From Terriglobia bacterium (lineage in GTDB: Bacteria; Acidobacteriota; Terriglobia; Bryobacterales; Bryobacteraceae), in the NCBI GenBank assembly GCA_020073305.1, contig JAIQFK010000018.1, positions 62,001 through 126,000 on the forward strand: a DNA stretch of 64,000 bases, written 5' to 3'. A program made the translations under genes and the position numbers. Numbering within the stretch: position 1 is the stretch's first letter; each line of letters opens with the position of its first letter. Below are positions 1 through 64,000 of the stretch, piece by piece. Below the pieces are notes generated by a model that was not told the DNA's origin, did not search any database, and saw nothing but the letters and a program-made list of their open reading frames with translations.

Positions 1-30
1 GACCGGCCGCTGACCGAAACGGGCGGAAGC

Positions 31-496
31 ATGTCTTCGCCCTCGTGGACTCTGCTGCCGTCCGTCACACCTCGCGACCACGGCATACGCCGGAAGGAGA
101 TCGCCCAACGCGCCGAATCCTATGCCATCTCGGCTGACACCGTGGGCAAGCTCCGGTGGTCGGGCGGTGATCTCGATGGCGACCACCTCATCTGTGGTAA
201 TTTCAAACGCGACACAGGCGTGGCCTCCTTCGACGCCCGGATCGACGCCATTTCCAAGATCCAGTCAGATTTCTATTTCATCCGGGAAAGTGCCGGCGAG
301 ACACCCTTTTCCTTCTCCAAGGCTCGACATCTGCTCTGTTGATCGGAACCGGGGGCGGTGGGAACGGGATCAGGCGGCCCGCTCGGCGTGGATGGCAAAG
401 ATGAACGGCCGGCCTCCGTTGTATGAGGAATATCTGGAGGTGCCAAGGGAAAGCGCTTCAGTTCTTATCGACAGCCTACAGAAATCGGCGCCCTGA
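31..496 (+). pseudogene. Unrecognised broken ORF at window edge
   Basis: Two overlapping open frames (31-342 and 122-496) look like successive parts of one coding region joined by a frameshift. The first carries a plausible soluble stretch (LDGDHLICGNFKRDTG) to about position 300, the second a charged, protein-like tail (NGRPPLYEEYLEVPRESA) from about 350. I do not recognise the family. Upstream sequence lies outside the window, so it may be the 3' part of a longer gene. It could equally be two chance frames in GC-rich DNA. Confidence 0.2.
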
Positions 497-499
497 TCC

Positions 500-1225
500 G
501 CGGGACGAGAGTTTATCTAAGATCAATCTGAAGCTTGGCATGCGAAGGTTCACTGGCTCGCAAAAGCAGGTGACTGATGGGTCTTTCCGTGCTCGGCGTT
601 CATCTGGCGGATTATGTCTAGTCTTCCCTCGTTACTAAACGCGAGGCAGTGGCGGGCCTGTGGGCGGATTTCAACGCCCTGAGAACGGCTGCAGCAGATT
701 CCTCATTGAGACAAATGAGACAATAGCTGAGTTGGCGAGGTGCGCAAGTGGCGTAGAGCCATGCCGTGGCTCCCCATCGTGGACGCGTTTCGAACTTTTG
801 TGGCCTGCCCGCCGCCACCCATCAGAGCGGTCTTCCAGCAGATTCAACAGCTCGCGACCGGCTGAGCGATCATCCGACCATCCAACCGCAAGTCGGCTCC
901 CCGAGAGGAACCGTCTTCATAGCGGATACTGGAGAATTTGCAGGCCGGACCCGCAGGCTGACCTTGCTGTGGCGTCAGTTGTCAATGATCAGGCTACAGT
1001 TTTGAGCTTACACCCAGACTGGCGGCGCCTACTCAGTCGTGGTGGCCCAGTCAACTCAGGAACCACCTAGCGCCCATGGTGAGATTTCGGCCAGCATGTG
1101 TCGCGAAGCGAAGTTGCACCTGTCCGCTCAGGAGCTCCGGTCCGGGATTACTCCACGCGGAGGCTCGCTTTCCGACGACGATCGACCAGGGGGCGGTCTG
1201 GTATCACTGACCGGTGCTCTCGCGG
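500..1225. other. Stretch with no supportable gene
   Basis: Several short frames are open on both strands, but none has a convincing Shine-Dalgarno site, recognisable domain or protein-like composition. I see no repeat or RNA structure I can defend. It is probably intergenic or decayed sequence downstream of the membrane-protein gene that ends at 1226. Confidence 0.4.
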
Positions 1226-1789
1226 TTAGATCTGGGTCAGTCGGGATCGGACCACGTTCGCGGCTCGATAGTACATTCTGACTCCCGCCAGAAGAAGCAG
1301 AATCAGGACTGCAGGTAACGCCAACGCACTGGCGTGGATAGTCCCTTCCCTTGCGAGGGTCGCCATAGCTCGCAGGACGCCAACGAGCACCCATCCAGCC
1401 AACAGCAGCAGCAGTATGCGTCGTTCACCTTTGAACTGGCGGTCGAATTCATCAGCGAGCGCCCGGCGATAGGACTGGACGCTTTCTTCAGGACACGGCT
1501 GGCGCGATCGGTTTCGTTCTCTCAGGACCAGAACAGAACCTGCAATAGCTAGAATGGATCCCAGCCACGACATGTATACCGGCCAACTACCATCTCGGGC
1601 ACCATGCCAGTACTGTGTAGCTACCCAGAAAAAGCCGACAAGGTAGCTCACTCGTCGTCCCCAGGACAGGGGCAAATAGTCCGGGACGATCGAGTCCTCA
1701 AGTAGCGAAAATCGCGGAGCCGGTGTCGAAGCTCTTTCAATCGGTTGAGATTGCCACAGTTTGCGCAGATCCTCGCTATCACCGTTCAT
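1226..1789 (-). CDS. Multi-pass membrane protein, probable sigma-factor partner
   Basis: The likely start is the ATG at 1789, because GGGAGGG lies just upstream; it overlaps the 3' end of the ECF sigma gene by 11 bp, suggesting translational coupling. The 187-aa product begins with a soluble stretch (MNGDSEDLRKLWQSQP) and then has about four hydrophobic segments arranged as two pairs (about residues 45-65, 70-90, 125-145 and 150-172), separated by a charged linker. It lacks a recognisable zinc-binding anti-sigma motif (HxxxCxxC). By position it could hold or modulate the sigma factor at the inner membrane; that role is inferred from gene order only. Confidence 0.6.
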   Translation of the reverse strand: MNGDSEDLRKLWQSQPIERASTPAPRFSLLEDSIVPDYLPLSWGRRVSYLVGFFWVATQYWHGARDGSWPVYMSWLGSILAIAGSVLVLRERNRSRQPCPEESVQSYRRALADEFDRQFKGERRILLLLLAGWVLVGVLRAMATLAREGTIHASALALPAVLILLLLAGVRMYYRAANVVRSRLTQI

Positions 1790-2327
1790 GTTTCCCTCCC
1801 TGTCTGATGATTTCTGCAAGCGTAAAGCGTGCCCGGCTCAGCCGTGTGGCAATTGCCCCTTCAGACAGTCCGACCACATCGGATATTTCGCGATTCGATA
1901 AGCCTTCGAGGTAGAGCATCACGATCTGCCTGTCCAGTCCGCTGATACGCCGTACAGCCTCGGCAAGAAGACGACGCCGTTCTGCTTCCAACGACGCGGC
2001 CTCTGGATCGAATGAACTGGCAGATTGCATATCGAGCTCCAGTGCGTACGACGACAGATTGCGTTCTCGACGATTGCGCCGCACCGAAGCGGAGATCGCG
2101 ATATTGTGAGCAATCCGGTAAACCCACGTTCGCTCACTGGCGTCGCCCCGGAATCTTGGCAAAGCAGTCCAGATGGCGATGAGGATCTCCTGGTAGACGT
2201 CCTCCCGGTCGGCTTGTCCGGATGCATACGACAGCGTCAGCCTACGCAGTGGACCCTCATAATCATGCACGATGCGTCGAAACGTTTCGTCGCGCTCGGC
2301 CGCAGGGACAGCAGGATCTTCAGGCAT
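1779..2327 (-). CDS. ECF RNA polymerase sigma factor
   Basis: This is a 182-aa sigma-70 family factor of ECF size. Region 2 covers about residues 15-80 and includes the DVYQEILIAIWTALPRF and ERTWVYRIAHNIA segments that contact core polymerase and the -10 element. Region 4 covers about residues 118-175, with the HTH GLSNREISDVVGLSEGAIATRLSRAR. It would direct RNA polymerase to a small regulon, typically envelope or stress genes. It is followed by the overlapping membrane-protein gene, a common sigma/regulator arrangement. Family identity is confident; the regulon is unknown. Confidence 0.9.
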   Translation of the reverse strand: MPEDPAVPAAERDETFRRIVHDYEGPLRRLTLSYASGQADREDVYQEILIAIWTALPRFRGDASERTWVYRIAHNIAISASVRRNRRERNLSSYALELDMQSASSFDPEAASLEAERRRLLAEAVRRISGLDRQIVMLYLEGLSNREISDVVGLSEGAIATRLSRARFTLAEIIRQGGKHER

Positions 2328-2538
2328 CGGGGCTGCTCAAGAGTCTCATTTCATCTTTCGCTGAGATAGTCTCATCTGGAGCCAATTCCTTACGAAAATG
2401 AGGTCAACCATGGCGACCCCATCAGTGGATACGGGGATCACCCGTCCAAAACCGCAGGGCTTCACTGGCGCTCCGGGGATCCGGCGATACGCTACTGATG
2501 ACTGAAAGGGTCATCTGGTGTTTACGTCGGACCGGCGA

Positions 2539-2581
2539 ACTGCCCCCGCCACCGAGGGCAGTAGCGCCGCGCGAACGCGGC
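2539..2581 (+). promoter_or_regulatory. Tandem hairpins in leader of exchanger fragment
   Basis: Two perfect stem-loops lie back to back just upstream of the exchanger fragment: ACTGCCC (2539-2545) with GGGCAGT (2556-2562), and GCCGCG (2566-2571) with CGCGGC (2576-2581) around a CGAA loop. Cation-exchanger genes often carry structured leaders, so this may be a cis-regulatory RNA. I could not match it to a known riboswitch consensus, and strong stems arise easily in GC-rich DNA. Confidence 0.3.
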
Positions 2582-2631
2582 ACCCATGATCCCAAGGCTG
2601 TACCATCGGGATGTTGGGGAGAACGCCACCT

Positions 2632-2999
2632 TGCTTGCTTCGCTGATGCTACTGTCCGGACTCCTACTGCTCTACATCGGCGCCGAGTGGCTCGTCAAAG
2701 GTGCTGCCGGACTGGGCCGCTCCTTCGGTGTGCGGCCGCTGGTCGTGGGTCTCACTGTGGTCGCATACGGAACGTCCGCGCCGGAGCTCGTGGTGAGTGG
2801 TGTGGCCGCACTCGAGGGACGGAGCGCCATCGCTCTGGCGAATGTGGTCGGGTCCAACATCGCCAACATCGGTCTGGTGCTCGGCCTCTCGGCTAACCCG
2901 CGCGTCGTCGCGGGCGCATCTCTCAGCGCGGCGAAGTCGAACGCTGGCCGGCGCGAGCTGACCAGCCTTCAACTCAGTCCCGGCCTGGTGACCTCGTAA
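2632..2999 (+). pseudogene. N-terminal fragment of Na+/Ca2+ exchanger
   Basis: The first roughly 85 residues match the N-terminal half-repeat of CaxA/YrbG-type calcium/sodium antiporters: a first membrane helix (LLLLYIGAEWLVKGAAGLG), the ion-binding alpha-1 motif GTSAPELVVS, and NVVGSNIANIGLVLGLS. After LGLS the sequence changes to an unrelated tail and stops, whereas intact family members have about 310-370 aa and a second repeat with another acidic motif. A TTG at 2632 preceded by GGGGAG is a plausible start. The break coincides with the serine-recombinase remnant, so an insertion or deletion probably removed the rest. It is very unlikely to transport. Confidence 0.75.
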
Positions 3000-3306
3000 T
3001 GCCCGGCTCCGCTGCAAACGCCGCGCCGACCACGGTGCTGGCCCACCGCGCGCACGACCTGTTCGAAAGGCAGGAACCGGCGCAAAAACGGCGACTCCTG
3101 AATTTTCTACTCTCGAACTGCGTTTGGAAGGCCGGTGTCCTCACCGCAGAATATCGCCAACCATTTGACATGTTGGCACTTGCGCGTGAGGCTGGCGGAG
3201 GGGACGAAGCGATGAGCGGAACGAAAAACGGCCAATTTGAGAATTGGCTCCCCGGCATGGATTCGAACCACGATTACGATAAGCAACCTAGAATCTGTAA
3301 GTTGCA
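2999..3306 (+). pseudogene. C-terminal remnant of a serine recombinase
   Basis: The frame reads HDLFERQEPAQKRRLLNFLL, then a VWKAGVLTAEYRQPFDMLA segment, which is the typical extreme C-terminus of large resolvase/invertase-type recombinases. The N-terminal catalytic Ser domain and the central zinc-ribbon/recombinase domains are missing, so it cannot act. It abuts the truncated exchanger, suggesting a decayed integrative element. The last part of the frame is translated from a tRNA-like 3' end on the other strand and is probably not meaningful protein. Confidence 0.6.
3245..3272 (-). other. tRNA 3'-end-like sequence (possible att remnant)
   Basis: Read on the minus strand, this stretch has a T-arm (CGTGG, TTCGAAT loop, CCATG) followed by a seven-base acceptor half (CCGGGGA), discriminator G and an encoded CCA. 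I could not fold a convincing anticodon arm, D-arm or 5' acceptor half in the next 75 bases. It is therefore a partial tRNA, such as the duplicated 3' end left when an element integrates into a tRNA gene. The neighbouring recombinase remnant supports that reading. Confidence 0.5.
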
Positions 3307-3403
3307 GACTTTAAGAGGGTCTGAAATGCCGGATTGTTCCAGAAAGACCTCCACTCGTACGCGACCCGTACACGGGCTCTGGGATCAATGTGACCCGGAT
3401 CGC

Positions 3404-3433
3404 TTGAAGCAGGTAGGCCAAATGGCGTATCAT
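3404..3433 (+). promoter_or_regulatory. Putative promoter of the Xre-RES operon
   Basis: TTGAAG (3404-3409) and TATCAT (3428-3433) are separated by 18 bp and lie 20 bp before the antitoxin start, which has AGGAGG upstream. This fits a sigma-70 type promoter. Such pairs are usually autoregulated by the antitoxin. Confidence 0.45.
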
Positions 3434-3452
3434 AGATAGCCAGGAGGCTGGC

Positions 3453-3887
3453 ATGGAAACACAGGTTATTGCCGAAATTCTAGGCGGTCGGAAAGTCCTT
3501 GGGAGACCAATCAAGAGTCCCGACGATTTGGCGCACCTTGTTCGAAAAGGACTGCCCGCCGGTTCGGTTACGGCGCTCGCCGAGAGGCTCCGTGTCGGCA
3601 ACGCTGTTTTGTCACGCAAACTCGGCATTCCACAGCGCACTCTGACCAGACGTCTGAGCCAGGCATCGCTTCTGACGCCGGCCGAATCCGATCGTACCGT
3701 CCGCATGGCACGAGTATATGCCAATGCGGTTGAGATGATCGGCGACGAGGAAAAAGCCATTGAATGGCTGAGCACCCCGAACCGCGCGCTGGGTGGCGAT
3801 AGGCCTCTCGATCAACTCGACACCGACATGGGCGCACGTATGGTAGAAGACGTTCTCGGCCGCATTGCTTATGGCGTGTATAGTTGA
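3453..3887 (+). CDS. Xre/ParS-type antitoxin of a RES system
   Basis: This 144-aa protein has the architecture of Xre-MbcA-ParS antitoxins. An N-terminal helical DNA-binding region (about residues 25-75, including GIPQRTLTRRL) is followed by a C-terminal DUF2384 toxin-binding domain (about 85-144; YANAVEMIGDEEKAIEWLSTPNRALGG, DTDMGARMVEDVLGRIAYGV). It would neutralise the following RES toxin by occupying its active site and repress the operon. The stop codon overlaps the toxin ATG by one base (TGATG), implying translational coupling. Length and motifs are complete, so the antitoxin should be functional. Confidence 0.9.
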   Translation: METQVIAEILGGRKVLGRPIKSPDDLAHLVRKGLPAGSVTALAERLRVGNAVLSRKLGIPQRTLTRRLSQASLLTPAESDRTVRMARVYANAVEMIGDEEKAIEWLSTPNRALGGDRPLDQLDTDMGARMVEDVLGRIAYGVYS

Positions 3888-4345
3888 TGCAGTTCTGGCG
3901 AATATGCCGCCAGCGCTACGCTGCTGAGGCGGCGCGTGGTGAAGGCGCACGTCTTTATGGCGGTCGCTGGAACCGCCGCGGCGTTGGCGTTGTCTATGCG
4001 TCGACGTCGCTGGCATTGGCGGCGGTTGAAACCTTTGTAAATCTGGAACCAAATCTCCGACCAGCAGATCTCGTCTCGATTGAAGGCGAGATCCCCGAGG
4101 GAGTTGAAATCGGAAGACTTGACGCGAGCACGTTACCACGAAACTGGCACGAAACGCGAGATGAATCCTTGCGCAAATTCGGCGATGAATGGATTCGGAG
4201 TGAACACCGCGTAGCCTTGCTTGTACCATCCGCTGCGATACGCGGAGAATGGAATGTGCTACTGAATCCGGCACACGCTGATTTCTCCAAAATCGATTTC
4301 CGTAATCCGAAACCGTTTGAATTTGACGTCCGAATGTTCAGGTGA
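3887..4345 (+). CDS. RES-domain NAD+-degrading toxin
   Basis: This 152-aa protein is a full-length RES domain. The conserved Arg/Tyr/Glu-Ser pattern is visible: RLYGGRWNRRGVGVVYAS, then SLALAAVETFVN, and near the C-terminus the NVLLNPAHADF motif. Characterised relatives (MbcT, Res) deplete NAD+ by phosphorolysis or hydrolysis and halt growth when the antitoxin is lost. The ATG at 3887 is preferred because it overlaps the antitoxin stop; a TTG one codon earlier is also possible. The pair sits in a scarred accessory segment, consistent with horizontal spread. Confidence 0.9.
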   Translation: MQFWRICRQRYAAEAARGEGARLYGGRWNRRGVGVVYASTSLALAAVETFVNLEPNLRPADLVSIEGEIPEGVEIGRLDASTLPRNWHETRDESLRKFGDEWIRSEHRVALLVPSAAIRGEWNVLLNPAHADFSKIDFRNPKPFEFDVRMFR

Positions 4346-4713
4346 CGAGGTATCAGGCTCTGACGCTCGCATGGAAAAGTAGTTGACGCCGGACACTGGC
4401 TTGGCTCTGCTGCATCTACCAGGCGTTTCGCATCGCGGCGAAGCGGGTATATCACGACACTCATGCACAAAAGCGTCTTGTTGTCGAGCAAGAAGTTGGC
4501 GGTGGCATTCCGTAAAACATTCCGATTGCCATGATCCATTGTTGATCGCGGCCGGATTGCGGCGGCGAACCACTCCGTGGGAAGTGTTGCAACAGCGTTG
4601 AATGGGAAGGTCCTGTGGCGCGTTGGGTGCAATACAGCGCCGAATAAGACCATGACTGTGAGGTAAAGAGCCTCGAACTGCCGGATGAATTGCGCAAAAA
4701 AGCAAAAAAGCAC
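4346..4713. other. Intergenic stretch, no gene seen
   Basis: Open frames here overlap one another on opposite strands and lack ribosome-binding sites or recognisable motifs. The segment separates the toxin-antitoxin pair from the promoter of the TonB receptor and may contain decayed mobile DNA. Confidence 0.4.
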
Positions 4714-4742
4714 TTGACAAGGTACCGGGTCCTGTGGTATAT
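4714..4742 (+). promoter_or_regulatory. Sigma-70-like promoter of TonB receptor gene
   Basis: A consensus TTGACA (4714-4719) is followed 17 bp later by GTATAT (4737-4742), about 140 bp before the receptor ATG at 4884. The preceding A-rich tract (AAAAAAGCAAAAAAG) could act as an UP-like element. The leader between promoter and start is long enough for regulation, but I see no specific site in it. Confidence 0.5.
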
Positions 4743-4883
4743 GTCAGCGAGCAACCAGTGCCGCATTCAGCGCGCCCAAGCCCTGATTGTAAATGCGGAA
4801 CGGCACACAAAAAATGGACATTTCACTGGAAGATGCATGGGGTGGAAATCATCATCGGCTTGCGCGGAGTGGGAGGAGTTGAG

Positions 4884-7800
4884 ATGAATTCATATCGAAA
4901 TCGCGAAAATTCTTGCCTTTTCTCGCACGGAAGACTCTGGAGCGCTCTGGTCGCCCTGGGCGCTTTCTATGCTTTCTTCGTTCTGCTATCCCCGCCTGCG
5001 TTGGCCCAGGGGGCCGCAGGCAGCGTCTCGGGCGTGGCGCGCGACACGAGCGGCGCAGTGGTACCTGGCGTGTCGGTGACCATAACCAACACGGCGACGG
5101 GCGTGACCACGCCGACCGAGACGAACAATGAAGGCCTGTACTCTTTTCCCTACGTTCAGCCAGGCGTCTACGATCTCACCGCCAGCCGTCCCGGATTCCA
5201 GACGGTGAAGAAACCGGGAGTGACCGTGAATGTGACGGAGCACGTGCAGGTAAGCTTCGATTTGAAAGTCGGCAATATCGAGCAGACCGTCGAGGTCACG
5301 GGCGAGGCGCCATTGATCTCTACCGCCGATGCGACGACGGGCCAGACCATCAACCGGATGTTCGTGAACGATTTGCCGCTTTTGAACCGCACGGCGCTTG
5401 ACCTGGCATTCCTTGCGCCCGGAATCAATCAGGCGCCTAATAGTACTTATGGCACAACTACGCAGACCAGTACAACCTCTTACCAGGGGGCCAACAACTT
5501 TGTTTCTAATGGAAGCCGCAATCAGACTTCCGATACGCTAATTGATGGCGTTACGGCGGGGCAAGTGCAGGCGTCGGGTCTGTGGCTCCAGTCCGCCTAT
5601 ACCCCCTCGGTGGATGCTGTCCAGGAGTTCAAGGTACAGCAAACGAATTTCAGTGCCGAATACGGATTCACGGGCTCGACCATCGTCAACCTGATCACGC
5701 GTTCCGGCGCGAACGGCTTCCATGGCAGCGCCTACGATTTCCTGCGCAACAATGTGCTCGATTCCCAGAATTTCTTCAACAACCAGAGCACGGTGCCTAC
5801 CGTTCACGACCTTCCGCACTTAGAACGGAACGTTTATGGCGGCACTATTGGCGGCCCCATCCGCAAGAACAAAACCTTCTTCTTTTTCGACTATGAGGGC
5901 ACGCGCCAGAGTACGCTGGCGCCACCCGCGAACGCCGGAGTGCCCAGCGCGGCGGAGAAGACGGGGGACTTCCGTGAATTCTGCGCGCAAAACGGCGGCA
6001 CATACAGCTCGGCAGGCCGATGCTCCGCAACCTCCGGCCAACTGTGGGACCCCTACACCGGTGTCTACGTACCGGGCGTTGGAACCCCGCGGTCATCCTT
6101 CATTCCTTTCAACAACTTGGCTGCGTACGCGAGCCCCGGCACAAACCTGGCCCCGGGGCAGAGGCTGCCCGGGGGGCCTGTGGGCACGCCTGGGAACCTG
6201 CTTGATCCCTCCATGATGAAACTGTTTCAGTATTTCCCGGCTCCTAACCGGAACGTCGGACAGCCGGACTATAACCCGTACTTCAACTGGGTCGGGTCTG
6301 GCGCCAATAAATACAACAACGACCAGTGGGACTTGAGAATCGATCAGACTTTTAATGACCGCAACACGCTGAGCGCGAGATTTTCTCTTCAAAAGACGAC
6401 TGCGGTACCCGCGAACTGCTTTAACAACGTAGCCGATCCCTGCACGTTCTTTGCCGGAGATCACACGGGCCATCTGTTCAGCCTGCAATTCGTGCACACT
6501 TTCAGCCCGACAACGGTGCTTAGTTTTTCCTACGGCCTTACGCGCACCGCGGACAACGATCAGGGCATATCGGCCTTCTACCCGACAAGCAAGACGGATC
6601 CGGTGAGTGTGCTGGGGATGCCCTCCTACATCAACACGGGTGGCCTTAAGACCTTTCCGACAGTTATTTCCTATGGTAATGAACTAGCCGCAAATGCCGG
6701 CAACAACAGCACAGCCATTGGATCAGCCCCGTGGGCTTACCTGCGTCAAGGCCAGGAAACGCACGATTTGCTCGCTTCGCTGACTCATATACGAGGGCGC
6801 CACGAGTTGAAGTTCGGTGGCGAACTTCGCATGCACCGTTTCAACGCCGGGCAACCCGGCACTCCCAACGGACTCTTTGCCTTCGGTCCCAGCGGCACAT
6901 CGCAAAGCGGTAATTGGGATGGGAGCGGCGGTGACACCCTGGCGGATATGCTGATCGGAAGCGGGGGCAATTGGGGGCAGTACGAGATTCCCGATTTTCT
7001 TGCCACCCAAAACTTCGCCTGGGCCGGCTATGCGCAGGATGCCTTGCATGTAGGCCGGAAGCTCACGGTCACCGTCGGGCTTCGCTACGATTTGACCATG
7101 CCGCAGACGGAAAGGTACAACAGATTGAGCTGGTTCGATCCCGGTGCGCCTTCTCCATTGCTCGGGTCTAATGGGCAAGAGATCCCCGGGTACAACCTCC
7201 ACGGCGGCATGAAGTTTACCAGCCCACAACAGCGCACCGCCATGGACACTGATTACCGGGAAATTCAGCCCCGCGTCGGCATAGCGTACAGCCTGAACGA
7301 TAAAACCGTGATCCGGACCGGATACGGAATCTATTATGCGGTTTCGAACTCAGTCGCGGGTGCAAATGCGATAAGTCCTAACGCACCGGGATTTTATGCG
7401 TCTACCGCCTGGCAAACGTCGTATCCGGGCAATCCCGCTACGCCTGCGTCCCCGCTCAGCGACCCCTTCCCGTTTGGGCTGGTCCCCATCACCGGGAACT
7501 CGTTAGGACTGCTGACCAATATTGCCGCCGGTCAAACCGTAGATTATTTTCGAACACTGAACCATACGCCCTATGAGCAGTCTTGGAGTTTCGGAATTCA
7601 GCGCCAGCTGCCGGGGAATATGCTCCTCGAGACGAATTATGTCGGCAAAAAGGGAACGCATCTGTACTATGGCAACTCCGGCGATTTCAATATTAATCAT
7701 TTGGGTCCGGAAGTGGAGCAGCATATCGGAGACGCGGCGTGGAACCAGATGATGGCTACACAAGTCCCCAATCCCTTTTACAAGGCGGGCGCCACTCAGG

Positions 7801-8681
7801 GCGTTGTACAGCAGGGTTTCCTCCTCTCTCCGACGATATCTCAATGGCAGCTCGCTCTCCCCTATCCTCAATTCCAAGGAGTAGATTTCCAGGGGCCGCC
7901 GTGGTCCAATTCGAGCTATCAGGCATTGCAAGTGAGGCTTGAGAAACGCTTCTCGAATGGCCTCCAGTTGCTGGCTACCTACGTGTGGTCGAAAACGATT
8001 GACGAGGCTTCGGGTTCCGGCAACGGGTTCCCTTCCATCGGCACCGTCGATCCCAATAACCGGAAGCTGGACCGGGGGATCTCTCAATACAACATCCCGC
8101 ACGTCTTCCAGTTCAGCTACGTTTACCAGTTGCCCTTTGGCCGCGGGAAGCCCTTTGGCGCAAACATGAATCCGGTGCTTGACGCGATTATCGGAGGCTG
8201 GGAGACCACCGGCGTCTGGCGATTTGACAATGGCCAGCCCCTCTTGCTCTCACTTGCGGGAACTAATCAACCCCTGCCTACCTATGGCCAGAGGCCGGAC
8301 TTGACGGGAACGCCGCAGATCAACCCGAAGTCCAAGTGGCTCCTCCCGCTGGATCAGGGTGGCGGGTACTTTGCCAATCCGGAGGTGTTCCAGGAGCCTG
8401 CCGCATACACTATAGGAAGTGCGCCGCGAACCCTGCCGGGGATCAACGTTCCCGGCACGGCGAACGCGAGCCTGTCGCTCTTCAAGGAATTTTCGCTGAA
8501 GAGGGTTCGCGAAGGCATGCACCTCCAACTCCGTTCGGAATGGTTCAACGCCTTCAATCACCCGCAATTCGCCGCGCCCAATGCGAGCGTCGGGCAGACC
8601 GGCGCGACCGGCTTCGGGGCGATTACTAGCCAGGCAAACTTGCCACGCTCGATACAGATGGCCCTGAAGTTGTATTTTTAG
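4884..8681 (+). CDS. TonB-dependent receptor, Oar/CarboxypepD_reg type
   Basis: The ATG at 4884 is chosen because GGAGG precedes it and a signal peptide follows (hydrophobic core LVALGAFYAFFVLL, cleavage after ALA). The mature ~1,230-aa protein has an N-terminal carboxypeptidase-regulatory Ig-like domain (about residues 47-130; SVSGVARDTSGAVVPGVSVT), a plug domain (about 140-260; SVDAVQEFKVQQTNFSAEYG) and a long C-terminal beta barrel ending in the hydrophobic-aromatic signature MALKLYF. Such outer-membrane receptors import oligosaccharides or other large ligands using TonB energy. The next genes encode a TPR protein and an N-acetylglucosaminidase, so an amino-sugar-containing glycan is a reasonable ligand guess. 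Confidence 0.9.
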   Translation: MNSYRNRENSCLFSHGRLWSALVALGAFYAFFVLLSPPALAQGAAGSVSGVARDTSGAVVPGVSVTITNTATGVTTPTETNNEGLYSFPYVQPGVYDLTASRPGFQTVKKPGVTVNVTEHVQVSFDLKVGNIEQTVEVTGEAPLISTADATTGQTINRMFVNDLPLLNRTALDLAFLAPGINQAPNSTYGTTTQTSTTSYQGANNFVSNGSRNQTSDTLIDGVTAGQVQASGLWLQSAYTPSVDAVQEFKVQQTNFSAEYGFTGSTIVNLITRSGANGFHGSAYDFLRNNVLDSQNFFNNQSTVPTVHDLPHLERNVYGGTIGGPIRKNKTFFFFDYEGTRQSTLAPPANAGVPSAAEKTGDFREFCAQNGGTYSSAGRCSATSGQLWDPYTGVYVPGVGTPRSSFIPFNNLAAYASPGTNLAPGQRLPGGPVGTPGNLLDPSMMKLFQYFPAPNRNVGQPDYNPYFNWVGSGANKYNNDQWDLRIDQTFNDRNTLSARFSLQKTTAVPANCFNNVADPCTFFAGDHTGHLFSLQFVHTFSPTTVLSFSYGLTRTADNDQGISAFYPTSKTDPVSVLGMPSYINTGGLKTFPTVISYGNELAANAGNNSTAIGSAPWAYLRQGQETHDLLASLTHIRGRHELKFGGELRMHRFNAGQPGTPNGLFAFGPSGTSQSGNWDGSGGDTLADMLIGSGGNWGQYEIPDFLATQNFAWAGYAQDALHVGRKLTVTVGLRYDLTMPQTERYNRLSWFDPGAPSPLLGSNGQEIPGYNLHGGMKFTSPQQRTAMDTDYREIQPRVGIAYSLNDKTVIRTGYGIYYAVSNSVAGANAISPNAPGFYASTAWQTSYPGNPATPASPLSDPFPFGLVPITGNSLGLLTNIAAGQTVDYFRTLNHTPYEQSWSFGIQRQLPGNMLLETNYVGKKGTHLYYGNSGDFNINHLGPEVEQHIGDAAWNQMMATQVPNPFYKAGATQGVVQQGFLLSPTISQWQLALPYPQFQGVDFQGPPWSNSSYQALQVRLEKRFSNGLQLLATYVWSKTIDEASGSGNGFPSIGTVDPNNRKLDRGISQYNIPHVFQFSYVYQLPFGRGKPFGANMNPVLDAIIGGWETTGVWRFDNGQPLLLSLAGTNQPLPTYGQRPDLTGTPQINPKSKWLLPLDQGGGYFANPEVFQEPAAYTIGSAPRTLPGINVPGTANASLSLFKEFSLKRVREGMHLQLRSEWFNAFNHPQFAAPNASVGQTGATGFGAITSQANLPRSIQMALKLYF

Positions 8682-8682
8682 G

Positions 8683-8698
8683 TCAATGAGGCCATTGA
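8683..8698 (+). terminator. Small hairpin after receptor gene
   Basis: TCAATG (8683-8688) and CATTGA (8693-8698) form a perfect 6-bp stem with a 4-nt loop immediately after the receptor stop codon. No U-tract follows, so it could be a weak attenuator or mRNA-end stabiliser between the receptor and TPR genes rather than a strong terminator. Confidence 0.3.
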
Positions 8699-8731
8699 GG
8701 GTTGGGATGTAGGTAGGTAATATTGGGTCCT

Positions 8732-11476
8732 GTGATTTTAAGTTGCTGTCAGGCCTTTGCGAGGACGGCGTTGTCTGCCGTCCTCTTTCTTTTTGCGGCG
8801 AAGTGTCTTGCTCTCCCCCAAGCGTCGAGTTCCATCGATCTAAAAGCGGCGAAGGATTTTCAAGAAGGCCGAGTTGCCGATGCCGAGAGCGCGCTCGAAG
8901 CCGAGTTGCGCGCTCATCCTCAAGACCTTTCGGCATTGAGCCTCAGGGCGGTTATTCTTGACTCCCAGCGGAAATACTCCGAGGCCGAAGAATTCTACCG
9001 CCGCGCTCTACAGATCGCGCCGGGATCTCCCGTTGTATTGAACAATCTCGGGAACCACTATCTTGCCACGGGCAATCCCAAGAAAGCTGAAGAAAGTTTT
9101 CGACGCGCAGTGGCGATTGATCCGCACCATGTGAACGCGAACCTGCAACTCGCCGACATGAGTGTGCAGCGGAAGGACGGCGCGGAAGCTCTGGCGTGCT
9201 TGAGCCGTCTCGCAGCAACTGCTCAAAGCCAACCTGTTGCGCAACTGCTGAAGGCTCAAGCCGTCGTCCTCATGGGCAACTGCAAGTCAGCCATGCCGGT
9301 GCTCAACGCGCTCGAAGAGAAAACAGTTCAAGACCCACACTTTAGTTTTTCCATTGGCCTGGAGTATGCCCAATGCCAGGAATACGATCGAGCGGAGAAA
9401 TCATTCAGCGAGGCCCTGAGAGCCGATCCCTCGAACTTCGACGTTCTGTACAACCTCGGGGTGGCCGCGCGCCGAGCCGGGCACCTCGATCGAGCACAAC
9501 AGGTGTTCGAGGCTGCTCTGCGGTCAAGGCCGGAAGACGTCGATGCTCTCTACGGTTATGGTGATCTGTTGATTGCGGCTAAGGATTTTCTGACGGCAAG
9601 TGCTGTCCTGTACCGAGCTGCGCGATTGGCTCCGGATCGCGCCGATGTGCTTTTGCTTTTGGCTCATGCCACTGAAGAGCTCGGGTATTATGAGGACACC
9701 GCCAGCACCTTGGAAAAGTACCTGAAATTGCGCCCTGCCAACGAGGTTGCCCACCGTGAGCTAGGCTTCTCGTTGATCCTCCAAGGCAAGTTCGAAGAAG
9801 GTCTTCCCCAACTTCGGCAATTCGTGGTCAGGCACCCGCAGGACGCGAGAGGCCAGTATGAACTCGGCGCAGCTGAAGCAACTGCCAGTCCGGAAAAGGC
9901 TCTGTCCCACCTGAATGAGGCGCTCAAGCTCAATCCGGCAATGTCAGAGGCTCGCTTCACGCGTGCGGTGCTTGATTTCCAGAGAGGCAGGCTTGACCAG
10001 TCACTGGCAGATTTCGAGGCGCTGCGAAAAAAAGATCCTAACAGTGCCCGGCTTCTGGACTGGCAAGCCCGAGTCTATTTGAGGCGCGAACAGCCGCAAG
10101 AAGCAGCGAAACTCTTGCAGCAGGCAGTCAACCTGGCTCCCCGCGATCGCGCCATTTTGATTCATTACAGCCAGGCACTCGGAAAACTGGGTCGCACGGA
10201 GGAGCTCAAGGCGGTGTTAGCGTCATTCAAGGAAGCCGCTGCCGGCGGCGCCCAGCCTCGCGCCCGCTCGGGCCTGTTTGATTTTCTCGCTCTCTCCCCG
10301 GGGCAGCAGGACGCCAGGTATCTCGAATCCATACAAGCCGCGGTTAATGAGAACCCAAGCGATGTCGCTCTTAAGGCACGCCTTGCCGAGTACCTGCTGG
10401 AGCAAGGAGAAATCAAGCGCGCTGCCGCTGTATTTCAGGAGGTGCTTGCGGCGGGAGCTGGTAGCGCGACGCTGGCCGACTGCGGGAAGGCCCTACTGGA
10501 GCATGAGCAGTATGGTTTGGCTGCGGAATTTCTTCGAAAGGCGCCGAATGCGAAGCTGGACCTGGCAATCGCCGTGTTCCATTCCGTTGGCTCCCAAGCC
10601 GGACTGGCCGAACTCGATGAAATTCCGGCCGACCAACGCGCCGGCGACTACTTTATACTTCGCGCCCAGATCCAGGATTCTGTGGGCAAAACCGCAGAAG
10701 CGGCGGACTCGCTGGATCGAGGTATTCGCGCGGCCCCCCGGCGTGCCGATATGTATTTTGAGGCCGCTGCGTTTCTGATTCAACACAGCCAATTCAAGCA
10801 GGCGGCGGCATTACTGGAAGATGCAACCCGCCTGATCCCGGATGCGGCTAACTTGTGGCTGGCGCGGGCGATTGCTCTTGAGTTGCCGGTGGCGCATGGG
10901 AAATCCCACGACGACGAGTTGCGGAGCGAAGAAGCAAAGAAGGTTCTGGCGCAAATTGAGTCCCGCTGGCCGGCATGGGACCGCCCCTACCTCGTGCACG
11001 GCATGATCTTGCAGGACGGACTGAAATCGAAGGAAGCGAAGCAGATGCTCGATTTAGCGATTGCCCTCGGATGCCGGGAAGCGGACGCTTATTATTACCA
11101 AGCTTTAGCCATCACAAATACGACCCTGGTCAATCTGCCGGAGGCGCAGGAGGCCATCTCACAGGCAGTGGCATTAGACCCCGAAAATGCCGCAAGCAGG
11201 GCACTGTACGGACAGATTCTCCTGGATGGGGGAAACTCCCAGGCCGCTGTTCAACAGCTCCTCGCCGCGGTGCGGCTTCAGCCGATACTCTATCGCGCGC
11301 ATGATCTCTTGCGCACGGCCTACCTCAAGATGGGAGAGAGTGACAAAGCCGGTGAAGAATTGAATCAGATGAAGCGCATTGCGAAAGAGAGTTCCGAGGG
11401 CGACCAGGCTACCTCGTCGATGGAGCGTCTCTTGTTCACCGTGCGTCCGCCGGGCGCCAATGCAGCAAAGGAATGA
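8732..11476 (+). CDS. Large TPR-repeat protein
   Basis: This ~915-aa protein is made largely of tetratricopeptide repeats. Clear 34-residue units recur, for example SEAEEFYRRALQIAPGSPVV, PKKAEESFRRAVAIDPHHV and YDRAEKSFSEALRADPSNFD, with further blocks near the C-terminus (LPEAQEAISQAVALDPENAA). A short N-terminal hydrophobic segment (TALSAVLFLFAAKCLALPQ) looks like a signal peptide, placing it in the periplasm. Start is uncertain: GTG at 8732 or TTG at 8723 after AGGTAGG. It lies 50 bp after the receptor and is probably co-transcribed. TPR arrays scaffold protein complexes; no catalytic domain is visible. Confidence 0.85.
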   Translation: MILSCCQAFARTALSAVLFLFAAKCLALPQASSSIDLKAAKDFQEGRVADAESALEAELRAHPQDLSALSLRAVILDSQRKYSEAEEFYRRALQIAPGSPVVLNNLGNHYLATGNPKKAEESFRRAVAIDPHHVNANLQLADMSVQRKDGAEALACLSRLAATAQSQPVAQLLKAQAVVLMGNCKSAMPVLNALEEKTVQDPHFSFSIGLEYAQCQEYDRAEKSFSEALRADPSNFDVLYNLGVAARRAGHLDRAQQVFEAALRSRPEDVDALYGYGDLLIAAKDFLTASAVLYRAARLAPDRADVLLLLAHATEELGYYEDTASTLEKYLKLRPANEVAHRELGFSLILQGKFEEGLPQLRQFVVRHPQDARGQYELGAAEATASPEKALSHLNEALKLNPAMSEARFTRAVLDFQRGRLDQSLADFEALRKKDPNSARLLDWQARVYLRREQPQEAAKLLQQAVNLAPRDRAILIHYSQALGKLGRTEELKAVLASFKEAAAGGAQPRARSGLFDFLALSPGQQDARYLESIQAAVNENPSDVALKARLAEYLLEQGEIKRAAAVFQEVLAAGAGSATLADCGKALLEHEQYGLAAEFLRKAPNAKLDLAIAVFHSVGSQAGLAELDEIPADQRAGDYFILRAQIQDSVGKTAEAADSLDRGIRAAPRRADMYFEAAAFLIQHSQFKQAAALLEDATRLIPDAANLWLARAIALELPVAHGKSHDDELRSEEAKKVLAQIESRWPAWDRPYLVHGMILQDGLKSKEAKQMLDLAIALGCREADAYYYQALAITNTTLVNLPEAQEAISQAVALDPENAASRALYGQILLDGGNSQAAVQQLLAAVRLQPILYRAHDLLRTAYLKMGESDKAGEELNQMKRIAKESSEGDQATSSMERLLFTVRPPGANAAKE

Positions 11477-11656
11477 AAGTTCTCAGCGAACTAACCGTTC
11501 GCTAAAAAGGAATCTTCGTTTGTTCACCGATTCCAGCGGGTGATTTTTCGAACTGAGGCTCGACGCGTAAGCATTCGAGGAATGCGGGTCCTGCCGAACA
11601 CGCACTTGCCTAAGGTGGATTGGTTGCGCGCTGAAATGCGCCGGAAGGGGTTTTCC

Positions 11657-13837
11657 ATGCAGGAGCTTGCGAACTCAGCTTGGTTCCTCCTGATCCTGAT
11701 TGTGACACTGCTCCCTCCACTTGATGCAATAGCTCTCCCTGCATCGCAAGCAGATGTACCGCCTTCATCAGAGTTGGAATTGAAGCCGGTCTTGGATCTG
11801 GCGCACAGAGTAGTCCCGTGGATGGACGGGAAGCTAATTCTCATCCGCATTCCGAAAGAGCGCGGGGATGATGTGTTCGATCTGCGAACGGAGGGCGGCA
11901 AGCTCGTCATTCGGGCATCCGGCCCGCCCGGCGCGGCGATGGGGCTGAACTACTATCTCCGGTACTATTGCCATCGCTCGATGTCGCAGGTTGGCAACAA
12001 CCTTGCGCCAGTCAAAGATCTCCCCGGGCTGGCGCGGCCTGTGCATCGAACTTCACGTTTCAAGTATCGGTATTTCCTGAATTACTGCACTTTCAATTAC
12101 ACGTTCGCGTTTGCGGACTGGCCCGCGTGGGAGCGCGAACTCGATTGGATGGCGCTGAATGGCATCAATCTGGCGCTGGCGGTGAATGGAACCGAAGCGG
12201 TCTGGGAGAACACGCTGCGCCGCTTTGGATACAACGATGCAGAGATCCTGCAATTCATTCCCGGACCGGCGTACACGTCATGGTGGCTGATGGGCAACCT
12301 GGAAGGTTGGGGCGGGCCAGTGACGCAGCGAATGATTGATGATCGCGAGGTGCTGGAGAAGGAAATTCTGGAACGGATGCGCGAGCTGGGAATCGAGCCG
12401 GTTATGCAGGGTTTTTATGGGATGGTGCCGGCATCGCTGGCGCAGAAGTTCCCGGGCGCGCGGATTCTGAAACAAGGCCGCTTTAACAGTTTTCGCAGAC
12501 CGGACATATTGCTTTCGTCAGACCCGCTGTTTGTGCGGATGGCGTCCGTTTACTACGAGGAATTGAGCAAACTATACGGGACGGTGCGGTTTTATGGGGG
12601 CGACCTATTCCATGAAGGTGGAATCGCTGAAGGTCTCGATCTTGCGCCGCTCGGGCGCGGCGTGCAGGACACCATCCTTAAGGCGAACCCGGACGCGGCA
12701 TGGGTACTACAGGGATGGCAGGGAAATCCCAAGCAGGGATTGCTGGACGGGCTTTCGCCGGCGCATGTCCTGATCCTCAATATGGAGAGCAACGATTGGG
12801 AGACGAGGAAAGGATTTGGCGGATTCCCCTGGATCTGGGGGAACATCAATAACTATGGCGATAACACGGGGTTGTTTGGCGGCCCGCCGCGGATCGCTTC
12901 GGAGCCGGCGCGCGCGATAACCGGGCCGTATGGCACAAGTATGGCGGGTGTGGGCGCGCTGATGGAGGGGACGAATAACAATCCTGTCGTATACGAACTC
13001 CTCTTCGATGCGGCATGGATGGATAAGCCAGTCGATTTGCGCGAGTGGATTCGGGGTTATGTGAAGTGGCGGTATGGGGAAGATACGCCGGAGCTGGAGC
13101 ATGCGTGGCAACTGCTGTTGGAGACTGCATACAAGTCAAGTGCTCGCCCGGAACCTGTTTTCTGCGCTCGTCCATCCTTGGCCGTAGACAGGGTGAGTAC
13201 GTGGGGATCGACAAAGATCCCATACGATGAGGCGAAACTGGAGGAGGCAGCGAGGGAGTTCCTAAAGGGCGGCGACCGGGTAGGAGGGATCGATGCATAT
13301 CAATACGACGCGGTGAATCTTGTGCGACAGGTGCTAAGTAATCGTGGCCTTGCAGCGTACCACAAGATGGTCACGGCCTATCAGGCGCACGACGTGGCCG
13401 GATTTGAGGCAGCAAAGCAGGAATTTCTGAGGCTGCCGTATGCGGAGGTCTCGCTGCTGAGCACACGGCGCGAATTCATGCTGGGAACATGGCTTGCCGC
13501 AGCGAAGGCCATGGGGCATACGAACGAGGAAAAGAATTTGTGCGAAAAGAACGCACGAACACTGATTTCGTACTGGGGCCCGGATGATCCCGCGGCCGTG
13601 GCGCGCGATTATGCATATAAGGAATGGTCGGGCCTATTGGAAGATTATTATTTGCCACGGTGGGAGATGTTCGTCAATGATCTGGGCGCGCAGCTCCGGG
13701 GCAGGACGGGGCGGGATATCAATTACTTTGAATTCGACCAAAGGTGGACGGAGGAACGTAAGGACTACCCGGTCGATCCTCGTGGCGATCCCGTGCGCGC
13801 TGCTGCCGCGGCTCTCGCCAGTCTTGCGCAAAGGTGA
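11657..13837 (+). CDS. Alpha-N-acetylglucosaminidase, GH89 (NAGLU-like)
   Basis: The ATG at 11657 follows GGAAGGGG and opens a signal peptide (NSAWFLLILIVTLLPPLDAIA); earlier in-frame starts would bury it. The 726-aa protein has all NAGLU parts: an N-terminal domain (GAAMGLNYYLRYYCHRSMSQ), a TIM-barrel with the catalytic-acid region YGGDLFHEGG (about residues 314-323), a second catalytic region GALMEGTNNNPVVYELLF (about 436-453), and an all-helical C-terminal domain. GH89 enzymes release terminal alpha-linked N-acetylglucosamine, as in heparan sulfate or mucin glycans. Being exported and near a TonB receptor and TPR protein, it probably feeds on host- or soil-derived amino-sugar polymers. Confidence 0.92.
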   Translation: MQELANSAWFLLILIVTLLPPLDAIALPASQADVPPSSELELKPVLDLAHRVVPWMDGKLILIRIPKERGDDVFDLRTEGGKLVIRASGPPGAAMGLNYYLRYYCHRSMSQVGNNLAPVKDLPGLARPVHRTSRFKYRYFLNYCTFNYTFAFADWPAWERELDWMALNGINLALAVNGTEAVWENTLRRFGYNDAEILQFIPGPAYTSWWLMGNLEGWGGPVTQRMIDDREVLEKEILERMRELGIEPVMQGFYGMVPASLAQKFPGARILKQGRFNSFRRPDILLSSDPLFVRMASVYYEELSKLYGTVRFYGGDLFHEGGIAEGLDLAPLGRGVQDTILKANPDAAWVLQGWQGNPKQGLLDGLSPAHVLILNMESNDWETRKGFGGFPWIWGNINNYGDNTGLFGGPPRIASEPARAITGPYGTSMAGVGALMEGTNNNPVVYELLFDAAWMDKPVDLREWIRGYVKWRYGEDTPELEHAWQLLLETAYKSSARPEPVFCARPSLAVDRVSTWGSTKIPYDEAKLEEAAREFLKGGDRVGGIDAYQYDAVNLVRQVLSNRGLAAYHKMVTAYQAHDVAGFEAAKQEFLRLPYAEVSLLSTRREFMLGTWLAAAKAMGHTNEEKNLCEKNARTLISYWGPDDPAAVARDYAYKEWSGLLEDYYLPRWEMFVNDLGAQLRGRTGRDINYFEFDQRWTEERKDYPVDPRGDPVRAAAAALASLAQR

Positions 13838-13853
13838 GTAGTTGGCTTTTCCG

Positions 13854-15512
13854 TTATTTGAACCCGGCACCTTCGACAATCGTTACGTAACGGTCGGCTG
13901 CGACATTGTTCAGCTCCTGCACAGTCCCGGAAGGCCAGCGAATCTCCACGCGATCTGCTGTTTTGTGGGGACCCAAACCGAAATGAGTCGGTCCAGCGCT
14001 CGATGACGCGTATCCCCTCGCAAAAGCAACATGATTGTGCTGCGTCAATGTGCCTGCCACGACTTTGATTCTTGCGCCGATCCCGTCGCGATTGCTTTTG
14101 GTTCCTTGAAGCTTGAAAGCCAGCCAGTGATTCTCGCCGGGGCTGTCGTTGACCCAGATTTCCGCCGGCGCGCTGATAGCGCTCGTCACGACGTCGAGCT
14201 TTCCATCGCCGTTGAGATCACCCACCACCGATCCACGGTGCCGTCTGGGCGGCTGTGCGGTAAGGCCAGCTTCCGCGGTGAGCGCCCGGAATTTGAATCC
14301 CCCCAGATTCTGGAACACAGTATTGTGCTGGTCCATCTGCATGTCGGGCCTTGAGACCCCCTCGACGTGTCCTCGCGTGACGAACAAGTCCTTCCAACCG
14401 TCGTTGTCGAAATCGGCGAGCGTTGGCGAATAGCCTGCCATCGGCAGGCTCAGGCGATCCATGCCGCTCGAAACCGTGACGTCCTTGAACCCGCCGCCCA
14501 AATTGCGAAACAGCGGAAAAGTCTGATAATTGAGTGCCACGAAATTGATATCCGGCAAGCCGTCGTTATCAATATCACCGAAGTCTACGCCCATCCCCGA
14601 GATGAATTGGCCGTTCTCCGTCAGCGCGACGCCCTTTTCGAAAGCCACCTCCTCGAATTTCCCGCCGCCCTTGTTATGAAACAGCCAGTTACACATCGTG
14701 TCGTTGGTCACGAACAAATCCACCCAGCCATCGAGATCGTAATCCGCAACGGCTACGCCCATGCCTTTTCCCGGATGCACGCGAAGTCCCCATTCCGCGG
14801 AAACGTCGCGGAACGTTCCGTCGCCGTTGTTGAGGAAGAGTTGGTTGGGTGTCGTCTTGTAAAACTTTGGATGGCAATAGTCGCGGACGCCGGGCTGTAT
14901 ATAGCACGGGGGCTCGGTTTTAACATCCCAGGCGAGGTAATTGAGGACGAACAAATCGAGCAAGCCGTCGTTGTTGACATCGAGCCAAGCTCCGCCAACT
15001 GACCATAGCGGACCAAACTCTGAATCGCGGGTGACCAATCCGGCTTTCTCCGTGACATCCGTGAATGTACCGTCACCGTTATTGTGATAGAGATGGTTCG
15101 CGTGAACGCCGCCAACGAACAGGTCCGGATGGCCGTCGTTGTCGTAATCGCCGACGGCGACGCCGTTCGAGAAGCCGGCGCCGGTAAGCCCCGCTTTCTC
15201 GGTAACGTCCCTGAAATTCCCTCTGCCATCGTTTTCGAAGAGCCGATTCGAATACTGGGGCGAAGTTTTGATCAGGGAATGAATGTCAGCCCCATTCGCG
15301 AAAAAAATGTCGAGATGACCGTCGTTGTTGTAATCAAACAGGCCAACCCCGCCGGCCATCGTCTCCGGAGCGTGACGCTCCGGCGTTTCGCAGCTATCGA
15401 GGTGGAAATCAATCGGACGATAAGTGAAGTGGATGGGTGAGGCTAGGGCTTCCCGCCTCGAGCGTATGGCTCCCGCGGCCATCAATAGGGTCAGGAACTC
15501 TCGCCGTTTCAT
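13854..15512 (-). CDS. FG-GAP/VCBS repeat protein with ASPIC/UnbV domain
   Basis: This ~552-aa CRTAC1-like protein starts with a Tat-type signal (MKRREFLTLLMAAGA). Repeated calcium-binding VCBS/FG-GAP blades follow, each with a D-x-D-x-D-G core: FDYNNDGHLDIFFANG, GDYDNDGHPDLFVGG, LDVNNDGLLDLFVLN, ADYDLDGWVDLFVTND, GDIDNDGLPDINFVA and GDLNGDGKLDVVTS. The C-terminus is an ASPIC/UnbV domain (VEIRWPSGTVQELNNV). It probably folds as an extracytoplasmic beta-propeller that binds proteins or carbohydrates. These genes are abundant in Acidobacteriota and Planctomycetota near polymer-degradation loci. It is convergent with the GH89 gene, with only 16 bp between stops. Confidence 0.88.
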   Translation of the reverse strand: MKRREFLTLLMAAGAIRSRREALASPIHFTYRPIDFHLDSCETPERHAPETMAGGVGLFDYNNDGHLDIFFANGADIHSLIKTSPQYSNRLFENDGRGNFRDVTEKAGLTGAGFSNGVAVGDYDNDGHPDLFVGGVHANHLYHNNGDGTFTDVTEKAGLVTRDSEFGPLWSVGGAWLDVNNDGLLDLFVLNYLAWDVKTEPPCYIQPGVRDYCHPKFYKTTPNQLFLNNGDGTFRDVSAEWGLRVHPGKGMGVAVADYDLDGWVDLFVTNDTMCNWLFHNKGGGKFEEVAFEKGVALTENGQFISGMGVDFGDIDNDGLPDINFVALNYQTFPLFRNLGGGFKDVTVSSGMDRLSLPMAGYSPTLADFDNDGWKDLFVTRGHVEGVSRPDMQMDQHNTVFQNLGGFKFRALTAEAGLTAQPPRRHRGSVVGDLNGDGKLDVVTSAISAPAEIWVNDSPGENHWLAFKLQGTKSNRDGIGARIKVVAGTLTQHNHVAFARGYASSSAGPTHFGLGPHKTADRVEIRWPSGTVQELNNVAADRYVTIVEGAGFK

Positions 15513-15703
15513 CGGATCCAATCAGTGTTTCCCAACTTCAGCGACGGCAGAGGTTCGATCAGGCTTCGTGCCCTTCTTCGCTCCGGCGCATTATCATACC
15601 ATGTTCCACACGCGAACTTTGAGGCCACGTTTGGTGATTTAGAAACCCATGGAAGCGATGTTTCTATATGGCAACTTCATTTCCCCCGGCCCGGAATTTT
15701 CTT

Positions 15704-16544
15704 GGACAGTTGTGTTGCAAAAAAGATTGTGGCAACAAACCAGACCAGATACCAATCTGTGCGGATCAATTATTTCAGCTCTTCAATCCAAGGGTTTCCC
15801 GGAGGAACTGAATCTGCCCGAGCACATCCCCTTTAGGCAACCAGCTCACTTGGCCTTTCCGAATCATGTGCACAACCTCGTAGCCTTGAATCGTTCGCCA
15901 CGCTCCATCGAACGATCGAAATCCTTGGCGGGCATTCACCCGCCGCTTGATCGCTCGATGGTCCTGTTCCACAACATTGTTTAAATACGGGCAGGTTCGA
16001 CAGCGGCATCGGCGCCCGAGTCTCCGCTCCTGCTTCAGCTCCGCAATTACCTTCGGGTAAGACGGGTTGTCGTCTACTGTGATGACCCGCGGCCGGGGAT
16101 GGCCGGGAGCAGCCAAGGCTTTCTGGAAGAACCGCTTGGCGGCTGCCGCGTCACGCTCTGCAGAAAACCAAAAGTCGATCGTGGCGCCGGTGGAATCGAC
16201 GGCACGATACAGATACCGCCAGTTCCCACCCTGACAAATGTACGTTTCGTCGACCCTCCAAGAGCCGTTGGTTGGCTTCAGTTCCCGCCGGCACCTCCTG
16301 TTCAGTTCGGGCGCGTAGCGCTGCACCCAGCGCCAAATGGTGGTGTGATCCGCGGGGAGGCCCCGTTCCATGAGCAATTCCTCGACGTCCCGATACGAAA
16401 GCGAGAACCGGAGATACCAACCGACTGCGCAAACAATAATGTCGGGTTCGAAGTGCCGCCATTTAAACAGCGCGGGCAATGGTTTGATCATGCGATGTCC
16501 TGCAGCCTATCAGACTCGTTCACTGAGTTTTTGCAACACTGCCC
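15704..16544 (-). mobile_element. IS6-family insertion sequence
   Basis: A single transposase gene is bracketed by imperfect inverted ends: GGACAGTTGTGTTGCAAAAA at 15704-15723 and, on the other strand from 16544, GGGCAGTGTTGCAAAAACTC. The shared GTTGCAAAAA core resembles IS6-family termini. I see no clear 8-bp target duplication in the immediate flanks (upstream GGAATTTTCTT, downstream TCTGTACCGG), so the element may have arisen by co-integrate resolution or recombination. Exact ends are approximate. Confidence 0.7.
15775..16491 (-). CDS. IS6-family DDE transposase
   Basis: The 238-aa length is normal for the family. An N-terminal HTH region (LPADHTTIWRWVQRYAPEL) precedes the catalytic core. 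The DDE residues are visible: D81 in RVDETYI, D140 or D141 in ITVDDNPSYP, and E175 in NNVVEQDHRAIK. The protein appears intact, so the element may be active. IS6 enzymes move by replicative transposition. Confidence 0.92.
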   Translation of the reverse strand: MIKPLPALFKWRHFEPDIIVCAVGWYLRFSLSYRDVEELLMERGLPADHTTIWRWVQRYAPELNRRCRRELKPTNGSWRVDETYICQGGNWRYLYRAVDSTGATIDFWFSAERDAAAAKRFFQKALAAPGHPRPRVITVDDNPSYPKVIAELKQERRLGRRCRCRTCPYLNNVVEQDHRAIKRRVNARQGFRSFDGAWRTIQGYEVVHMIRKGQVSWLPKGDVLGQIQFLRETLGLKS

Positions 16545-16595
16545 TCTGTACCGGCCTGGAACGTTGTTTTGATTCGAGGTCGCGGCCGCCCAGCC

Positions 16596-16873
16596 TGGAC
16601 GGGGCCGTCAACAAACGCTTCCTGTCAACCGGAGAAACCGGAGAATTCGCAAGTGAAAACGTGGGGTTCGGCCTCAACCCTGTGGGGTTCAGCTTGGGCT
16701 CGCACGATGCCTCTCGTCCAACCGGAGAGAACGCGCGACGCGCAAAGACGTACGGAATGTTGCGGATAAGGGCGCGGGAATGGTCTCGCGCTTCTGTCAA
16801 CGAAACACGGCCTTCGAGTTGGGGCAAAAAGGTAGTGGCTCCCCGGGAAACGTGGTTTCCAACAACCTCTCCG
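16596..16873 (+). repeat. Dispersed ~280-bp repeat, copy A
   Basis: This stretch matches 48453-48728 nearly base for base over the first ~85 bp (from TGGACGGGGCCGTCAACAAA to CGGCCTCAACCCTG) and again over the last ~45 bp (from GTAGTGGCTCCCCGG to CAACCTCTCCG), with a diverged middle of similar length. The terminal part contains a short palindrome, GGAAAC-GTG-GTTTCC. Frames across the repeat are open on both strands but do not look like a conserved protein. It sits just outside the IS6 element in the same orientation as copies B and C. Confidence 0.8.
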
Positions 16874-16879
16874 CGCCCC

Positions 16880-17460
16880 TGGACCTACCAGATCTTCAAG
16901 AACTGGCTAGACAGTTGCCGCCGGGGGACGCGCCGGCACCGAGGGAACTTGCGGGTGTGGTAGCCAGCAATGGGAAAGGTCCACGGAGCAAAGAAACACG
17001 GCCAGATTTTGGCGCTGGTCCGAGGTGCTCGAACCTGCGGCATGGGCTTCTACACGTGCGAGCGGAAGAAGCTACGCTCGGCTGAGGGACGCGATGCGTG
17101 GCAGACCTCTAAGGCTCGCATCGGATATCCCATAAAGATACTAGCAGATAAAGAACTAACAGACCCTTTACACCTAAACAGTACGGGTACATACTAATTC
17201 TGTAAATGCCTCGCAAATGCACCAGTTGATGCTGATCACGCGCACGCGAAAGCTGATCTGAGGCAAAGCAGGTCCCGCCCCTTTTGCCACGGAACCTCGC
17301 CCGGCAGAACTAAAGTCCCGACGGTTCACGAAACCCCGAGATGCTAGGCTCACTCCGGTCTAGGCACTCGGGCCGGTTGCTAATCGGTACTGAATACGAT
17401 GAGAGCCGTAGGGCGTACTATGCTTTTGGCGACGTGGGAGCAAAACGAGAGGTGATTCGA
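16880..17460. other. Intergenic, AT-richer stretch without a convincing gene
   Basis: A short frame at 16970-17197 (beginning MGKVHGAKKHGQILALVRG) has no good ribosome-binding site and no known motif. The segment near 17100-17200 is markedly AT-richer than its surroundings, which may mark an insertion scar or the promoter region of the secreted protein gene that starts at 17461. Confidence 0.4.
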
Positions 17461-18309
17461 ATGAAGACCCTTTGTGCACTCGCATTCCTTGGGGCAATGC
17501 CACTTGCAGCCCAGCCGACAGCTATCGCTCTATCTGAGCCCGTCGCACCAAGATTTGTTACCATCCCTCACGTTGCAGCTGGAGGAACCTGGAACACCGA
17601 GTTCACCGCGGTGAACTGTAGTGACACTTTCCAGCAGGTTCAGATCGTGTTCTTCGATGACCACCTGCAGGCTCTGCGTCCAGCGCTGTCCGGTTTGAAA
17701 CCGGGGATGAGCATGACTAACGGCGTCCTTGTTTCACTACAGCCAATGGGATCCTTTACGTTCCAAACCGATACCGATGCAAGCAGCCCGGCAATTAGCG
17801 GGCACGCTATCGTGAGCACTCCGGGCGTTTCCATTTCCATAAACGAAAGCGTGCGCGTTTTTGTCGTGTACCGGCAGCACCTCAATACGCATCAAGAGGA
17901 TTTCGAAGCAGCCGTGCCGCAATTCTATCCAAACGAAATGATCGTGTTTCCGTTCGACAACAGCAACGGATACGTTACGGGCATTGGTCTGACCAACCAT
18001 TCTCCCTTGCTCCTTGCGGTGAACGTTGTGATACGGGATGAGAATGGAACAACCCTTTGGACGGGAGACATGCCACGTGACGCTCGTAGGTTACCTCCGT
18101 TCCATGAGGCCTTTCTGCTCCGGGATAAATTTCCGGTCACAAGCGGCATCAAAGGCACCATCCTATTCAGCGTCCGTACCCCGACGCCTTCAACCACCTT
18201 GTATAAGATGCTGTCAGCAATTGCCTTACGCTTTAGCCCGATGGGTCCTTTTACGAGCCTGACTCCTGTGTATCAAGGATATGCCAGCGGGTTCCCATAC
18301 CATAACTGA
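17461..18309 (+). CDS. Secreted protein of unknown function
   Basis: The ATG at 17461 is preferred over an ORF start 120 bp upstream because it follows GAGAGGTG and opens a clean signal peptide (MKTLCALAFLGAMPLAAQ). The mature ~264-aa protein is rich in beta-type segments: FVTIPHVAAGGTWNTEFTAV, QQVQIVFFDDH, FTFQTDTDASS, VTGIGLTNHSPLLLAVNVVI and GTILFSVRTP. These recall exported proteins predicted to form Ig-like sandwich folds, common in Acidobacteriota. No enzyme motif is visible. It stands alone between the repeat region and a convergent stress-protein gene. Confidence 0.75.
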   Translation: MKTLCALAFLGAMPLAAQPTAIALSEPVAPRFVTIPHVAAGGTWNTEFTAVNCSDTFQQVQIVFFDDHLQALRPALSGLKPGMSMTNGVLVSLQPMGSFTFQTDTDASSPAISGHAIVSTPGVSISINESVRVFVVYRQHLNTHQEDFEAAVPQFYPNEMIVFPFDNSNGYVTGIGLTNHSPLLLAVNVVIRDENGTTLWTGDMPRDARRLPPFHEAFLLRDKFPVTSGIKGTILFSVRTPTPSTTLYKMLSAIALRFSPMGPFTSLTPVYQGYASGFPYHN

Positions 18310-18460
18310 CGCTAGATGCGATCACGTCGCCTGGTTCCCGCATCACCATCGTCGAGGACATCTGATATTGCGAGCGTGGAACATTCCTTCGAATGAGCGG
18401 CTGACATCTGATGTGGTTTCGCTCGTCGCCATACTGCTGGCCACACTTGATACAGGCAAC

Positions 18461-19327
18461 TCACACACGAACGACCGGGCAGGGGGATTCGCGGATGATT
18501 TCGTATGCGTTGGACCGCAGCCTTCCCAAAGCTTCGTGCATGCAGCCCTGGCCAATCACCACCACGTCCGCCTCGTATTGCATAGCGGCCTTGCGAACGG
18601 TCTCAGCAATCTTCCCGCCTTCTATACAAACTCTGGCGGTGGAGTCGGCCTCCTGCCGTAAATCGTCGATGTAAGCACGCGCGTGGGCGGCGAGATGGCG
18701 GCGGAAGCGCTCGTCGCTGACATGTGTGAGGCCCGCTAGTGCCGGGATCGCATGAATAAGCGTCAATTGCGCCCCGTACGATTTCGCGAATGCCGCGGCC
18801 CAGCGAATTGAGGCTACGGCCTCTGGTCTCGTGTCGGTTGCGCAAAGCACAGACTGGCATCCGGCTCGCAGAAACGACACTTCTTCATGCACGTCTGTCC
18901 ACACCGGGCATTCCGCATCGTGTAGGACCTTCGCTGTAACCGAGCCCAGCAGAAGCCGCCGGAAGGGTCCATATCCATGTGTAGGCATCATGATCAGGTC
19001 CGCGTGCTCGCTGCGGGCGAACTCGGCGATGAGGGTAGCTGGATCGCCTACTTCAAGAACCTTCTCGACCTGTGGAAGGTCCTGGAATTCATGTCGCAGA
19101 TAATCATCGAGCGCGCTTTTCCGTTCTCTCAAGAGATCCGTGATGTCCACGGTCGTCTCAAGCTCGGATGGCACGAGCCCGGCGTACCAGGGAAGAGAGT
19201 TCTGCAAGACATGCACCGCAGTCAACTTGGCATGGAAGTGCCTCGCGAGCGCAGAAACGTGCGAAGCAGCGGCGTTGCACTGCTTGGAAAAATCCACGGG
19301 GAATAGGATGGTCTGTATGCGGAGCAT
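18461..19327 (-). CDS. Tandem universal stress protein (UspA fold, two domains)
   Basis: This 288-aa protein has two UspA domains (about residues 1-147 and 155-288). The first keeps the ATP-binding signature (MMPTHGYGPFRRLLLGSVTAKVL); the second has a degenerate version (VIGQGCMHEALGRLRSNAYEII). Such proteins bind ATP or AMP and accumulate under stress, starvation or hypoxia. It heads a minus-strand run that includes BON, baeRF and pseudo-receiver genes and has a relative at 35609-36583. It shares little sequence with that relative beyond the fold, so the two are not recent duplicates. Confidence 0.9.
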   Translation of the reverse strand: MLRIQTILFPVDFSKQCNAAASHVSALARHFHAKLTAVHVLQNSLPWYAGLVPSELETTVDITDLLRERKSALDDYLRHEFQDLPQVEKVLEVGDPATLIAEFARSEHADLIMMPTHGYGPFRRLLLGSVTAKVLHDAECPVWTDVHEEVSFLRAGCQSVLCATDTRPEAVASIRWAAAFAKSYGAQLTLIHAIPALAGLTHVSDERFRRHLAAHARAYIDDLRQEADSTARVCIEGGKIAETVRKAAMQYEADVVVIGQGCMHEALGRLRSNAYEIIRESPCPVVRV

Positions 19328-19497
19328 GGGCGTCGCCTTTCACATATGACTATGCAAGCCGCCTTCCACCGCGGTTCTTGCGTTGTGACCTCAATACGCG
19401 CGACCGAACTGAGGGCAGCAGTTGACTACGGATACGTAACGGTAAAGTGGTACGACCGTGCGGTTCGGGCTAGACAAATCGAGAATCTTGCCCCGAG

Positions 19498-20043
19498 CTA
19501 CTCCTCTGGCGCCACGCGCAGATTGTTCGTGACGTGATGGGTTGCTTTCAACGCGCGAAGAAAGGCCATGTTCCGATCCGGCTCCGAATCCACGAGTCCC
19601 TCGAGGGTGACCGCACCATCCCTAACGATGATGTGAATCGGAGGGAGTGCACGGGTGCCGTACCTGTCAAGCGGCCGGCTTTCATAGATGGCCCGATACA
19701 CATTCATGCGAATCGCGTCGTCCCGTCTCGATGATGGGAGTACCTCGATCTGGTTGATGACACTGTCAACGCCTTCGAGCCTCTTGACCACACGTTCGGC
19801 ATTTACCTTGACCGTCTCGCGCACGACCTGCCCTGACAGCGTGACAGTCCTGCCCTGCACCTCGAAGCGAAGCGTGTCAAATACTCCCTGGAACGGAAGC
19901 ATGGCGAGTTCTACATGGATTCTCCACTCGAGGCCATCGAGCGTCCTCCCGGCCCATTTGTGCTCTTGTGGGAGGGCGGGGATTGCGGTCAGCAGAATCG
20001 CGCAACCGATTTTGACCAGTTTCAAAGCCAAAGTGTTCTTCAT
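19498..20043 (-). CDS. Exported protein with two BON domains
   Basis: The ATG at 20043 follows AGGAGACG and opens a signal peptide (LVKIGCAILLTAIPALPQ). The 181-aa product has a BON domain at about residues 55-105 (FEVQGRTVTLSGQVVRETVK and VDSVINQIEVLP) and a second at about 110-180 (IHIIVRDGAVTLEGLVDSEP and ATHHVTNNLRVAPEE). BON domains bind phospholipid or other surfaces in the periplasm and are linked to osmotic and envelope stress (OsmY family). Its position between a universal stress protein and baeRF genes supports a stress role. Confidence 0.85.
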   Translation of the reverse strand: MKNTLALKLVKIGCAILLTAIPALPQEHKWAGRTLDGLEWRIHVELAMLPFQGVFDTLRFEVQGRTVTLSGQVVRETVKVNAERVVKRLEGVDSVINQIEVLPSSRRDDAIRMNVYRAIYESRPLDRYGTRALPPIHIIVRDGAVTLEGLVDSEPDRNMAFLRALKATHHVTNNLRVAPEE

Positions 20044-20224
20044 GTTTCGTCTCCTGTTTGGATCCCGGTTTGCGGTGACCCGAATTGACGACATAGGTCA
20101 GATCCGGCTGAAGTCTTCCAGACCTACACGATGGAACACGCGTGCCCCAGCAGCGGGTTTCGTCGTCGGCCTGGGAGCAACGTCTCCACAATACCCTCCA
20201 GTAGTACGCCCGATTCAACTTACT

Positions 20225-21379
20225 TCATGCGGCGACACGATATTGTTCTGCCGGCAGTCTGTAACGCAACAGGCAAGCCGCGCCGCCGAGCTGCAATAGC
20301 CGATCGGAGTGCTCCACAACTTCTACTCCACAGCCGGCTCGTTCGGCCATGCGAACCATCTCTTCCTTAACATCAAAGGATCTCAGCCAACGATAGCCGC
20401 ATTTGGAGCAACCATCAGGCTGCGGACTGCTGACATCCAGCACGCTGCACTTATGACAAGCCCAACCGAAACCTGGCTGGTAAGTCTTTGCCAAGACCAG
20501 TACGTCCACCTGATCGTTGCGTAACGCATCCATGCTGGCAGCCGTGCCTGCAGCCGCGAGGCCATGCGTGTTCAGTTCCCTCCACAGTTTGTCTACTACC
20601 GCTAGCGACTCGCCCTCTTCGTATTCCAGAAACGACTGAAGCGTTGCGGCAACGATGTCTGAACTGTGATCACCAGCGGAGGCGGGGACAACATCGACCA
20701 ACTTCAAAGCAAGATGCTTTGGTAATTCGCGTTTGATGGCACTGGTCGCACGTGAATTTCCTGCAAGAATGATGTGCGCATACCCGTATCTTGAAACGAC
20801 TTGATCAAGCAATCTGATCTGCTCGTGGATGAACTGGCGAGTCCGCTCCCGCCGGTGATTCTGATAATGCTCTTTGGTCCACTCGTGGCCGCTTCGCCTT
20901 CGCAGTTCGGGCCGGGTTTTCCAAATTTCCTCAGTCACGGATCCGAGATTAATGCCCAGAATGTGCGCGCTGTGCTCGGTGGCCAGCAATACAACGTAGC
21001 GGTTGTAGTTGTCCTTGAGTTCGACTAGATCGTAGATGCTCGGCGCTGAGCTGACCGCAATGCGATTCGGAAGGGGAGCGCCAAAAGAAAGCGGGAGAAA
21101 TAGCGGCTGTTCTCCCGCTCGGGAAAAGATTGCCAGGCTTGACGACCCGGCAATCGCGCGCGCTCCCAAAAACTCTTGTATTTTGGCGAGAGCTTGCTCA
21201 AAATCGCGGCGAAGTTCTTCCCGGATGGTCCGGCGCAGTACTTGGACGCGATCGTCGAAGACTGTTCTGTAGTCAGGATCAGAGCTGCAGAGATCCAGAT
21301 AGCAACTGATCACCGGGGAACAGGTCTCCTCCAGTGTCGCTAGCACCAGAATGTGCTGATCGAGTTCGTTTAGTTCCAC
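20225..21379 (-). CDS. Bacterial eRF1-like (baeRF) protein with zinc ribbon
   Basis: This 384-aa protein has the layout of bacterial archaeo-eukaryotic release factor homologues. An N-terminal alpha/beta domain (about residues 1-130) and central eRF1 domain-2-like region (NYNRYVVLLATEHSAHILGI, then RTRQFIHEQIRLLDQVVSRYGYAHIILAGN) lead to a domain-3-like segment (about 275-384) that holds a zinc ribbon, CHKC and CSKCGY. No GGQ peptidyl-hydrolysis loop is visible, as is usual in several baeRF families. Relatives are suspected of rescuing stalled ribosomes or binding RNA under stress. It lies 66 bp after the small membrane protein gene on the same strand, suggesting co-transcription. Confidence 0.8.
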   Translation of the reverse strand: MELNELDQHILVLATLEETCSPVISCYLDLCSSDPDYRTVFDDRVQVLRRTIREELRRDFEQALAKIQEFLGARAIAGSSSLAIFSRAGEQPLFLPLSFGAPLPNRIAVSSAPSIYDLVELKDNYNRYVVLLATEHSAHILGINLGSVTEEIWKTRPELRRRSGHEWTKEHYQNHRRERTRQFIHEQIRLLDQVVSRYGYAHIILAGNSRATSAIKRELPKHLALKLVDVVPASAGDHSSDIVAATLQSFLEYEEGESLAVVDKLWRELNTHGLAAAGTAASMDALRNDQVDVLVLAKTYQPGFGWACHKCSVLDVSSPQPDGCSKCGYRWLRSFDVKEEMVRMAERAGCGVEVVEHSDRLLQLGGAACLLRYRLPAEQYRVAA

Positions 21380-21445
21380 GCTTCCCTTCCTTTCCTCGCG
21401 ACCCTGCCCGGAATGCGGATAACCGCGCTCTGCAATACGTAGCTT

Positions 21446-21592
21446 TTACTCGAGCAGAAGAATCCCGGTATAAAGAGCGCCAAACGCCGCCACGCTGACG
21501 AACAGTACGGCAATGTACTGAAGCACGCGTTCTGCCAGCGTCGACTGCTGTTTCTCATCACGCTTGATTTCTTCGTCCAGACTGTCGAACAT
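21446..21592 (-). CDS. Small single-pass membrane protein (copy A)
   Basis: The 48-aa product starts at the ATG at 21592, preceded by GGGAGG. It has an acidic/charged cytoplasmic stretch (MFDSLDEEIKRDEKQQ), one membrane helix (LQYIAVLFVSVAAFGALYTGIL) and ends LLE. It is clearly paralogous to the 49-aa protein at 30881-31030: both begin MF-S-L-EEI and share AFGALY-GI--LE at the end. Each lies directly downstream of a pseudo-receiver gene, so the pair probably works together, perhaps anchoring the partner at the membrane. The function is unknown. Confidence 0.75.
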   Translation of the reverse strand: MFDSLDEEIKRDEKQQSTLAERVLQYIAVLFVSVAAFGALYTGILLLE

Positions 21593-21602
21593 AACTGCCT
21601 CC

Positions 21603-22043
21603 CTAATTTGCCTGCTGAGTGGCCTCGACCCCCTTGATCCACGTCCAATTTCGTACCGCCGATTCAACCACTCGAGTCACCTCTGTTGCGTCGAACGGCT
21701 TCGCTAATACGTCGTATCCCCCCAGGTTCAGGACCTCCGCCCAGAGGCGCCCGTCCACGAGTTGTGACGCAACTACAAGGTGCGCCGGGTGTTCGGATGA
21801 TTCCGCTGCGCCGAGGACATGCTTCCAGCAGCCATCCGGCAGGTCCCGATCAGAGATTACGACCGGTACGAAACTTTGAAGAAGAATGTCGCATGCGTCT
21901 CGGCATGTACGGACTCCCAAAAGCTTGAACGTGGGGCTCCCTAACATTCGATCCAGGAGTAAGAAATCTTCTAAAGAGCTGATAACGAGAACCGTCAGGA
22001 CGCTACGTTCGTCTTGGCCAAACTCATTTTTCCAACTCATCAT
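21603..22043 (-). CDS. Degenerate response-regulator receiver (copy A)
   Basis: The ATG at 22043 (or the adjacent ATG at 22040) follows AGGAG. The 146-aa protein is a stand-alone receiver fold. The strand-1 acidic pair is lost (VLVISSLED instead of a DD pair), but an Asp occupies the phosphoacceptor position (D65 in VVISDRDLPDG) and the conserved Lys is present (YDVLAKPF, K115). The last segment (VVESAVRNWTW) is a normal alpha-5. Without the metal-binding pair, phosphorylation is doubtful. It is paralogous to 31048-31506 (shared EVLNLGGYDVLAKP and RDLPDG-WK). The next gene encodes the small membrane protein, 11 bp away. Confidence 0.8.
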   Translation of the reverse strand: MMSWKNEFGQDERSVLTVLVISSLEDFLLLDRMLGSPTFKLLGVRTCRDACDILLQSFVPVVISDRDLPDGCWKHVLGAAESSEHPAHLVVASQLVDGRLWAEVLNLGGYDVLAKPFDATEVTRVVESAVRNWTWIKGVEATQQAN

Positions 22044-22528
22044 TGGGCTCCTTTGCGAGGCGGTCAGCCGGCCCACTTTGCTGCTCTGATTGGGCTGGTG
22101 TGCCTTTTCAATAACGGGTGGAGCAACTGCTTCGCCATCCTCAGCCAATGCCTACTAGGCCATGGATAAGTGAATTTGGTGCACAATCTTGGCTGAAACG
22201 CTGTTCCATTTTGGGTGGGCCTCGTGTGGAGGTGGACGTTTTGGTACAGGGGTACGGCGGAATGCGGCCCTAACATCCGGGTGGATCTAAAGATCCGGCT
22301 CCATTACTCGCTGATGCAGGAGGGTTCCAACGTCTGGCTGTCTCCGCTTCGCAGGCTCAAAGGTCATGGGAGTGCTGGTAGCGGTTGCGAGGAGTTCAGA
22401 ACCGCACCGTGCTTTTGAGGCGAGCCACGTGCTGGTCCAGGTGGCTGGAGTTACATGCAACGAAGGAACTGCGGATCGACGGGCAGTTAAACGTTGCGTT
22501 CCTCCAAAGCTCGTCGAAAGGGTAAACA
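22044..22528. other. Divergent intergenic region
   Basis: This ~485-bp region separates the minus-strand pseudo-receiver operon from the plus-strand metal ATPase gene and must hold both promoters. I see no convincing ORF and could not assign specific -35/-10 elements with confidence. A TTTTGGTACAGGGGTACGG stretch at about 22238-22256 is a possible regulatory site. Confidence 0.35.
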
Positions 22529-24913
22529 ATGAACGCCGCGAAGATGAATCGGGTCACGCTGGTACTGGCAACTTGTGGGATTTCTCTCGGGTTGATCGCA
22601 AGTGTAGCGGAGTTACCAAAAATCGCGGATGCCTCCTGGGCTATCACTACGGCTCTCATCCTTCTACCCGTAACTGTCTCGGTAGTTCGATCTCTCCGGA
22701 GCCGGGCGCTCGGGGTTGACATCATCGCACTCCTGGCAATGTTGGGTGCGTTGGTCCTTCACCAATTCCTGGCCGGGGCGGTGATTGCGCTGATGCTTGC
22801 CGGAGGCCGCGCCCTGGAGGACTTCGCGGAGTCGCGGGCGAAGCGTGAATTGTCGGCGCTCTTACGACGTGCGCCGAGGTTCATCCACCGCTATGACGGC
22901 GACATATTAACGGACGGTGGTGTCGAGGACGTGCGTCGAGGAGACTTGCTCCTGGTTAAGCCCGGCGAGATTGTTCCGGTCGACGGAGTTGTATTCGACT
23001 CGACGGCAATACTGGATCAAGCAGCGCTGACGGGCGAAGCCGTACCAGTGAAATACAATCATGGCGAGCAGGTACGCAGTGGAACCGTCAATGCCGCCCG
23101 CACACCATTCAAACTGCGAGCCATTGCAACCTCGGAAGAGAGCACATATGCCGGTATCATCCGGCTGGTTCGCCAGGCACAGGAATCGAAGGCCCCGCTC
23201 ACACGCCTCGCTGATCGTTACGCAATTCTCTTCTTACCGCTGACCATGGCGGTAGCCGGTATAGCGTGGGCGATCTCAGGAGACCCTGTCCGTGCGCTGG
23301 CCGTGTTGGTTGTCGCGACGCCGTGTCCTCTGATCCTTGCCGCACCAGTCGCGATTGTTGCCGGCATCTCTCGCGCAGCCCGCCGCGGGATCATTGTGAA
23401 AGGCGGAGGGGCCCTTGAGACGCTTGCTCGCGGGAAAACTCTCGTTCTGGACAAAACCGGAACCGTCACAGCCGGAAGTCCAGCCCTCACCAATGTAGAG
23501 TGTTTCGGAGCGTACGACGCTGATGAAATGCTGCGCCTTGCGGCTTCACTCGATCAGGTTTCTCCGCACGTACTGGCAGGTCCCATTGTTCGGGCGGCCA
23601 ATGAACGAGAACTGGCACCTTCCTTTCCAACCGACGTAATCGAGGAACTGGGTGCCGGCATTTCTGGCAAGGTCGACGGGCGAAAGATCGCGCTAGGAAA
23701 GAGCAGTTGGGTCTTACAGGGCGAGGCGCCGCCCCCGCGGCTGCGCCGGCTTCAGCGTCGTCTCATGCTTGAGGGGGCCTCCGGAGTCTTTATATCGGTC
23801 GAAGGCAAGCTTTGTGGAGCGCTGATTCTCGAAGACCCTATCCGTCGCGACGCGCCAATGACACTCCGATCGCTTCGGCGGGTCGGATTCGACAGGATTG
23901 CGCTTCTCACTGGGGATCATGCAGACGTGGCCAAATTGGTAGGCGGCATTCTTGGGGTCGATCAGGTTTTTGCCGAACGATCTCCGGCGGAGAAAGTTGA
24001 GGTTGTGAAGGCCGAGCAGGAGGCGGCAGTAACCGTCATGGTAGGCGACGGTATCAATGATGCTCCCGCTCTTGCCGCGGCAGACGCCGGCGTGGCGATG
24101 GGTGCCCGAGGCGCAACGGCCTCGTCCGAGAGCGCTGACGTTGTGCTTGCCGTCGACCGTTTGGACCGGCTGACCGAGGCCGTCCGGATCGCCCGCCGGT
24201 CGCGAGCGATTGCTCTGCAAAGCATTTGGGCCGGCATGGGGTTTTCCATTGCGGCAATGGGTTTTGCGGCTGCAGGGCTATTGTCCCCGGTTGCCGGTGC
24301 GATTCTGCAAGAGATCATTGATGTAATTGTCATTCTCAACGCGCTACGTGCATTGCGGGGTACACAGTCCAGTGAATTGGCAGACGCCACCGCGGCGCTA
24401 GGAGAACGTTTTCGAGAGGAACATCAGCGACTCCAGCCCGGAATTAAGCGAATTCGACATATAGCGGATCAATTGGACCTGGTGACGCCGGGACAGGCGC
24501 GTGTCGAGTTGTTTGAACTCCACCGGTTCTTGGCCAAAGAGGTCATACCCCACGAAGAAGCCGAGGACACAATCGTTTACCCCACAATTGCCAAGCTAAT
24601 TGGAGGAGACGATCCGACGGCCGTCATGAGCCGGGCTCACCTGGAAATCTCGCACCTGGTCACTGTTCTGGGGCGGCATCTGGAGGATATGATACAAGGT
24701 GGCCCGACGTCAGATGAAATCCGGGAACTCAAACCTGTGCTCTACGGGCTCGATGCCATTCTGCGGCTCCACTTTGCGCAGGAAGACGAATCGTACCTCG
24801 CTCTGATCGAAGCGCGTGCACAGAACCGCACGGAACCAACAGTGGCTGTGAACGTTGAAACCCCTCTGACGACCCTAAGCGCAGAAACTAAGGGGGAAGC
24901 AATTGGGCGGTGA
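22529..24913 (+). CDS. P1B-type metal ATPase with C-terminal hemerythrin domain
   Basis: This 794-aa protein is a heavy-metal P-type ATPase. About eight hydrophobic helices surround the signature elements: TGEAVPVK (actuator), ATPCPLILA (T264-P267, the membrane metal-site motif), DKTGT (D308, phosphorylated Asp) and GDGINDAPALA (hinge). It has no N-terminal CxxC metal domain. Residues ~630-770 form a hemerythrin-like helical bundle with metal-ligand patterns ELHRFLAKEVIPHEEAED, RAHLEISHL and LRLHFAQEDESY. TPCP plus a hemerythrin tail is the hallmark of the P1B-5 group, proposed to export nickel, iron or cobalt. The diiron-type tail suggests iron or oxygen sensing. The start follows AAGGGT; ATG at codon 6 is an alternative. 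Confidence 0.88.
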   Translation: MNAAKMNRVTLVLATCGISLGLIASVAELPKIADASWAITTALILLPVTVSVVRSLRSRALGVDIIALLAMLGALVLHQFLAGAVIALMLAGGRALEDFAESRAKRELSALLRRAPRFIHRYDGDILTDGGVEDVRRGDLLLVKPGEIVPVDGVVFDSTAILDQAALTGEAVPVKYNHGEQVRSGTVNAARTPFKLRAIATSEESTYAGIIRLVRQAQESKAPLTRLADRYAILFLPLTMAVAGIAWAISGDPVRALAVLVVATPCPLILAAPVAIVAGISRAARRGIIVKGGGALETLARGKTLVLDKTGTVTAGSPALTNVECFGAYDADEMLRLAASLDQVSPHVLAGPIVRAANERELAPSFPTDVIEELGAGISGKVDGRKIALGKSSWVLQGEAPPPRLRRLQRRLMLEGASGVFISVEGKLCGALILEDPIRRDAPMTLRSLRRVGFDRIALLTGDHADVAKLVGGILGVDQVFAERSPAEKVEVVKAEQEAAVTVMVGDGINDAPALAAADAGVAMGARGATASSESADVVLAVDRLDRLTEAVRIARRSRAIALQSIWAGMGFSIAAMGFAAAGLLSPVAGAILQEIIDVIVILNALRALRGTQSSELADATAALGERFREEHQRLQPGIKRIRHIADQLDLVTPGQARVELFELHRFLAKEVIPHEEAEDTIVYPTIAKLIGGDDPTAVMSRAHLEISHLVTVLGRHLEDMIQGGPTSDEIRELKPVLYGLDAILRLHFAQEDESYLALIEARAQNRTEPTVAVNVETPLTTLSAETKGEAIGR

Positions 24914-24917
24914 CACT

Positions 24918-25124
24918 ATGGAACTGCTCTACGATGTGGTTTTCAAAGATGCCGTGACGGAACTCGGTGTGCCGCGGACGCGTTTGGATCAGTTAGCCAA
25001 AACCCCGGCGATCCATGTGGTCAAGTATGCCATCAACACGAACAGCGACGGCCACGTCCTGCTGCCAGTCAGGGCCGCGTGTGGATGGCGATGGGAACCT
25101 GCCATTACCCTAAAGGCGGCCTGA
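24918..25124 (+). CDS. Small conserved-looking protein, unknown
   Basis: A 68-aa frame begins 4 bp after the ATPase stop, so it is probably translated from the same message. The sequence (MELLYDVVFKDAVTELGVPR, ending in WRWEPAITLKAA) looks like a compact soluble protein, but I recognise no domain. A TTG at 24903 overlapping the ATPase end is another possible start. Tight linkage suggests an accessory role with the transporter. Confidence 0.5.
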   Translation: MELLYDVVFKDAVTELGVPRTRLDQLAKTPAIHVVKYAINTNSDGHVLLPVRAACGWRWEPAITLKAA

Positions 25125-25206
25125 CAGGACGGCGCGATGCAGCGGGCATCGAGCGGAACCTGAGGCGCGGTGCTGCATCATTGCAGTGGTGCCGCGGACC
25201 TATCCA

Positions 25207-26616
25207 TCAAGCGGATGGGTGAATGCCAGGTACATTAGCGTCTTCGCTCTGTTCCTTGTTGATGCCGAATTTTTCCATCCGATAAATGAGAGTACGCCGG
25301 CTAATGTCGAGATATCGGGCTGCCTGCGTCTGATTCCAGTTGAATTTCTCTAGCGCTCTGACGATGAGGTCCCTCTCAACTCGTTCCAGGCTGATGCCGC
25401 CCGGCGGCAAATTCAGTTCAATCGCGTCCGCGTGCGACCGCTCACGCTGGAGGAAGTCAGGGAGGTCGGCGAGCGTAATTTCATCACTCACAGAGAGGAC
25501 CACCAGCCGCTCAATCACATTCTCCAATTCACGAACATTCCCAGGCCATCCGTACCCGGAAAAATGTGGCAACAGAGACGATGGTAACCGGAGTTGTGGC
25601 ACGTTTTGTTTTTGCTTGGCCTTCAAGAACAAGTGCTGGACCAACTCTGGGATATCATCGATGCGCTCGCGGAGAGGCGGCAAGGTCAAAGGGATCACCG
25701 CCAGCCGGTAGTACAAGTCTTCCCGAAAGACACCATCATCAATCAAAGCCTGCAGGTTCCGATTCGTTGCGGCGATGATCCGAACATTTACATTAGTAGC
25801 GCCGGTCGCACCCACTTTTTCGATTTCGCCGTTCTGGATGAGCCGCAGCAATTTAACCTGCAGCTCCAGCGGCAGCTCACCCACTTCATCCAGGAAGAGC
25901 GTTCCGCCGTCTGCAACCTCTACCTTGCCGCGCTTGGGGGCCACAGCACCTGTAAAGGATCCCTTCGTATGGCCGAAGAGTTCCGACTCCAACAGGTCCT
26001 TCGGAATTGCGCCACAGTTGATGGTCACGAAAGCCTGGTCCTTGCGCGTGCTGTTCTGGTGAATGGCTCTGGCCAGGAGTTCCTTGCCAGTGCCGGTATC
26101 TCCAGCGATCAACACCGTAGAATCACGCCGCGCCACTCTGGATGCCATCTCAAGAACGCGCAACAACCCCTTTGACCGGCCGACGATACTCTCAAATCCA
26201 TACTTTTCATCCAAGTTGGCGCGCAGCGTTTTCACTTCAGCTATGAGCTGGCCGCGTTCCATTGCGCGGTTAACAACTAGCATTAATTGCTCGTAATCCA
26301 CGGGCTTGGTGATGTAATCGTAAGCGCCTGCCTTCATGGCCTCGACTGCTGTGGACACAGTTCCAAATGCCGTGATCATGATGACTGTCGTTTCCGGGTA
26401 GGCCTCTCGCAGCTTTCTAAGCAGATCGAGTCCCGAGATGCCCGGCATTTTCAAATCTGTAATCACGAGAGCTGGTGTCGTGTCTTCAATCAACGCGAGA
26501 GCGTCTTGGCCCTGGGCGGCGGCCAGAACCTCGTATCCTGCCTCTTCGAGCTGCATCTGCATCACTCTACGCAGGCTCTCATCATCGTCCACAACCAATA
26601 TTCTCTTTTTGCTCAT
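25207..26616 (-). CDS. NtrC-family sigma-54 response regulator
   Basis: The 469-aa protein has all three NtrC modules. The receiver spans residues 1-120 with acidic pair DDD, phosphoacceptor D54 (VITDLKMPG) and conserved Lys (YITKPV). The AAA+ sigma-54 interaction domain spans ~145-385 with Walker A GDTGTGKE, the sigma-54-contacting loop GSFTGA, and Walker B GGTLFLDEVGELP. A Fis-type HTH lies at ~420-452 (NQTQAARYLDISRRTLIYRM). It should activate sigma-54 promoters when phosphorylated by the overlapping histidine kinase. Likely targets include neighbours such as the TonB receptor or ATPase, but no -24/-12 element was identified. Confidence 0.95.
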   Translation of the reverse strand: MSKKRILVVDDDESLRRVMQMQLEEAGYEVLAAAQGQDALALIEDTTPALVITDLKMPGISGLDLLRKLREAYPETTVIMITAFGTVSTAVEAMKAGAYDYITKPVDYEQLMLVVNRAMERGQLIAEVKTLRANLDEKYGFESIVGRSKGLLRVLEMASRVARRDSTVLIAGDTGTGKELLARAIHQNSTRKDQAFVTINCGAIPKDLLESELFGHTKGSFTGAVAPKRGKVEVADGGTLFLDEVGELPLELQVKLLRLIQNGEIEKVGATGATNVNVRIIAATNRNLQALIDDGVFREDLYYRLAVIPLTLPPLRERIDDIPELVQHLFLKAKQKQNVPQLRLPSSLLPHFSGYGWPGNVRELENVIERLVVLSVSDEITLADLPDFLQRERSHADAIELNLPPGGISLERVERDLIVRALEKFNWNQTQAARYLDISRRTLIYRMEKFGINKEQSEDANVPGIHPSA

Positions 26617-27722
26617 CAGGACCCCGCGCGCTTAAGGGGCAGCACAACAGAAAACGTCGTGCCCCTATCGGGATTGGCCTCCGCCGTCAGAATCCCGCCG
26701 TGCTGTTCAATGATTTGATGTGCTACCGACAAGCCGAGTCCTGTGCCGCTTTCCTTGGTGGTGAAGAACGGGTCGAATATCTTTTCACGGTTCTCCGGCG
26801 CGATGCCGCAGCCATGGTCCTTCACCCGGATAACCACTTTGGAGTGATCATGCCGGGCGGAAAGTACCACCTCGCTGCCGTCTGGTGATGCCTGAATGGC
26901 ATTGATGAGAAGGTTGAGAAGCACCTGTTTTACTTGCTCCGGATCGCCTTCAAGCTCGGGCAAATCTGGCGGAACCTCTTTTTTTAGCTGAATCGGTTTG
27001 CGATCGATCGCGTGGGTAGCCAGGTCAATCACAGAATCAAGAGCTCCGGAGAGTTCAATGGCACGGTATTGGGGCGGTCGCGGACGCGCGAAATCGAGGA
27101 AGCTGGTGAGCAGACGGTTGAGCCGCTCTGTCTCTTTCTTGATAATGCTTAGACACTCGGTTCGCTTGCTCTCGGAGCTGCTGTTGCGCTCGATAATGCC
27201 GGCAGCGCCGGCGATGCCGGCCAGAGGGTTGCGGATCTCGTGCGCGAGACCTGCGGATAACTGCCCCACTGCGTAAAGCCGTTCCACGCGCTTCATGCGC
27301 TCAAAACTCTCCTGGAGTTCCCGGTAAACAGCCGCCAACTGATCGGTGGTTCGCTCCAGGTGCTCTCGTTGTTTTCGTTCGCGCTCTGATAAGATGCCCG
27401 CAAACACTCCCGCTATGCAAAACAGAGGAATTTCCAGAATCTCGTCGATCGCATAATACGGTCCTGCATGCCAGCTCAAGTAGATATAAGGTATGTGAGA
27501 GAGTCCGGCCAGCACCGCTGCGGCGAGTCCCGCAGCCCAACCGAAGCTCAGGGCCGCGACGAGAATTGGCAAGTAGTACAGATGTTGGAAGACGACATGG
27601 CCGTGCAGATCGGATAGCGGCACGAGGTGGTGGAACAAACTGATTGAACAGATGGCAAGCACGACGCTGGTTGCGCGAATGCCGGAATACTTGCTCCGCT
27701 TGGTCGCTGAAGGCTCAGTCAT
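26616..27722 (-). CDS. Membrane sensor histidine kinase
   Basis: This 368-aa kinase overlaps the regulator gene by one base (TGATG) and forms a two-component pair with it. The N-terminal ~110 residues hold about four membrane helices (VVLAICSISLFHHLVPL, YYLPILVAALSFGWAAGLAA, IPLFCIAGVFAGILS) with very short loops, so it probably senses within or at the membrane. A coiled region follows, then HisKA with H161 (GLAHEIRNPLAGIAG) and HATPase_c with N-box LLNLLINAIQAS, G1 DHGCGIAP, F-box FDPFFTTKE and G2 GTGLGLSVAHQII. All catalytic boxes are intact. Confidence 0.94.
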   Translation of the reverse strand: MTEPSATKRSKYSGIRATSVVLAICSISLFHHLVPLSDLHGHVVFQHLYYLPILVAALSFGWAAGLAAAVLAGLSHIPYIYLSWHAGPYYAIDEILEIPLFCIAGVFAGILSERERKQREHLERTTDQLAAVYRELQESFERMKRVERLYAVGQLSAGLAHEIRNPLAGIAGAAGIIERNSSSESKRTECLSIIKKETERLNRLLTSFLDFARPRPPQYRAIELSGALDSVIDLATHAIDRKPIQLKKEVPPDLPELEGDPEQVKQVLLNLLINAIQASPDGSEVVLSARHDHSKVVIRVKDHGCGIAPENREKIFDPFFTTKESGTGLGLSVAHQIIEQHGGILTAEANPDRGTTFSVVLPLKRAGS

Positions 27723-27812
27723 CGTTTCGATCCCGCCATCCTGAGTGTAACGATCTGATGGAGCAGCAACAAGGCGGCGGTTTGTGAGAGCTGGTTTCGC
27801 AAGGCAGTGGAT

Positions 27813-30683
27813 CTAGAATGAAAAGCGCACCTGGAGTTCTACGGTGCGATTGGCAGAAGCGCTGCCATGGTGCCCGTATCCGGCAAGAGCCACCGATGTT
27901 CCGAACGAGGGTGAACTCAGGTTGCCCACGGGCGGCGCCAGATTCACGGTGTTGAAGAGGTTGCGCGCGGATACGGAAAACGTCAGCGAGTAACGGCTTC
28001 CACTGGACGGACCGCCATATCCACCGTGCCCGCCATGTCCGCCATGCGCGCCGGCCATCGGCGGCCCGTGTGGGACTTGGTCGGCAACCTGCCCCGAAGA
28101 CGAGGATCGTTCGCCGAAACCGAACGACTTGGATAAGCGCAGATTCACCATGAACCGTCCCGGGCTGTTCCCCATGTTGCGGGGAATTATTGTCTGTCCC
28201 GGAATTGGCTCGGTGTCGAAGATACCGTAGGATGTGCGGACGACGCTTGGGCGGCTAAGGTCCGTCGCCCAGGCTGGGCGGTCGTTAAAGAGTGAATCGC
28301 CGTTGAGATCACGGCCCGATGTGATGTTGAATGGCCCGCCGGAGCTGGCCACTATGAACGGACTCAGCGTGAGGCCGTAAGGCGCTGCGAGCGAGCCTCC
28401 GACGAATACCCGGTGACGCACGTCGAACCCCGCGCGCCCGTATTCGTTCCTGAGATCGTACTGGTTAGCGGGAAAATTCCCGGCGCCATCCGTATCGCTG
28501 TTCACTTGGTTCCACACATAGTAGCCAAAGAGGCTGAGCCGGGGGCTGACCCGGGCATTGACGTTGACGATGAACTGGTTCTGGCGAAAGTTTCCGGTGG
28601 ATTCGTAAGAATAAAGGTCTCCACCTCCGTACGGGCGCGAACCGCTATCGGGTACCTGTGGATTGTACGTGCCAGGCAGCGGGGCGTTGATATTGCGCGA
28701 CCGCAGCATGTGAACGCCTCGCAGGTTGGTGTAGGTGAGACTCACCGTAGTGTTCTTCGGCAATTGGTGTTCAATTGTCAAAGCAGTCTGCATCGTATAC
28801 GGCGCGCGCAGATTCTTATCCATTGTACGGATCGCTTCCTGCGGCAGATCCCCCGATGCGGGAGGCCCCGGTGGAATGTTGGGATAGAAATCAGGGTCCT
28901 GAATCAGGTACGGTTGCTGGTGCACGCCATCCAGCCGGCTAGCCTCCAGGGTAAGGTTCGTTCCCACACGATCGTAAAACTTGCCGAAGCCGCCACGGAC
29001 CACGGTGCGCCCTTGCTGCCTGCCTTGGCCGCCGGGCGCCCAGGCGAACCCAACTCGCGGTGCAAAGCTGCTCCGGTCCCCGATGTTGTTTTGGACCTCG
29101 TACCGCAGCCCGGCGGTAAGCGTCAGGTGCTGTAGGACCCGCCAGTCGTCCTGAACGAATACACCTGCATCCACTTGGCCCACGCCGGCCAGCGGGTTAC
29201 CGGTAACGATTGAGAATTGACTGGCACCCCCACCCAGCGCGCGAGTCTGCTGCGGCGTCAACCCATTACTCAAGCCGAGCTCCGTTATGCGATAGACGTC
29301 GAGCGATGTAAACGTGAAAAGGCCATTGTAGTTCCGTTCCGACCGGTCCGATTGCGTTATGCCACGCACCCTGCCGCCCAACTTCATCATGTGCTTGCTG
29401 CGGGCTAACGAAATACCGTCATTAAGTTCCCACCGGTTTTCCGTTAAGGCGGATAATCCGGTGGCCGTCCCTCCGGACGTGAATGCATCGGGCACCTGAA
29501 CCCCTGGTTCGGTACTTACGGGCAGGCCAGTGCCCTTGCTGCGCCTGTACTGGAAGCGAAGTTCATGGATGGCATTCGGGTTCAGAACCGCAGTCTCGGT
29601 TATTTGCAGCACCTGGTCGCGGTTCGCGCTGTTCACAGCGCGGGTTGGCAAGGAAAACGTGTCTAGGTTGGTGTTTTCCTGAGTGGTCTTCTCCCACTCG
29701 TAACGGCCAACCAGTGTGTTATTCGAATTCAACTGGTGGTCCAGGCGCAAGCTGACCTCTGTGTTGATGGTCGGACTCAACACGGCATCCTGATACGGGA
29801 TGACGTTAAAGGATGGATCCAGCACAAGGGCGTTGATGACGCTCGTTTCCCCGATATTACGCTGCTCGGCTTCGAAAAAGAACGAAGAACGTGTTGTGAT
29901 TGGCCCGCCCGCATTGCCCTCGATCATTCGTCGCTGGTAGTCGGGCTTGTCAGGAAGAAACGGATTCCGGGAGTTGAACATAGAGTCCCCGAAATTGAAC
30001 AAAGCCTCACCACGGAGCCGATCGGCGCCTGGCTTGGTAAGAATCTCGATCCGTCCAAACCCCAGGCGGTCATACTCCGCAGAAAACGGATTCTGGTTGA
30101 CCCGGACCTCGCGTATCGCGGACTTGGGAGGCAGCTTTCCCCCCGAGAACCCGTCCACGAATATTTCTCCTCCGTTTGGTCCGGCGGCCGGACCGGCCAG
30201 GGCCTGGAGGTCATCCGTAAGATCGTCGGGATCATCCGACAACGCACTAAGGTCCTCGCCTTTCAGCACCAGAGCGCTGGCGTTGTTCGCCGGCTCGACG
30301 TCGAGTTGCCTCGTGTCGGCAACAGTAACCTCCTGCGTAGTTGCCGCCACCATAAGCTCGACGTTGTGAGTCAGAATAGCGCCTGAGGTAACCTGTAGCC
30401 CTTTTGCCTCGTAGGCTGCGAATCCCTCGGCTGTAATCTGCAGGCGATATGCTCCAGACGAGAGTCCTTGGAAACTGTATCGGCCTTGTCCGTCCGACGT
30501 GCTCGTCCGGCCCAGGCCGGCTGGACCGGATAGCACGATCTGAATGTCAGGTATAACGGCGCCGCTCTGGTCCGCGATGACACCGGTGATCGTCGCCGCC
30601 TGAGCGCGAAGTGCGACAGTCGCGTGCGCAAGCACGAACACCAGGGCGACTGATCGGATGAAGTTGCGGGCAGTGCTTTTCAT
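27813..30683 (-). CDS. TonB-dependent receptor with His/Gly-rich loop
   Basis: This 956-aa receptor has a signal peptide (SVALVFVLAHATVALRAQA), a carboxypeptidase-regulatory domain (~30-115; ITGVIADQSGAVIPDIQIVL), a plug (~125-230) and a beta barrel ending LQVRFSF. It is shorter than the other two receptors in the window. Near residues 865-890 an extra loop is dominated by His and Gly (HGPPMAGAHGGHGGHGGYGG), a likely metal-chelating segment. It lies just downstream of the two-component genes on the same strand order and not far from a metal ATPase, so metal or metallophore uptake is a sensible but unproven guess. Confidence 0.9.
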   Translation of the reverse strand: MKSTARNFIRSVALVFVLAHATVALRAQAATITGVIADQSGAVIPDIQIVLSGPAGLGRTSTSDGQGRYSFQGLSSGAYRLQITAEGFAAYEAKGLQVTSGAILTHNVELMVAATTQEVTVADTRQLDVEPANNASALVLKGEDLSALSDDPDDLTDDLQALAGPAAGPNGGEIFVDGFSGGKLPPKSAIREVRVNQNPFSAEYDRLGFGRIEILTKPGADRLRGEALFNFGDSMFNSRNPFLPDKPDYQRRMIEGNAGGPITTRSSFFFEAEQRNIGETSVINALVLDPSFNVIPYQDAVLSPTINTEVSLRLDHQLNSNNTLVGRYEWEKTTQENTNLDTFSLPTRAVNSANRDQVLQITETAVLNPNAIHELRFQYRRSKGTGLPVSTEPGVQVPDAFTSGGTATGLSALTENRWELNDGISLARSKHMMKLGGRVRGITQSDRSERNYNGLFTFTSLDVYRITELGLSNGLTPQQTRALGGGASQFSIVTGNPLAGVGQVDAGVFVQDDWRVLQHLTLTAGLRYEVQNNIGDRSSFAPRVGFAWAPGGQGRQQGRTVVRGGFGKFYDRVGTNLTLEASRLDGVHQQPYLIQDPDFYPNIPPGPPASGDLPQEAIRTMDKNLRAPYTMQTALTIEHQLPKNTTVSLTYTNLRGVHMLRSRNINAPLPGTYNPQVPDSGSRPYGGGDLYSYESTGNFRQNQFIVNVNARVSPRLSLFGYYVWNQVNSDTDGAGNFPANQYDLRNEYGRAGFDVRHRVFVGGSLAAPYGLTLSPFIVASSGGPFNITSGRDLNGDSLFNDRPAWATDLSRPSVVRTSYGIFDTEPIPGQTIIPRNMGNSPGRFMVNLRLSKSFGFGERSSSSGQVADQVPHGPPMAGAHGGHGGHGGYGGPSSGSRYSLTFSVSARNLFNTVNLAPPVGNLSSPSFGTSVALAGYGHHGSASANRTVELQVRFSF

Positions 30684-30841
30684 ATCGACTTTCTGGGGGC
30701 GTATTGTGCAATCCGTGGACCTAACGCGTGGTGGCTGGCCCTTCAGGCCTGCTCTCCAGCATTGACGTTTGAATCACACATCCGACTGCGGTGAATGGGG
30801 CAGGATACGGTGTCCGTTTTAGGTGTCGTCGGCGACGCCGT

Positions 30842-30855
30842 GTACCATTTGGGAC
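30842..30855. promoter_or_regulatory. Shared inverted-repeat motif, site 1
   Basis: GTACCATTTGGGAC is an imperfect palindrome of form GT-M-CC-N4-GG-K-AC and lies about 160 bp upstream of the TonB receptor that starts at 30683 (minus strand). The same core occurs at 36707-36720 and 38826-38839 upstream of other genes. A second shared word, TGTCCGTTTTAGGTG, lies beside it at 30811-30825. It may be an operator or part of an alternative promoter. Confidence 0.4.
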
Positions 30856-30880
30856 AACCACAATGGTCGGCTGAAAATGC

Positions 30881-31030
30881 CTACTCCAGGAAGCGAATCC
30901 CAAGATAGAGTGCTCCAAACGCAATGGCTGACGCGACGAACACACCCACGTAATACAACCAACGTCGGCCCACGGAGAGGTGTGCTTGATTTTCGCTGCG
31001 TCCGATTTCTTCTTCGAGGCTGGAGAACAT
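30881..31030 (-). CDS. Small single-pass membrane protein (copy B)
   Basis: The ATG at 31030 follows GGGAGGT, giving a 49-aa product rather than the longer open frame. It has an acidic N-terminus (MFSSLEEEIGRSENQ) and one membrane helix (YYVGVFVASAIAFGALYLGI). It is the paralogue of the protein at 21446-21592, sharing the acidic head and the FGALY-GI--LE end, and again follows a pseudo-receiver gene (17 bp gap). Confidence 0.75.
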   Translation of the reverse strand: MFSSLEEEIGRSENQAHLSVGRRWLYYVGVFVASAIAFGALYLGIRFLE

Positions 31031-31047
31031 GTCTGGATACCTCCCTT

Positions 31048-31506
31048 TCAATGCTGACCCACGTTGCCTGCCTTCATAACTCGCTTTCGGTGGTGTTGCC
31101 GCTGACTCCAATTTCGCCAAGCCGAGTCGATCGCCCGCACGACTTCCTTGTGATCCAAGGGTTTTGCCAGGACATCGTACCCGCCTAGATTCAATACCTC
31201 CACCCACAAGTAATCGTCGGCTAACCGTGACGTCACAATCAGATAAGGACGATCGGACAGCGTGTCCAGCGCCTGCAGAATGTCCTTCCAGGTGCCGTCC
31301 GGGAGGTCGCGTTCACAAATGACGATCGATACAGCCCGCTCCCGCAGGATGGCCAACCCCTGCTGACAGGTGCGAACGGCATGTGCTTCGCAGTGGCAGT
31401 CAACAAGGATCCGCGAGAAGCCGATGTGATCTTCTTCGAAAGAACTGATGATCAGGACGGCGGGCTCTCCTGTGGTGCCCGGTTGCATTCGGAGGTAATC
31501 TTTCAT
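31048..31506 (-). CDS. Degenerate receiver with Glu at phosphosite (copy B)
   Basis: This 152-aa stand-alone receiver-like protein is paralogous to 21603-22043. The strand-1 acidic pair is missing (VLIISSFEE), and the phosphoacceptor position carries Glu (E65 in VICERDLPDG) where copy A has Asp. The lysine is kept (YDVLAKPL). A Glu there mimics a phosphorylated Asp, so this copy may be constitutively 'on' and not phosphorylated. The ATG overlaps the stop of the preceding DUF302 gene by four bases (ATGA), showing operon membership. A short basic tail (QRQHHRKRVMK) follows the fold. Confidence 0.8.
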   Translation of the reverse strand: MKDYLRMQPGTTGEPAVLIISSFEEDHIGFSRILVDCHCEAHAVRTCQQGLAILRERAVSIVICERDLPDGTWKDILQALDTLSDRPYLIVTSRLADDYLWVEVLNLGGYDVLAKPLDHKEVVRAIDSAWRNWSQRQHHRKRVMKAGNVGQH

Positions 31507-31937
31507 CGGCTCATCTCCAAACGGTTCTCCTCATTCAAGGAGATTTTTTCCATCGCCTTAACTATCCGAGCTTGGACAGCGCGCAGCGGGAGCATAGCTC
31601 CAGCAGGCAACCTCTTGCTCTGAATACTCGCGGGATTGAGCCAGTAGACCTGAGTACTAGGACCGTCCGCTGAAATGACGATGTGCAATGGAAGGAAGAC
31701 GGCCGCGGACGGATCCAATGCCATGGCCTCTAGTAGCAGCAGTGGGGAGTCGACGCAGAGAATGCGGCACGGGGCAAGATTCATTCCCGGTTGTCCACGG
31801 GCGATGTCGGCTACATCGAATTCTCGGGATATGCGCAAATCCTCATGGAACAGCGCGCTGCGAATCACTTTCAATGCTGTTTCAAAGGGAGCCGCGATCT
31901 CTCGCCGGTTTTCGATTGTTTCTCCGTTCCTGACCAT
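31503..31937 (-). CDS. DUF302 family protein (copy 1)
   Basis: The ATG at 31937 is chosen because GGGAGGG precedes it, giving 144 aa. The core (ETALKVIRSALFHEDLRISR, FDVADIARG, CRILCVDSPLLLLEAMALDP, AVFLPLHIVIS) matches DUF302, a small homodimeric alpha/beta fold often found with stress and thiol/redox genes. Its activity is unknown. The stop overlaps the pseudo-receiver start. It is a diverged paralogue of the protein at 32284-32700 in the same operon. Confidence 0.75.
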   Translation of the reverse strand: MVRNGETIENRREIAAPFETALKVIRSALFHEDLRISREFDVADIARGQPGMNLAPCRILCVDSPLLLLEAMALDPSAAVFLPLHIVISADGPSTQVYWLNPASIQSKRLPAGAMLPLRAVQARIVKAMEKISLNEENRLEMSR

Positions 31938-31965
31938 TTCGCCCTCCCGGAGTCTTTCCGGGCAA

Positions 31966-32241
31966 TTATGGGTCCGTTTCAGTGAATATCGGGCGTGGAC
32001 GTACTTTAGCTTCACTATCCAGGGGCAGTTTCGCGCGACGCGACCAGTTCGATTTCTGCCTGGCCCAGTCCAGAAGCGTTTTCGCCCAGGAGAAATGACT
32101 GCTTAAAATGACTAGGCCCAGCAGAACGATGGGAATTCCTGGTCCTGGGACCCCCGGGATCGCGAGGATCAATCCGACGGACATGAGTAGGAACCCGGTA
32201 ACTACTCTCAACTTTCTACGAGATCTGAGAAATCCGACCAT
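31966..32241 (-). CDS. PGPGW-type small membrane protein
   Basis: This 91-aa protein has a basic N-terminus (MVGFLRSRRKLR), a long hydrophobic hairpin (VVTGFLLMSVGLILAIPGV, then IPIVLLGLVILSSHF) and the turn motif PGVPGPG between them, as in the PGPGW/TIGR02611 family. A charged C-terminal tail follows. It lies between the two DUF302 genes with ~30-40 bp gaps, so it belongs to the same operon. Function unknown; probably inner membrane. Confidence 0.75.
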   Translation of the reverse strand: MVGFLRSRRKLRVVTGFLLMSVGLILAIPGVPGPGIPIVLLGLVILSSHFSWAKTLLDWARQKSNWSRRAKLPLDSEAKVRPRPIFTETDP

Positions 32242-32283
32242 TCCAGGGCGCTCCCGTTCGACGTTTAATTGATAGGCCCATAC

Positions 32284-32700
32284 TCAAGGTGTTAATTGGC
32301 AATAGCTACGTTGCATTGCGATTTTCTCAATGGCCCGAGAGACCTCATCCTGGAGTCCGTTCACAGCGGAGGCCAGCGGATCGCAGCCGTTAGACGGCAA
32401 GGAAGCCAAGAGGTGGATTTCCGTCTGCTCGCCGCGAGCCGAAACCACAAGGTGCAGCGGAAGGAAGATCCCAACCGCGGGACACACATTGATGGCCTCC
32501 AGACTCGATTGCTTGGAGTAGACATACAGAACTCTGCACTGAGCCATACCGATGCCGAGACTGCGCTGAATTCTGGCGGAAATGTCCAGCTCTCCCAGAA
32601 CACTTAGCCCGGAGCGGGCCAGCGCCGCTCGAATGAGCTTCAGCGCGACGTCGAACGATTCCGGAATCGAGTAAGTGGTTGCCGCCGTTTCGCCAGTCAT
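32284..32700 (-). CDS. DUF302 family protein (copy 2)
   Basis: About 138 aa from the ATG at 32700 (a GTG two codons upstream is possible). It has the DUF302 pattern: SFDVALKLIRAALARSGLSV, LDISARIQRSLG, CRVLYVYSKQSSLEAINVCP and VGIFLPLHLVVSARG. It appears to be the first gene of the minus-strand operon DUF302, PGPGW, DUF302, pseudo-receiver, small membrane protein. The two DUF302 copies share the spacing of a Cys before the VLYV/ILCV strand, which could be functionally important. Confidence 0.75.
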   Translation of the reverse strand: MTGETAATTYSIPESFDVALKLIRAALARSGLSVLGELDISARIQRSLGIGMAQCRVLYVYSKQSSLEAINVCPAVGIFLPLHLVVSARGEQTEIHLLASLPSNGCDPLASAVNGLQDEVSRAIEKIAMQRSYCQLTP

Positions 32701-33004
32701 AGACACCCGGCCGTTTCACTTGTAATGAGGCAATTCCGTGGCCAATCAGTGCGCCGCTATCTCTTCCGGCGAAAATTTCGCGTTATATAGATGATCCGCT
32801 ACTTCACCATGTACGACGACGCTAGTGTCCGTTTTAGGTGATATGCAGGTCCAGCCGACACTGTTTTGGAACACCGTTCACCTGCCAGCGACGTGAATTG
32901 GTTTGAGCTTGCAACACAAGGTGTGGAAAGTAACGTGCTCGGGATGTACAGGTCGACGTGCACGGAGCTTTGGTGCACGACCGAGAAATTGCGGAGCCAA
33001 AACG

Positions 33005-33706
33005 ATGAGCGAATGCCGACCGCCAGGTTCTCCAACAGAAATGTTTTGCCAGCTACCGGAAGCAGCTGATGTCGATTTCTACTCTGAACAAGTACGTGAT
33101 CTCCACCCACGGATCTTGCGGCTGGCTCGCAGGCTGGTAGGCAACGCCGCCGACGCCGAGGAAGTGGTCCAGGAATCTCTGCTGAAGGCGTTCCAGCATC
33201 TCCAGGACTACCGTCACGAAGCCTCCTTCTCCGCCTGGCTACTTCGCATTGCCTGGAACGAGAGCATGGATTTTCATCGCAGGCGATCCATGGAGGTGAT
33301 CGGTTTGGATGACCTCAAACCGGGGCATGAGAGCCGGTACCCACACCTCTGGGCAACCCTGAGAGAGACGCCGGAGCAGATATGCAGCGCGAGAGAAATC
33401 GAGGAGGCGTTGGAGCGCTCTCTGCGTCGGGTGAAGCCCTGCTATCGAAAGGTCTGGCTCCTCCGGGAAATCGATCAAATGAGCGATGCCGAGGTCGCGA
33501 AGCAACTCGGCTTGTCCTTGAGCACTGTAAAGGTACGAATGCACAGGGCACGACGACAACTCCGGAAATTTGTCGGTGGCTGCCTGTCACGGCCAGGCAT
33601 TGCGCGGCATCACGTAAGTACCCGCTCTGCTATTGGGTCAGCGGAGAATCTGATCCGCTTGGATTACTCTCCGGCGGCGCAAGAATGGCCGGCACGAGCT
33701 GCTTGA
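33005..33706 (+). CDS. ECF RNA polymerase sigma factor
   Basis: The ATG at 33005 gives a 233-aa sigma factor; another ATG 12 codons later is possible. Region 2 is clear (ILRLARRLVGNAADAEEVVQ, then FQHLQDYRHEASFSAWLLRI, AWNESMDFHRRRS), as is region 4 (YRKVWLLREIDQMSDAEVAK, QLGLSLSTVKVRMHRARRQL). A ~45-residue C-terminal extension of unknown role follows. No anti-sigma gene is adjacent; the next gene is a DUF2934 protein. It may control the surrounding stress genes. Confidence 0.88.
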   Translation: MSECRPPGSPTEMFCQLPEAADVDFYSEQVRDLHPRILRLARRLVGNAADAEEVVQESLLKAFQHLQDYRHEASFSAWLLRIAWNESMDFHRRRSMEVIGLDDLKPGHESRYPHLWATLRETPEQICSAREIEEALERSLRRVKPCYRKVWLLREIDQMSDAEVAKQLGLSLSTVKVRMHRARRQLRKFVGGCLSRPGIARHHVSTRSAIGSAENLIRLDYSPAAQEWPARAA

Positions 33707-33759
33707 ACGCTTGCCGGCAACTGGCAAATCGATTGCAAGGTTTACGAATTGGAGGTCCC

Positions 33760-33990
33760 ATGGCAAGATTGCACAATTCCAAAGAAAGAATCCGCATTGC
33801 CGCCAATGGCGGTGCGGGTGTGGCTATCGCGGAGCCGGCCCACTCGAGTGATCTCGAGGACCAGGAGGAAGTCGCGAGGCTTGCCTATTCATACTGGCTG
33901 GCTCGCGGTTGCCCGGAAGGTACGCCGGAGGAGGACTGGCTTCGAGCGGAACAGGAAGTGCGGCAGCAGCACAAAACAACGGTGAAATAG
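33760..33990 (+). CDS. DUF2934 small protein
   Basis: This 76-aa protein starts at the ATG at 33760, just after GGAGGT. It carries the DUF2934 signature (EVARLAYSYWLARGCPEGTP then EEDWLRAEQEV), a short helical motif widespread in Acidobacteriota and Proteobacteria stress loci. The function is unknown. It follows the sigma factor gene by 54 bp and may be in its operon. Confidence 0.8.
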   Translation: MARLHNSKERIRIAANGGAGVAIAEPAHSSDLEDQEEVARLAYSYWLARGCPEGTPEEDWLRAEQEVRQQHKTTVK

Positions 33991-34139
33991 ATTGCACTGC
34001 CAATACCTTCGGTCGAGGGCGGACACGCTTACGCGAGAGTCGGTGCCCGCCCTGATCCCACTTAGCCGTCCTGAACTCTCGGCCTGAACTATGTCGGCAG
34101 CAAACTACAGCTCCAGCGAAAATCGGGAAATCAGCCGAC

Positions 34140-34508
34140 TTGCGGCATAAAGAGCCTGGAGTGACGATCCTACTAGCCGAGGATGAATCCAGCCTGCGGC
34201 AGATGCTCGGACTCGTGCTGCAAGCAGCGGGATACCGCTTGGTGGTCGCCGAAGATGGCCGCCAGGCCGTTCAGCTCGCAAAAGAACACGCCGGCAGAAT
34301 TGATTTGCTTCTGTCAGACATAGAAATGCCGGGTCTGACGGGCCCTGACCTGGCGCAGGAACTCCTACGCACACGACCCACTCTCAAGGTCATGCTGATG
34401 TCGGGATGCATGTCAGCTTTGGGCGTTTTCGAGAAGGAATGGCGTTTTCTTCAGAAGCCGTTCGCACCCACAAGGCTCTTGGAAGAAATTCAGATCGCTC
34501 TACATTGA
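34140..34508 (+). CDS. Single-domain response regulator
   Basis: This ~122-aa protein is a canonical receiver: acidic pair in ILLAEDES, phosphoacceptor D60 (LLLSDIEMPGLTG), Thr/Ser position MLMSG and Lys in FLQKPF. It has no output domain. The start is uncertain (TTG at 34140, or GTG at 34161 with a weak upstream GGAG). It stands at the left of a decayed tandem duplication; a remnant of a second copy of its 3' end is at 35543-35590. Confidence 0.85.
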   Translation: MRHKEPGVTILLAEDESSLRQMLGLVLQAAGYRLVVAEDGRQAVQLAKEHAGRIDLLLSDIEMPGLTGPDLAQELLRTRPTLKVMLMSGCMSALGVFEKEWRFLQKPFAPTRLLEEIQIALH

Positions 34509-34531
34509 GGATCGCGGTCTCAATCAAGCTG

Positions 34532-34718
34532 CAGGGGTGGATGTCAACTGACCAACCTTCACTGGCGTTACAAACGCATCGGGTTTCACGGTCAAGACCG
34601 ATCAGTCCACTTGCCGTCGTTTACCTTCCAACAGATGGCACCTAGTGTCGCACATTATCCATGAACACTCCTGAAGGAGCTTATCCAGCGATGACACGTG
34701 CCCCTGCTCTGTGCTCGC
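34532..34718 (-). pseudogene. Remnant of a universal stress protein gene
   Basis: This sequence aligns with the 3' end and middle of the intact USP gene at 35609-36583. The words TTACAAACGCATCGGGTTTCAC and CCAACAGATG are shared, followed by related AGCTTATCCAGCGATGACACG versus AGCTCATCCAGGCGTGACAC. A deletion of about 150 bp and several point changes destroy the frame. It lies tail-to-tail with the response regulator just as the intact USP gene lies next to a regulator remnant. Confidence 0.8.
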
Positions 34719-34824
34719 CGTTTCACAGCCGTAGATGTCGAGCGTTGGCGTTAGGATTGCTCTCCATGAATAGGACGCGCCAATCGGCGCCAGCAGACGT
34801 ACTCAACTTCGAAGGAGGCAAATC

Positions 34825-35433
34825 GTGATTAAGCACTTTTTCTCCGCGCTGGGGCCGGCGCAGGAAAACGCATATTACCACCAAAAGGAAGCCGAGCTTC
34901 TCGATCATCTTCGTCGTGAGAAAGAACTGGAAAGTGAGCGCCAGCGGATCGCGGAGGAGATCGGCATGGCCGACCAAAGCATCCTTCAGGACCTGCAGGA
35001 TCTCGGTTACACTCGTGAGACGGTTATGCTTCTGCCTTTAGTGCCTCTCTTGCAACTAGCATGGGCAGATGGGGAATTGAGCTTCCATGAGAGTGAGCGG
35101 ATCCGCGAGCTGGCTAACATCCGCGGCCTTGCTGAGGGAACTCCAGCGTTCGACTTGCTTGAACGCTGGCTAAGCCGCGGCCCTTCAGACGAATTCTTTC
35201 TCCGAACCTTACGGGTGATCCGCAACCTTCTGAGCGTGCTCCGTCCGGAAGAACTCGACGCTGTCAAGCAGGATTTGATCTCCTGCTGCACCTATATCGC
35301 ACAAGGTTCGGGCGCCATATTCGGGCTGGGCAAAACAATAGGCTCTGCCGAACAGAAGCTGCTGGCGGACATCGTGACCGCGCTCGAGCAGGAGAATCCA
35401 GTGTTAGCGAGAGAGATTGTGCGGCAACTGTAA
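34825..35433 (+). CDS. TerB-like helical protein
   Basis: The GTG at 34825 follows GGAGGC. The 202-aa protein has an N-terminal charged coiled-coil (YYHQKEAELLDHLRREKELE, about residues 18-48) and a C-terminal TerB-like/DUF533-like domain (about 65-160; LLPLVPLLQLAWADGELSFH and ERIRELANIRGL), the fold linked to tellurite and general stress responses and membrane-associated complexes. A glycine-rich hinge (GSGAIFGLGKTIG) precedes the last helix. A decayed copy of its 3' end is at 36775-36860. Confidence 0.7.
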   Translation: MIKHFFSALGPAQENAYYHQKEAELLDHLRREKELESERQRIAEEIGMADQSILQDLQDLGYTRETVMLLPLVPLLQLAWADGELSFHESERIRELANIRGLAEGTPAFDLLERWLSRGPSDEFFLRTLRVIRNLLSVLRPEELDAVKQDLISCCTYIAQGSGAIFGLGKTIGSAEQKLLADIVTALEQENPVLAREIVRQL

Positions 35434-35542
35434 GAAGAAATGGATCGGTCCTCGACGGACGCGCGCTATCCACCAGCCTACAGAGCACCCGAACTACCAC
35501 TCCCGGTTGGCACCTAAGCTGATTTAGAACGTTAGAGTGCCC

Positions 35543-35590
35543 CGTCCGCACCGCACAGGCTCTTGGAAGAAGTTGGAATCGCTCTATGCT
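35543..35590 (+). pseudogene. 3' remnant of the response regulator gene
   Basis: CCGCACAGGCTCTTGGAAGA and ATCGCTCTATGCTGAGGATC nearly repeat the last ~45 bases of the regulator gene at 34140-34508 (CACAAGGCTCTTGGAAGAAA, ATCGCTCTACATTGAGGATC). The rest of the gene is gone. It is followed by the intact USP gene in the same tail-to-tail arrangement as the first copy. Confidence 0.8.
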
Positions 35591-35608
35591 GAGGATCTCG
35601 GCGTCAAA

Positions 35609-36583
35609 TCAAGCTGCGTGGACTGACTCCAACGAATCCAGCTTCACCGGCGTTACAAACGCATCGGGTTTCACAGTCAAAACCGAACAGTTCACCTGAC
35701 GCAGAACCTTCTCGGCGGTGTTGCCGATAAAGAACCCCGCGACGCCGGTACGGCACACGGTACCCATCACGATCACATCGGCCCTTTTCCTCTTAGCCAT
35801 GGCGGGAATGAGATCGCCTGCGTCGCCGTCCAACAGATGTACCTGATGTCGGACATCATCTAAAGGGCACTGCTGCAGCAGCTCATCCAGGCGTGACACA
35901 TGCTCCTGCTCAACATGGGCAACCATTCGTTCCATATTGCCGCGCGACAATCGAGTGCCAAGGCTGGATATTTTCGAAGCGTTCCACGCGTGGACTACGT
36001 AGAGCTCGCTTTGCTCGGCTCGTGCGAGCGATGCCGCAAGCTCGATGATCTTAATGTTGAGCGCGTTGAGCTTCCGATCGGATGGGTGCGGATCTACGGC
36101 TGCCAGTATTCGGGCACAGAACTTGCCGTGTGCTGGTTTAATGACCCAGACGGGGCAGGGGCACTTGCGCATCAGATGTATAGATGTGCTTCCAAATAAT
36201 GCGCCCGTAAGTCCACTCTCGCCATCGGCCGTCATCATCACGAGGTCGTGCTGATTTCGCAGTACCTCGCGAATGATTTCCAGAAAGGGAGTACCCCGGA
36301 GAATTCTGGTCTGGACTTCGACGCCCGCATCCCGAAGTGGCGCAATCAGAGTCTCCAATCGCCGAAGGTCTTCCTGAACCATCATTTCTTGAATCCTAAT
36401 TCCGTGAAGATCTGCGCAGCGTCTCTCCGGAATACCAGCGTCGGCCTCCGGGACCGACTCGACAACACACACCACAGTGAGCAGTGCCCGGTTTCTCAGC
36501 GCCAAGCCGGCTGCTCGCTCAAATGCCGCGTCTTGTTTATCTGCGCTGTCCGCGACCACGAGAATGTTTTTGAATCTTCGCAT
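35609..36583 (-). CDS. Tandem universal stress protein (UspE-like)
   Basis: This 324-aa protein has two UspA domains (about residues 1-155 and 160-310). The first has a partly altered nucleotide loop (MTADGESGLTGALFGSTSIH), the second a near-consensus one (VMGTVCRTGVAGFFIGNTAEKVL). Double-domain USPs bind nucleotide and support survival under hypoxia, starvation or DNA damage. It is the intact survivor of a duplicated gene whose other copy is the remnant at 34532-34718. The ATG follows a GGAGGAG-rich leader (GAAGGAGGAGCCCC), a strong ribosome-binding site. Confidence 0.9.
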   Translation of the reverse strand: MRRFKNILVVADSADKQDAAFERAAGLALRNRALLTVVCVVESVPEADAGIPERRCADLHGIRIQEMMVQEDLRRLETLIAPLRDAGVEVQTRILRGTPFLEIIREVLRNQHDLVMMTADGESGLTGALFGSTSIHLMRKCPCPVWVIKPAHGKFCARILAAVDPHPSDRKLNALNIKIIELAASLARAEQSELYVVHAWNASKISSLGTRLSRGNMERMVAHVEQEHVSRLDELLQQCPLDDVRHQVHLLDGDAGDLIPAMAKRKRADVIVMGTVCRTGVAGFFIGNTAEKVLRQVNCSVLTVKPDAFVTPVKLDSLESVHAA

Positions 36584-36706
36584 GGGGCTCCTCCTTCGCA
36601 GTTATTGGGGCAATTCTTCGGCCATCGCCGAAACGGCGCGTTTGCGCCGGAAGTCGCCATCCTTTTTGCCGGTGCTCCCCTAAAACGTCCACCCACTGTC
36701 AAGTGA

Positions 36707-36720
36707 GTACCATTTGGGAA
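36707..36720. promoter_or_regulatory. Shared inverted-repeat motif, site 2
   Basis: GTACCATTTGGGAA lies about 125 bp upstream of the USP start at 36583 (minus strand) and matches site 1 (30842-30855) at 13 of 14 bases. A CCTAAAACG word at 36679-36687 is the reverse complement of CGTTTTAGG seen next to site 1, so the two upstream regions share two elements. Confidence 0.4.
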
Positions 36721-36774
36721 TCGACCTCTCGTCCGCGGGGCTGGCCCTAAATGTAAATGCATTGGCGTGCAAAT

Positions 36775-36860
36775 TGGTGGGCAACAAAGTTGGCTTTGCC
36801 GAACAGAGGCTGCTCGGGGACATCGCAGCGGCGCTCGAGCAACGGCAACTTTTGTAAGTA
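36775..36860 (+). pseudogene. 3' remnant of the TerB-like gene
   Basis: TTTGCCGAACAGAGGCTGCT and GACATCGCAGCGGCGCTCGA align with the 3' end of the TerB-like gene at 34825-35433 (TCTGCCGAACAGAAGCTGCT, GACATCGTGACCGCGCTCGA), including the stop and the following GTAAG-AGAA-TGG sequence. Only about the last 30 codons remain. It is the third member of the duplicated regulator-USP-TerB unit. Confidence 0.8.
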
Positions 36861-37006
36861 GAATGGGGCCCGTCCTACGATCAATGCAGCACCTGTAGAG
36901 GCGTTAATTCAGTAGTTTATTGACCGGGTCGGCGACGATGGATGTGCGAGGTGGCCTTGGTTGATCTGGCCACCCCACAATTGCCAGGCGGGAAGAAATT
37001 CGGCGG

Positions 37007-37561
37007 TCAACGAGCATTCACCTTCTTTTGGAGTTCTGCAAATCTGGCTTCAGTCTCCCCGTAGTCGATGAAATCTCCCACCAGGGCTGTAAGCTCTTTG
37101 GCGAGTTCGTAATTCACAAAGCAGTAGTCCTCAAGCTCCTTGCTGTGGACCAACCTTCTGTTCTCGTTGAGATGTTCAATGGTAGATTCGGTGTTTGTCG
37201 CCAACTCTTTCAGTGCCGGCGTGATATGGTCGATCGCCTGTTGCTGCCAAGGTGAGCCTGTTTCGCGGGCCTGGTTCAGGCTTGCGAGCAATTCACCAGT
37301 CTTGTTGACGTGGTCTCTAATTTCGTTGATCTTAGTCGCGAAGCTCTCCCAACTCAACTTAGTCCGCGTGAAAGCCGACATCTTCTCGGCATCTTCTCTG
37401 AGCTCGATCGCCTCCGACTTGGCTTCCGACAGAAGTGTGGAGATCTCTTTTGAATCACCGACGGAGCTGGCTAGAGCTCTAGTTGCCGGCGAAATCATCA
37501 GATATCCCGCCACCAGAAGTGCCAGCATCGATGGAAAGAGTAGCCTTCTATAGTTAGTCAT
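37007..37561 (-). CDS. Exported helical protein, unknown
   Basis: The ATG at 37561 follows AAGGAG. The 184-aa product has a signal peptide or N-terminal anchor (LLFPSMLALLVAGYLMISPA) and an otherwise helical, charged body (SEAKSEAIELREDAEKMSAF, HITPALKELATNTESTIEHL, ELTALVGDFIDYGETEARFA) typical of a periplasmic coiled coil or four-helix bundle. No metal-binding or enzymatic motif is seen. It is divergent from the AI-2E-type permease gene with about 155 bp between starts. Confidence 0.65.
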   Translation of the reverse strand: MTNYRRLLFPSMLALLVAGYLMISPATRALASSVGDSKEISTLLSEAKSEAIELREDAEKMSAFTRTKLSWESFATKINEIRDHVNKTGELLASLNQARETGSPWQQQAIDHITPALKELATNTESTIEHLNENRRLVHSKELEDYCFVNYELAKELTALVGDFIDYGETEARFAELQKKVNAR

Positions 37562-37717
37562 AATATTCTCCTTTTCGTTAGAATTGTGCTTGTGCAGCTT
37601 GTTCTTGCGAAGCGGCTGCGCTGGGAAGCAAGATTGACTCTCGCCATCCATCGGCCTTCAGAGCATCCGAAAGGCCACTTCCGATGACTTAGGACACTCA
37701 CGTGCCCGTCGAACTAT

Positions 37718-38803
37718 ATGGGCACTGAAATAGTCGCTGGAAAAGACGCCTTTCTCGGAAGTGCCGGACGCAGCGCACGCAATTGGTTGCCTGTGGTGGG
37801 CAGCATACTACTCCTCTTTCTATGCTGGCTGATCGTGAGGCCTTTTCTGCCGGCCGTGTGCTGGGCGTTCGGCCTGGCTCTGATCGCGTACCCATTTCAC
37901 CACTGGTTGTGTCGCAAGGTTTCGAGGCGCAATCTCACCGCGGCCATATCGGTGATCGTCATCGCAGTTGTCCTAGTTGCCCCTGCGGTCCTTCTGACCA
38001 GAGTTGTGGTAGTGGAAGCAACGGAAGTTGCACAGCAGTTCATGAGCGAGGATCTTCGTTCCGAGATGGAAAGCAATCAACGCGTCCGAACAGTCTTAGA
38101 TTGGGTCGGAGCGCGTGTGGACCTACAGCAAGAGGTTGCGTTGGCGGCAAGAAGGCTGGCCGGCTGGATATCATCCTTAGCCTCTGTAGCCGTCACTGGC
38201 TCGATCTGGTTCGTAACCCAGATCATTATTATGGTTTACGTTTTGTTTTATTTCTTGCGCGATGGGCAGTTGATGCTGAGCGTCATTGCATCGGTACTAC
38301 CGCTGTCCCAGCCTGATACTCAAAGGATATTTGCACGCATCGGCGAGACCATTCGGGTCTCGCTTTACGGCAAATTGCTCGTCGCCTCGATCCAGGGCTC
38401 GTTGGGAGGACTGATGTTCTGGTGGATCGGACTGCCCACGCCCGTCCTGTGGGGTTTCCTGATGGTGTTGGTCTCGGCCTTTCCGCTTTTGGGTACATTC
38501 GTAGTCTGGTGTCCTGCGGCTGTCATGCTGGCGTTCCAGGGCGAGTGGGGTCGAGCACTGATCTTGAGTGTTTGGGGACTCTTGGTCATCCATCCAGTCG
38601 ACAATTTCCTGGGGCCGATCCTCGTTGGAACCACCCTTCGGCTACACACGCTTCTAATGTTCTTTGCGTTTCTTGGTGGTGTCGTAGCCTTTGGTCCTGC
38701 AGGTTTCGTCTTGGGGCCCGTGATCGTCGCGGTCATAGTCGCTGTATTTGAGATTCAGCAGAGTAAGATACCCCTCGGGCCGACAGCCACCATTCCCTCG
38801 TGA
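37718..38803 (+). CDS. AI-2E/PerM family permease
   Basis: This 361-aa polytopic protein has the AI-2E transporter (DUF20) layout: an N-terminal helix pair (SILLLFLCWLIVRPFLPAVC), a helix after the basic loop (AAISVIVIAVVLVAPAVLL), a large soluble middle (about residues 105-160), and a C-terminal block of about five helices with family-typical DGQLMLSVIASVLPL, QGSLGGLMFWWIGLPTPVLW and HPVDNFLGPILVG. Members export diverse small molecules or Na+; a few transport autoinducer-2. The substrate cannot be told. Downstream is the third TonB receptor, read from its own leader. Confidence 0.85.
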   Translation: MGTEIVAGKDAFLGSAGRSARNWLPVVGSILLLFLCWLIVRPFLPAVCWAFGLALIAYPFHHWLCRKVSRRNLTAAISVIVIAVVLVAPAVLLTRVVVVEATEVAQQFMSEDLRSEMESNQRVRTVLDWVGARVDLQQEVALAARRLAGWISSLASVAVTGSIWFVTQIIIMVYVLFYFLRDGQLMLSVIASVLPLSQPDTQRIFARIGETIRVSLYGKLLVASIQGSLGGLMFWWIGLPTPVLWGFLMVLVSAFPLLGTFVVWCPAAVMLAFQGEWGRALILSVWGLLVIHPVDNFLGPILVGTTLRLHTLLMFFAFLGGVVAFGPAGFVLGPVIVAVIVAVFEIQQSKIPLGPTATIPS

Positions 38804-38825
38804 CCAAGACATGAATTCAAATCCT

Positions 38826-38839
38826 GTACCAAATGGGAC
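38826..38839. promoter_or_regulatory. Shared inverted-repeat motif, site 3
   Basis: GTACCAAATGGGAC lies about 200 bp upstream of the TonB receptor ATG at 39036. Its core CCAAATGG is the reverse complement of the CCATTTGG core of sites 1 and 2. A weaker relative (GTCCCATTTGAA, 45049-45060) lies about 200 bp upstream of the M48 protease gene. Confidence 0.4.
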
Positions 38840-39035
38840 ACCGCTTTCCCAAATCGTTCTCCTGTACAGGTTCGCGCGCTGCCCATCGCTTACTGCAGCA
38901 GTTCGCGAAACACCACTAAAGTCGCTTAAAGGCGCTCGAACTAACGCGAACAGAGTATCAGTACGGCACATTAGGCCTTTGGCAGGCAATCTGCAAATAG
39001 ACCCTCGAAAAATCAATCCAGGGAGGGTACACCGT

Positions 39036-42000
39036 ATGTTGAGCGTCCGACTATTTCCAGCAGCGATACGTCTCGTAATCGCACTGTTTTGCCTGTTCAC
39101 CTTATTGGTCCCCTGCGCCTGGGCGCAGTTGTACTCCGGGTCCATCACCGGTGTCATCAGCGACCCCTCGGCTGCAGTGGTGCCTGACGCTAAAGTGACC
39201 TTGACCGACATCGGAAAGCAAACTTCACGGACCGTGATGACGGATGCGGTCGGACGGTACCTCATACGGTCCTTGCCGCCATCGGCTTACAGATTGACCA
39301 TCGAGTTCGAGGGATTCACCACCTACATACAGGACAACATCGTTCTCGAAGTCAACCAGAACCTCGCCGTTGATGTGATGCTCACCCTAGGGTCGGCAGT
39401 GCAGAGTGTGGAAGTACAGGCTAACAACGCGGCAATAGCCACCAAGGACGCCGCTACCGGCCAGGAACTGAACCGAACATTCATTAACGACCTACCATTA
39501 CTCGGTCGCGGCGTTTTCGATTTGGCTATGCTTGCGCCGGGAGTTCACCAGCGTGAGGACGGCAGTGGTGGCGCCAACAATTTTATTTCCAATGGTAGCC
39601 GAAACTCCACTTCCGACATCCTGATGGACGGCGTCAGCGCCACAAGTTTTGAGCAGAACAGCGGCATTTTAGATCCGCTCTACACACCGTCGGTGGATTC
39701 GGTGCAGGAGTTCAAGATCCAGCAGTCCAACTTCAGCGCAGAGATGGGATTTAGCGGATCGACGATCATCAACATGGTCACACGGTCTGGAACCAATGAG
39801 TTCCATGGAAGTGCTTACGAGTTCCTGCGGAACAACGTTCTCACCGCTAATAATTGGTTTTCTAATGCCAGCGATACCCCTCTGCCTGCCCGCCGGTACA
39901 ATCTATTCGGCGGCACGATTGGCGGACCTATCAAGAGAGACAAGACGTTTTTCTTCTTCAACTATGAGGGTCTGCGGGACGTCAATGCCGTGACTCGCCG
40001 GGCCGGCGTGCCCAGCGCGGCTATGAGGCAAGGAGATTTCCGTGAATTGTGCGCGGAAGGGTTTAGCGCCAATGGCAGGTGCATGGGCGAAGGCCAGCTC
40101 TGGGATCCCTACTCGGGAGTCTTTGATGAGAACGCGGGCGGAGCCGTCCGTTCTACTTACATTCCCTTCAACCGCATGGATCTCTATCAAAGTCCCGGCA
40201 ATCCGAGACTGAACGGGACCGGCTTCCAGCCCCCGGCCCGGGCCAGCAACCTTATCGATCCGGTGGCGGCCAAGATGATGCAGTCTTTCCCACTGCCCAA
40301 CGTCAACGTAGGTAACGCCAACTACAACCGCTTTAACAACTGGCTCGGCGCAGGCTCCAACCGGTCGCAGAACGATCAGTTTGACATCAAAGTCGATCAC
40401 AATTTCAACGAAACCAATCGCCTCAGCGCCAGATATTCCCAAGCGCTCTCCAATTCGACGCCCTCCAACGTCTTCGGAAATGCATTGGATCCCACCGGAG
40501 CTCCCGGGGCCAGCCACACTCACATGGTCGCCGTGAATTTCACACGTACCTTCAGCCCCACCATGCTCCTGAATCTTTCCTACGGCTTTACCCGGCGCTT
40601 TGACGATTACAAAGATTATGTCGTGGATCCGACGACACTGGGACTTCCTGCATACATGACGACATCCGGTTTTAAAACCGCCCCGTCTATCCTCATCGAC
40701 AATTATTACTCAGCCGGCGAGAGCAACAATATCGGCGCCCAAGCCTGGGGCATTCTGCGTCAGTCGCCAGAAACCCACCACCTGGTTGGAAGCGTCAGCC
40801 GCTTGCAGGGCCGGCACGATATTAGGATAGGCGGTGAAATGCGGATGCACCGCATCAATTTTGTGCAGCCCGGCGAGCAGGGTGGATTCTTCGAATTCGA
40901 CCAAAACGCCACTTCGCAAAGCCCTTGGTCTCAAGGTGACGAGATGGCCAGCTTTCTGACTGGGGTGATGCCGAGTTGGGGCGAATACGAGGTGCCGGCT
41001 TTCGTCAGCACGCAGAGCTTTCAATTCGCCGGCTACTTCCAGGACAACTTCACGCTCAGCAACAAGCTGACTCTCAACCTGGGGCTTCGCTATGACGTGG
41101 AGACACCGCGCACCGAGCGATACAATCGCATGAGCTACGTCAACCCTGGCGCCCCCTCGCCACTGCAGGTTCCGGGATTGCCGGATCTCAATGGCGTATT
41201 GGCCTTTGTGGACAAGAACAATCGCCACAACTATGGTTACGATCTCAACAATTGGGGTCCCAGGTTCGGCCTTGCCTACCGGCTGACGGAGAAGACCGTC
41301 CTGCGGGGCGGTTATGGAATCTTCTATCAGACGACGACGCGCGGCGCCGCCGGGACGGGCGCGTATGGGTTCCAGGGATTCGACCGCTTGACCTCATTCG
41401 AGTCATCGTACCAGTGGGACGGCGCCACTCCCGGGCCACCGCTGAACAACCCGTTCCCAGGCGGGCCGCTGCTTCCACCCGGAGCCTCGCTAGGAGGTAT
41501 GTCCTATGTCGGCGAAGGTATCCGCGGGCCGATCAAGGGCATGAATGCAACTCCTTACGAGCAGAGCTGGACACTCGGATTTCAGCATCAACTGCCCGGA
41601 GGAATCATCCTGGACACCAACTATGTAGGGAAGAAGGGTACCAAGCTCTTCTTCGGTGGAGCCTCCGAATTGAACCATTTGGGCCCAGGTATCGAGACGG
41701 ACAATCGCGCTCAAATTGCCGACATGCTCACATACGTCGACAATCCGCTGTACGGACACGTGCCGGAAGGCGCGTCCCTGGGCGGCCCCACGGTTCAGAA
41801 ATATCAGCTCTCTCGTCCGTTTCCGCAATTTACCGGCGTCAATGGCATTTCGTTCCCGGTGGCCAACTCCATTTACCACGCTTTCCAGTTACGTGCCGAG
41901 AAGCGCTTCACCAGTGGTCTGCAGTTCCTGGTGACTTACACCGCCAGCAAATCCATCGACGATTCTTCCATTACGCATGACGGCTTAGGCTGGCTGGGAG

Positions 42001-42623
42001 GCAGTACCAGTCTTCAGGACCCCAATAATTACCGGCTGGAGCGAGGGCTCTCCCAGTTTGATCTGCCCCAAGCTTTAGGTATCAGTTACGTGTACGACCT
42101 TCCCTTCGGACGGAACAAGACCTTCGGGAGCAACTGGAATCCGGTGCTCAACACGATCTTCGGCGGATGGAGAACCAACGGAATCTGGACCTTTACCAGT
42201 GGATTTCCGATTGGCCTGCGCCTGGCTGGAGGCCTGTCTCTCCCGACGTACGGCGATCAGCGGCCCGATCTTCTGGGAACTCTGAAGCGGAACACAGGGT
42301 CAAACTTCCGCGACCAATACTTCGCCAACCCGGATGTTGTTGTGGCCCCGGCGGATTATGCTATTGGAAATGCACCGCGCACCACCGGCTCGGTCCGGAC
42401 GCCTGGCGCGAACAACGCCAACCTGTCGCTGTTGAAGGAATTCTCCCTAGGCAAGTTCAGGGAAGGAATGCGCCTGGAGTACCGGGCGGAATTCTTCAAT
42501 GCCTTCAATCATCCCCGCTTCTGCGGACCAGACACTACGCTGAATGGCGGGAGCTTTGGCGCAGTCAGCTGCACGGCCAACTCTGCCCGCGAGGTCCAGA
42601 TGGCGTTGAAGTTCTATTGGTAA
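39036..42623 (+). CDS. TonB-dependent receptor, Oar/CarboxypepD_reg type
   Basis: The ATG at 39036 follows GGGAGGG and opens a signal peptide (LVIALFCLFTLLVPCAWAQ). The ~1,195-aa protein has the carboxypeptidase-regulatory domain (~33-115; SITGVISDPSAAVVPDAKVT), a plug (~120-250; SVDSVQEFKIQQSNFSAEMG) and a large barrel ending MALKFYW. It is closely related in sequence and length to the receptor at 4884-8681 (shared GGTIGGPI, KTFFFFNYEG-type and RHELKFGGE/RHDIRIGGE blocks), so the two are probably paralogues with different ligands. It is followed by a haem protein gene 24 bp downstream. Confidence 0.9.
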   Translation: MLSVRLFPAAIRLVIALFCLFTLLVPCAWAQLYSGSITGVISDPSAAVVPDAKVTLTDIGKQTSRTVMTDAVGRYLIRSLPPSAYRLTIEFEGFTTYIQDNIVLEVNQNLAVDVMLTLGSAVQSVEVQANNAAIATKDAATGQELNRTFINDLPLLGRGVFDLAMLAPGVHQREDGSGGANNFISNGSRNSTSDILMDGVSATSFEQNSGILDPLYTPSVDSVQEFKIQQSNFSAEMGFSGSTIINMVTRSGTNEFHGSAYEFLRNNVLTANNWFSNASDTPLPARRYNLFGGTIGGPIKRDKTFFFFNYEGLRDVNAVTRRAGVPSAAMRQGDFRELCAEGFSANGRCMGEGQLWDPYSGVFDENAGGAVRSTYIPFNRMDLYQSPGNPRLNGTGFQPPARASNLIDPVAAKMMQSFPLPNVNVGNANYNRFNNWLGAGSNRSQNDQFDIKVDHNFNETNRLSARYSQALSNSTPSNVFGNALDPTGAPGASHTHMVAVNFTRTFSPTMLLNLSYGFTRRFDDYKDYVVDPTTLGLPAYMTTSGFKTAPSILIDNYYSAGESNNIGAQAWGILRQSPETHHLVGSVSRLQGRHDIRIGGEMRMHRINFVQPGEQGGFFEFDQNATSQSPWSQGDEMASFLTGVMPSWGEYEVPAFVSTQSFQFAGYFQDNFTLSNKLTLNLGLRYDVETPRTERYNRMSYVNPGAPSPLQVPGLPDLNGVLAFVDKNNRHNYGYDLNNWGPRFGLAYRLTEKTVLRGGYGIFYQTTTRGAAGTGAYGFQGFDRLTSFESSYQWDGATPGPPLNNPFPGGPLLPPGASLGGMSYVGEGIRGPIKGMNATPYEQSWTLGFQHQLPGGIILDTNYVGKKGTKLFFGGASELNHLGPGIETDNRAQIADMLTYVDNPLYGHVPEGASLGGPTVQKYQLSRPFPQFTGVNGISFPVANSIYHAFQLRAEKRFTSGLQFLVTYTASKSIDDSSITHDGLGWLGGSTSLQDPNNYRLERGLSQFDLPQALGISYVYDLPFGRNKTFGSNWNPVLNTIFGGWRTNGIWTFTSGFPIGLRLAGGLSLPTYGDQRPDLLGTLKRNTGSNFRDQYFANPDVVVAPADYAIGNAPRTTGSVRTPGANNANLSLLKEFSLGKFREGMRLEYRAEFFNAFNHPRFCGPDTTLNGGSFGAVSCTANSAREVQMALKFYW

Positions 42624-42647
42624 GCTGCGGCACTTTCATGCCGGCGA

Positions 42648-43145
42648 ATGAATATGACTGTACTGGTTAAGCGATCTTTGTTTGCAATTGGCTTCCTGTT
42701 TGCCGCCGCTCAATTCGTGCGGCTGACGAAAACCAATCCACCGGAGAATGTTGCTCACACAATCCAAGTGAGCACGCCAGTCGGGTCCGAGGTCAGTAGG
42801 ATACTGGAACGCAGTTGTGCGGACTGTCACTCGGACCGCACCGCATGGCCGTGGTACAGCAGCGTCGCTCCGGCTTCGTGGTTGGTCATCAGCGACGTGA
42901 ACGAGGGGCGCGAAGCGTTGAATCTATCCCGATGGGGATTGTACGGCGACGGACAGAAGGCCAAACTACTCACGAAGATGTGTGAGGAGATCTCAAATGG
43001 AAAAATGCCTATGCCGACGTACTTGGTTATCCATCGGCACGCGCAAATGAGCTACACAGACATTCAGACGTTGTGCTCATGGGCGCAGGCATCATCGCAG
43101 GATCTCGCCTCTATAGCGTCCACTGAGGCGAAGGGCAAGAACTGA
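42648..43145 (+). CDS. Exported haem-binding (CxxCH) protein
   Basis: This 165-aa protein has an N-terminal membrane/signal segment (SLFAIGFLFAAAQFVRL) and one c-type haem site, C57-A-D-C60-H61 (LERSCADCHSDRTAWPWYS), followed by conserved aromatic and Trp residues (APASWLVISDVNEGREALNL) and M/H-rich PTYLVIHRHAQM. It matches the small haem-binding domain family (Haem_bd). It would sit on the periplasmic face and carry electrons or sense gas ligands. Its position before an exported rubrerythrin suggests a shared redox role. Confidence 0.85.
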   Translation: MNMTVLVKRSLFAIGFLFAAAQFVRLTKTNPPENVAHTIQVSTPVGSEVSRILERSCADCHSDRTAWPWYSSVAPASWLVISDVNEGREALNLSRWGLYGDGQKAKLLTKMCEEISNGKMPMPTYLVIHRHAQMSYTDIQTLCSWAQASSQDLASIASTEAKGKN

Positions 43146-43198
43146 GCCAGGGGACGAAAACCCCGGCTTGGCCAAACAAATATCGGAAGAGGATAAGC

Positions 43199-43705
43199 AT
43201 GAAGATCAAAGTGTATTTGTTGTTATTTGTCGCCATTGTAATAGGCATTCTCGGCCTCAACCTGGCGAGCGCCCAAAAAGAGTCGAATATCAGCGCGCGA
43301 ACCCAGGAAAACCTCTCGATTGCCATGCACGGCGAGGCTTTTGCGTACGCTAAATACCTGTTGTACGCCGAGCAGGCCCAAAAGCATGGTCACCCGGAAC
43401 TGGCTCGCCTGTTCGAAGAGACGGCCAAGGTGGAGCGCCTCCAGCATTTCGCAGAAGAAGCCGCCCTTGCTGGACTCGTGGGCAGCGATGCCGACAATTT
43501 GAGAGATGCGATCAAAGGCGAGTCTTACGAGATCGACACGATGTATCGTGAATTCGCGGAACAAGCCAAAACCCGCGGCGATCCAGCCGCAGCCGACCGC
43601 TTCGAAGAGGTGCGCAGTGATGAAATGGGCCACCGCGAAGCATTCAAGACCGCTTTAGCAAAAGTCCAAAATGAATTGACGGCTACGAAACAGGACGTCC
43701 GCTAG
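43199..43705 (+). CDS. Exported rubrerythrin-like ferritin-fold protein
   Basis: This 168-aa protein has a signal peptide (YLLLFVAIVIGILGLNLASA) and a rubrerythrin diiron domain: helices with Glu ligands in GEAFAYAKYLLYAEQAQK, LFEETAKVERLQHFAEE, IDTMYREFAEQAK and EVRSDEMGHREAF. The C-terminal rubredoxin domain of classical rubrerythrins is absent. The family reduces hydrogen peroxide; export is unusual, as most members are cytoplasmic. The preceding haem protein gene, 53 bp upstream, could encode its electron donor. The ribosome-binding site is a weak AAGAGGATAAGC. Confidence 0.85.
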   Translation: MKIKVYLLLFVAIVIGILGLNLASAQKESNISARTQENLSIAMHGEAFAYAKYLLYAEQAQKHGHPELARLFEETAKVERLQHFAEEAALAGLVGSDADNLRDAIKGESYEIDTMYREFAEQAKTRGDPAAADRFEEVRSDEMGHREAFKTALAKVQNELTATKQDVR

Positions 43706-43713
43706 AACGACCG

Positions 43714-43751
43714 GAGGCGGGGTCGCGGAGGACAGCCGCGCCCCGCGCCTC
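43714..43751 (+). terminator. Strong GC-rich hairpin after rubrerythrin
   Basis: GAGGCGGGGTCGCGG (43714-43728) can pair with CCGCGCCCCGCGCCTC (43736-43751) over about 14 base pairs with one bulge. It lies 8 bp after the rubrerythrin stop. There is no T-tract, so termination efficiency is uncertain, but it is a sensible operon end. Confidence 0.45.
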
Positions 43752-43790
43752 ACTACAGGACGGCCGGGCTGCGTTCAGGAGGGGATGCGG

Positions 43791-44972
43791 ATGGTAGGTC
43801 GATCGTTATCGCGGTTGGCGACGCTTCTCTTGGGCGTTGCCGTTCCTGTGCTCGTCGTCGCCATGCGCATGCAGGCGATTGCCTGTACTGCGGTCTTCGT
43901 GTCTGCCGGCGGCGCGGTGCTCGTCGGCAACAACGAGGATGCCTCCATGCCTCTCAGCAAGGTGTGGGTCGTTCCGGGTGAAGGAGGGAAGCACAGCCGC
44001 CTCTGCCTTGGGTATGCCAGCGATAACATTATTCAGGGCGGCGTCAACGAGAATGGGCTGTGGCTCGACAGCTTCTCCGTGGAGGCGAAGCCGGTCGCGG
44101 CCTCCCCGGGTGAGAAGGTCTTCGAGGGCGATATGCACGACAAGATCTTGGCCGAATGCGCGACGGTGGAAGAGGTGGTGGCGCTCCTGCGCCGGTACAG
44201 GAATCCTTTCCTCTCCGACAATATGCTGATGGTCGGGGACCGCACGGGCGCCTCGGCGATTATCGAAGGCAACGCCGTCCTGCCCCGCCGCGGTCCCTAC
44301 CAGATCATCACCAACTTCCGCCAGTCCGACCATCCGGACGGCAGCGCGGTGTGCGGGCGGTACAGGATCGCGGAGGCCATGCTGAAGGCAGCCCCTCACA
44401 TGACTATCGATGGGATGCGGAAGATCCTGGCGGCCGTCCGCCAGGAGGGCCCTGTCCCGACTATCTACTCCTACATCTGCGACCTGCGGAAGGGGAAGCT
44501 GTATCTCTACCACTTCCACAACTTCGAGAACGTGGTCGTCCTGGATGTGAAGCAAGAGCTGGAGAAGGGGAGGCACAGCCAGAGCCTGCCGGAGCTCTTC
44601 CCGACCACGTTCGCCGCCGAGGAGTTCGCCTCCCAGTCCGCGGCCGTCCTGGAGGTCAGGAAAGCGGCCCGCAGGTACCCGCAGTTCGACCCGAAGACGT
44701 ACCCCGAGTTCGCCGGGCGGTACGTGGTGAACAGCCCGGCGGCCATGGCCGGCGTGACGGTCGTCGTGACGGCCGGGACGGACCGTCTGCGCGCTGAGCT
44801 GAGCGACGGCAATGTGCGGGAGCTGATCCCGGAGTCCAGCGCCAGGTTTTCCGTCTGGGAGCCGGACCACACAGGAACCCTCGTCACCTTCCTCCGCGAC
44901 CAGGCCGGCAAGGTGACGGGGTTCGTTGCCGATACTCGCGGCGGGGGAATCTCCGCGACCAGGGCGAAGTAG
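43791..44972 (+). CDS. Exported Ntn-type amidase (choloylglycine hydrolase-like)
   Basis: Two in-frame ATGs (43785 and 43791) follow AGGAGGGG; the second has better spacing. The N-terminus has a hydrophobic segment (LATLLLGVAVPVLVVAMRM) ending just before the nucleophile region AIACTAVFVSAGG, where the Cys (C34 from the first ATG) would become the N-terminal catalytic residue after cleavage. VGNNED and GGVNENGLWLDSF match linear-amide C-N hydrolase/penicillin-V-acylase families. A ~100-aa C-terminal domain follows (about residues 290-395). Third-base GC is much higher than in neighbouring genes, hinting at transfer. Substrate unknown. Confidence 0.8.
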   Translation: MVGRSLSRLATLLLGVAVPVLVVAMRMQAIACTAVFVSAGGAVLVGNNEDASMPLSKVWVVPGEGGKHSRLCLGYASDNIIQGGVNENGLWLDSFSVEAKPVAASPGEKVFEGDMHDKILAECATVEEVVALLRRYRNPFLSDNMLMVGDRTGASAIIEGNAVLPRRGPYQIITNFRQSDHPDGSAVCGRYRIAEAMLKAAPHMTIDGMRKILAAVRQEGPVPTIYSYICDLRKGKLYLYHFHNFENVVVLDVKQELEKGRHSQSLPELFPTTFAAEEFASQSAAVLEVRKAARRYPQFDPKTYPEFAGRYVVNSPAAMAGVTVVVTAGTDRLRAELSDGNVRELIPESSARFSVWEPDHTGTLVTFLRDQAGKVTGFVADTRGGGISATRAK

Positions 44973-45256
44973 GCTCCATGCCGGAACAGGAAAACGTGCT
45001 TAATGGCTAGAGAAGGGTAAGTCTCGATAGACGTTCTGGGGCACCTCTGTCCCATTTGAAGCAGTCTTGCCCGCCATCAGCCACGCTCGTTGCATATAAG
45101 GCGCCTCAAATCGATTTGTGACAACGGCTTCGAATCGATCACCAAGCATCTCAAGGCGTCTGGTTGTGGTCTCGGACGTGCAGTAACCGTGGTGGCGCCC
45201 ATTAGCGGAAAGTGCTCAAGCTCGCGGGCTCACATCGTCCTAACGAGGGGCAACCC

Positions 45257-46252
45257 ATGAAACGCTGGACATCTCTAATGGTTGTGACAACAATCGGGAT
45301 CAGTGCCCTGACCCCATTGCCGTCGCATGCGAAGGACAAGAAGAAGGACCCGGAACAGATTGGCGCCCGAGATGTCGGCAAGGGTGTGAACTTCTACTCT
45401 ATTGAGAAGGAGATCGCGCTCGGCAAACAGTTGGCCCAGGAAATAGAACGTGAAGCCAAACTCGTCGACGACCCCCTCCCGGCGGAATTCGTGAACCGTC
45501 TCGCCCAGAACCTGGCGCGAAACTCCGATATCAAGGTTCCCGTGACCGCCAAGCTAATCGACAGCGATCAGGTAAATGCCTTCGCCCTGCCCGGCGGTTT
45601 CCTATTTGTCAACACTGGTTTGATTCTGAAAGCTGAGACCGAGGCAGAACTCGCAAGCGCCCTGTCGCACGAGATCGCACACGTCGCGGCTCGTCACGGA
45701 ACTCGTCAGGCATCCAGAGGCCAGATCGTGAATATCGCCACCATTCCGTTGATCTTTTTGGGCGGATGGGCCGGATATGCCGTCCGCCAGGGCGCCGGCC
45801 TGGCGATTCCGCTCACGTTTTTGAAGTTCTCCCGCGGATTCGAAGACGAGGCAGATCTGCTTGGACTGCAATATATGTACAAAGCCGGGTACGATCCCAC
45901 AGCGTTCGTGGATTTCTTCGAAAGGCTGGAGGCGATGGAAAAGAAGAAGCCCGGCACGATGTCAAAAATCTTCCGCTCCCATCCAAATGTCTCAGCGCGA
46001 ATCAAGTCTACGCAACTGAACGTTCAGCAACTGCTCAAGCAGCGACCAGAGTACGTTGTCACAACTTCGGATTTTGTCGAAGTGAAGCGGTATCTGGAAC
46101 AAAGTCTGAATCGACGAAAGGCGGCACCTGGCGTTACTGGCCCGACCCTCCGAAGATCGCCGAGCAGCGGCGAACGGATTGAAAGGCGCGACGACCAAAA
46201 GCCAGATGATGCGGATGAGCGGCCAACGCTCAAGCGGCGGAACCTGACATGA
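45257..46252 (+). CDS. M48-family metalloprotease
   Basis: The ATG at 45257 follows GAGGGG and opens a signal peptide (LMVVTTIGISALTPLPSHA). The 331-aa protein has the zinc motif HEIAH (about residue 138, LSHEIAHVAARHGTRQ) and the downstream Glu ligand in GFEDEADLLGLQYMYKAGYD, with a short membrane-like segment (IPLIFLGGWAGYAV). It belongs to the exported M48C/BepA-LoiP type that degrades misassembled outer-membrane proteins. The C-terminal ~50 residues are basic and low complexity (RSPSSGERIERRDDQKPDD). It fits the envelope-stress theme of the island. Confidence 0.9.
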   Translation: MKRWTSLMVVTTIGISALTPLPSHAKDKKKDPEQIGARDVGKGVNFYSIEKEIALGKQLAQEIEREAKLVDDPLPAEFVNRLAQNLARNSDIKVPVTAKLIDSDQVNAFALPGGFLFVNTGLILKAETEAELASALSHEIAHVAARHGTRQASRGQIVNIATIPLIFLGGWAGYAVRQGAGLAIPLTFLKFSRGFEDEADLLGLQYMYKAGYDPTAFVDFFERLEAMEKKKPGTMSKIFRSHPNVSARIKSTQLNVQQLLKQRPEYVVTTSDFVEVKRYLEQSLNRRKAAPGVTGPTLRRSPSSGERIERRDDQKPDDADERPTLKRRNLT

Positions 46253-46607
46253 CTACAATACTTCCCCAGATCTTGACGGGTACGCTGCTGTGCACGCCCT
46301 GCCCATGTGGCACGCTTCAATCGTTTCCGCCGAGCCACGGAAACACTCTTCAACATCGTTTACGAAGTTCGGCCATGATTTGGTTGGTGTCGATGATGTA
46401 GGCGATGTCCGTCAATTGTCGGGTTCCGGCGACAAAAAAGGGAAGGAACCGCCAAATGCTCGCAGACGATTAATCGAACGGATTAGGCAATCGTTTGATT
46501 GCGCGCAGGAGCGGAACACTTCGCGGTTCGACATGGCCGCAGGAATACGCTAAATTCTTGCTCCTCGCGTATCCGGCCGGGAACATCGATGACATTTTAG
46601 ACCGGCG
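46253..46607. other. Intergenic, no gene seen
   Basis: A frame at 46290-46553 lacks a ribosome-binding site and motif and looks like chance coding. The segment ends at the left boundary of the IS481-type element and may include truncated mobile DNA. Confidence 0.4.
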
Positions 46608-48100
46608 ACATCATTGACACTTTTGGCTGAAGCGAAACTTCAGTCTGTCCATTTCAACACAATCGCTCTTTGTTAGAATACGGTCACCTGAACGGAGGAT
46701 AGGGCTCTCCAGGGATGGAACCCGAGCGCCGATTCAGCGGCCGGGATTCCGCGAGAGCGAGGTGATCTCGCTCTTGCGGTCCAGGAATCCTGGCGCGAAA
46801 GCGAAAAATCCCAGGGGTTTGGGGGCGGAACCCCCATTTCAAAGAGAGCTTTGTTTCCTCGTTCCTCGTCGCCGCCTCCCCGTCCCGACCGGCAGGAGCC
46901 GTAATTTCCTTAAATCCATCCAGCCGATCATCAGCGGACCATAGTAGACTTCCAGCCAATCAGGATCCTGCTCTAGCTCCAACAGTCCCACCACTTCCCA
47001 GGCCAGCAACGAACTGACAAACATCTGCACGCCATCCAGCTTCACATCTCCGTGGTGGGACACCCGGCGCAAGTGCGCACCTTCGGGATATTCCAAGTCA
47101 GGAAGTTTCGCGGGATAGCGCCGCTCTGAACCCACGTAGCGCGATGCGGGCGTCTCATACTGTAATGCCTCATGCGGCCGAGCTTGGTTGTACTCCTGCT
47201 GAAAGCGCAAAAAAGTCATCTGCTGCCGAAGATTCCGCTCCGGCGGACTTGTGGTTTCCTGCTTCAGTGTTTGGTGCATGCGTTCGTGGCGGCCGTTCTG
47301 CTGCGGCTGGCCTGGCTCGATCCGTTCGTGCCGGATGCCCAATCGCAGCCACAACATCGAGAGCTGACTCAATCCTGCGGGTGCTCTACTGGCGAAGGGA
47401 CTTCCGTTGTCGGTGCGAATCGCTTCCGGCAATCCGAACTCGCGAAAGGCGGCTTCGAATACCGCCCAGGCGTGCTCGCCGTCGGTTCGCTTTACGACAC
47501 AACAACGCAACAAGTATCGACTGTAGGCATCCGTGATCGTGAGCGGATCACAGCGCGAGCCATCCTGGGTAAGAAACCATCCTTTGAAATCCGCGCACCA
47601 AACCTGATTCGGGGCTTCGGCATGTTTTAACGGCTCGGTGTAGGGTGGCGTCCGTTTTCGTTTCCTGCGTGGATGGGCCAACCCTTCCCGCCGAAGCAGG
47701 TCTCCAATGCTGCTTGCGGCTGGCCAGCGGATCTTGGGCGTTTCGCGTTGCAGATAGGCACGCAGTTTCCGTGGCCCCCAGTTGGGATACCGACTTCGCA
47801 GACCAACCAATGCTTCCCTTACCTTGGGCGGCATGGCTTGCGGGTGATTGAGTGGAGCCCGGCTGTGTTCCTCCAACCCAGACTCGCCTTCTTGTTGATA
47901 TCGTTCCAGCCACTTGTAGCCGGTCTGCCGGCTGATTTCATAGCGTCGGCACAGCTCCGCCAGACTCTCTTCCTGCCGCTCCCATTCGGTGATGAAGCTT
48001 CTCTTCTCGTCCAAAGGCTTTCTCTCTTTCCAGGGCAAGGTTTTCTCCTTTGCCCATTGTTTAGGAAGCTTCGCTTCAGTCGAAAAGTGTCAATGATGTT
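46608..48100 (-). mobile_element. IS481-family insertion sequence
   Basis: One transposase gene is bracketed by imperfect inverted repeats: ACATCATTGACACTTTTGGC plus TGAAGCGAAACTTC on the left (46608-46642) and, on the opposite strand on the right (ending near 48100), AACATCATTGACACTTTTCG plus ACTGAAGCGAAGCTTCC. The word GACCGGCGACAT occurs just outside both ends in matching orientation, though the right side has ~25 extra bases between it and the repeat. Exact ends and target duplication are uncertain. Confidence 0.7.
46839..48038 (-). CDS. IS481-family transposase
   Basis: The 399-aa protein has an N-terminal HTH (LCRRYEISRQTGYKWLERYQ) and a second helical region (VREALVGLRSRYPNWGPRKL), then an rve integrase core with D in VWCADFKGWF, D in AIRTDNGSPF and E in NGRHERMHQTLK. 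A C-terminal beta-rich segment follows. All catalytic residues are present and the frame is intact, so the element may be mobile. Confidence 0.92.
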   Translation of the reverse strand: MPWKERKPLDEKRSFITEWERQEESLAELCRRYEISRQTGYKWLERYQQEGESGLEEHSRAPLNHPQAMPPKVREALVGLRSRYPNWGPRKLRAYLQRETPKIRWPAASSIGDLLRREGLAHPRRKRKRTPPYTEPLKHAEAPNQVWCADFKGWFLTQDGSRCDPLTITDAYSRYLLRCCVVKRTDGEHAWAVFEAAFREFGLPEAIRTDNGSPFASRAPAGLSQLSMLWLRLGIRHERIEPGQPQQNGRHERMHQTLKQETTSPPERNLRQQMTFLRFQQEYNQARPHEALQYETPASRYVGSERRYPAKLPDLEYPEGAHLRRVSHHGDVKLDGVQMFVSSLLAWEVVGLLELEQDPDWLEVYYGPLMIGWMDLRKLRLLPVGTGRRRRGTRKQSSL

Positions 48101-48148
48101 CCTGGTCCAAATTGTCAGTTATGTCGCCGGTCCGGACCCGCGCTGTGA

Positions 48149-48166
48149 CGTGACCGGTCGGTCACG
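48149..48166. promoter_or_regulatory. 18-bp perfect palindrome
   Basis: CGTGACCG-GT-CGGTCACG is a perfect inverted repeat with a 2-nt centre (in fact a TGACCN4GGTCA pattern). It resembles TetR-type operators, but no TetR gene is nearby and the flanks are decayed DNA. It may be an orphan operator or chance. Confidence 0.25.
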
Positions 48167-48327
48167 CCACTTAACCTTGCCGCAGAAGGCGTAATTTTGG
48201 AGTCGAACCCGACAACTTCCCGACAGCTTGGCACGTTTCAGGGGTCAGGCTGTGAGAGCAAGAGAGGCACTGGGCAGGAGCCGACGCGGACGGTGGATGT
48301 GCCTTAATTAGGTTGCGTTAAAACCCT

Positions 48328-48450
48328 TCAGGCGGTCGGCGCAGTCACCTTTTCGGCTCTCCAGTCGCTTGGGTATTCTGCGTCAATAGGCATCCAGTTC
48401 AAAGGATTAACATATCGCAAAGTCCCAATCGAAGTTTTCTGGGTGCCCGG
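48328..48450 (-). pseudogene. C-terminal fragment of an unknown gene
   Basis: Before it enters the repeat, this minus-strand frame reads TSIGTLRYVNPLNWMPIDAE then YPSDWRAEKVTAPTA and stops. The composition looks like real protein, and the upstream (N-terminal) part is replaced by dispersed repeat copy B, so it is probably a truncated gene. Family unknown. Confidence 0.35.
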
Positions 48451-48452
48451 AT

Positions 48453-48728
48453 TGGACGGGGCCGTCAACAAACGCCTCCTGTCAACCGGAGAAACCGGAG
48501 AATTCGCAAGTGAAAACGTGGGGTTCGGCCTCAACCCTGCGGTTGAGCTTGCACCCCCGCGGAACCTCTCTTCAAACTGGAGAAAACGCGCCGCGCGCCA
48601 AAACCCTCGAAATATTGCGGATACTGACGAGCGAGGCCGCAGGCGCTGCTGTCAACAAAACAGACGCTCAGGGTTGGGGCAGAAAAGTAGTGGCTCCCCG
48701 GAAAACGTGGTTTCCAACCACCTCTCCG
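48453..48728 (+). repeat. Dispersed ~280-bp repeat, copy B
   Basis: Same element as 16596-16873, in the same orientation: almost identical first ~85 bp and last ~45 bp, diverged centre of equal length. It ends about 50 bp before the HigB operator, and a partial copy (C) lies just after HigA, so the toxin-antitoxin genes are bracketed by direct repeats. Confidence 0.8.
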
Positions 48729-48780
48729 AGCCATAAGGCAGCGACCGAACGCCTTCAATCAGGCGGTCATTGACAGAGCG

Positions 48781-48795
48781 GTCCCATTATGGGAC
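48781..48795 (+). promoter_or_regulatory. Palindromic operator of the HigBA operon
   Basis: GTCCCAT-T-ATGGGAC is a perfect 15-bp inverted repeat ending 17 bp before the HigB start. HigA antitoxins repress their own operon by binding such palindromes over the promoter, so this is a strong operator candidate. Confidence 0.6.
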
Positions 48796-48812
48796 CATAA
48801 CATCGGCTCTGG

Positions 48813-49100
48813 ATGCACGTGGTCAGCCACAAGGCGATTCGGATCTTCTGCGCGGAGCATCCGCATGCTCGCAGCGCCATGGACCACTGGTATCGAGTCG
48901 CCAAACGGGCGACCTGGTCTAGTTTCGCGGATGTGAAACAGTCGTTCAACACGGCGGATTTTGTGACTCCGCACGTCGTCTTCGACATCGGAGGCAACAA
49001 GTACCGCCTCATCGCGGAGATGAACTTCACGCGGAGGGTGCTGTTCATCCGGGGCATCATGACGCACAAGGAGTATGTGAAAGGAGCGTGGAAATTATGA
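48813..49100 (+). CDS. higB: HigB-type mRNA-cleaving toxin
   Basis: This 95-aa protein matches the HigB (YgjN/RelE-fold) toxin family: MHVVSHKAIRIFCAEHPHAR, WYRVAKRATWSSFADVKQSF, VFDIGGNKYRLIAEMNFTRR and VLFIRGIMTHKEYVKGAWK. Family members cleave mRNA at the ribosome. Length is normal and conserved His, Arg and Lys residues are present. The stop overlaps the antitoxin start by four bases (ATGA). The toxin-first order is characteristic of HigBA. Confidence 0.92.
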   Translation: MHVVSHKAIRIFCAEHPHARSAMDHWYRVAKRATWSSFADVKQSFNTADFVTPHVVFDIGGNKYRLIAEMNFTRRVLFIRGIMTHKEYVKGAWKL

Positions 49101-49504
49101 GCACTCTGACCGTCGACCCCAAGAAATACGCCCGGCTCGCGAATCGCATTGTCATCAAAGCCATCGAGACTGAGGAAGAGTACGACCACATGGTTGCCGC
49201 CGTGGAACAACTGATCGACAAAGGTGAGGACGGCTTGTCCCCGGAGGAGTCTGCGCTCCTGGAAACCATGGCGATCTTGGTTCAGGCTTACGATGATCGT
49301 CATCACCCTCTGCCTCCAGTTGCAGCCAACGAGATGCTTGCTTACCTGATGGAGACGAGCGGACGAACAGTCAAGGATCTGCTGCCAGTGTTCGGTACGC
49401 GCGGTCGGGTTTCAGAGGTCCTGAGCGGGAAGCGCTCCATTAGTAAGGAACAGGCCAAAAAACTCGCGTCAGTGTTCAAGGTCACGGTCGATCTCTTCAT
49501 CTAG
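49097..49504 (+). CDS. higA: HigA-type antitoxin
   Basis: The 135-aa antitoxin starts at the ATG overlapping the toxin stop. An N-terminal helical toxin-binding region (about residues 10-75) is followed by an HTH (VKDLLPVFGTRGRVSEVLSG, KRSISKEQAKKLASVFKV). It neutralises HigB and represses the operon, probably through the palindrome at 48781-48795. It appears intact. Confidence 0.9.
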   Translation: MSTLTVDPKKYARLANRIVIKAIETEEEYDHMVAAVEQLIDKGEDGLSPEESALLETMAILVQAYDDRHHPLPPVAANEMLAYLMETSGRTVKDLLPVFGTRGRVSEVLSGKRSISKEQAKKLASVFKVTVDLFI

Positions 49505-49554
49505 CTCGCTGGCAGACCCGGACTCGACTGCGCGTACCACCGTCTGCAAAGTGA

Positions 49555-49640
49555 GGCTGTCAATCGGAAGTTGGAAAGTAGTATTCCTGGGAGCCCAGAC
49601 GCTGGCTCCCCAAAAACCATGGTTTCCAACTACCTCTCCG
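49555..49640 (+). repeat. Dispersed repeat, partial copy C
   Basis: Only the terminal part of the repeat is recognisable: CTGTCAA, then AAAGTAGT, GGCTCCCC, CCATGGTTTCCAACTACCTC and TCCG, matching the ends of copies A and B. It follows HigA by about 50 bp in the same orientation as copy B. Confidence 0.6.
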
Positions 49641-49695
49641 CCCGTAACATGCTGATTACAAGAGAAGACTTCTCGTCACCAGGGCCTCAACTGAC

Positions 49696-50028
49696 TCAAC
49701 TGATTGCGAGCTTGACCGGCTTGCCGACACGGCTGAGCATTTCCACCAACGTATCGATGGTGAACTTGGCGGTTTTTTTGTTCACCACGTCCGACACACG
49801 CGGGCGCGAGACCATCAGAATCTCGGCGGCCTCGGCCTGCTTTAATTGATGTTTCGCAATCCAGACAGACAGTTCTTCCATTAGTTGCTGCTTCAGCAGC
49901 CGCGTGTCATTGATCTGTTTGCGAGAGGCAGCCTGTAGACGTTTGGCCTCGTCCGGGGTAAAACCCAGCTCCAGGAAGAGGTTCGCGCCCGGCTTTGTCA
50001 CATGGCGGATTTTGGTGTCGATCTTCAT
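49696..50028 (-). CDS. Xre-family antitoxin (HigA-2-like), orphaned
   Basis: The ATG at 50028 gives a 110-aa protein with an Xre HTH (LKQAEAAEILMVSRPRVSDV, VNKKTAKFTIDTLVEMLSRV), preceded by a helical stretch (DEAKRLQAASRKQINDTRLL). It is the usual partner of Gp49/DUF891-type RelE toxins, whose gene precedes it and overlaps by four bases (ATGA). Because that toxin is N-terminally truncated, this antitoxin is probably an orphan. Confidence 0.8.
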   Translation of the reverse strand: MKIDTKIRHVTKPGANLFLELGFTPDEAKRLQAASRKQINDTRLLKQQLMEELSVWIAKHQLKQAEAAEILMVSRPRVSDVVNKKTAKFTIDTLVEMLSRVGKPVKLAIS

Positions 50029-50318
50029 TTCTTTTCCTTCCTCGCATTGACCACGGCGCGATAGCGCACGGCGGCAATTGCCCTGTCCTGCTTGCTGGTC
50101 ACCTGAGTTTTCTTGTGGAAGCAATGCAGGACGTAGATGGCTTCCTCGAACTTGGCGACGTACATCAGGCGGTAAATACCGCTTGCCTCCCTGATCCGAA
50201 TCTCCCTTGTGCCCGCACCTACCTCGTCGAACGGCTTCCAGTCGGCAGGATCAAGCCCGGCCTGGACCTTCCCTAACTGGAAACCCGCTTCCTTCCGGCA
50301 GATCGTCGTAGGCAGACC
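50025..50318 (-). pseudogene. N-terminally truncated DUF891/Gp49-like toxin
   Basis: The minus strand encodes CRKEAGFQLGKVQAGLDPAD, WKPFDEVGAGTREIRIREAS and GIYRLMYVAKFEEAIYVLHC then FHKKTQVTSKQDRAIAAVRY, the C-terminal four-fifths of a phage-derived Gp49-like (RelE-fold) toxin. In frame upstream a TAG follows at 50319-50321, and the expected N-terminal strand is missing. The decayed IS256-type transposase begins ~35 bp away, so an insertion probably removed the start. Confidence 0.75.
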
Positions 50319-50353
50319 CTACCCAAAGGATTCAGATTGAGAGCCGCCGCGCG

Positions 50354-51623
50354 ATGCAGAGTTTCGAAGCATCGCTCCGCGAGAACCAAGAACCAGTCCA
50401 ACTGCTGTTGCCGTCAGTGGAGATCGCGCTGGCCATGAAGCAGGGAGTCGGCGCGCTGATCCGGCAAGCCGGCCTCCAGTTGATGCAGTTGGTCATGGAG
50501 CGGGATGTAGAACAGATGCTGGGTCCGCGCTATCAGCAAGCCGAAAGTCGGCCCGGTTGGCGATGGGGAAAGGAACAGGGGTGGTGGCGCATCGACGGGC
50601 AGAAGGTGCCGCTGGATCGAATGAGGGTCCGGAATGTGGATGGCGGAGACATTCCGTTGGGAAGCTACTTGTCGTTCCAGCATGATCCGCAGTGGCACTC
50701 GCGGCTGTGGCAGGGCGTGATGCGGGGCTTGTCGACGCGCCAGTATGGTCCGGTGGTGCGGCGGTTCGCGGACGCCTACGGCATCGAGAAGTCGGTGGTG
50801 AGCGAGCAGTTCATCGAGGCCAGCCGTCAGAAGTTGCGGGAGCTGATCGAACGGCCGCTGGAAAATCTGAAGTTGTGCGCCGTGATGATCGATGGCATCG
50901 CCTTTGACGGCGAGACCTTCGTCGTAGCGTTGGGGATCGGCCAGGACGGGCACAAAACCGTGCTGGGGCTGCGGCAGGGCGCCACCGAAAATGCCACCGT
51001 GGTGGGCGAACTATGCGCGGAACTGGAACAAACGAGGCGTGGATTTTCAGGAACCGCGGCTGTATGTGCTGGATGGCGCCAAGGCGCTGAACGTGCGGTG
51101 AAGAAGCGGGCTGGCGAAGCGGCGCTGCTCCAAAGGTGTCAATTGCACAAGCGGCGGAACGTGCTGAACCACCTGCCCGACGAACCGCAGCCCTTCATCG
51201 AACAGAAGCTGATTGCGGCCTGGAACATGACGGGATACGCCGAGGCGCGGCGGGCCGTTAGATCGCATTCACGAAGAGTTAGAACGCATCAATCCCAGCG
51301 CAGCCCGGAGCCTGGCCGAGGGTCTGGAGGAAACGCTGACCATCCACCGGCTGCATGTGCCGGCGAGATTACGCTTGACGCTGTTTTCCACCAATCCCAT
51401 TGAATCGGCACTCTCGGTGGTGGAGGAGAAATGCGGACGGGTGAAGAAGTGGCAGGGCGGCGACATGAAACTGCGCTGGGTCGCCAGCGGCCTTCTCTTC
51501 GTCGAGGGTCGGTTTCGCAGAGTGAAGGGGTATCGCGAAATCCCACAGTTGATGGCAGCGATACAAGCCGCGACTCCGCCCGGTCAGTCGAGGCCGGTTG
51601 CTGTGGCTAAGAAGGTGGGGTAA
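50354..51623 (+). pseudogene. IS256-family transposase with frameshifts
   Basis: The first ~220 codons are a good IS256 (Mutator-type) transposase, including the first catalytic Asp (CAVMIDGIAFDGETF). Then frames change: YVLDGAKAL, with the second Asp, is out of frame between about 51030 and 51095; the frame returns at AVKKRAGEAALLQRCQLHKR; it shifts again near 51257; and the end (STNPIESALSVVEEKCGRVK, KWQGGDMKLRWVASGLL) with the Glu continues in the third frame to 51623. Three indels make an active enzyme unlikely. Confidence 0.85.
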
Positions 51624-51822
51624 GTTGATGAGTTCCGAGGGTCGCAACTTTCCCCGAAAAGCCGGGCATTCTCTCGGGCATGAGTGGCTCGCCAAGTGCT
51701 AACGTCGACGAAAGCAGGGGCCAAACGACGGAGACGACCGTTGATCCAAAAAGAACTCCGAAAACGCTCGATACGGCAGCCGCAGCACGGAACGTAAGGG
51801 CTGCCCTCTAGGCCGACAAAAC

Positions 51823-53181
51823 TCACCTTCTGGGCCGAGAAAACGACTGAAGCATCTGTAACACCTGCTCGGGATTCTTGTCGACCATATCTCCGAAAAT
51901 TTTTCGGACAGCGTCAGACTTGAGAAGCTCTTTCATTTGAGCTCTACCCGGAACGCCCGAGGGCACATCCATTGCCTGCCTTGCATCAAACACTTCCTCG
52001 GTAGCCGTTTGATTCGCTTTCGTGACTTGCGAGCGCACATCCTTCGTGGCAATGTGGCTGGGTTGCGAACCCTCATCAGGGCCGCCGGGCAGATCCTTGA
52101 ATGCCTCCTCTTCCGTTAAGAGCCACTCGGAACCTGGCATTCCAAGTCTCGCCACCAAAGGAGCAAGCACCTCTCGATTTTGGAATAGAGCAGCCGCCAT
52201 TTCATCATCTACTGTAGCGGCACTTCGGATCGGGATCTCCCCGATCCGCTCCGCTAGGCTCAAACCGCCTTTGCTGGGCACTCCTAGCCGCCCGTGAAGG
52301 TTCACCGATTCTATGAAGTCCTCTTGTTGCTCAGGTTTGAGATCCGTCGCAAATAATACCGGATGATCATCGAGCAAGACAAGAACCCGTCCTTCGCGAT
52401 CAAGCCTGGCTGAGAGGACGCCCTCGGTCACCGGGCATCCACCGGGAACCTCCTCGTGAGCAAAGTCACGTAAGCGTTTTTGCGGGCGAGGAATCTTCAG
52501 CATTCTTTCTAGAGCAGCCGCGTATCCTCTTCGCCAACGCATCTCGAACGTAATTGGCACAATGACGGAGAGAATATCCTCTTTGTAGGTGGCGGCCGCC
52601 AAAGCCGATTCTTCCGATGCCGCTTGCGCAACTATTTCCGAGAGGGCATGCAACCGGCTCTTTACGGAAGCAATACCCCACGCGTCCACGAACTGGCTTG
52701 ACTTCTCCTGTTGCTCCTGACGCTGGGCACGAACGACCACAAGGTCGCGTGTCGTCTCAAGCGCCTTGATGCCGGTGATACCCCAGACAAGGCGATCGAT
52801 TCCCGTTTTCGTGATTCCACCACGCAAGTCAACCCAGGTGAATTCCCTGAGAAACAACGGCAAATCAGGGCGTGTAGGAGCGCTCGGCAAGAGAACCGGA
52901 ATGACGGGGAGCGACCTGCGCACGAATTCCTGTAAGCACCCGCGCATCTCTGGGATTTCCCATGGCCCTAGTCCGTCTTTCCCGACGAGAACGGCAGCAC
53001 TAACGGTAGTTTGAATGATGCGTTCCAAGGCCTGTTGGAAAGGCCTACCGGGAACGAGTTCTTCTACATCGAGCCAAACCCTCAATCCTCTGGTCTTCAA
53101 CTGCTCAGAAAGCTCAATGACCGTCGGCTTGTCCTTGCTGTTATGGCTGAGGAATACATCGAAATATTCAGCTGTAGGCAT
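51823..53181 (-). CDS. TIR-domain protein, probable NAD+-cleaving effector
   Basis: The 452-aa protein begins with a TIR domain (residues ~6-130): FDVFLSHNSKDKPTVIELSE (alpha-A entry), RVWLDVEELVPG (BB-loop region), and WEIPEM in which E78 aligns with the catalytic Glu of NAD-cleaving TIRs. The remaining ~320 residues are unassigned and mostly helical, with a basic patch (FEMRWRRGYAAALERMLKIP) and an acidic, low-complexity linker near 360-400. It is 14 bp downstream of the 958-aa gene on the same strand, so the two form one operon. By analogy with bacterial immune systems it may deplete NAD+ when the partner senses infection. Confidence 0.8.
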   Translation of the reverse strand: MPTAEYFDVFLSHNSKDKPTVIELSEQLKTRGLRVWLDVEELVPGRPFQQALERIIQTTVSAAVLVGKDGLGPWEIPEMRGCLQEFVRRSLPVIPVLLPSAPTRPDLPLFLREFTWVDLRGGITKTGIDRLVWGITGIKALETTRDLVVVRAQRQEQQEKSSQFVDAWGIASVKSRLHALSEIVAQAASEESALAAATYKEDILSVIVPITFEMRWRRGYAAALERMLKIPRPQKRLRDFAHEEVPGGCPVTEGVLSARLDREGRVLVLLDDHPVLFATDLKPEQQEDFIESVNLHGRLGVPSKGGLSLAERIGEIPIRSAATVDDEMAAALFQNREVLAPLVARLGMPGSEWLLTEEEAFKDLPGGPDEGSQPSHIATKDVRSQVTKANQTATEEVFDARQAMDVPSGVPGRAQMKELLKSDAVRKIFGDMVDKNPEQVLQMLQSFSRPRR

Positions 53182-53195
53182 GTCATCCCTCGGAA

Positions 53196-56072
53196 TCAGC
53201 TCTGGCCGAGCAGGCCTGTCAGCTCTTCGATTTGAGGCGCACCAGGCGGATCAGTAAGAGGCAGCGTTCGTGTGCGTCTCACGATCTCTTCCAACTCCTT
53301 TCGCAGTTCGCTGCTCGGACGTCCAGCGAAAGGCATCGATCGCGCAACAGTCTTCATCGTTTCGGCGAGCGATAGAAAGTCTAGTGACGACACCGCGTAC
53401 ATCGCAGCTCGGAGTCTCTCCTCTTCGGCTGCCGTAAGGTTCAAACTTGCCGACTCAAGGGCCGCAATGTCAGGCTTATCCTTTATTAATCCTTTAACGA
53501 AGGCGGCGTCGCGGGCACGCAACTGGTCCAGTAACACCTTGGCGTTGTTGTCGAGTGGCAGGGCCCGCGTCATCGAACTCGCCAACAGCTGCTCTACAAG
53601 GGCTGTACGTCCCTTGCCGCCCCTGGATGAAAGCACATCTGACAATCCAGCGGCGCGGAGCTGCCCTTCGAGGTCTTGCATCGAAAGCTTCGGGGCGGCA
53701 GGTTTCAACGACTCGATCAAGATGTGCAGTGCCGCGTTTAGCAGACGGTCCCGTTTCGCGGATTCATCCAGGTTTCCAACGCCAACCAAATCCTGCCGGT
53801 AGTCACGCAGAAAGCGATATTCGTGAGCGACAGCACCCCAGAAGTATACTGCCGCCAGATCCGATTTCCGAGCTTTCTCAAATGCTTCTACGCTCCGTTC
53901 AAGCTCCCCTTTAAAAAGCAGCCGCTTGCCTTGCTGTAGCAGAACCAGCCCGGCTAGCCTCTTCTCGCCCATGACTTTCTGGCGGAGGTTCCGGTCCCCT
54001 TTGAAGCGAGCATCTGAAATTCCCAGATGCGTCTGAACCCATCCGCAGAATTGCCGATGCAGTGTTGAAGGATCTAAGATGCCATGTTTTCGGTCGGGGA
54101 TCAATCGTTCCTTGAGGCTCGTCGTACGCCCTCCTGGAAATGCGTACATCGTTCCAGCCGCTCCGTCGATGATGATCTCGAAGTCATGCAAATCGATCAT
54201 GATGTGTGGCTGAATCCAAACGGTCAGGCCGTCGTCGCTGAGCCTGGAGTTGAACAGAATATTGTCAGCCGCCATCAACTCGACGGGGTACTGTCGACGA
54301 ATCGCCCAGTCTTCGAGTAGAGCCCAAACTGGTGCGGAGGTGTGATCGACCCACATCTTGTACTCAGACCGAAATCGCGAATCAGCGATCAGAAGTGAAT
54401 CACCACGAATTGCTGCGTCAATGAGGAATCTGAAGGACAGTGTATCGGCTATACCGCCAGTCTGATTGAGTTTGTCGAGCGTAGCGCACAAAGCCCCGAA
54501 CTTCTCAGCGTACTGCTTCGCCGAGTCTCGTAGGTCCGGTCGGCGTCTCTCCTCATATTCCTGCAGTGAGACCCTTTCAGGAGGCTCAACGACAGTGATC
54601 ATTCCCAATTCGAAGTTGTAGGACTGCGTAATCGTCACCCAAGGTGCCGCTTTGCACTCGGTCTCCTTTTGTGCTTCTGTAAGTGCCTGCCACCGCTTGA
54701 CGAAGCGGTCGTGCTGAGTGTACGCGTTTTGAGCCATCGCCTCACGGCGCCGTCCGTTCGCAATCAGTTGCGCCATGTACGACTGGCGGGCTGTGCGTGT
54801 CAACTTGAGAACGAGATCGGGATTGAGAGCGCTATAGGACACAGGAATCTGTATAGCCTCGATCTCGCCATCTTTATTTCGATGTAGGAGCGGCATAACA
54901 TGGATTACGCCACCTGCCTCTGAATGACTCGGCTCGCTTTTCAAGCGCCGAGTCGATTCACCGCCGCTACTGAGCGCCTTCCGAACGCGTTCGTCTAGTG
55001 TGTCAGCGTCTCCCACTCCCCAGTGCATTACGCTAACCAGCCCGGTCGAATCTCTGAATCGCTGAAATAACTCAGCAACCAATTCGAATGCTTCGTCAGG
55101 CTCCATCCCCAGCGATGGCATTCCCGCTCGGGGCTCAACGGGCCCATCAATCCCAATAGTCGCGCGCAGTACGGTTCTGCGCTCGGATGAAGTGACCGTA
55201 CTGCGGTCGTAATCGAGATGGAGAATTCCGCCAACCGGCGTTAGAAAGGACTGATCATTGTCGCACGCCAATGCGGTAGAAAATAGACTAGAGAACATCT
55301 GAGCGTTCAACGTTCTATCGCCGGTTGTCCCGGCATAGGCGATTCGAACTGGCGTACTGAACTGACCGCCTTGGTACATTGTCACGCTGGCACCGTTGGG
55401 CGATCCAACACCCCTGATTGGCGCGTCATACGCTTGATCATCGGAAAAACTAGCGAGAGCGCGAGGTTTCTGCTGGGCGTGCTTCACCCACCTTTGTAAG
55501 ATAGTCGAGGAGTACTCCGTGGGGCCCAATACCTGCGCAATTGCCGCGAACTCAAGCAGGATTGGAAGAGCGAATTGGCGGTCATCGACTCCAGATCGCT
55601 CCAGGATCTCACCGTACGCCCGCAGATAGCAGGACAAGAGATAATCGGAGTCCTCCTTGGGAAGGTCATCCAGCTTGCCGTGTCTTTTAGCGCCGAGTAG
55701 ACCTTGTGCGAACGCGGGCTCCGTAACCGTCAAGACCCTGCCGGCTGCGCGCGACATCCTGATCCAAGACCGCCAATCACCGCTCGATGCATCCGGTGGC
55801 AGGCTGAAAAGATAGCCGTCGACAGCTCGAAACACGATCTCTCGATGAGCCGCTTCAAGTTCGTCGCAACACCTCTTCCAATCAAGGCCGAACAACGCTT
55901 CTCGGAAATCATCGCGCTCGACGGGAAGGTTTCGATCATGTTGCGCGACGAAACTCAGCAACTGCCCAAGGGCGACGATTTTTCGGTCCTTGACGAAGTC
56001 CCGGTAAAGTGAAGCTTCACGCCGTTTGAGCCGCCAACGGGCGATCAGTTCGCGGATACGGTGGAAATCCAT
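53196..56072 (-). CDS. Large protein of unknown family, partner of TIR effector
   Basis: The ATG at 56072 gives 958 aa (a TTG six codons upstream is possible). I recognise no family. A basic helical N-terminus (RIRELIARWRLKRREASLYR) is followed by mixed alpha/beta regions. TPR-like helices occur at about residues 705-750 (LERSVEAFEKARKSDLAAVY), and a short segment near 800-835 (SMQDLEGQLRAAGLSDVLSS then GKGRTALVEQLLAS) faintly resembles a SAP nucleic-acid-binding motif. No signal peptide or membrane helix is visible. Its size and operonic link to a TIR protein suit a sensor or scaffold role; that is inference. Confidence 0.75.
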   Translation of the reverse strand: MDFHRIRELIARWRLKRREASLYRDFVKDRKIVALGQLLSFVAQHDRNLPVERDDFREALFGLDWKRCCDELEAAHREIVFRAVDGYLFSLPPDASSGDWRSWIRMSRAAGRVLTVTEPAFAQGLLGAKRHGKLDDLPKEDSDYLLSCYLRAYGEILERSGVDDRQFALPILLEFAAIAQVLGPTEYSSTILQRWVKHAQQKPRALASFSDDQAYDAPIRGVGSPNGASVTMYQGGQFSTPVRIAYAGTTGDRTLNAQMFSSLFSTALACDNDQSFLTPVGGILHLDYDRSTVTSSERRTVLRATIGIDGPVEPRAGMPSLGMEPDEAFELVAELFQRFRDSTGLVSVMHWGVGDADTLDERVRKALSSGGESTRRLKSEPSHSEAGGVIHVMPLLHRNKDGEIEAIQIPVSYSALNPDLVLKLTRTARQSYMAQLIANGRRREAMAQNAYTQHDRFVKRWQALTEAQKETECKAAPWVTITQSYNFELGMITVVEPPERVSLQEYEERRRPDLRDSAKQYAEKFGALCATLDKLNQTGGIADTLSFRFLIDAAIRGDSLLIADSRFRSEYKMWVDHTSAPVWALLEDWAIRRQYPVELMAADNILFNSRLSDDGLTVWIQPHIMIDLHDFEIIIDGAAGTMYAFPGGRTTSLKERLIPDRKHGILDPSTLHRQFCGWVQTHLGISDARFKGDRNLRQKVMGEKRLAGLVLLQQGKRLLFKGELERSVEAFEKARKSDLAAVYFWGAVAHEYRFLRDYRQDLVGVGNLDESAKRDRLLNAALHILIESLKPAAPKLSMQDLEGQLRAAGLSDVLSSRGGKGRTALVEQLLASSMTRALPLDNNAKVLLDQLRARDAAFVKGLIKDKPDIAALESASLNLTAAEEERLRAAMYAVSSLDFLSLAETMKTVARSMPFAGRPSSELRKELEEIVRRTRTLPLTDPPGAPQIEELTGLLGQS

Positions 56073-56160
56073 GGCGCATCCTTTTCGCAATCGAGTTCCG
56101 AAGCGTGCAAATATTATACACTTGCGATCTCTGTCCCAAAGTCGCGGCTACGCTCCTACT

Positions 56161-58692
56161 TCAGTAGATAAACGAACGGTCGTCGCTCGCGGGCAGCGGC
56201 ACCTCAAGGCACACGTGGTCGTAGGCCCAGAGCTTGATGGCTGGCAGCCCGAGGCGGTCGACGTTCACGAACTCGCGCATCCATGGCCACGTGCCGTAGT
56301 AGAGGCCCATCAGGTAGCGGCAGTGCATCTGGTCCCAGGCGAGTTCCTTCCACGGGTACGCGGCGCACCGGGTCGCTTGGTCGAGGTTGTGGTTGATTCC
56401 GGGATACTGGTAACCCTCGATGAGAAACGTGTCAAAGCCCGAGCCTGGGCGAGTGGTCCATTGCGAAGGCAGATTGATGTACCGCGTTAGCCTGCAGTTG
56501 TCCGGGGCGTTCACATCCATTGGCCACAGCAGTTCGAACACGGCAGAGGGGCACTTCGACAGAACGTAGCTCTGGATGGACGCCACGTAGTTGTATAGGC
56601 GGGTCCGGAGGAAGTTCGCGTCGGCGTATCCGTTGACCGAGGGGTTGTCGTTCGGCGTGTGGAACGTAACCAGCGCGCGGCCGAGCGCCGACTGCGCCGC
56701 GGCCTGCGTGTCAGCATCGTAAAACGCCATGCCGGAAGCGTTCGCCTAGAACCACCAGAGAATTTCACCAAACTGGAGCTTCGGTGTGAGTCCCGCCGCC
56801 AACATCAGACCCGCCATCGCGGCGAGGGCCTGCCCAAGGTAGTTCTGCGGTCCCGAACTGAACGCGATTTGCGAACTATTCAACGTCCCGAATCCGGTTG
56901 CAGTTTCCACCGCCGTGCCGTCGGGGAAGCGTTGAACCCACACCGCGCCACCGGCTGGATTGTCCGGCGGCTGCACCAGTTCCTGCGAAAACGAACAGAC
57001 CACGGTCATGCTGTTCGCCTTGAGCAGTCTGAAGAAATCCGTGTTCCAATCGCGGAAGGCCCGGTTGAGCACCGGCGTTTGGGTCGGATCGATCACCCAA
57101 GTCACACCGTAGGTTCCGCCCTGAAGATCTCCCGTCACCGCAGCTTGGCCGGTGCCGGTATTGGACGCGGGCAGTTCCGTGTACACGTGGTACTGCCACA
57201 CACTCCTGAAGGAATGAGATGTGATCGTGAGAACGCTGCCGGCGACTGAGGCCCAGACGCCGTCGAAGATCGCGTTGATGAAGTTCGCGAAGTGACGGGC
57301 AATCGTGTTGCTGTTGTCCTGCCCGCCGAACACTGTCTTCCCGATCGCGGAGCCGCCAACGTGTAGCCAGACAACATCCTGATCGTTCCAGTTGCCGGAG
57401 AAGGTGACCGTGCATTGCGGGTAGGCCGGATTTGACGCCACCGCTTGCTTCCACCAAAAGACGCCGCAGTAGTGGTCGATCTCGCCCAGCAGACCGAGCT
57501 TCTGAATGTTCCACACCAGCCGCTCCGGCGACCGCTTGTAAGTGTTGTCCGTGTCGAAGTCGGTCGCGACGCCGACGGTGGTGGTGGTCGCAGTTGGGGT
57601 TGGAACGTCGGTCGCCACCGCGCATCGAGGAAATCAAAGTAAAAGTACCAGCCCTGGCTCGATGGGTTTTTGTTGCCCGAGAGCGTGATCACGACCTTGT
57701 GCTGCCCTGCCGCGACGCCAGGGAAGAGCAGGCGCCGGGTCTGCGAAGTGCTGGCCACGGGATAGTAACAGTCAAGCGTTACCGGCATGCCGCCATCGAG
57801 CGTGGCGGTTATGATGCCGCAGGTGGTATCGAGACGCGTACCGACGTAAATGGAGTGTGCGTACTGGCAATGCGTCTCGATGGTGACGCGGGCCGAGGAA
57901 CCGCCAGATAGGTTCCAATTGCTCGCGGTGAAGTGCAGTCGGCTGCTGACATTGTTGTCCGTCTGGTAGAACGCGACCATGTTGCCGTCCGTGCCAGACG
58001 CGGCCGTGATCACCAACTGGTTCGGCAGCACCACAGAGGCGGTGATAACGACGGGACCGTTCTGCACCCAGTTGACGGCGTTGATCTGCTGCGCAATGGA
58101 TTGCAGGATACCTGCGGTTGTCTGGGTCAGCGTGTCGGATGCCGATCCGTCCGAACTCGAAACTGCCACCGGCCCGGCCACCCCGGTCTTCAAGGTGATG
58201 AAGATCTCGTTGCCATAGGTGCCTCCCGTGGTGGCCGTGCAGTTCGGATCGGGCGTTGATCTGGCCGGCCACATTGTTCGCTACGCCGGCGCTATTCAGC
58301 GAATCCTCCAAGCAAAAATACGTCGCTGACCCGATCCACTTCGCAGTGTTGTGGCCGACGCCGTTGATGGAGTAGTCGAGCGTGTTCCAGTCGGTCGACG
58401 GGTTCTTAAGCGACTCCCAGGATTGAATACCCTGCCACGTGACTTCGAAATCGAGAACGAGTCCCGTGAGATCGCCATCGGGAAGATACGAGAACAGCGG
58501 GTGGCCGAACGGATCGTCCTTCTGAAAGAGGACCAGCACCGCGAAATCGGCCATGTCGCGGAACACACCGGACACGGTGAACCCGGTGTCCGACGCGCTC
58601 CACAGTGCGGCTGCCGCGCCGTAGTCGTCGGAGCCCTGCAGGTGCATCGTGCGATGCGGTTGTAGCTTATAGATTTGGTCCATTATAGACAA
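56161..58692 (-). pseudogene. Large phage-tail-associated protein, broken
   Basis: Four pieces join into one ~840-aa protein. Piece 1 starts at 58692 (MSIMDQIYKLQPHRTMHLQG). A shift near 58255 leads to piece 2 (GGTYGNEIFITLKTGVAGPV), and a shift near 57618 to piece 3 (TDFDTDNTYKRSPERLVWNI). An in-frame TAG at 56746-56748 separates piece 3 (FGEILWWF) from piece 4 (ANASGMAFYDADTQAAAQSA), which ends at 56161. The piece 3-4 join is perfectly in frame. The content (beta-rich then a barrel-like C-terminus) resembles very large tail/sheath-associated proteins found in Acidobacteriota prophage-like clusters; the exact family is uncertain. Confidence 0.65.
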
Positions 58693-59608
58693 GGGGCTGC
58701 CGAGACCCCCAAAATGGCTATGATGCTTACCCTGCTTTGGGTCAAATCAACGGAGGGGCACATTGGAGCCGACATTTGACTTCGCGATCTCGTTTGCAGG
58801 ATCTGAACGGGACTACGCACGGGCGATTGCTGCGATCGCTGAGAAAAACGGATTGAAGGTATTCCTTGACGAGCTTTTCGAAGCAGAGCTTTGGGGACAA
58901 GATTTGGTGGAGACTCTGGCCGACGTGTATGAGAACAAGGCCCAGTATTGTCTAATCATAGTGTCTGAGAACTACTGCCAGAGAATCTACACAAATATCG
59001 AACGGCGGGCGGCCCTTGAACGAGCGATTCGGACCAAGGCCGAATACATTCTTCCCCTAGTTCTCGACGGGTCCTGGATTCAGGGCCTCCCAAAATCAAC
59101 GGCGTACTTGGACCTGAGGCGCAAGTCTGTCATTTCCATCTGTGAAATCCTTATCAAGAAAATCCGCGGCACAGCCCCAAAGAAACTCCGAATTCCGAAA
59201 GGTATCCATATTACACGACTGCCGCTGGCATCGTTAAGTGCCGATGAATTAGCCCATTATCTGATCGAACTCTGCTCTCAATCCAGCAGATCTGGCGTTC
59301 TGGCGTTCGGATGCGTCGTTTATGACGAGACGACTGCTGAGATTCGGAAACTTTTTAAGGATGAAGACTATTGGGACGCCCTGGACACGGCATCAGGGCC
59401 CAATTTCGAGGTGTTTGCCATTAAAGATGAAACAAAGTATGGGCAAGATGTATCCACTACCATCGAGTTGCTAACCGTCGCGTCCCTGAGCCGCGCCCAC
59501 TCGCGTGGCTATTACTTCTCGCGACTTCTGAAAGAGTATTTTCAGGAGGAGAAGACCACGCTAGTGGATCGTCCCAGTGATACCTACAGCGTGATCGGAA
59601 CGTCATTA

Positions 59609-60680
59609 TGGTGTGGCCGATAATCAAGGGTTGCTGGAACTGAGTGCGGAACAGCGAGACGAGTTGGATAACTGGGCGCTATCGCGAAGCCTGCCCGCCG
59701 GGGACGTGTTCCGCGCACGCATCATTTTGGCGCTCGCCGACGGTTTGACGTATCGCGAGATTGAGAGCAAACTGGGCGCCAGCGCTCCCACGGTGTCGAA
59801 GTGGAAAGGCCGCTTCGAGCAACACGGTATCGAAGGCCTGCAGGGCCAGCATCAAGGCAGCAAGCCGCGCCGGGCGACACCAGCGTTGCAGGCGCGTGTG
59901 ATCCGGCGGGCGCAACAGAAGCCATCCGATGGCAGCACACACTGGTCATGCCGCAAGTTGTCCGAGCAGTTGGGCGTCAGCAAGTCGACGGTGCAGCGGA
60001 TTCTGGCGCAGGCCAACTTGAAACCGCACCGGTTGGATCGCTACATGGCCAGCAACGATCCGGAGTTTGAGCACAAGGCCGCCGATGTTATTGGGTTGTA
60101 CCTGAATCCGCCGCAGCACGCGGCCGTGTTTTGCGTGGATGAGAAAACGGCCATTCAGGCGCTGGACCGGCTGGATCCGGTGTTGCCGCTTTCTCCGGGG
60201 CGTGCCGAGCGGCATGGGTTTGAATATTATCGGCACGGCACCTTGTCGCTGTATGCGGCCTTGAATGTGAAGACCGGAATCGTAGAGGGGAAAACGGCGC
60301 GGCGGCACACCAGCGCGGAGTTCGTCGGGTTCTTGACGAAGTTGGTGGGAAAAGCCAAGTGGGCGCGTGAGATTCACATCGTGCTGGACAATCTTTCAGC
60401 GCACAAAACGGCGGCCGTCGAGCAGTTCCTGGCTGAGCATCCTAAGGTGCAGTTTCACTTCACGCCCACGTACTCGTCCTGGCTGAATCAGGTGGAGATC
60501 TGGTTTGCGAAAATCGAGCGCGACGTGATCGCCCGCGGAGTGTTCACTTCAGTGTCTGATCTCCGCCGCAAGCTCATGAAGTATATCCGTGCGTACGCCG
60601 AACGCGCTCGCCCCATCCGCTGGACTTATACCGATGTGAGGAAACGAATTCATGCTAAGCGAATCACTGGGACGGCCCAC
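59609..60680 (+). mobile_element. IS630-family element inserted in TIR gene
   Basis: The ~1,072-bp element is flanked by TA at 59607-59608 and 60681-60682, the expected TA duplication. Its ends are imperfect inverted repeats (TGGTGTGGCCGATAA left; GTGGGCCGTCCCAGT read inward from the right). Removing it restores the TIR reading frame exactly, which fixes the boundaries. The insertion is probably recent because the host frame on both sides is still open. Confidence 0.85.
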
Positions 60681-60683
60681 TAG
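59613..60683 (+). CDS. IS630-family transposase
   Basis: The 356-aa enzyme has an N-terminal HTH (LTYREIESKLGASAPTVSKW), a second HTH (KLSEQLGVSKSTVQRILAQA) and the DDE core: D in AVFCVDEKTAIQALDR, D in IVLDNLSAHKT and E in YSSWLNQVEIWFAKIERDVI. The TAG stop codon is created partly by the flanking target TA plus the next host base. The frame is intact. Confidence 0.92.
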   Translation: MADNQGLLELSAEQRDELDNWALSRSLPAGDVFRARIILALADGLTYREIESKLGASAPTVSKWKGRFEQHGIEGLQGQHQGSKPRRATPALQARVIRRAQQKPSDGSTHWSCRKLSEQLGVSKSTVQRILAQANLKPHRLDRYMASNDPEFEHKAADVIGLYLNPPQHAAVFCVDEKTAIQALDRLDPVLPLSPGRAERHGFEYYRHGTLSLYAALNVKTGIVEGKTARRHTSAEFVGFLTKLVGKAKWAREIHIVLDNLSAHKTAAVEQFLAEHPKVQFHFTPTYSSWLNQVEIWFAKIERDVIARGVFTSVSDLRRKLMKYIRAYAERARPIRWTYTDVRKRIHAKRITGTAH

Positions 60684-61041
60684 CTTACCCATCGGTGCTT
60701 ATCTTTCTGGTCGAAGACGACAACGTCACCCACTGTCGATTGATTCCGCTTTCTCGGGGAACACTGGAAGAGATGTTCCTGCGCTTGCAGCAGCTCTTCA
60801 TTGAAATCGCCGAGTCAATTGAGCAATGGCGTGCAAAGGGAGGACCGTCATCGGGCCTATGGGACACAATGAAGGATCGACTTCTCAATAAGAAATATAC
60901 GATCTATATAGAGCACGCGCCGTATAAAGCACAAGACGCAGTCAAGTCACTTGCAGCATTTGTCGAGCCAGCACCGTAGGATGAGAACCGCCCGCCACTG
61001 ATGCTTCCAAGGTAACCCCCGAACATTCGATCTCGGGAGAA

Positions 61042-61353
61042 TCACGAGTAGATGAACACCGAGAGGTTCGCGCCCGGAAACGTGGTTTCCACCGCCGTGA
61101 TGCCGATGGAGACCGCCGTGTTAGCCGGGATCCGCGACAAGGCGCTGATCTGTGACGGCGTGGCGACCACCACGGTCTGTCCTGCCGAAATGATCAGAGT
61201 CAACCACGCAGTGGTTACCACATAGATCGTGAACGTAATCCCGGAGCCGGTGGGAGCGGCCTGCACATAACCCTTCACGTCGCCGACCGTCACGAAGCGA
61301 TTCAAATACAGAGGCTGAGCCGCGTTAGACTCGATACCCAGCGTGCCCTGCAT
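61042..61353 (-). CDS. Small phage-like structural protein
   Basis: This 103-aa protein is rich in beta strands (VGDVKGYVQAAPTGSGITFT, TTAWLTLIISAGQTVVV) and ends with VSIGITAVETTFPGANLSVF. It starts immediately after the stop of the preceding gene (61354) and lies in the tail-like cluster on the same strand. Composition suggests a tail-fibre or decoration protein; no family is certain. Confidence 0.55.
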   Translation of the reverse strand: MQGTLGIESNAAQPLYLNRFVTVGDVKGYVQAAPTGSGITFTIYVVTTAWLTLIISAGQTVVVATPSQISALSRIPANTAVSIGITAVETTFPGANLSVFIYS

Positions 61354-61826
61354 CTAGAAAACTAGGCCCGCCACCATCGAGAGTTTTTCAGCGCCGAAAA
61401 CCCAGTCTTCGCGGATCGGCGCGGCGCCGTCCGGCGATTCGTTGCCGTTCACGTCCACGGTGAAGCCCACGATCACCAGCGTCTCGTCCACGAAATTGTT
61501 CGTGGGCATATTGATCGTCGTCACTGCCAGAGGGTTGCCGTTGGCGAGCGAGGCGGTGTCGAAGGAGTAGGGCCACGGCAGAGATCGATCTCGGCGTACT
61601 TCAAATCCGTGTCGTTGCCAAGCTGCGTCATCACGCGGTCGCCGTTGCCAAAGGTGAAGCGGACGTTGTCCGAGCTGCCTTTGATGTCCTGCGAGATAAG
61701 GATGTCGGAGCCTGGCTCGCCGATTCCGATCAAGCGTGGCAGGCATAGCTGCCCGCCCACCGTGACGCGCCGGCCGGACAAACAGATGTCCGGGACCGCG
61801 GATTCGCGCACGCGGATATGTATCAA
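61354..61826 (-). pseudogene. Phage-tail-like protein with a frameshift
   Basis: Two overlapping frames form one protein. The first (from 61826) contains GQLCLPRLIGIGEPGSDILI, SQDIKGSSDNVRFTFGNGDR and TDLKYAEIDL; the second resumes near 61585 with WPYSFDTASLANGNPLAVTT and ends WVFGAEKLSMVAGLVF at 61354. A single-base indel at about 61578-61590 separates them. Similar sequences occur in tail-tip/baseplate-associated proteins of GTA-like or prophage clusters. A TTG at 61826 is a poor start, and the true start may lie upstream, overlapping the previous gene. Confidence 0.55.
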
Positions 61827-61845
61827 GGGAATGATCTGCTGGACT

Positions 61846-62328
61846 TCAGATAGCAGCGCCGTAAACAGCGCGCTCGGAGGGGAACCGCAGGCAAGTGAAG
61901 TTGACGGTGTAGGTGGGCGCTTGCGTCGGATCGACGACCTCGACGAGGTTCAATCCGACCTGCGCAGCGTTGCAGAGGTACTCGAACGAGATCGGCGCCT
62001 GCTCAAAGGTAACCAGCACGCCTGTCGTCGAGCCATCGGGGTTGGGGACGTTGTAGGTGAACGCCTTCCATGGCCCCTGCATCGACTCCCAGAAAGTCTT
62101 AAGCTGGCGGGATTCGGTCCAGTTGAGGTTCGGCCGCTTGAATTGAAGCTTACGCGGGCCGATGCCGACGTAATACCGCTGCTCCTGCTTCGTGTCGAGG
62201 GTGCCGAAGCGGTGAACGATCACCGGGCGCTCGACAGAGAAGCCGAACGGGTACTGCGTTGTGAGCGGGAATGTCTGGCCCGAGTTGATCACCGTGGGGA
62301 CGGTGATCCGGCCGATGGTGTCGGACAT
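61846..62328 (-). CDS. Phage-tail-like protein (DUF2460-like)
   Basis: This 160-aa protein (TYNVPNPDGSTTGVLVTFEQ, RPNLNWTESRQLKTFWESMQ, GLNLVEVVDPTQAPTYTVNF) resembles the tail assembly proteins (DUF2460/GTA gp12-like) that precede the tail-tip genes in siphovirus and GTA clusters. It appears intact and is the first gene of the minus-strand tail cluster. No capsid, terminase or portal gene is visible in the window. Confidence 0.55.
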   Translation of the reverse strand: MSDTIGRITVPTVINSGQTFPLTTQYPFGFSVERPVIVHRFGTLDTKQEQRYYVGIGPRKLQFKRPNLNWTESRQLKTFWESMQGPWKAFTYNVPNPDGSTTGVLVTFEQAPISFEYLCNAAQVGLNLVEVVDPTQAPTYTVNFTCLRFPSERAVYGAAI

Positions 62329-62497
62329 CGGTGTGTGAGGGTGAGACTGGCCGGCGCGATCTTGCGCTGGCGACTATGTCTTGAAGGGAGAAAGAAATGC
62401 GGCGCAAAAGCCGCGACTAGCTGAGAACGGGGCGTTCCCAACAATTCAAGGGACCTCGGGTTTCCTCTCAGCCGACGTTCAAGAAAACCCGGGATCG

Positions 62498-62898
62498 TTA
62501 ACCTTCGTTAAATGCGACGGTCTTCTTGGACAATTTCTGTACAATACGCCTGACGATCGCAGCTCTACCTTTATCGAGCCTAACTATAAAATCATCCCGG
62601 CTGTCTCTAACAACACTTTGGTAAACAGCTACATCGCCGGTCGAAAGGTGAAGAGTGAAATAGCTTAGAAAATACTCCTCAGGCAAGATCACGAAAGATA
62701 CCTTTTGACTCAGAATGCGAGCTCCGGTCTTCTTACCGTTCGCGATCTGCTGGAGAAATGACTTGATGCGCGAAATTTGCTGTCGGTCGTGGACAAAGTA
62801 CCGGTAATGAATACTCTTTTCGAAGATGTTATGCGCCACGGTGTTTTTCAATGCTTCGACGCCGTTTACATCTAGTGTTATGAGCGAGAAATACGTTG
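62498..62898 (-). pseudogene. C-terminal fragment of an unknown protein
   Basis: The minus strand encodes ~130 plausible residues (VNGVEALKNTVAHNIFEKSI, HYRYFVHDRQQISRIKSFLQ, LPEEYFLSYFTLHLSTGDVA), then stops at 62498. Its N-terminal part is replaced by the start of the second IS630-type element near 62900, so the gene is truncated. Base composition is AT-richer than neighbours. Family not recognised. Confidence 0.5.
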
Positions 62899-62899
62899 C

Positions 62900-64000
62900 A
62901 TAAGTAAAAATGAGGCTGCATACTTGGGTATGCGCACAGGCCGTCCCAAGAAACCTCTGGAAATCAGCGATGAGGACCGCGAGAAATTGAACATGATGGC
63001 GCGACGACCGAAGTCGGCGCAGGCCATGGCGATGCGTGCCCGGATCGTGCTCAGCTGTGGGCAAGGGATGAACAACTCGGAGGTTGCCCGAAAGCTGCAC
63101 GTCACCGGCGCAACCATCGGTAAGTGGCGGGAACGGTTCCGAGAGTCTGGCCTGGATGGCTTGCTGGATGAGCAGCGGATCGGCGCGCCGCGTAAGATCA
63201 CCGATCAGCAAATCGAAGAAGTTGTTACCAAGACGCTGGAATCGATGCCAACCAATAGCACGCACTGGAGCACTCGCCTCATGGCCGAAGAGATGGGTCT
63301 AACGCAAAACGCCGTCGTGCGGATCTGGCGTGCTTTCGGTCTACAGCCGCATCGGGTGGAAAACTTCAAGTTTTCCAAGGACCCGCAATTTGTGGAGAAG
63401 GTGCGGGACATCGTGGGCTTGTACCTGAACCCGCCGGATCGCGCCATCGTGCTGTGTGTGGATGAAAAGAGCCAGGTCCAGGCGCTGAATCGGACCGAAC
63501 CGATTCTGCCACTGGCGCCTGGGATCCCCGCTCGGCAGTCGCATGATTACGAGCGGCATGGAGTCACGTCTCTGTTTGCGGCTATGGATGTGGCTTCCGG
63601 AGTGACCATCAGCACGTGCTACCGGCGGCACCGGCATCAGGAGTTCCTGCGCTTTCTCAACGAGATTGAGGACAACCTTCCCGCAAGGGTGGACGTGCAT
63701 CTGGTGATGGACAACTACGGCACACACAAGGTTGCTAAAGTTCGAAGTTGGCTGACGCGACACCCGCGCTATCACGTTCACTTCACGCCGACTAGCGGAA
63801 GCTGGCTGAACTTGGTGGAACGGTTGTTCGCCGAGGTAACGGAGCGTTGTGTCCGTCGAGGCAGTCACACTGCCGTTCCAGTGCTGGAGAAAGCTATGCT
63901 CGACTATTTGGACCAGCGAAACAAGAATCCCAAGCCTTTCGTATGGACCGCGGACGCGGATTTGATCCTGGGCAAGGTTGAGCGACTTTGTAAACGTATT
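62900..64000 (+). mobile_element. Second IS630-type element, cut by window end
   Basis: The left boundary is placed near a TA at about 62901-62902, where the truncated minus-strand frame ends and the transposase leader begins. The right end is beyond the window. It differs from the element at 59609-60680 at most positions, so it is a distinct IS630 lineage. Confidence 0.6.
62930..64000 (+). CDS. IS630-family transposase, partial at window edge
   Basis: Reading from the ATG at 62930, an uninterrupted frame of 357 codons continues to the last base of the window with no stop. It has an HTH (NNSEVARKLHVTGATIGKWR), a second HTH (HWSTRLMAEEMGLTQNAVVR) and the DDE core: D in IVLCVDEKSQVQALNR, D in HLVMDNYGTHKVA and E in GSWLNLVERLFAEVTERCV. 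Only the extreme C-terminus can be missing, given usual family length of ~340-370 aa. Confidence 0.9.
   Translation, partial: MRTGRPKKPLEISDEDREKLNMMARRPKSAQAMAMRARIVLSCGQGMNNSEVARKLHVTGATIGKWRERFRESGLDGLLDEQRIGAPRKITDQQIEEVVTKTLESMPTNSTHWSTRLMAEEMGLTQNAVVRIWRAFGLQPHRVENFKFSKDPQFVEKVRDIVGLYLNPPDRAIVLCVDEKSQVQALNRTEPILPLAPGIPARQSHDYERHGVTSLFAAMDVASGVTISTCYRRHRHQEFLRFLNEIEDNLPARVDVHLVMDNYGTHKVAKVRSWLTRHPRYHVHFTPTSGSWLNLVERLFAEVTERCVRRGSHTAVPVLEKAMLDYLDQRNKNPKPFVWTADADLILGKVERLCKRI

Follow-up and report, generated by a model that had tools for sequence, protein, structure and literature searches.

Two receiver and peptide pairs in one window

The window, by which we mean the whole stretch of 64,000 nucleotides analysed here (positions 62001-126000 of contig C12, in a genome of 6.98 Mb), carries two copies of a gene pair in which a receiver-like protein is followed by a very short protein with a predicted membrane helix:

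21446-21592, minus strand: small membrane peptide 1, 48 residues, modelled as a helix at the N-terminus (2-15) followed by a long one (19-47)
21603-22043, minus strand: pseudo-receiver 1, 146 residues, with SS for the acidic pair and with the phospho-site Asp, Ser and Lys present
30881-31030, minus strand: small membrane peptide 2, 49 residues
31048-31506, minus strand: pseudo-receiver 2, 152 residues, with SS for the acidic pair, Glu at the phospho-site, and Ser and Lys present

The stop of the receiver gene lies 10 bp (pair 1) or 17 bp (pair 2) from the start of the peptide gene, and the longest open reading frame for receiver 1 starts at 22148. Peptides 1 and 2 are 52% identical and the two receivers 43-49%, depending on the alignment. 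The sequence-only reading had placed the same receiver and ~48-residue single-helix pair at 21446-22043 and 30881-31506, and both copies are confirmed as paralogous and minus-strand; its observation that the strand-1 acidic pair is absent from both receivers (SS for DD) and that EVLNLGGYDVLAKP is present in both likewise holds. A detail beyond that reading is the phospho-acceptor, which is Asp in receiver 1 (SDRDLPDG) and Glu in receiver 2 (CERDLPDG). Segmental duplication of the pair within the window was considered and is unsupported, the two receivers not being sisters on a tree of weak support.

The genome holds a third peptide copy, on contig C3 and without a receiver, which is preceded by genes for a universal stress protein, a cytochrome c and a 94-residue hydrophobic protein and followed by a DUF4342 gene (locus L022, 3462-5560; other loci are numbered in the same way), with a sigma-54-like site before the first gene of the row. 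A fourth peptide place, on contig C16, is a weak match only (E 0.001-0.004). Around and between the two pairs of the window lie the following features:

18461-19327, minus strand: universal stress protein, sigma-54-like site TGGAAGGCGGCTTGCA 25 bp upstream
19498-20094, minus strand: BON-domain protein
20225-21379, minus strand: baeRF family 10 protein, directly after peptide 1; it follows the peptide also in L083 and L116
22122-22137, minus strand: weak sigma-54-like site TGGCGAAGCAGTTGCT, ending 78 bp before 22043 (receiver 1), p = 0.09 against shuffles
22529-24913, plus strand: P-type ATPase with a C-terminal hemerythrin domain, 68% identical to the ATPase directly after the peptide in L111
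25207-26616, minus strand: NtrC-type response regulator, 63-76% identical to those of six other cassette loci
26616-27722, minus strand: histidine kinase, 47-64% identical to those of six other cassette loci
31503-32015, minus strand: DUF302 gene a, overlapping the start of receiver 2 by 4 bp, with a profile-estimated start near 31943
32284-32706, minus strand: DUF302 gene b, sigma-54-like site TGGCCACGGAATTGCC 22 bp upstream
35609-36583, minus strand: second universal stress protein, sigma-54-like site TGGCCGAAGAATTGCC 25 bp upstream, score 16.5

Two gene orders can be read from this arrangement. The first set runs DUF302, DUF302, receiver, peptide, a TonB-dependent-receptor-like gene (labelled so from reading the ORF alone), kinase and NtrC; the second runs receiver, peptide, baeRF10, BON and universal stress protein, with the ATPase on the opposite strand.

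The receiver and peptide families

Pfam Response_reg recognizes receiver 2 (35.4 bits against a cut-off of 30.2), with receiver 1 staying below the cut-off at 18.7 bits. A relation to the receiver fold is nonetheless found with a 7-sequence profile, which matches 106 PDB sequences at E <= 0.001, the best solved relatives being an XynC-titled receiver (from the fold search) and the NtrC1 receiver. A modest structural model, built from 3 sequences with a mean pLDDT of 70.8 and with a low-confidence strand in place of helix 4, has a REC domain as its best Foldseek match (E 5e-6). At E <= 1e-20 the family has 213 matches, summed by table over 72 positive genomes among 101 Bryobacteraceae, or about three per positive genome. 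Across a phylum sample (n=396), with 9 candidates scored per genome, it was seen only in this genome and one other.

We aligned 41 family receivers (this genome's 7, the 4 paired ones from elsewhere and 30 from the 29 best-scoring loci) with two ordinary receivers of the window, assigning key residue positions by CheY numbering, which we take to apply here; the sample consists by selection of stand-alone short proteins, frames >= 320 aa being left out. The first position of the acidic pair is acidic in none of the 41 (S 31, T 5, G 4, F 1) and the second in 3. At the phospho-site 31 have Glu, receiver 2 included, 9 have Asp, receiver 1 included, and one has Ala. Ser or Thr fills the Thr position in 37 of the sequences, and 31 retain the Lys. 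One subgroup on a long shared branch (L009, L145 and L156) combines Thr at the first acidic position with Asp at the phospho-site.

By published definitions (PMC12632262, PMC4395418), as given in the parts of these sources considered here, both window proteins are, by sequence, pseudo-receivers: the acidic pair is gone in both and the Asp in receiver 2 alone, so that receiver 2 is also aspartate-less, whereas receiver 1, which keeps its Asp, is a pseudo-receiver but not an aspartate-less one. The suggestion that phosphorylation is not used in the usual way is thereby strengthened, since an acidic residue missing in 41/41 and Glu for Asp in 31/41 make ordinary phosphorylation of these receivers unlikely. 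The same portions of the two sources describe Glu as the commonest Asp replacement in aspartate-less receivers, and place Acidobacteria next after the highest phylum per complete genome for pseudo-receivers and aspartate-less receivers. The receiver fold, the lost phosphotransfer residues and the Glu for Asp are thus shared with the window family. Published aspartate-less receivers, however, are reported generally to keep the first residue of the acidic triad (65%), which is non-acidic in 41/41 here, and they differ further from this sample of stand-alone short proteins in that 9/41 of the latter, receiver 1 included, still have the Asp.

The peptide is a conserved coding family of 123 distinct members with a length near 48 (distinct sequences from the loci examined, exact duplicates dropped). 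Nineteen close pairs of members differ at 94, 43 and 309 sites in codon positions 1, 2 and 3, an ATG start is found in 89/89 coding sequences of exactly 147 nt, and GGAGG or AGGAG lies within 25 bp upstream in 101/107; by this third-codon-position bias, the ATG starts and the ribosome sites, the peptide is more than a chance reading frame. The family occurs in 73/101 sampled Bryobacteraceae genomes and 56/76 genera (E <= 0.01). A named GTDB set of peptides, found with one N-terminal pattern, comprises the best 80 of 111, and nearly all of its records carry Bryobacterales, Bryobacteraceae or Acidobacteria in the title. Phylum-wide matches outside Bryobacteraceae (16 genomes, and 4 in a further search) are membrane stretches, most of them in long frames, and were left uncounted. 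At most 17 candidates per genome were scored for the peptide and 9 for the receiver, and because these are few, claims of absence are weak for both families.

No Pfam or NCBIfam family covers the peptide in a search with 61 members, and no MgrB family is among their matches; DUF5671, DUF5326 and other weak Pfam matches in a few members were rejected. The model (pLDDT 87.5) has two helices, 2-15 and 19-47, with hardly any residues beyond the long one, by which the peptide is predicted to be a short single-pass membrane protein with one long hydrophobic helix; we take its N-terminus to be oriented inside. An identical peptide and neighbourhood is present on two contigs of genome G476 (L254 and L255), either a recent duplication or an assembly artefact.

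Pairing and the stress cassette

A receiver lies within 500 bp of the peptide in only 6/123 distinct peptide loci, and a peptide beside 6/213 receivers in 72 genomes, the pairs having been found from the peptide side with 83/88 peptide places examined with wide flanks (the remaining five being four from other genomes and a weak one from this genome). The six pairs are the window's two and those of L084, L111, L117 and L120, in five genomes of five genera; the order of receiver and peptide is reversed in two of them (L084 and L120), and the spacing is 15 bp in L117 and 73 bp in L111. No peptide of the family was found near 21 receivers at 20 other high-scoring loci or near this genome's 5 other receivers, so that the small ORFs, whose absence beside homologous receivers the sequence-only reading had named as evidence against it, are missing for most. 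At the receiver locus L284 an unrelated 76-residue hydrophobic frame adjoins the receiver. The pair is missing from the other two species of the genus: in one of them nothing matches the peptide, and in the other there is just one hit, a weak one at E 0.0026. What stands of the proposal that conserved pairing marks a functional unit is that four further genomes, each of another genus, also carry the pair, with paired receivers somewhat clustered; the dedicated unit itself is not borne out by the 6/123 and 6/213 paired, the 2/6 in reversed order and the genus's other species. With about three receivers and one peptide per ~6 Mb genome, we infer a rough chance expectation well below one pair in the whole set, so that the pairing is non-random, yet not required.

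Peptide copies occur in two main settings. In 76/123 loci a convergent glucosaminidase-like gene faces the peptide, and an NtrC gene, mostly from another pair (CHASE2-kinase/NtrC), lies directly upstream of it in 28/123, 25 of which also face the glucosaminidase-like gene. The row of CHASE2 kinase, NtrC regulator, peptide and convergent glucosaminidase-like gene, as at L075 (2673-6181) and similar loci, recurs across Bryobacteraceae. The core glucosaminidase-like protein gave no match in the three genomes of the genus, in a search without a positive control. In 11/123 loci the peptide lies among receiver, DUF302 or baeRF genes; this second context contains all six pairs and never shares a locus with the glucosaminidase context among the 123; the 33/123 loci in none of the three classes include some that end at contig ends.

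The genes that keep returning in this second context are a histidine kinase, NtrC, one or two DUF302 genes, the receiver and the peptide, followed by the hemerythrin-P-type ATPase or baeRF10. Relatives of the window kinase and NtrC are located in L111, L117, L258, L266, L326 and L330; the next-best NtrC among the peptide loci searched reaches 47% (L120) and the rest <= 41%, and L084 has a 51% kinase relative 5 kb from its peptide. L111 reads in one direction kinase, NtrC, DUF302, DUF302, receiver, peptide, ATPase, and L117 kinase, NtrC, DUF302, a DUF302-like frame (no Pfam match), receiver, peptide. Other loci hold one partner: L116 (DUF302, DUF302, peptide, baeRF10), L266 (DUF302, peptide, kinase, NtrC) and L258 (peptide, kinase, NtrC, DUF302) are all without a receiver, and these gene orders support a view of receiver and peptide as frequent but separable cassette members. 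L330 reads kinase, NtrC, DUF302, DUF302, receiver and then a 16-residue remnant of the peptide before a stop; this remaining start of the peptide after a full cassette's receiver (4316-4400) suggests a loss of the membrane part.

Trees of the two families, both of low support and the peptide one resting on 48 columns, agree with this picture in part. Cassette-context peptides cluster, with 5 changes against a shuffled mean of 10.7 (0/500 shuffles as low). The six paired receivers, set against all rows, take 4 changes against 5.7 (14/500) with two ordinary receivers in the tree and 3 against 5.7 (0/500) with these taken out, whereas a comparison with only the five other receivers of this genome (3 against 3.8, 167/500) is not informative for the family. 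Starred branches force at least two changes among the paired receivers, with L120 apart. For the most part, then, the receivers have moved together with the cassette, and at least once a receiver joined or was lost on its own. Clustering of both paired receivers and cassette peptides is expected if both travel with the cassette. On the best reading of these gene orders, the paired copies would belong to an accessory Bryobacteraceae stress cassette and not to a dedicated two-part machine, a reading dropped as the main one because pairing is rare in both directions.

Several known systems resemble parts of the cassette, as far as the portions of the sources considered here describe them. The low-oxygen-activated (lxa) locus of Burkholderia cenocepacia is likewise a stress island, in which a BON protein and a cytochrome c accompany universal stress proteins (PMC6127331); the part of that account considered here holds no receiver/peptide pair, whereas the window adds a kinase/NtrC pair, sigma-54-like sites, baeRF and DUF302. 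The ATPase at 22529-24913 is like the P1B-5 ATPases with a C-terminal hemerythrin-like domain (PMC9388753), by domain layout. No title or abstract opening found in the open-licence literature describes the combination of receiver, peptide and cassette.

A possible sigma-54 circuit

RpoN is encoded in the genome (PF04552 match, E 3.5e-57), and sigma-54-like sites were scored with hand-written weights for the sigma-54 consensus. The best site ends 0-55 bp before 12/13 cassette DUF302 genes, which come from 8 loci picked for carrying cassette genes (five loci giving two genes each), in a band fixed after the site positions were seen. By the same measure the controls gave 8/41 glucosaminidase-like, 3/16 core NtrC, 4/17 core kinase, 4/61 peptide and 1/11 other DUF302 genes, and site scores in the band, chosen post hoc, separate the cassette DUF302 genes from the first three control sets (Mann-Whitney p = 7e-8). 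Singly, the sites of the window's DUF302 genes are not significant: TGGCCACGGAATTGCC of gene b is equalled in 29/200 shuffles, and the weak site of gene a (score 15.5) in 56/200. TGGAAGGCGGCTTGCA, before the universal stress protein at 18461-19327, is matched by 1/200 shuffles; universal stress protein genes with such sites are the window's two and the one before the third peptide copy.

For the receivers, a site score of >= 17 is found in 6/28 against 4/79 control genes (Fisher p = 0.019), and TGGCGAAGCAGTTGCT of receiver 1 is uncertain because of its p of 0.09 against shuffles. Strong sites near the start are also present at three non-cassette pseudo-receivers (L278, L272 and L271, scores 20.0, 18.5 and 18.0), and within the window a strong site, TGGCAAATCGATTGCA, lies at 33722-33737, 22 bp before the likely start, near 33760, of a small DUF2934 gene. 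A sigma-54 promoter directly before the peptide was considered and rejected, 5/107 loci at p <= 0.05 being no enrichment. Site density is higher in cassette loci, at 11 in 92.6 kb against 21 in 571 kb, with 5 of the 11 from L266, and genome-wide the exact pattern shows no excess (25 matches against 21 for the reversed control).

Our preferred reading, held tentatively and at less than even confidence, is that the pairs are parts of a stress cassette run by its dedicated kinase and NtrC through sigma-54, the receiver being a mimic of the NtrC receiver and the peptide a membrane modulator. What can be read from the DNA is which genes the cassette comprises and that they recur, the changed active site of the receiver, the hydrophobic helix and the sigma-54-like sites; the functional steps are conjectural. 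The cassette's histidine kinase and NtrC-type activator would control the cassette through sigma-54 promoters. The receiver, which has NtrC-type receivers among its nearest solved relatives but has lost its acidic pair and usually has a phospho-mimicking Glu, would act as a phosphorylation-independent mimic of the NtrC receiver and dock to the kinase or to an effector. The 48/49-residue peptide would sit in the membrane and modulate a membrane protein beside it, the cassette kinase being the likeliest, in the way MgrB acts on PhoQ. Induced by the circuit, the two would in turn trim what it produces, and would be separable outputs of it rather than a fixed two-protein complex. Counting against the circuit is the phospho-Asp that receiver 1 keeps, and most family receivers lie outside the cassette, so that NtrC mimicry need not be their general role.

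The analogy invoked here is with MgrB, a 47-residue inhibitor of the kinase PhoQ (PMC8404706), and in the part of that source considered here the likeness is one of similar length, a membrane helix and repeated adjacency to two-component genes. Unlike MgrB, the peptide lies near NtrC-type systems and has hardly any residues after its long helix. By this analogy the peptide may feed back on the kinase. A broader form of the preferred reading is rather unlikely. In it, Bryobacteraceae peptides would modulate NtrC-paired kinases in the membrane, and the cassette would add a phosphomimetic receiver that stands in for the one of NtrC, so that a single sigma-54 circuit would receive feedback through two arms.

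Only slightly less likely than the preferred reading is that receiver and peptide are mere neighbours sharing a stress cassette. The peptide would then serve in the membrane under envelope stress in general, and the receiver would be an orphan adaptor partnered elsewhere. The peptide without a receiver within 500 bp in 117/123 loci and the receiver without a peptide in 207/213 are what such independence would give, as are the one-partner cassettes (L116, L258, L266, and L330 with its 16-residue remnant) and paired receivers that do not form one group, with at least two changes forced and L120 apart. The core peptide copies facing a glucosaminidase-like, and thus cell-wall-enzyme-like, gene in 76/123 loci fit it too, and to judge by this neighbourhood the peptide may have an envelope role. 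Set against this, close pairs number six and come from five genomes, each of a different genus; the paired receivers cluster beyond chance (3 changes, with 0 of 500 shuffles as low, or 4 changes, with 14 of 500, where the shuffled mean is 5.7); and the peptide is repeatedly located beside NtrC two-component genes in both contexts.

A dedicated unit, with the peptide as a membrane anchor that recruits the pseudo-receiver to the membrane, would explain the short gaps between the two genes (15 bp in L117 and 73 bp in L111, besides the window's 10 and 17 bp), the single long helix with a charged N-terminal helix and some clustering of the paired receivers; low co-occurrence in both directions, the reversed order in L084 and L120, the one-partner cassettes and the pair's absence from the genus's two other species make it quite improbable. 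That receiver 1 is still phosphorylated, the pair being an ordinary response-regulator operon, is very unlikely: the Asp kept at its phospho-site and its Ser and Lys would allow it, and SS without an acidic pair for Mg2+ binding, together with Glu at the phospho-site in 31/41 sampled relatives, receiver 2 included, argues otherwise.

How bacterial pseudo-receivers switch on and off is described as a mystery in the part of PMC12632262 considered here. Bryobacteraceae carry about three pseudo-receivers per positive genome, with the first acidic residue uniformly lost and Glu frequent in the aligned sample. Some of these pseudo-receivers lie inside a defined kinase/NtrC cassette, together with a peptide family that has no Pfam or NCBIfam entry, which gives them specific, testable partners.
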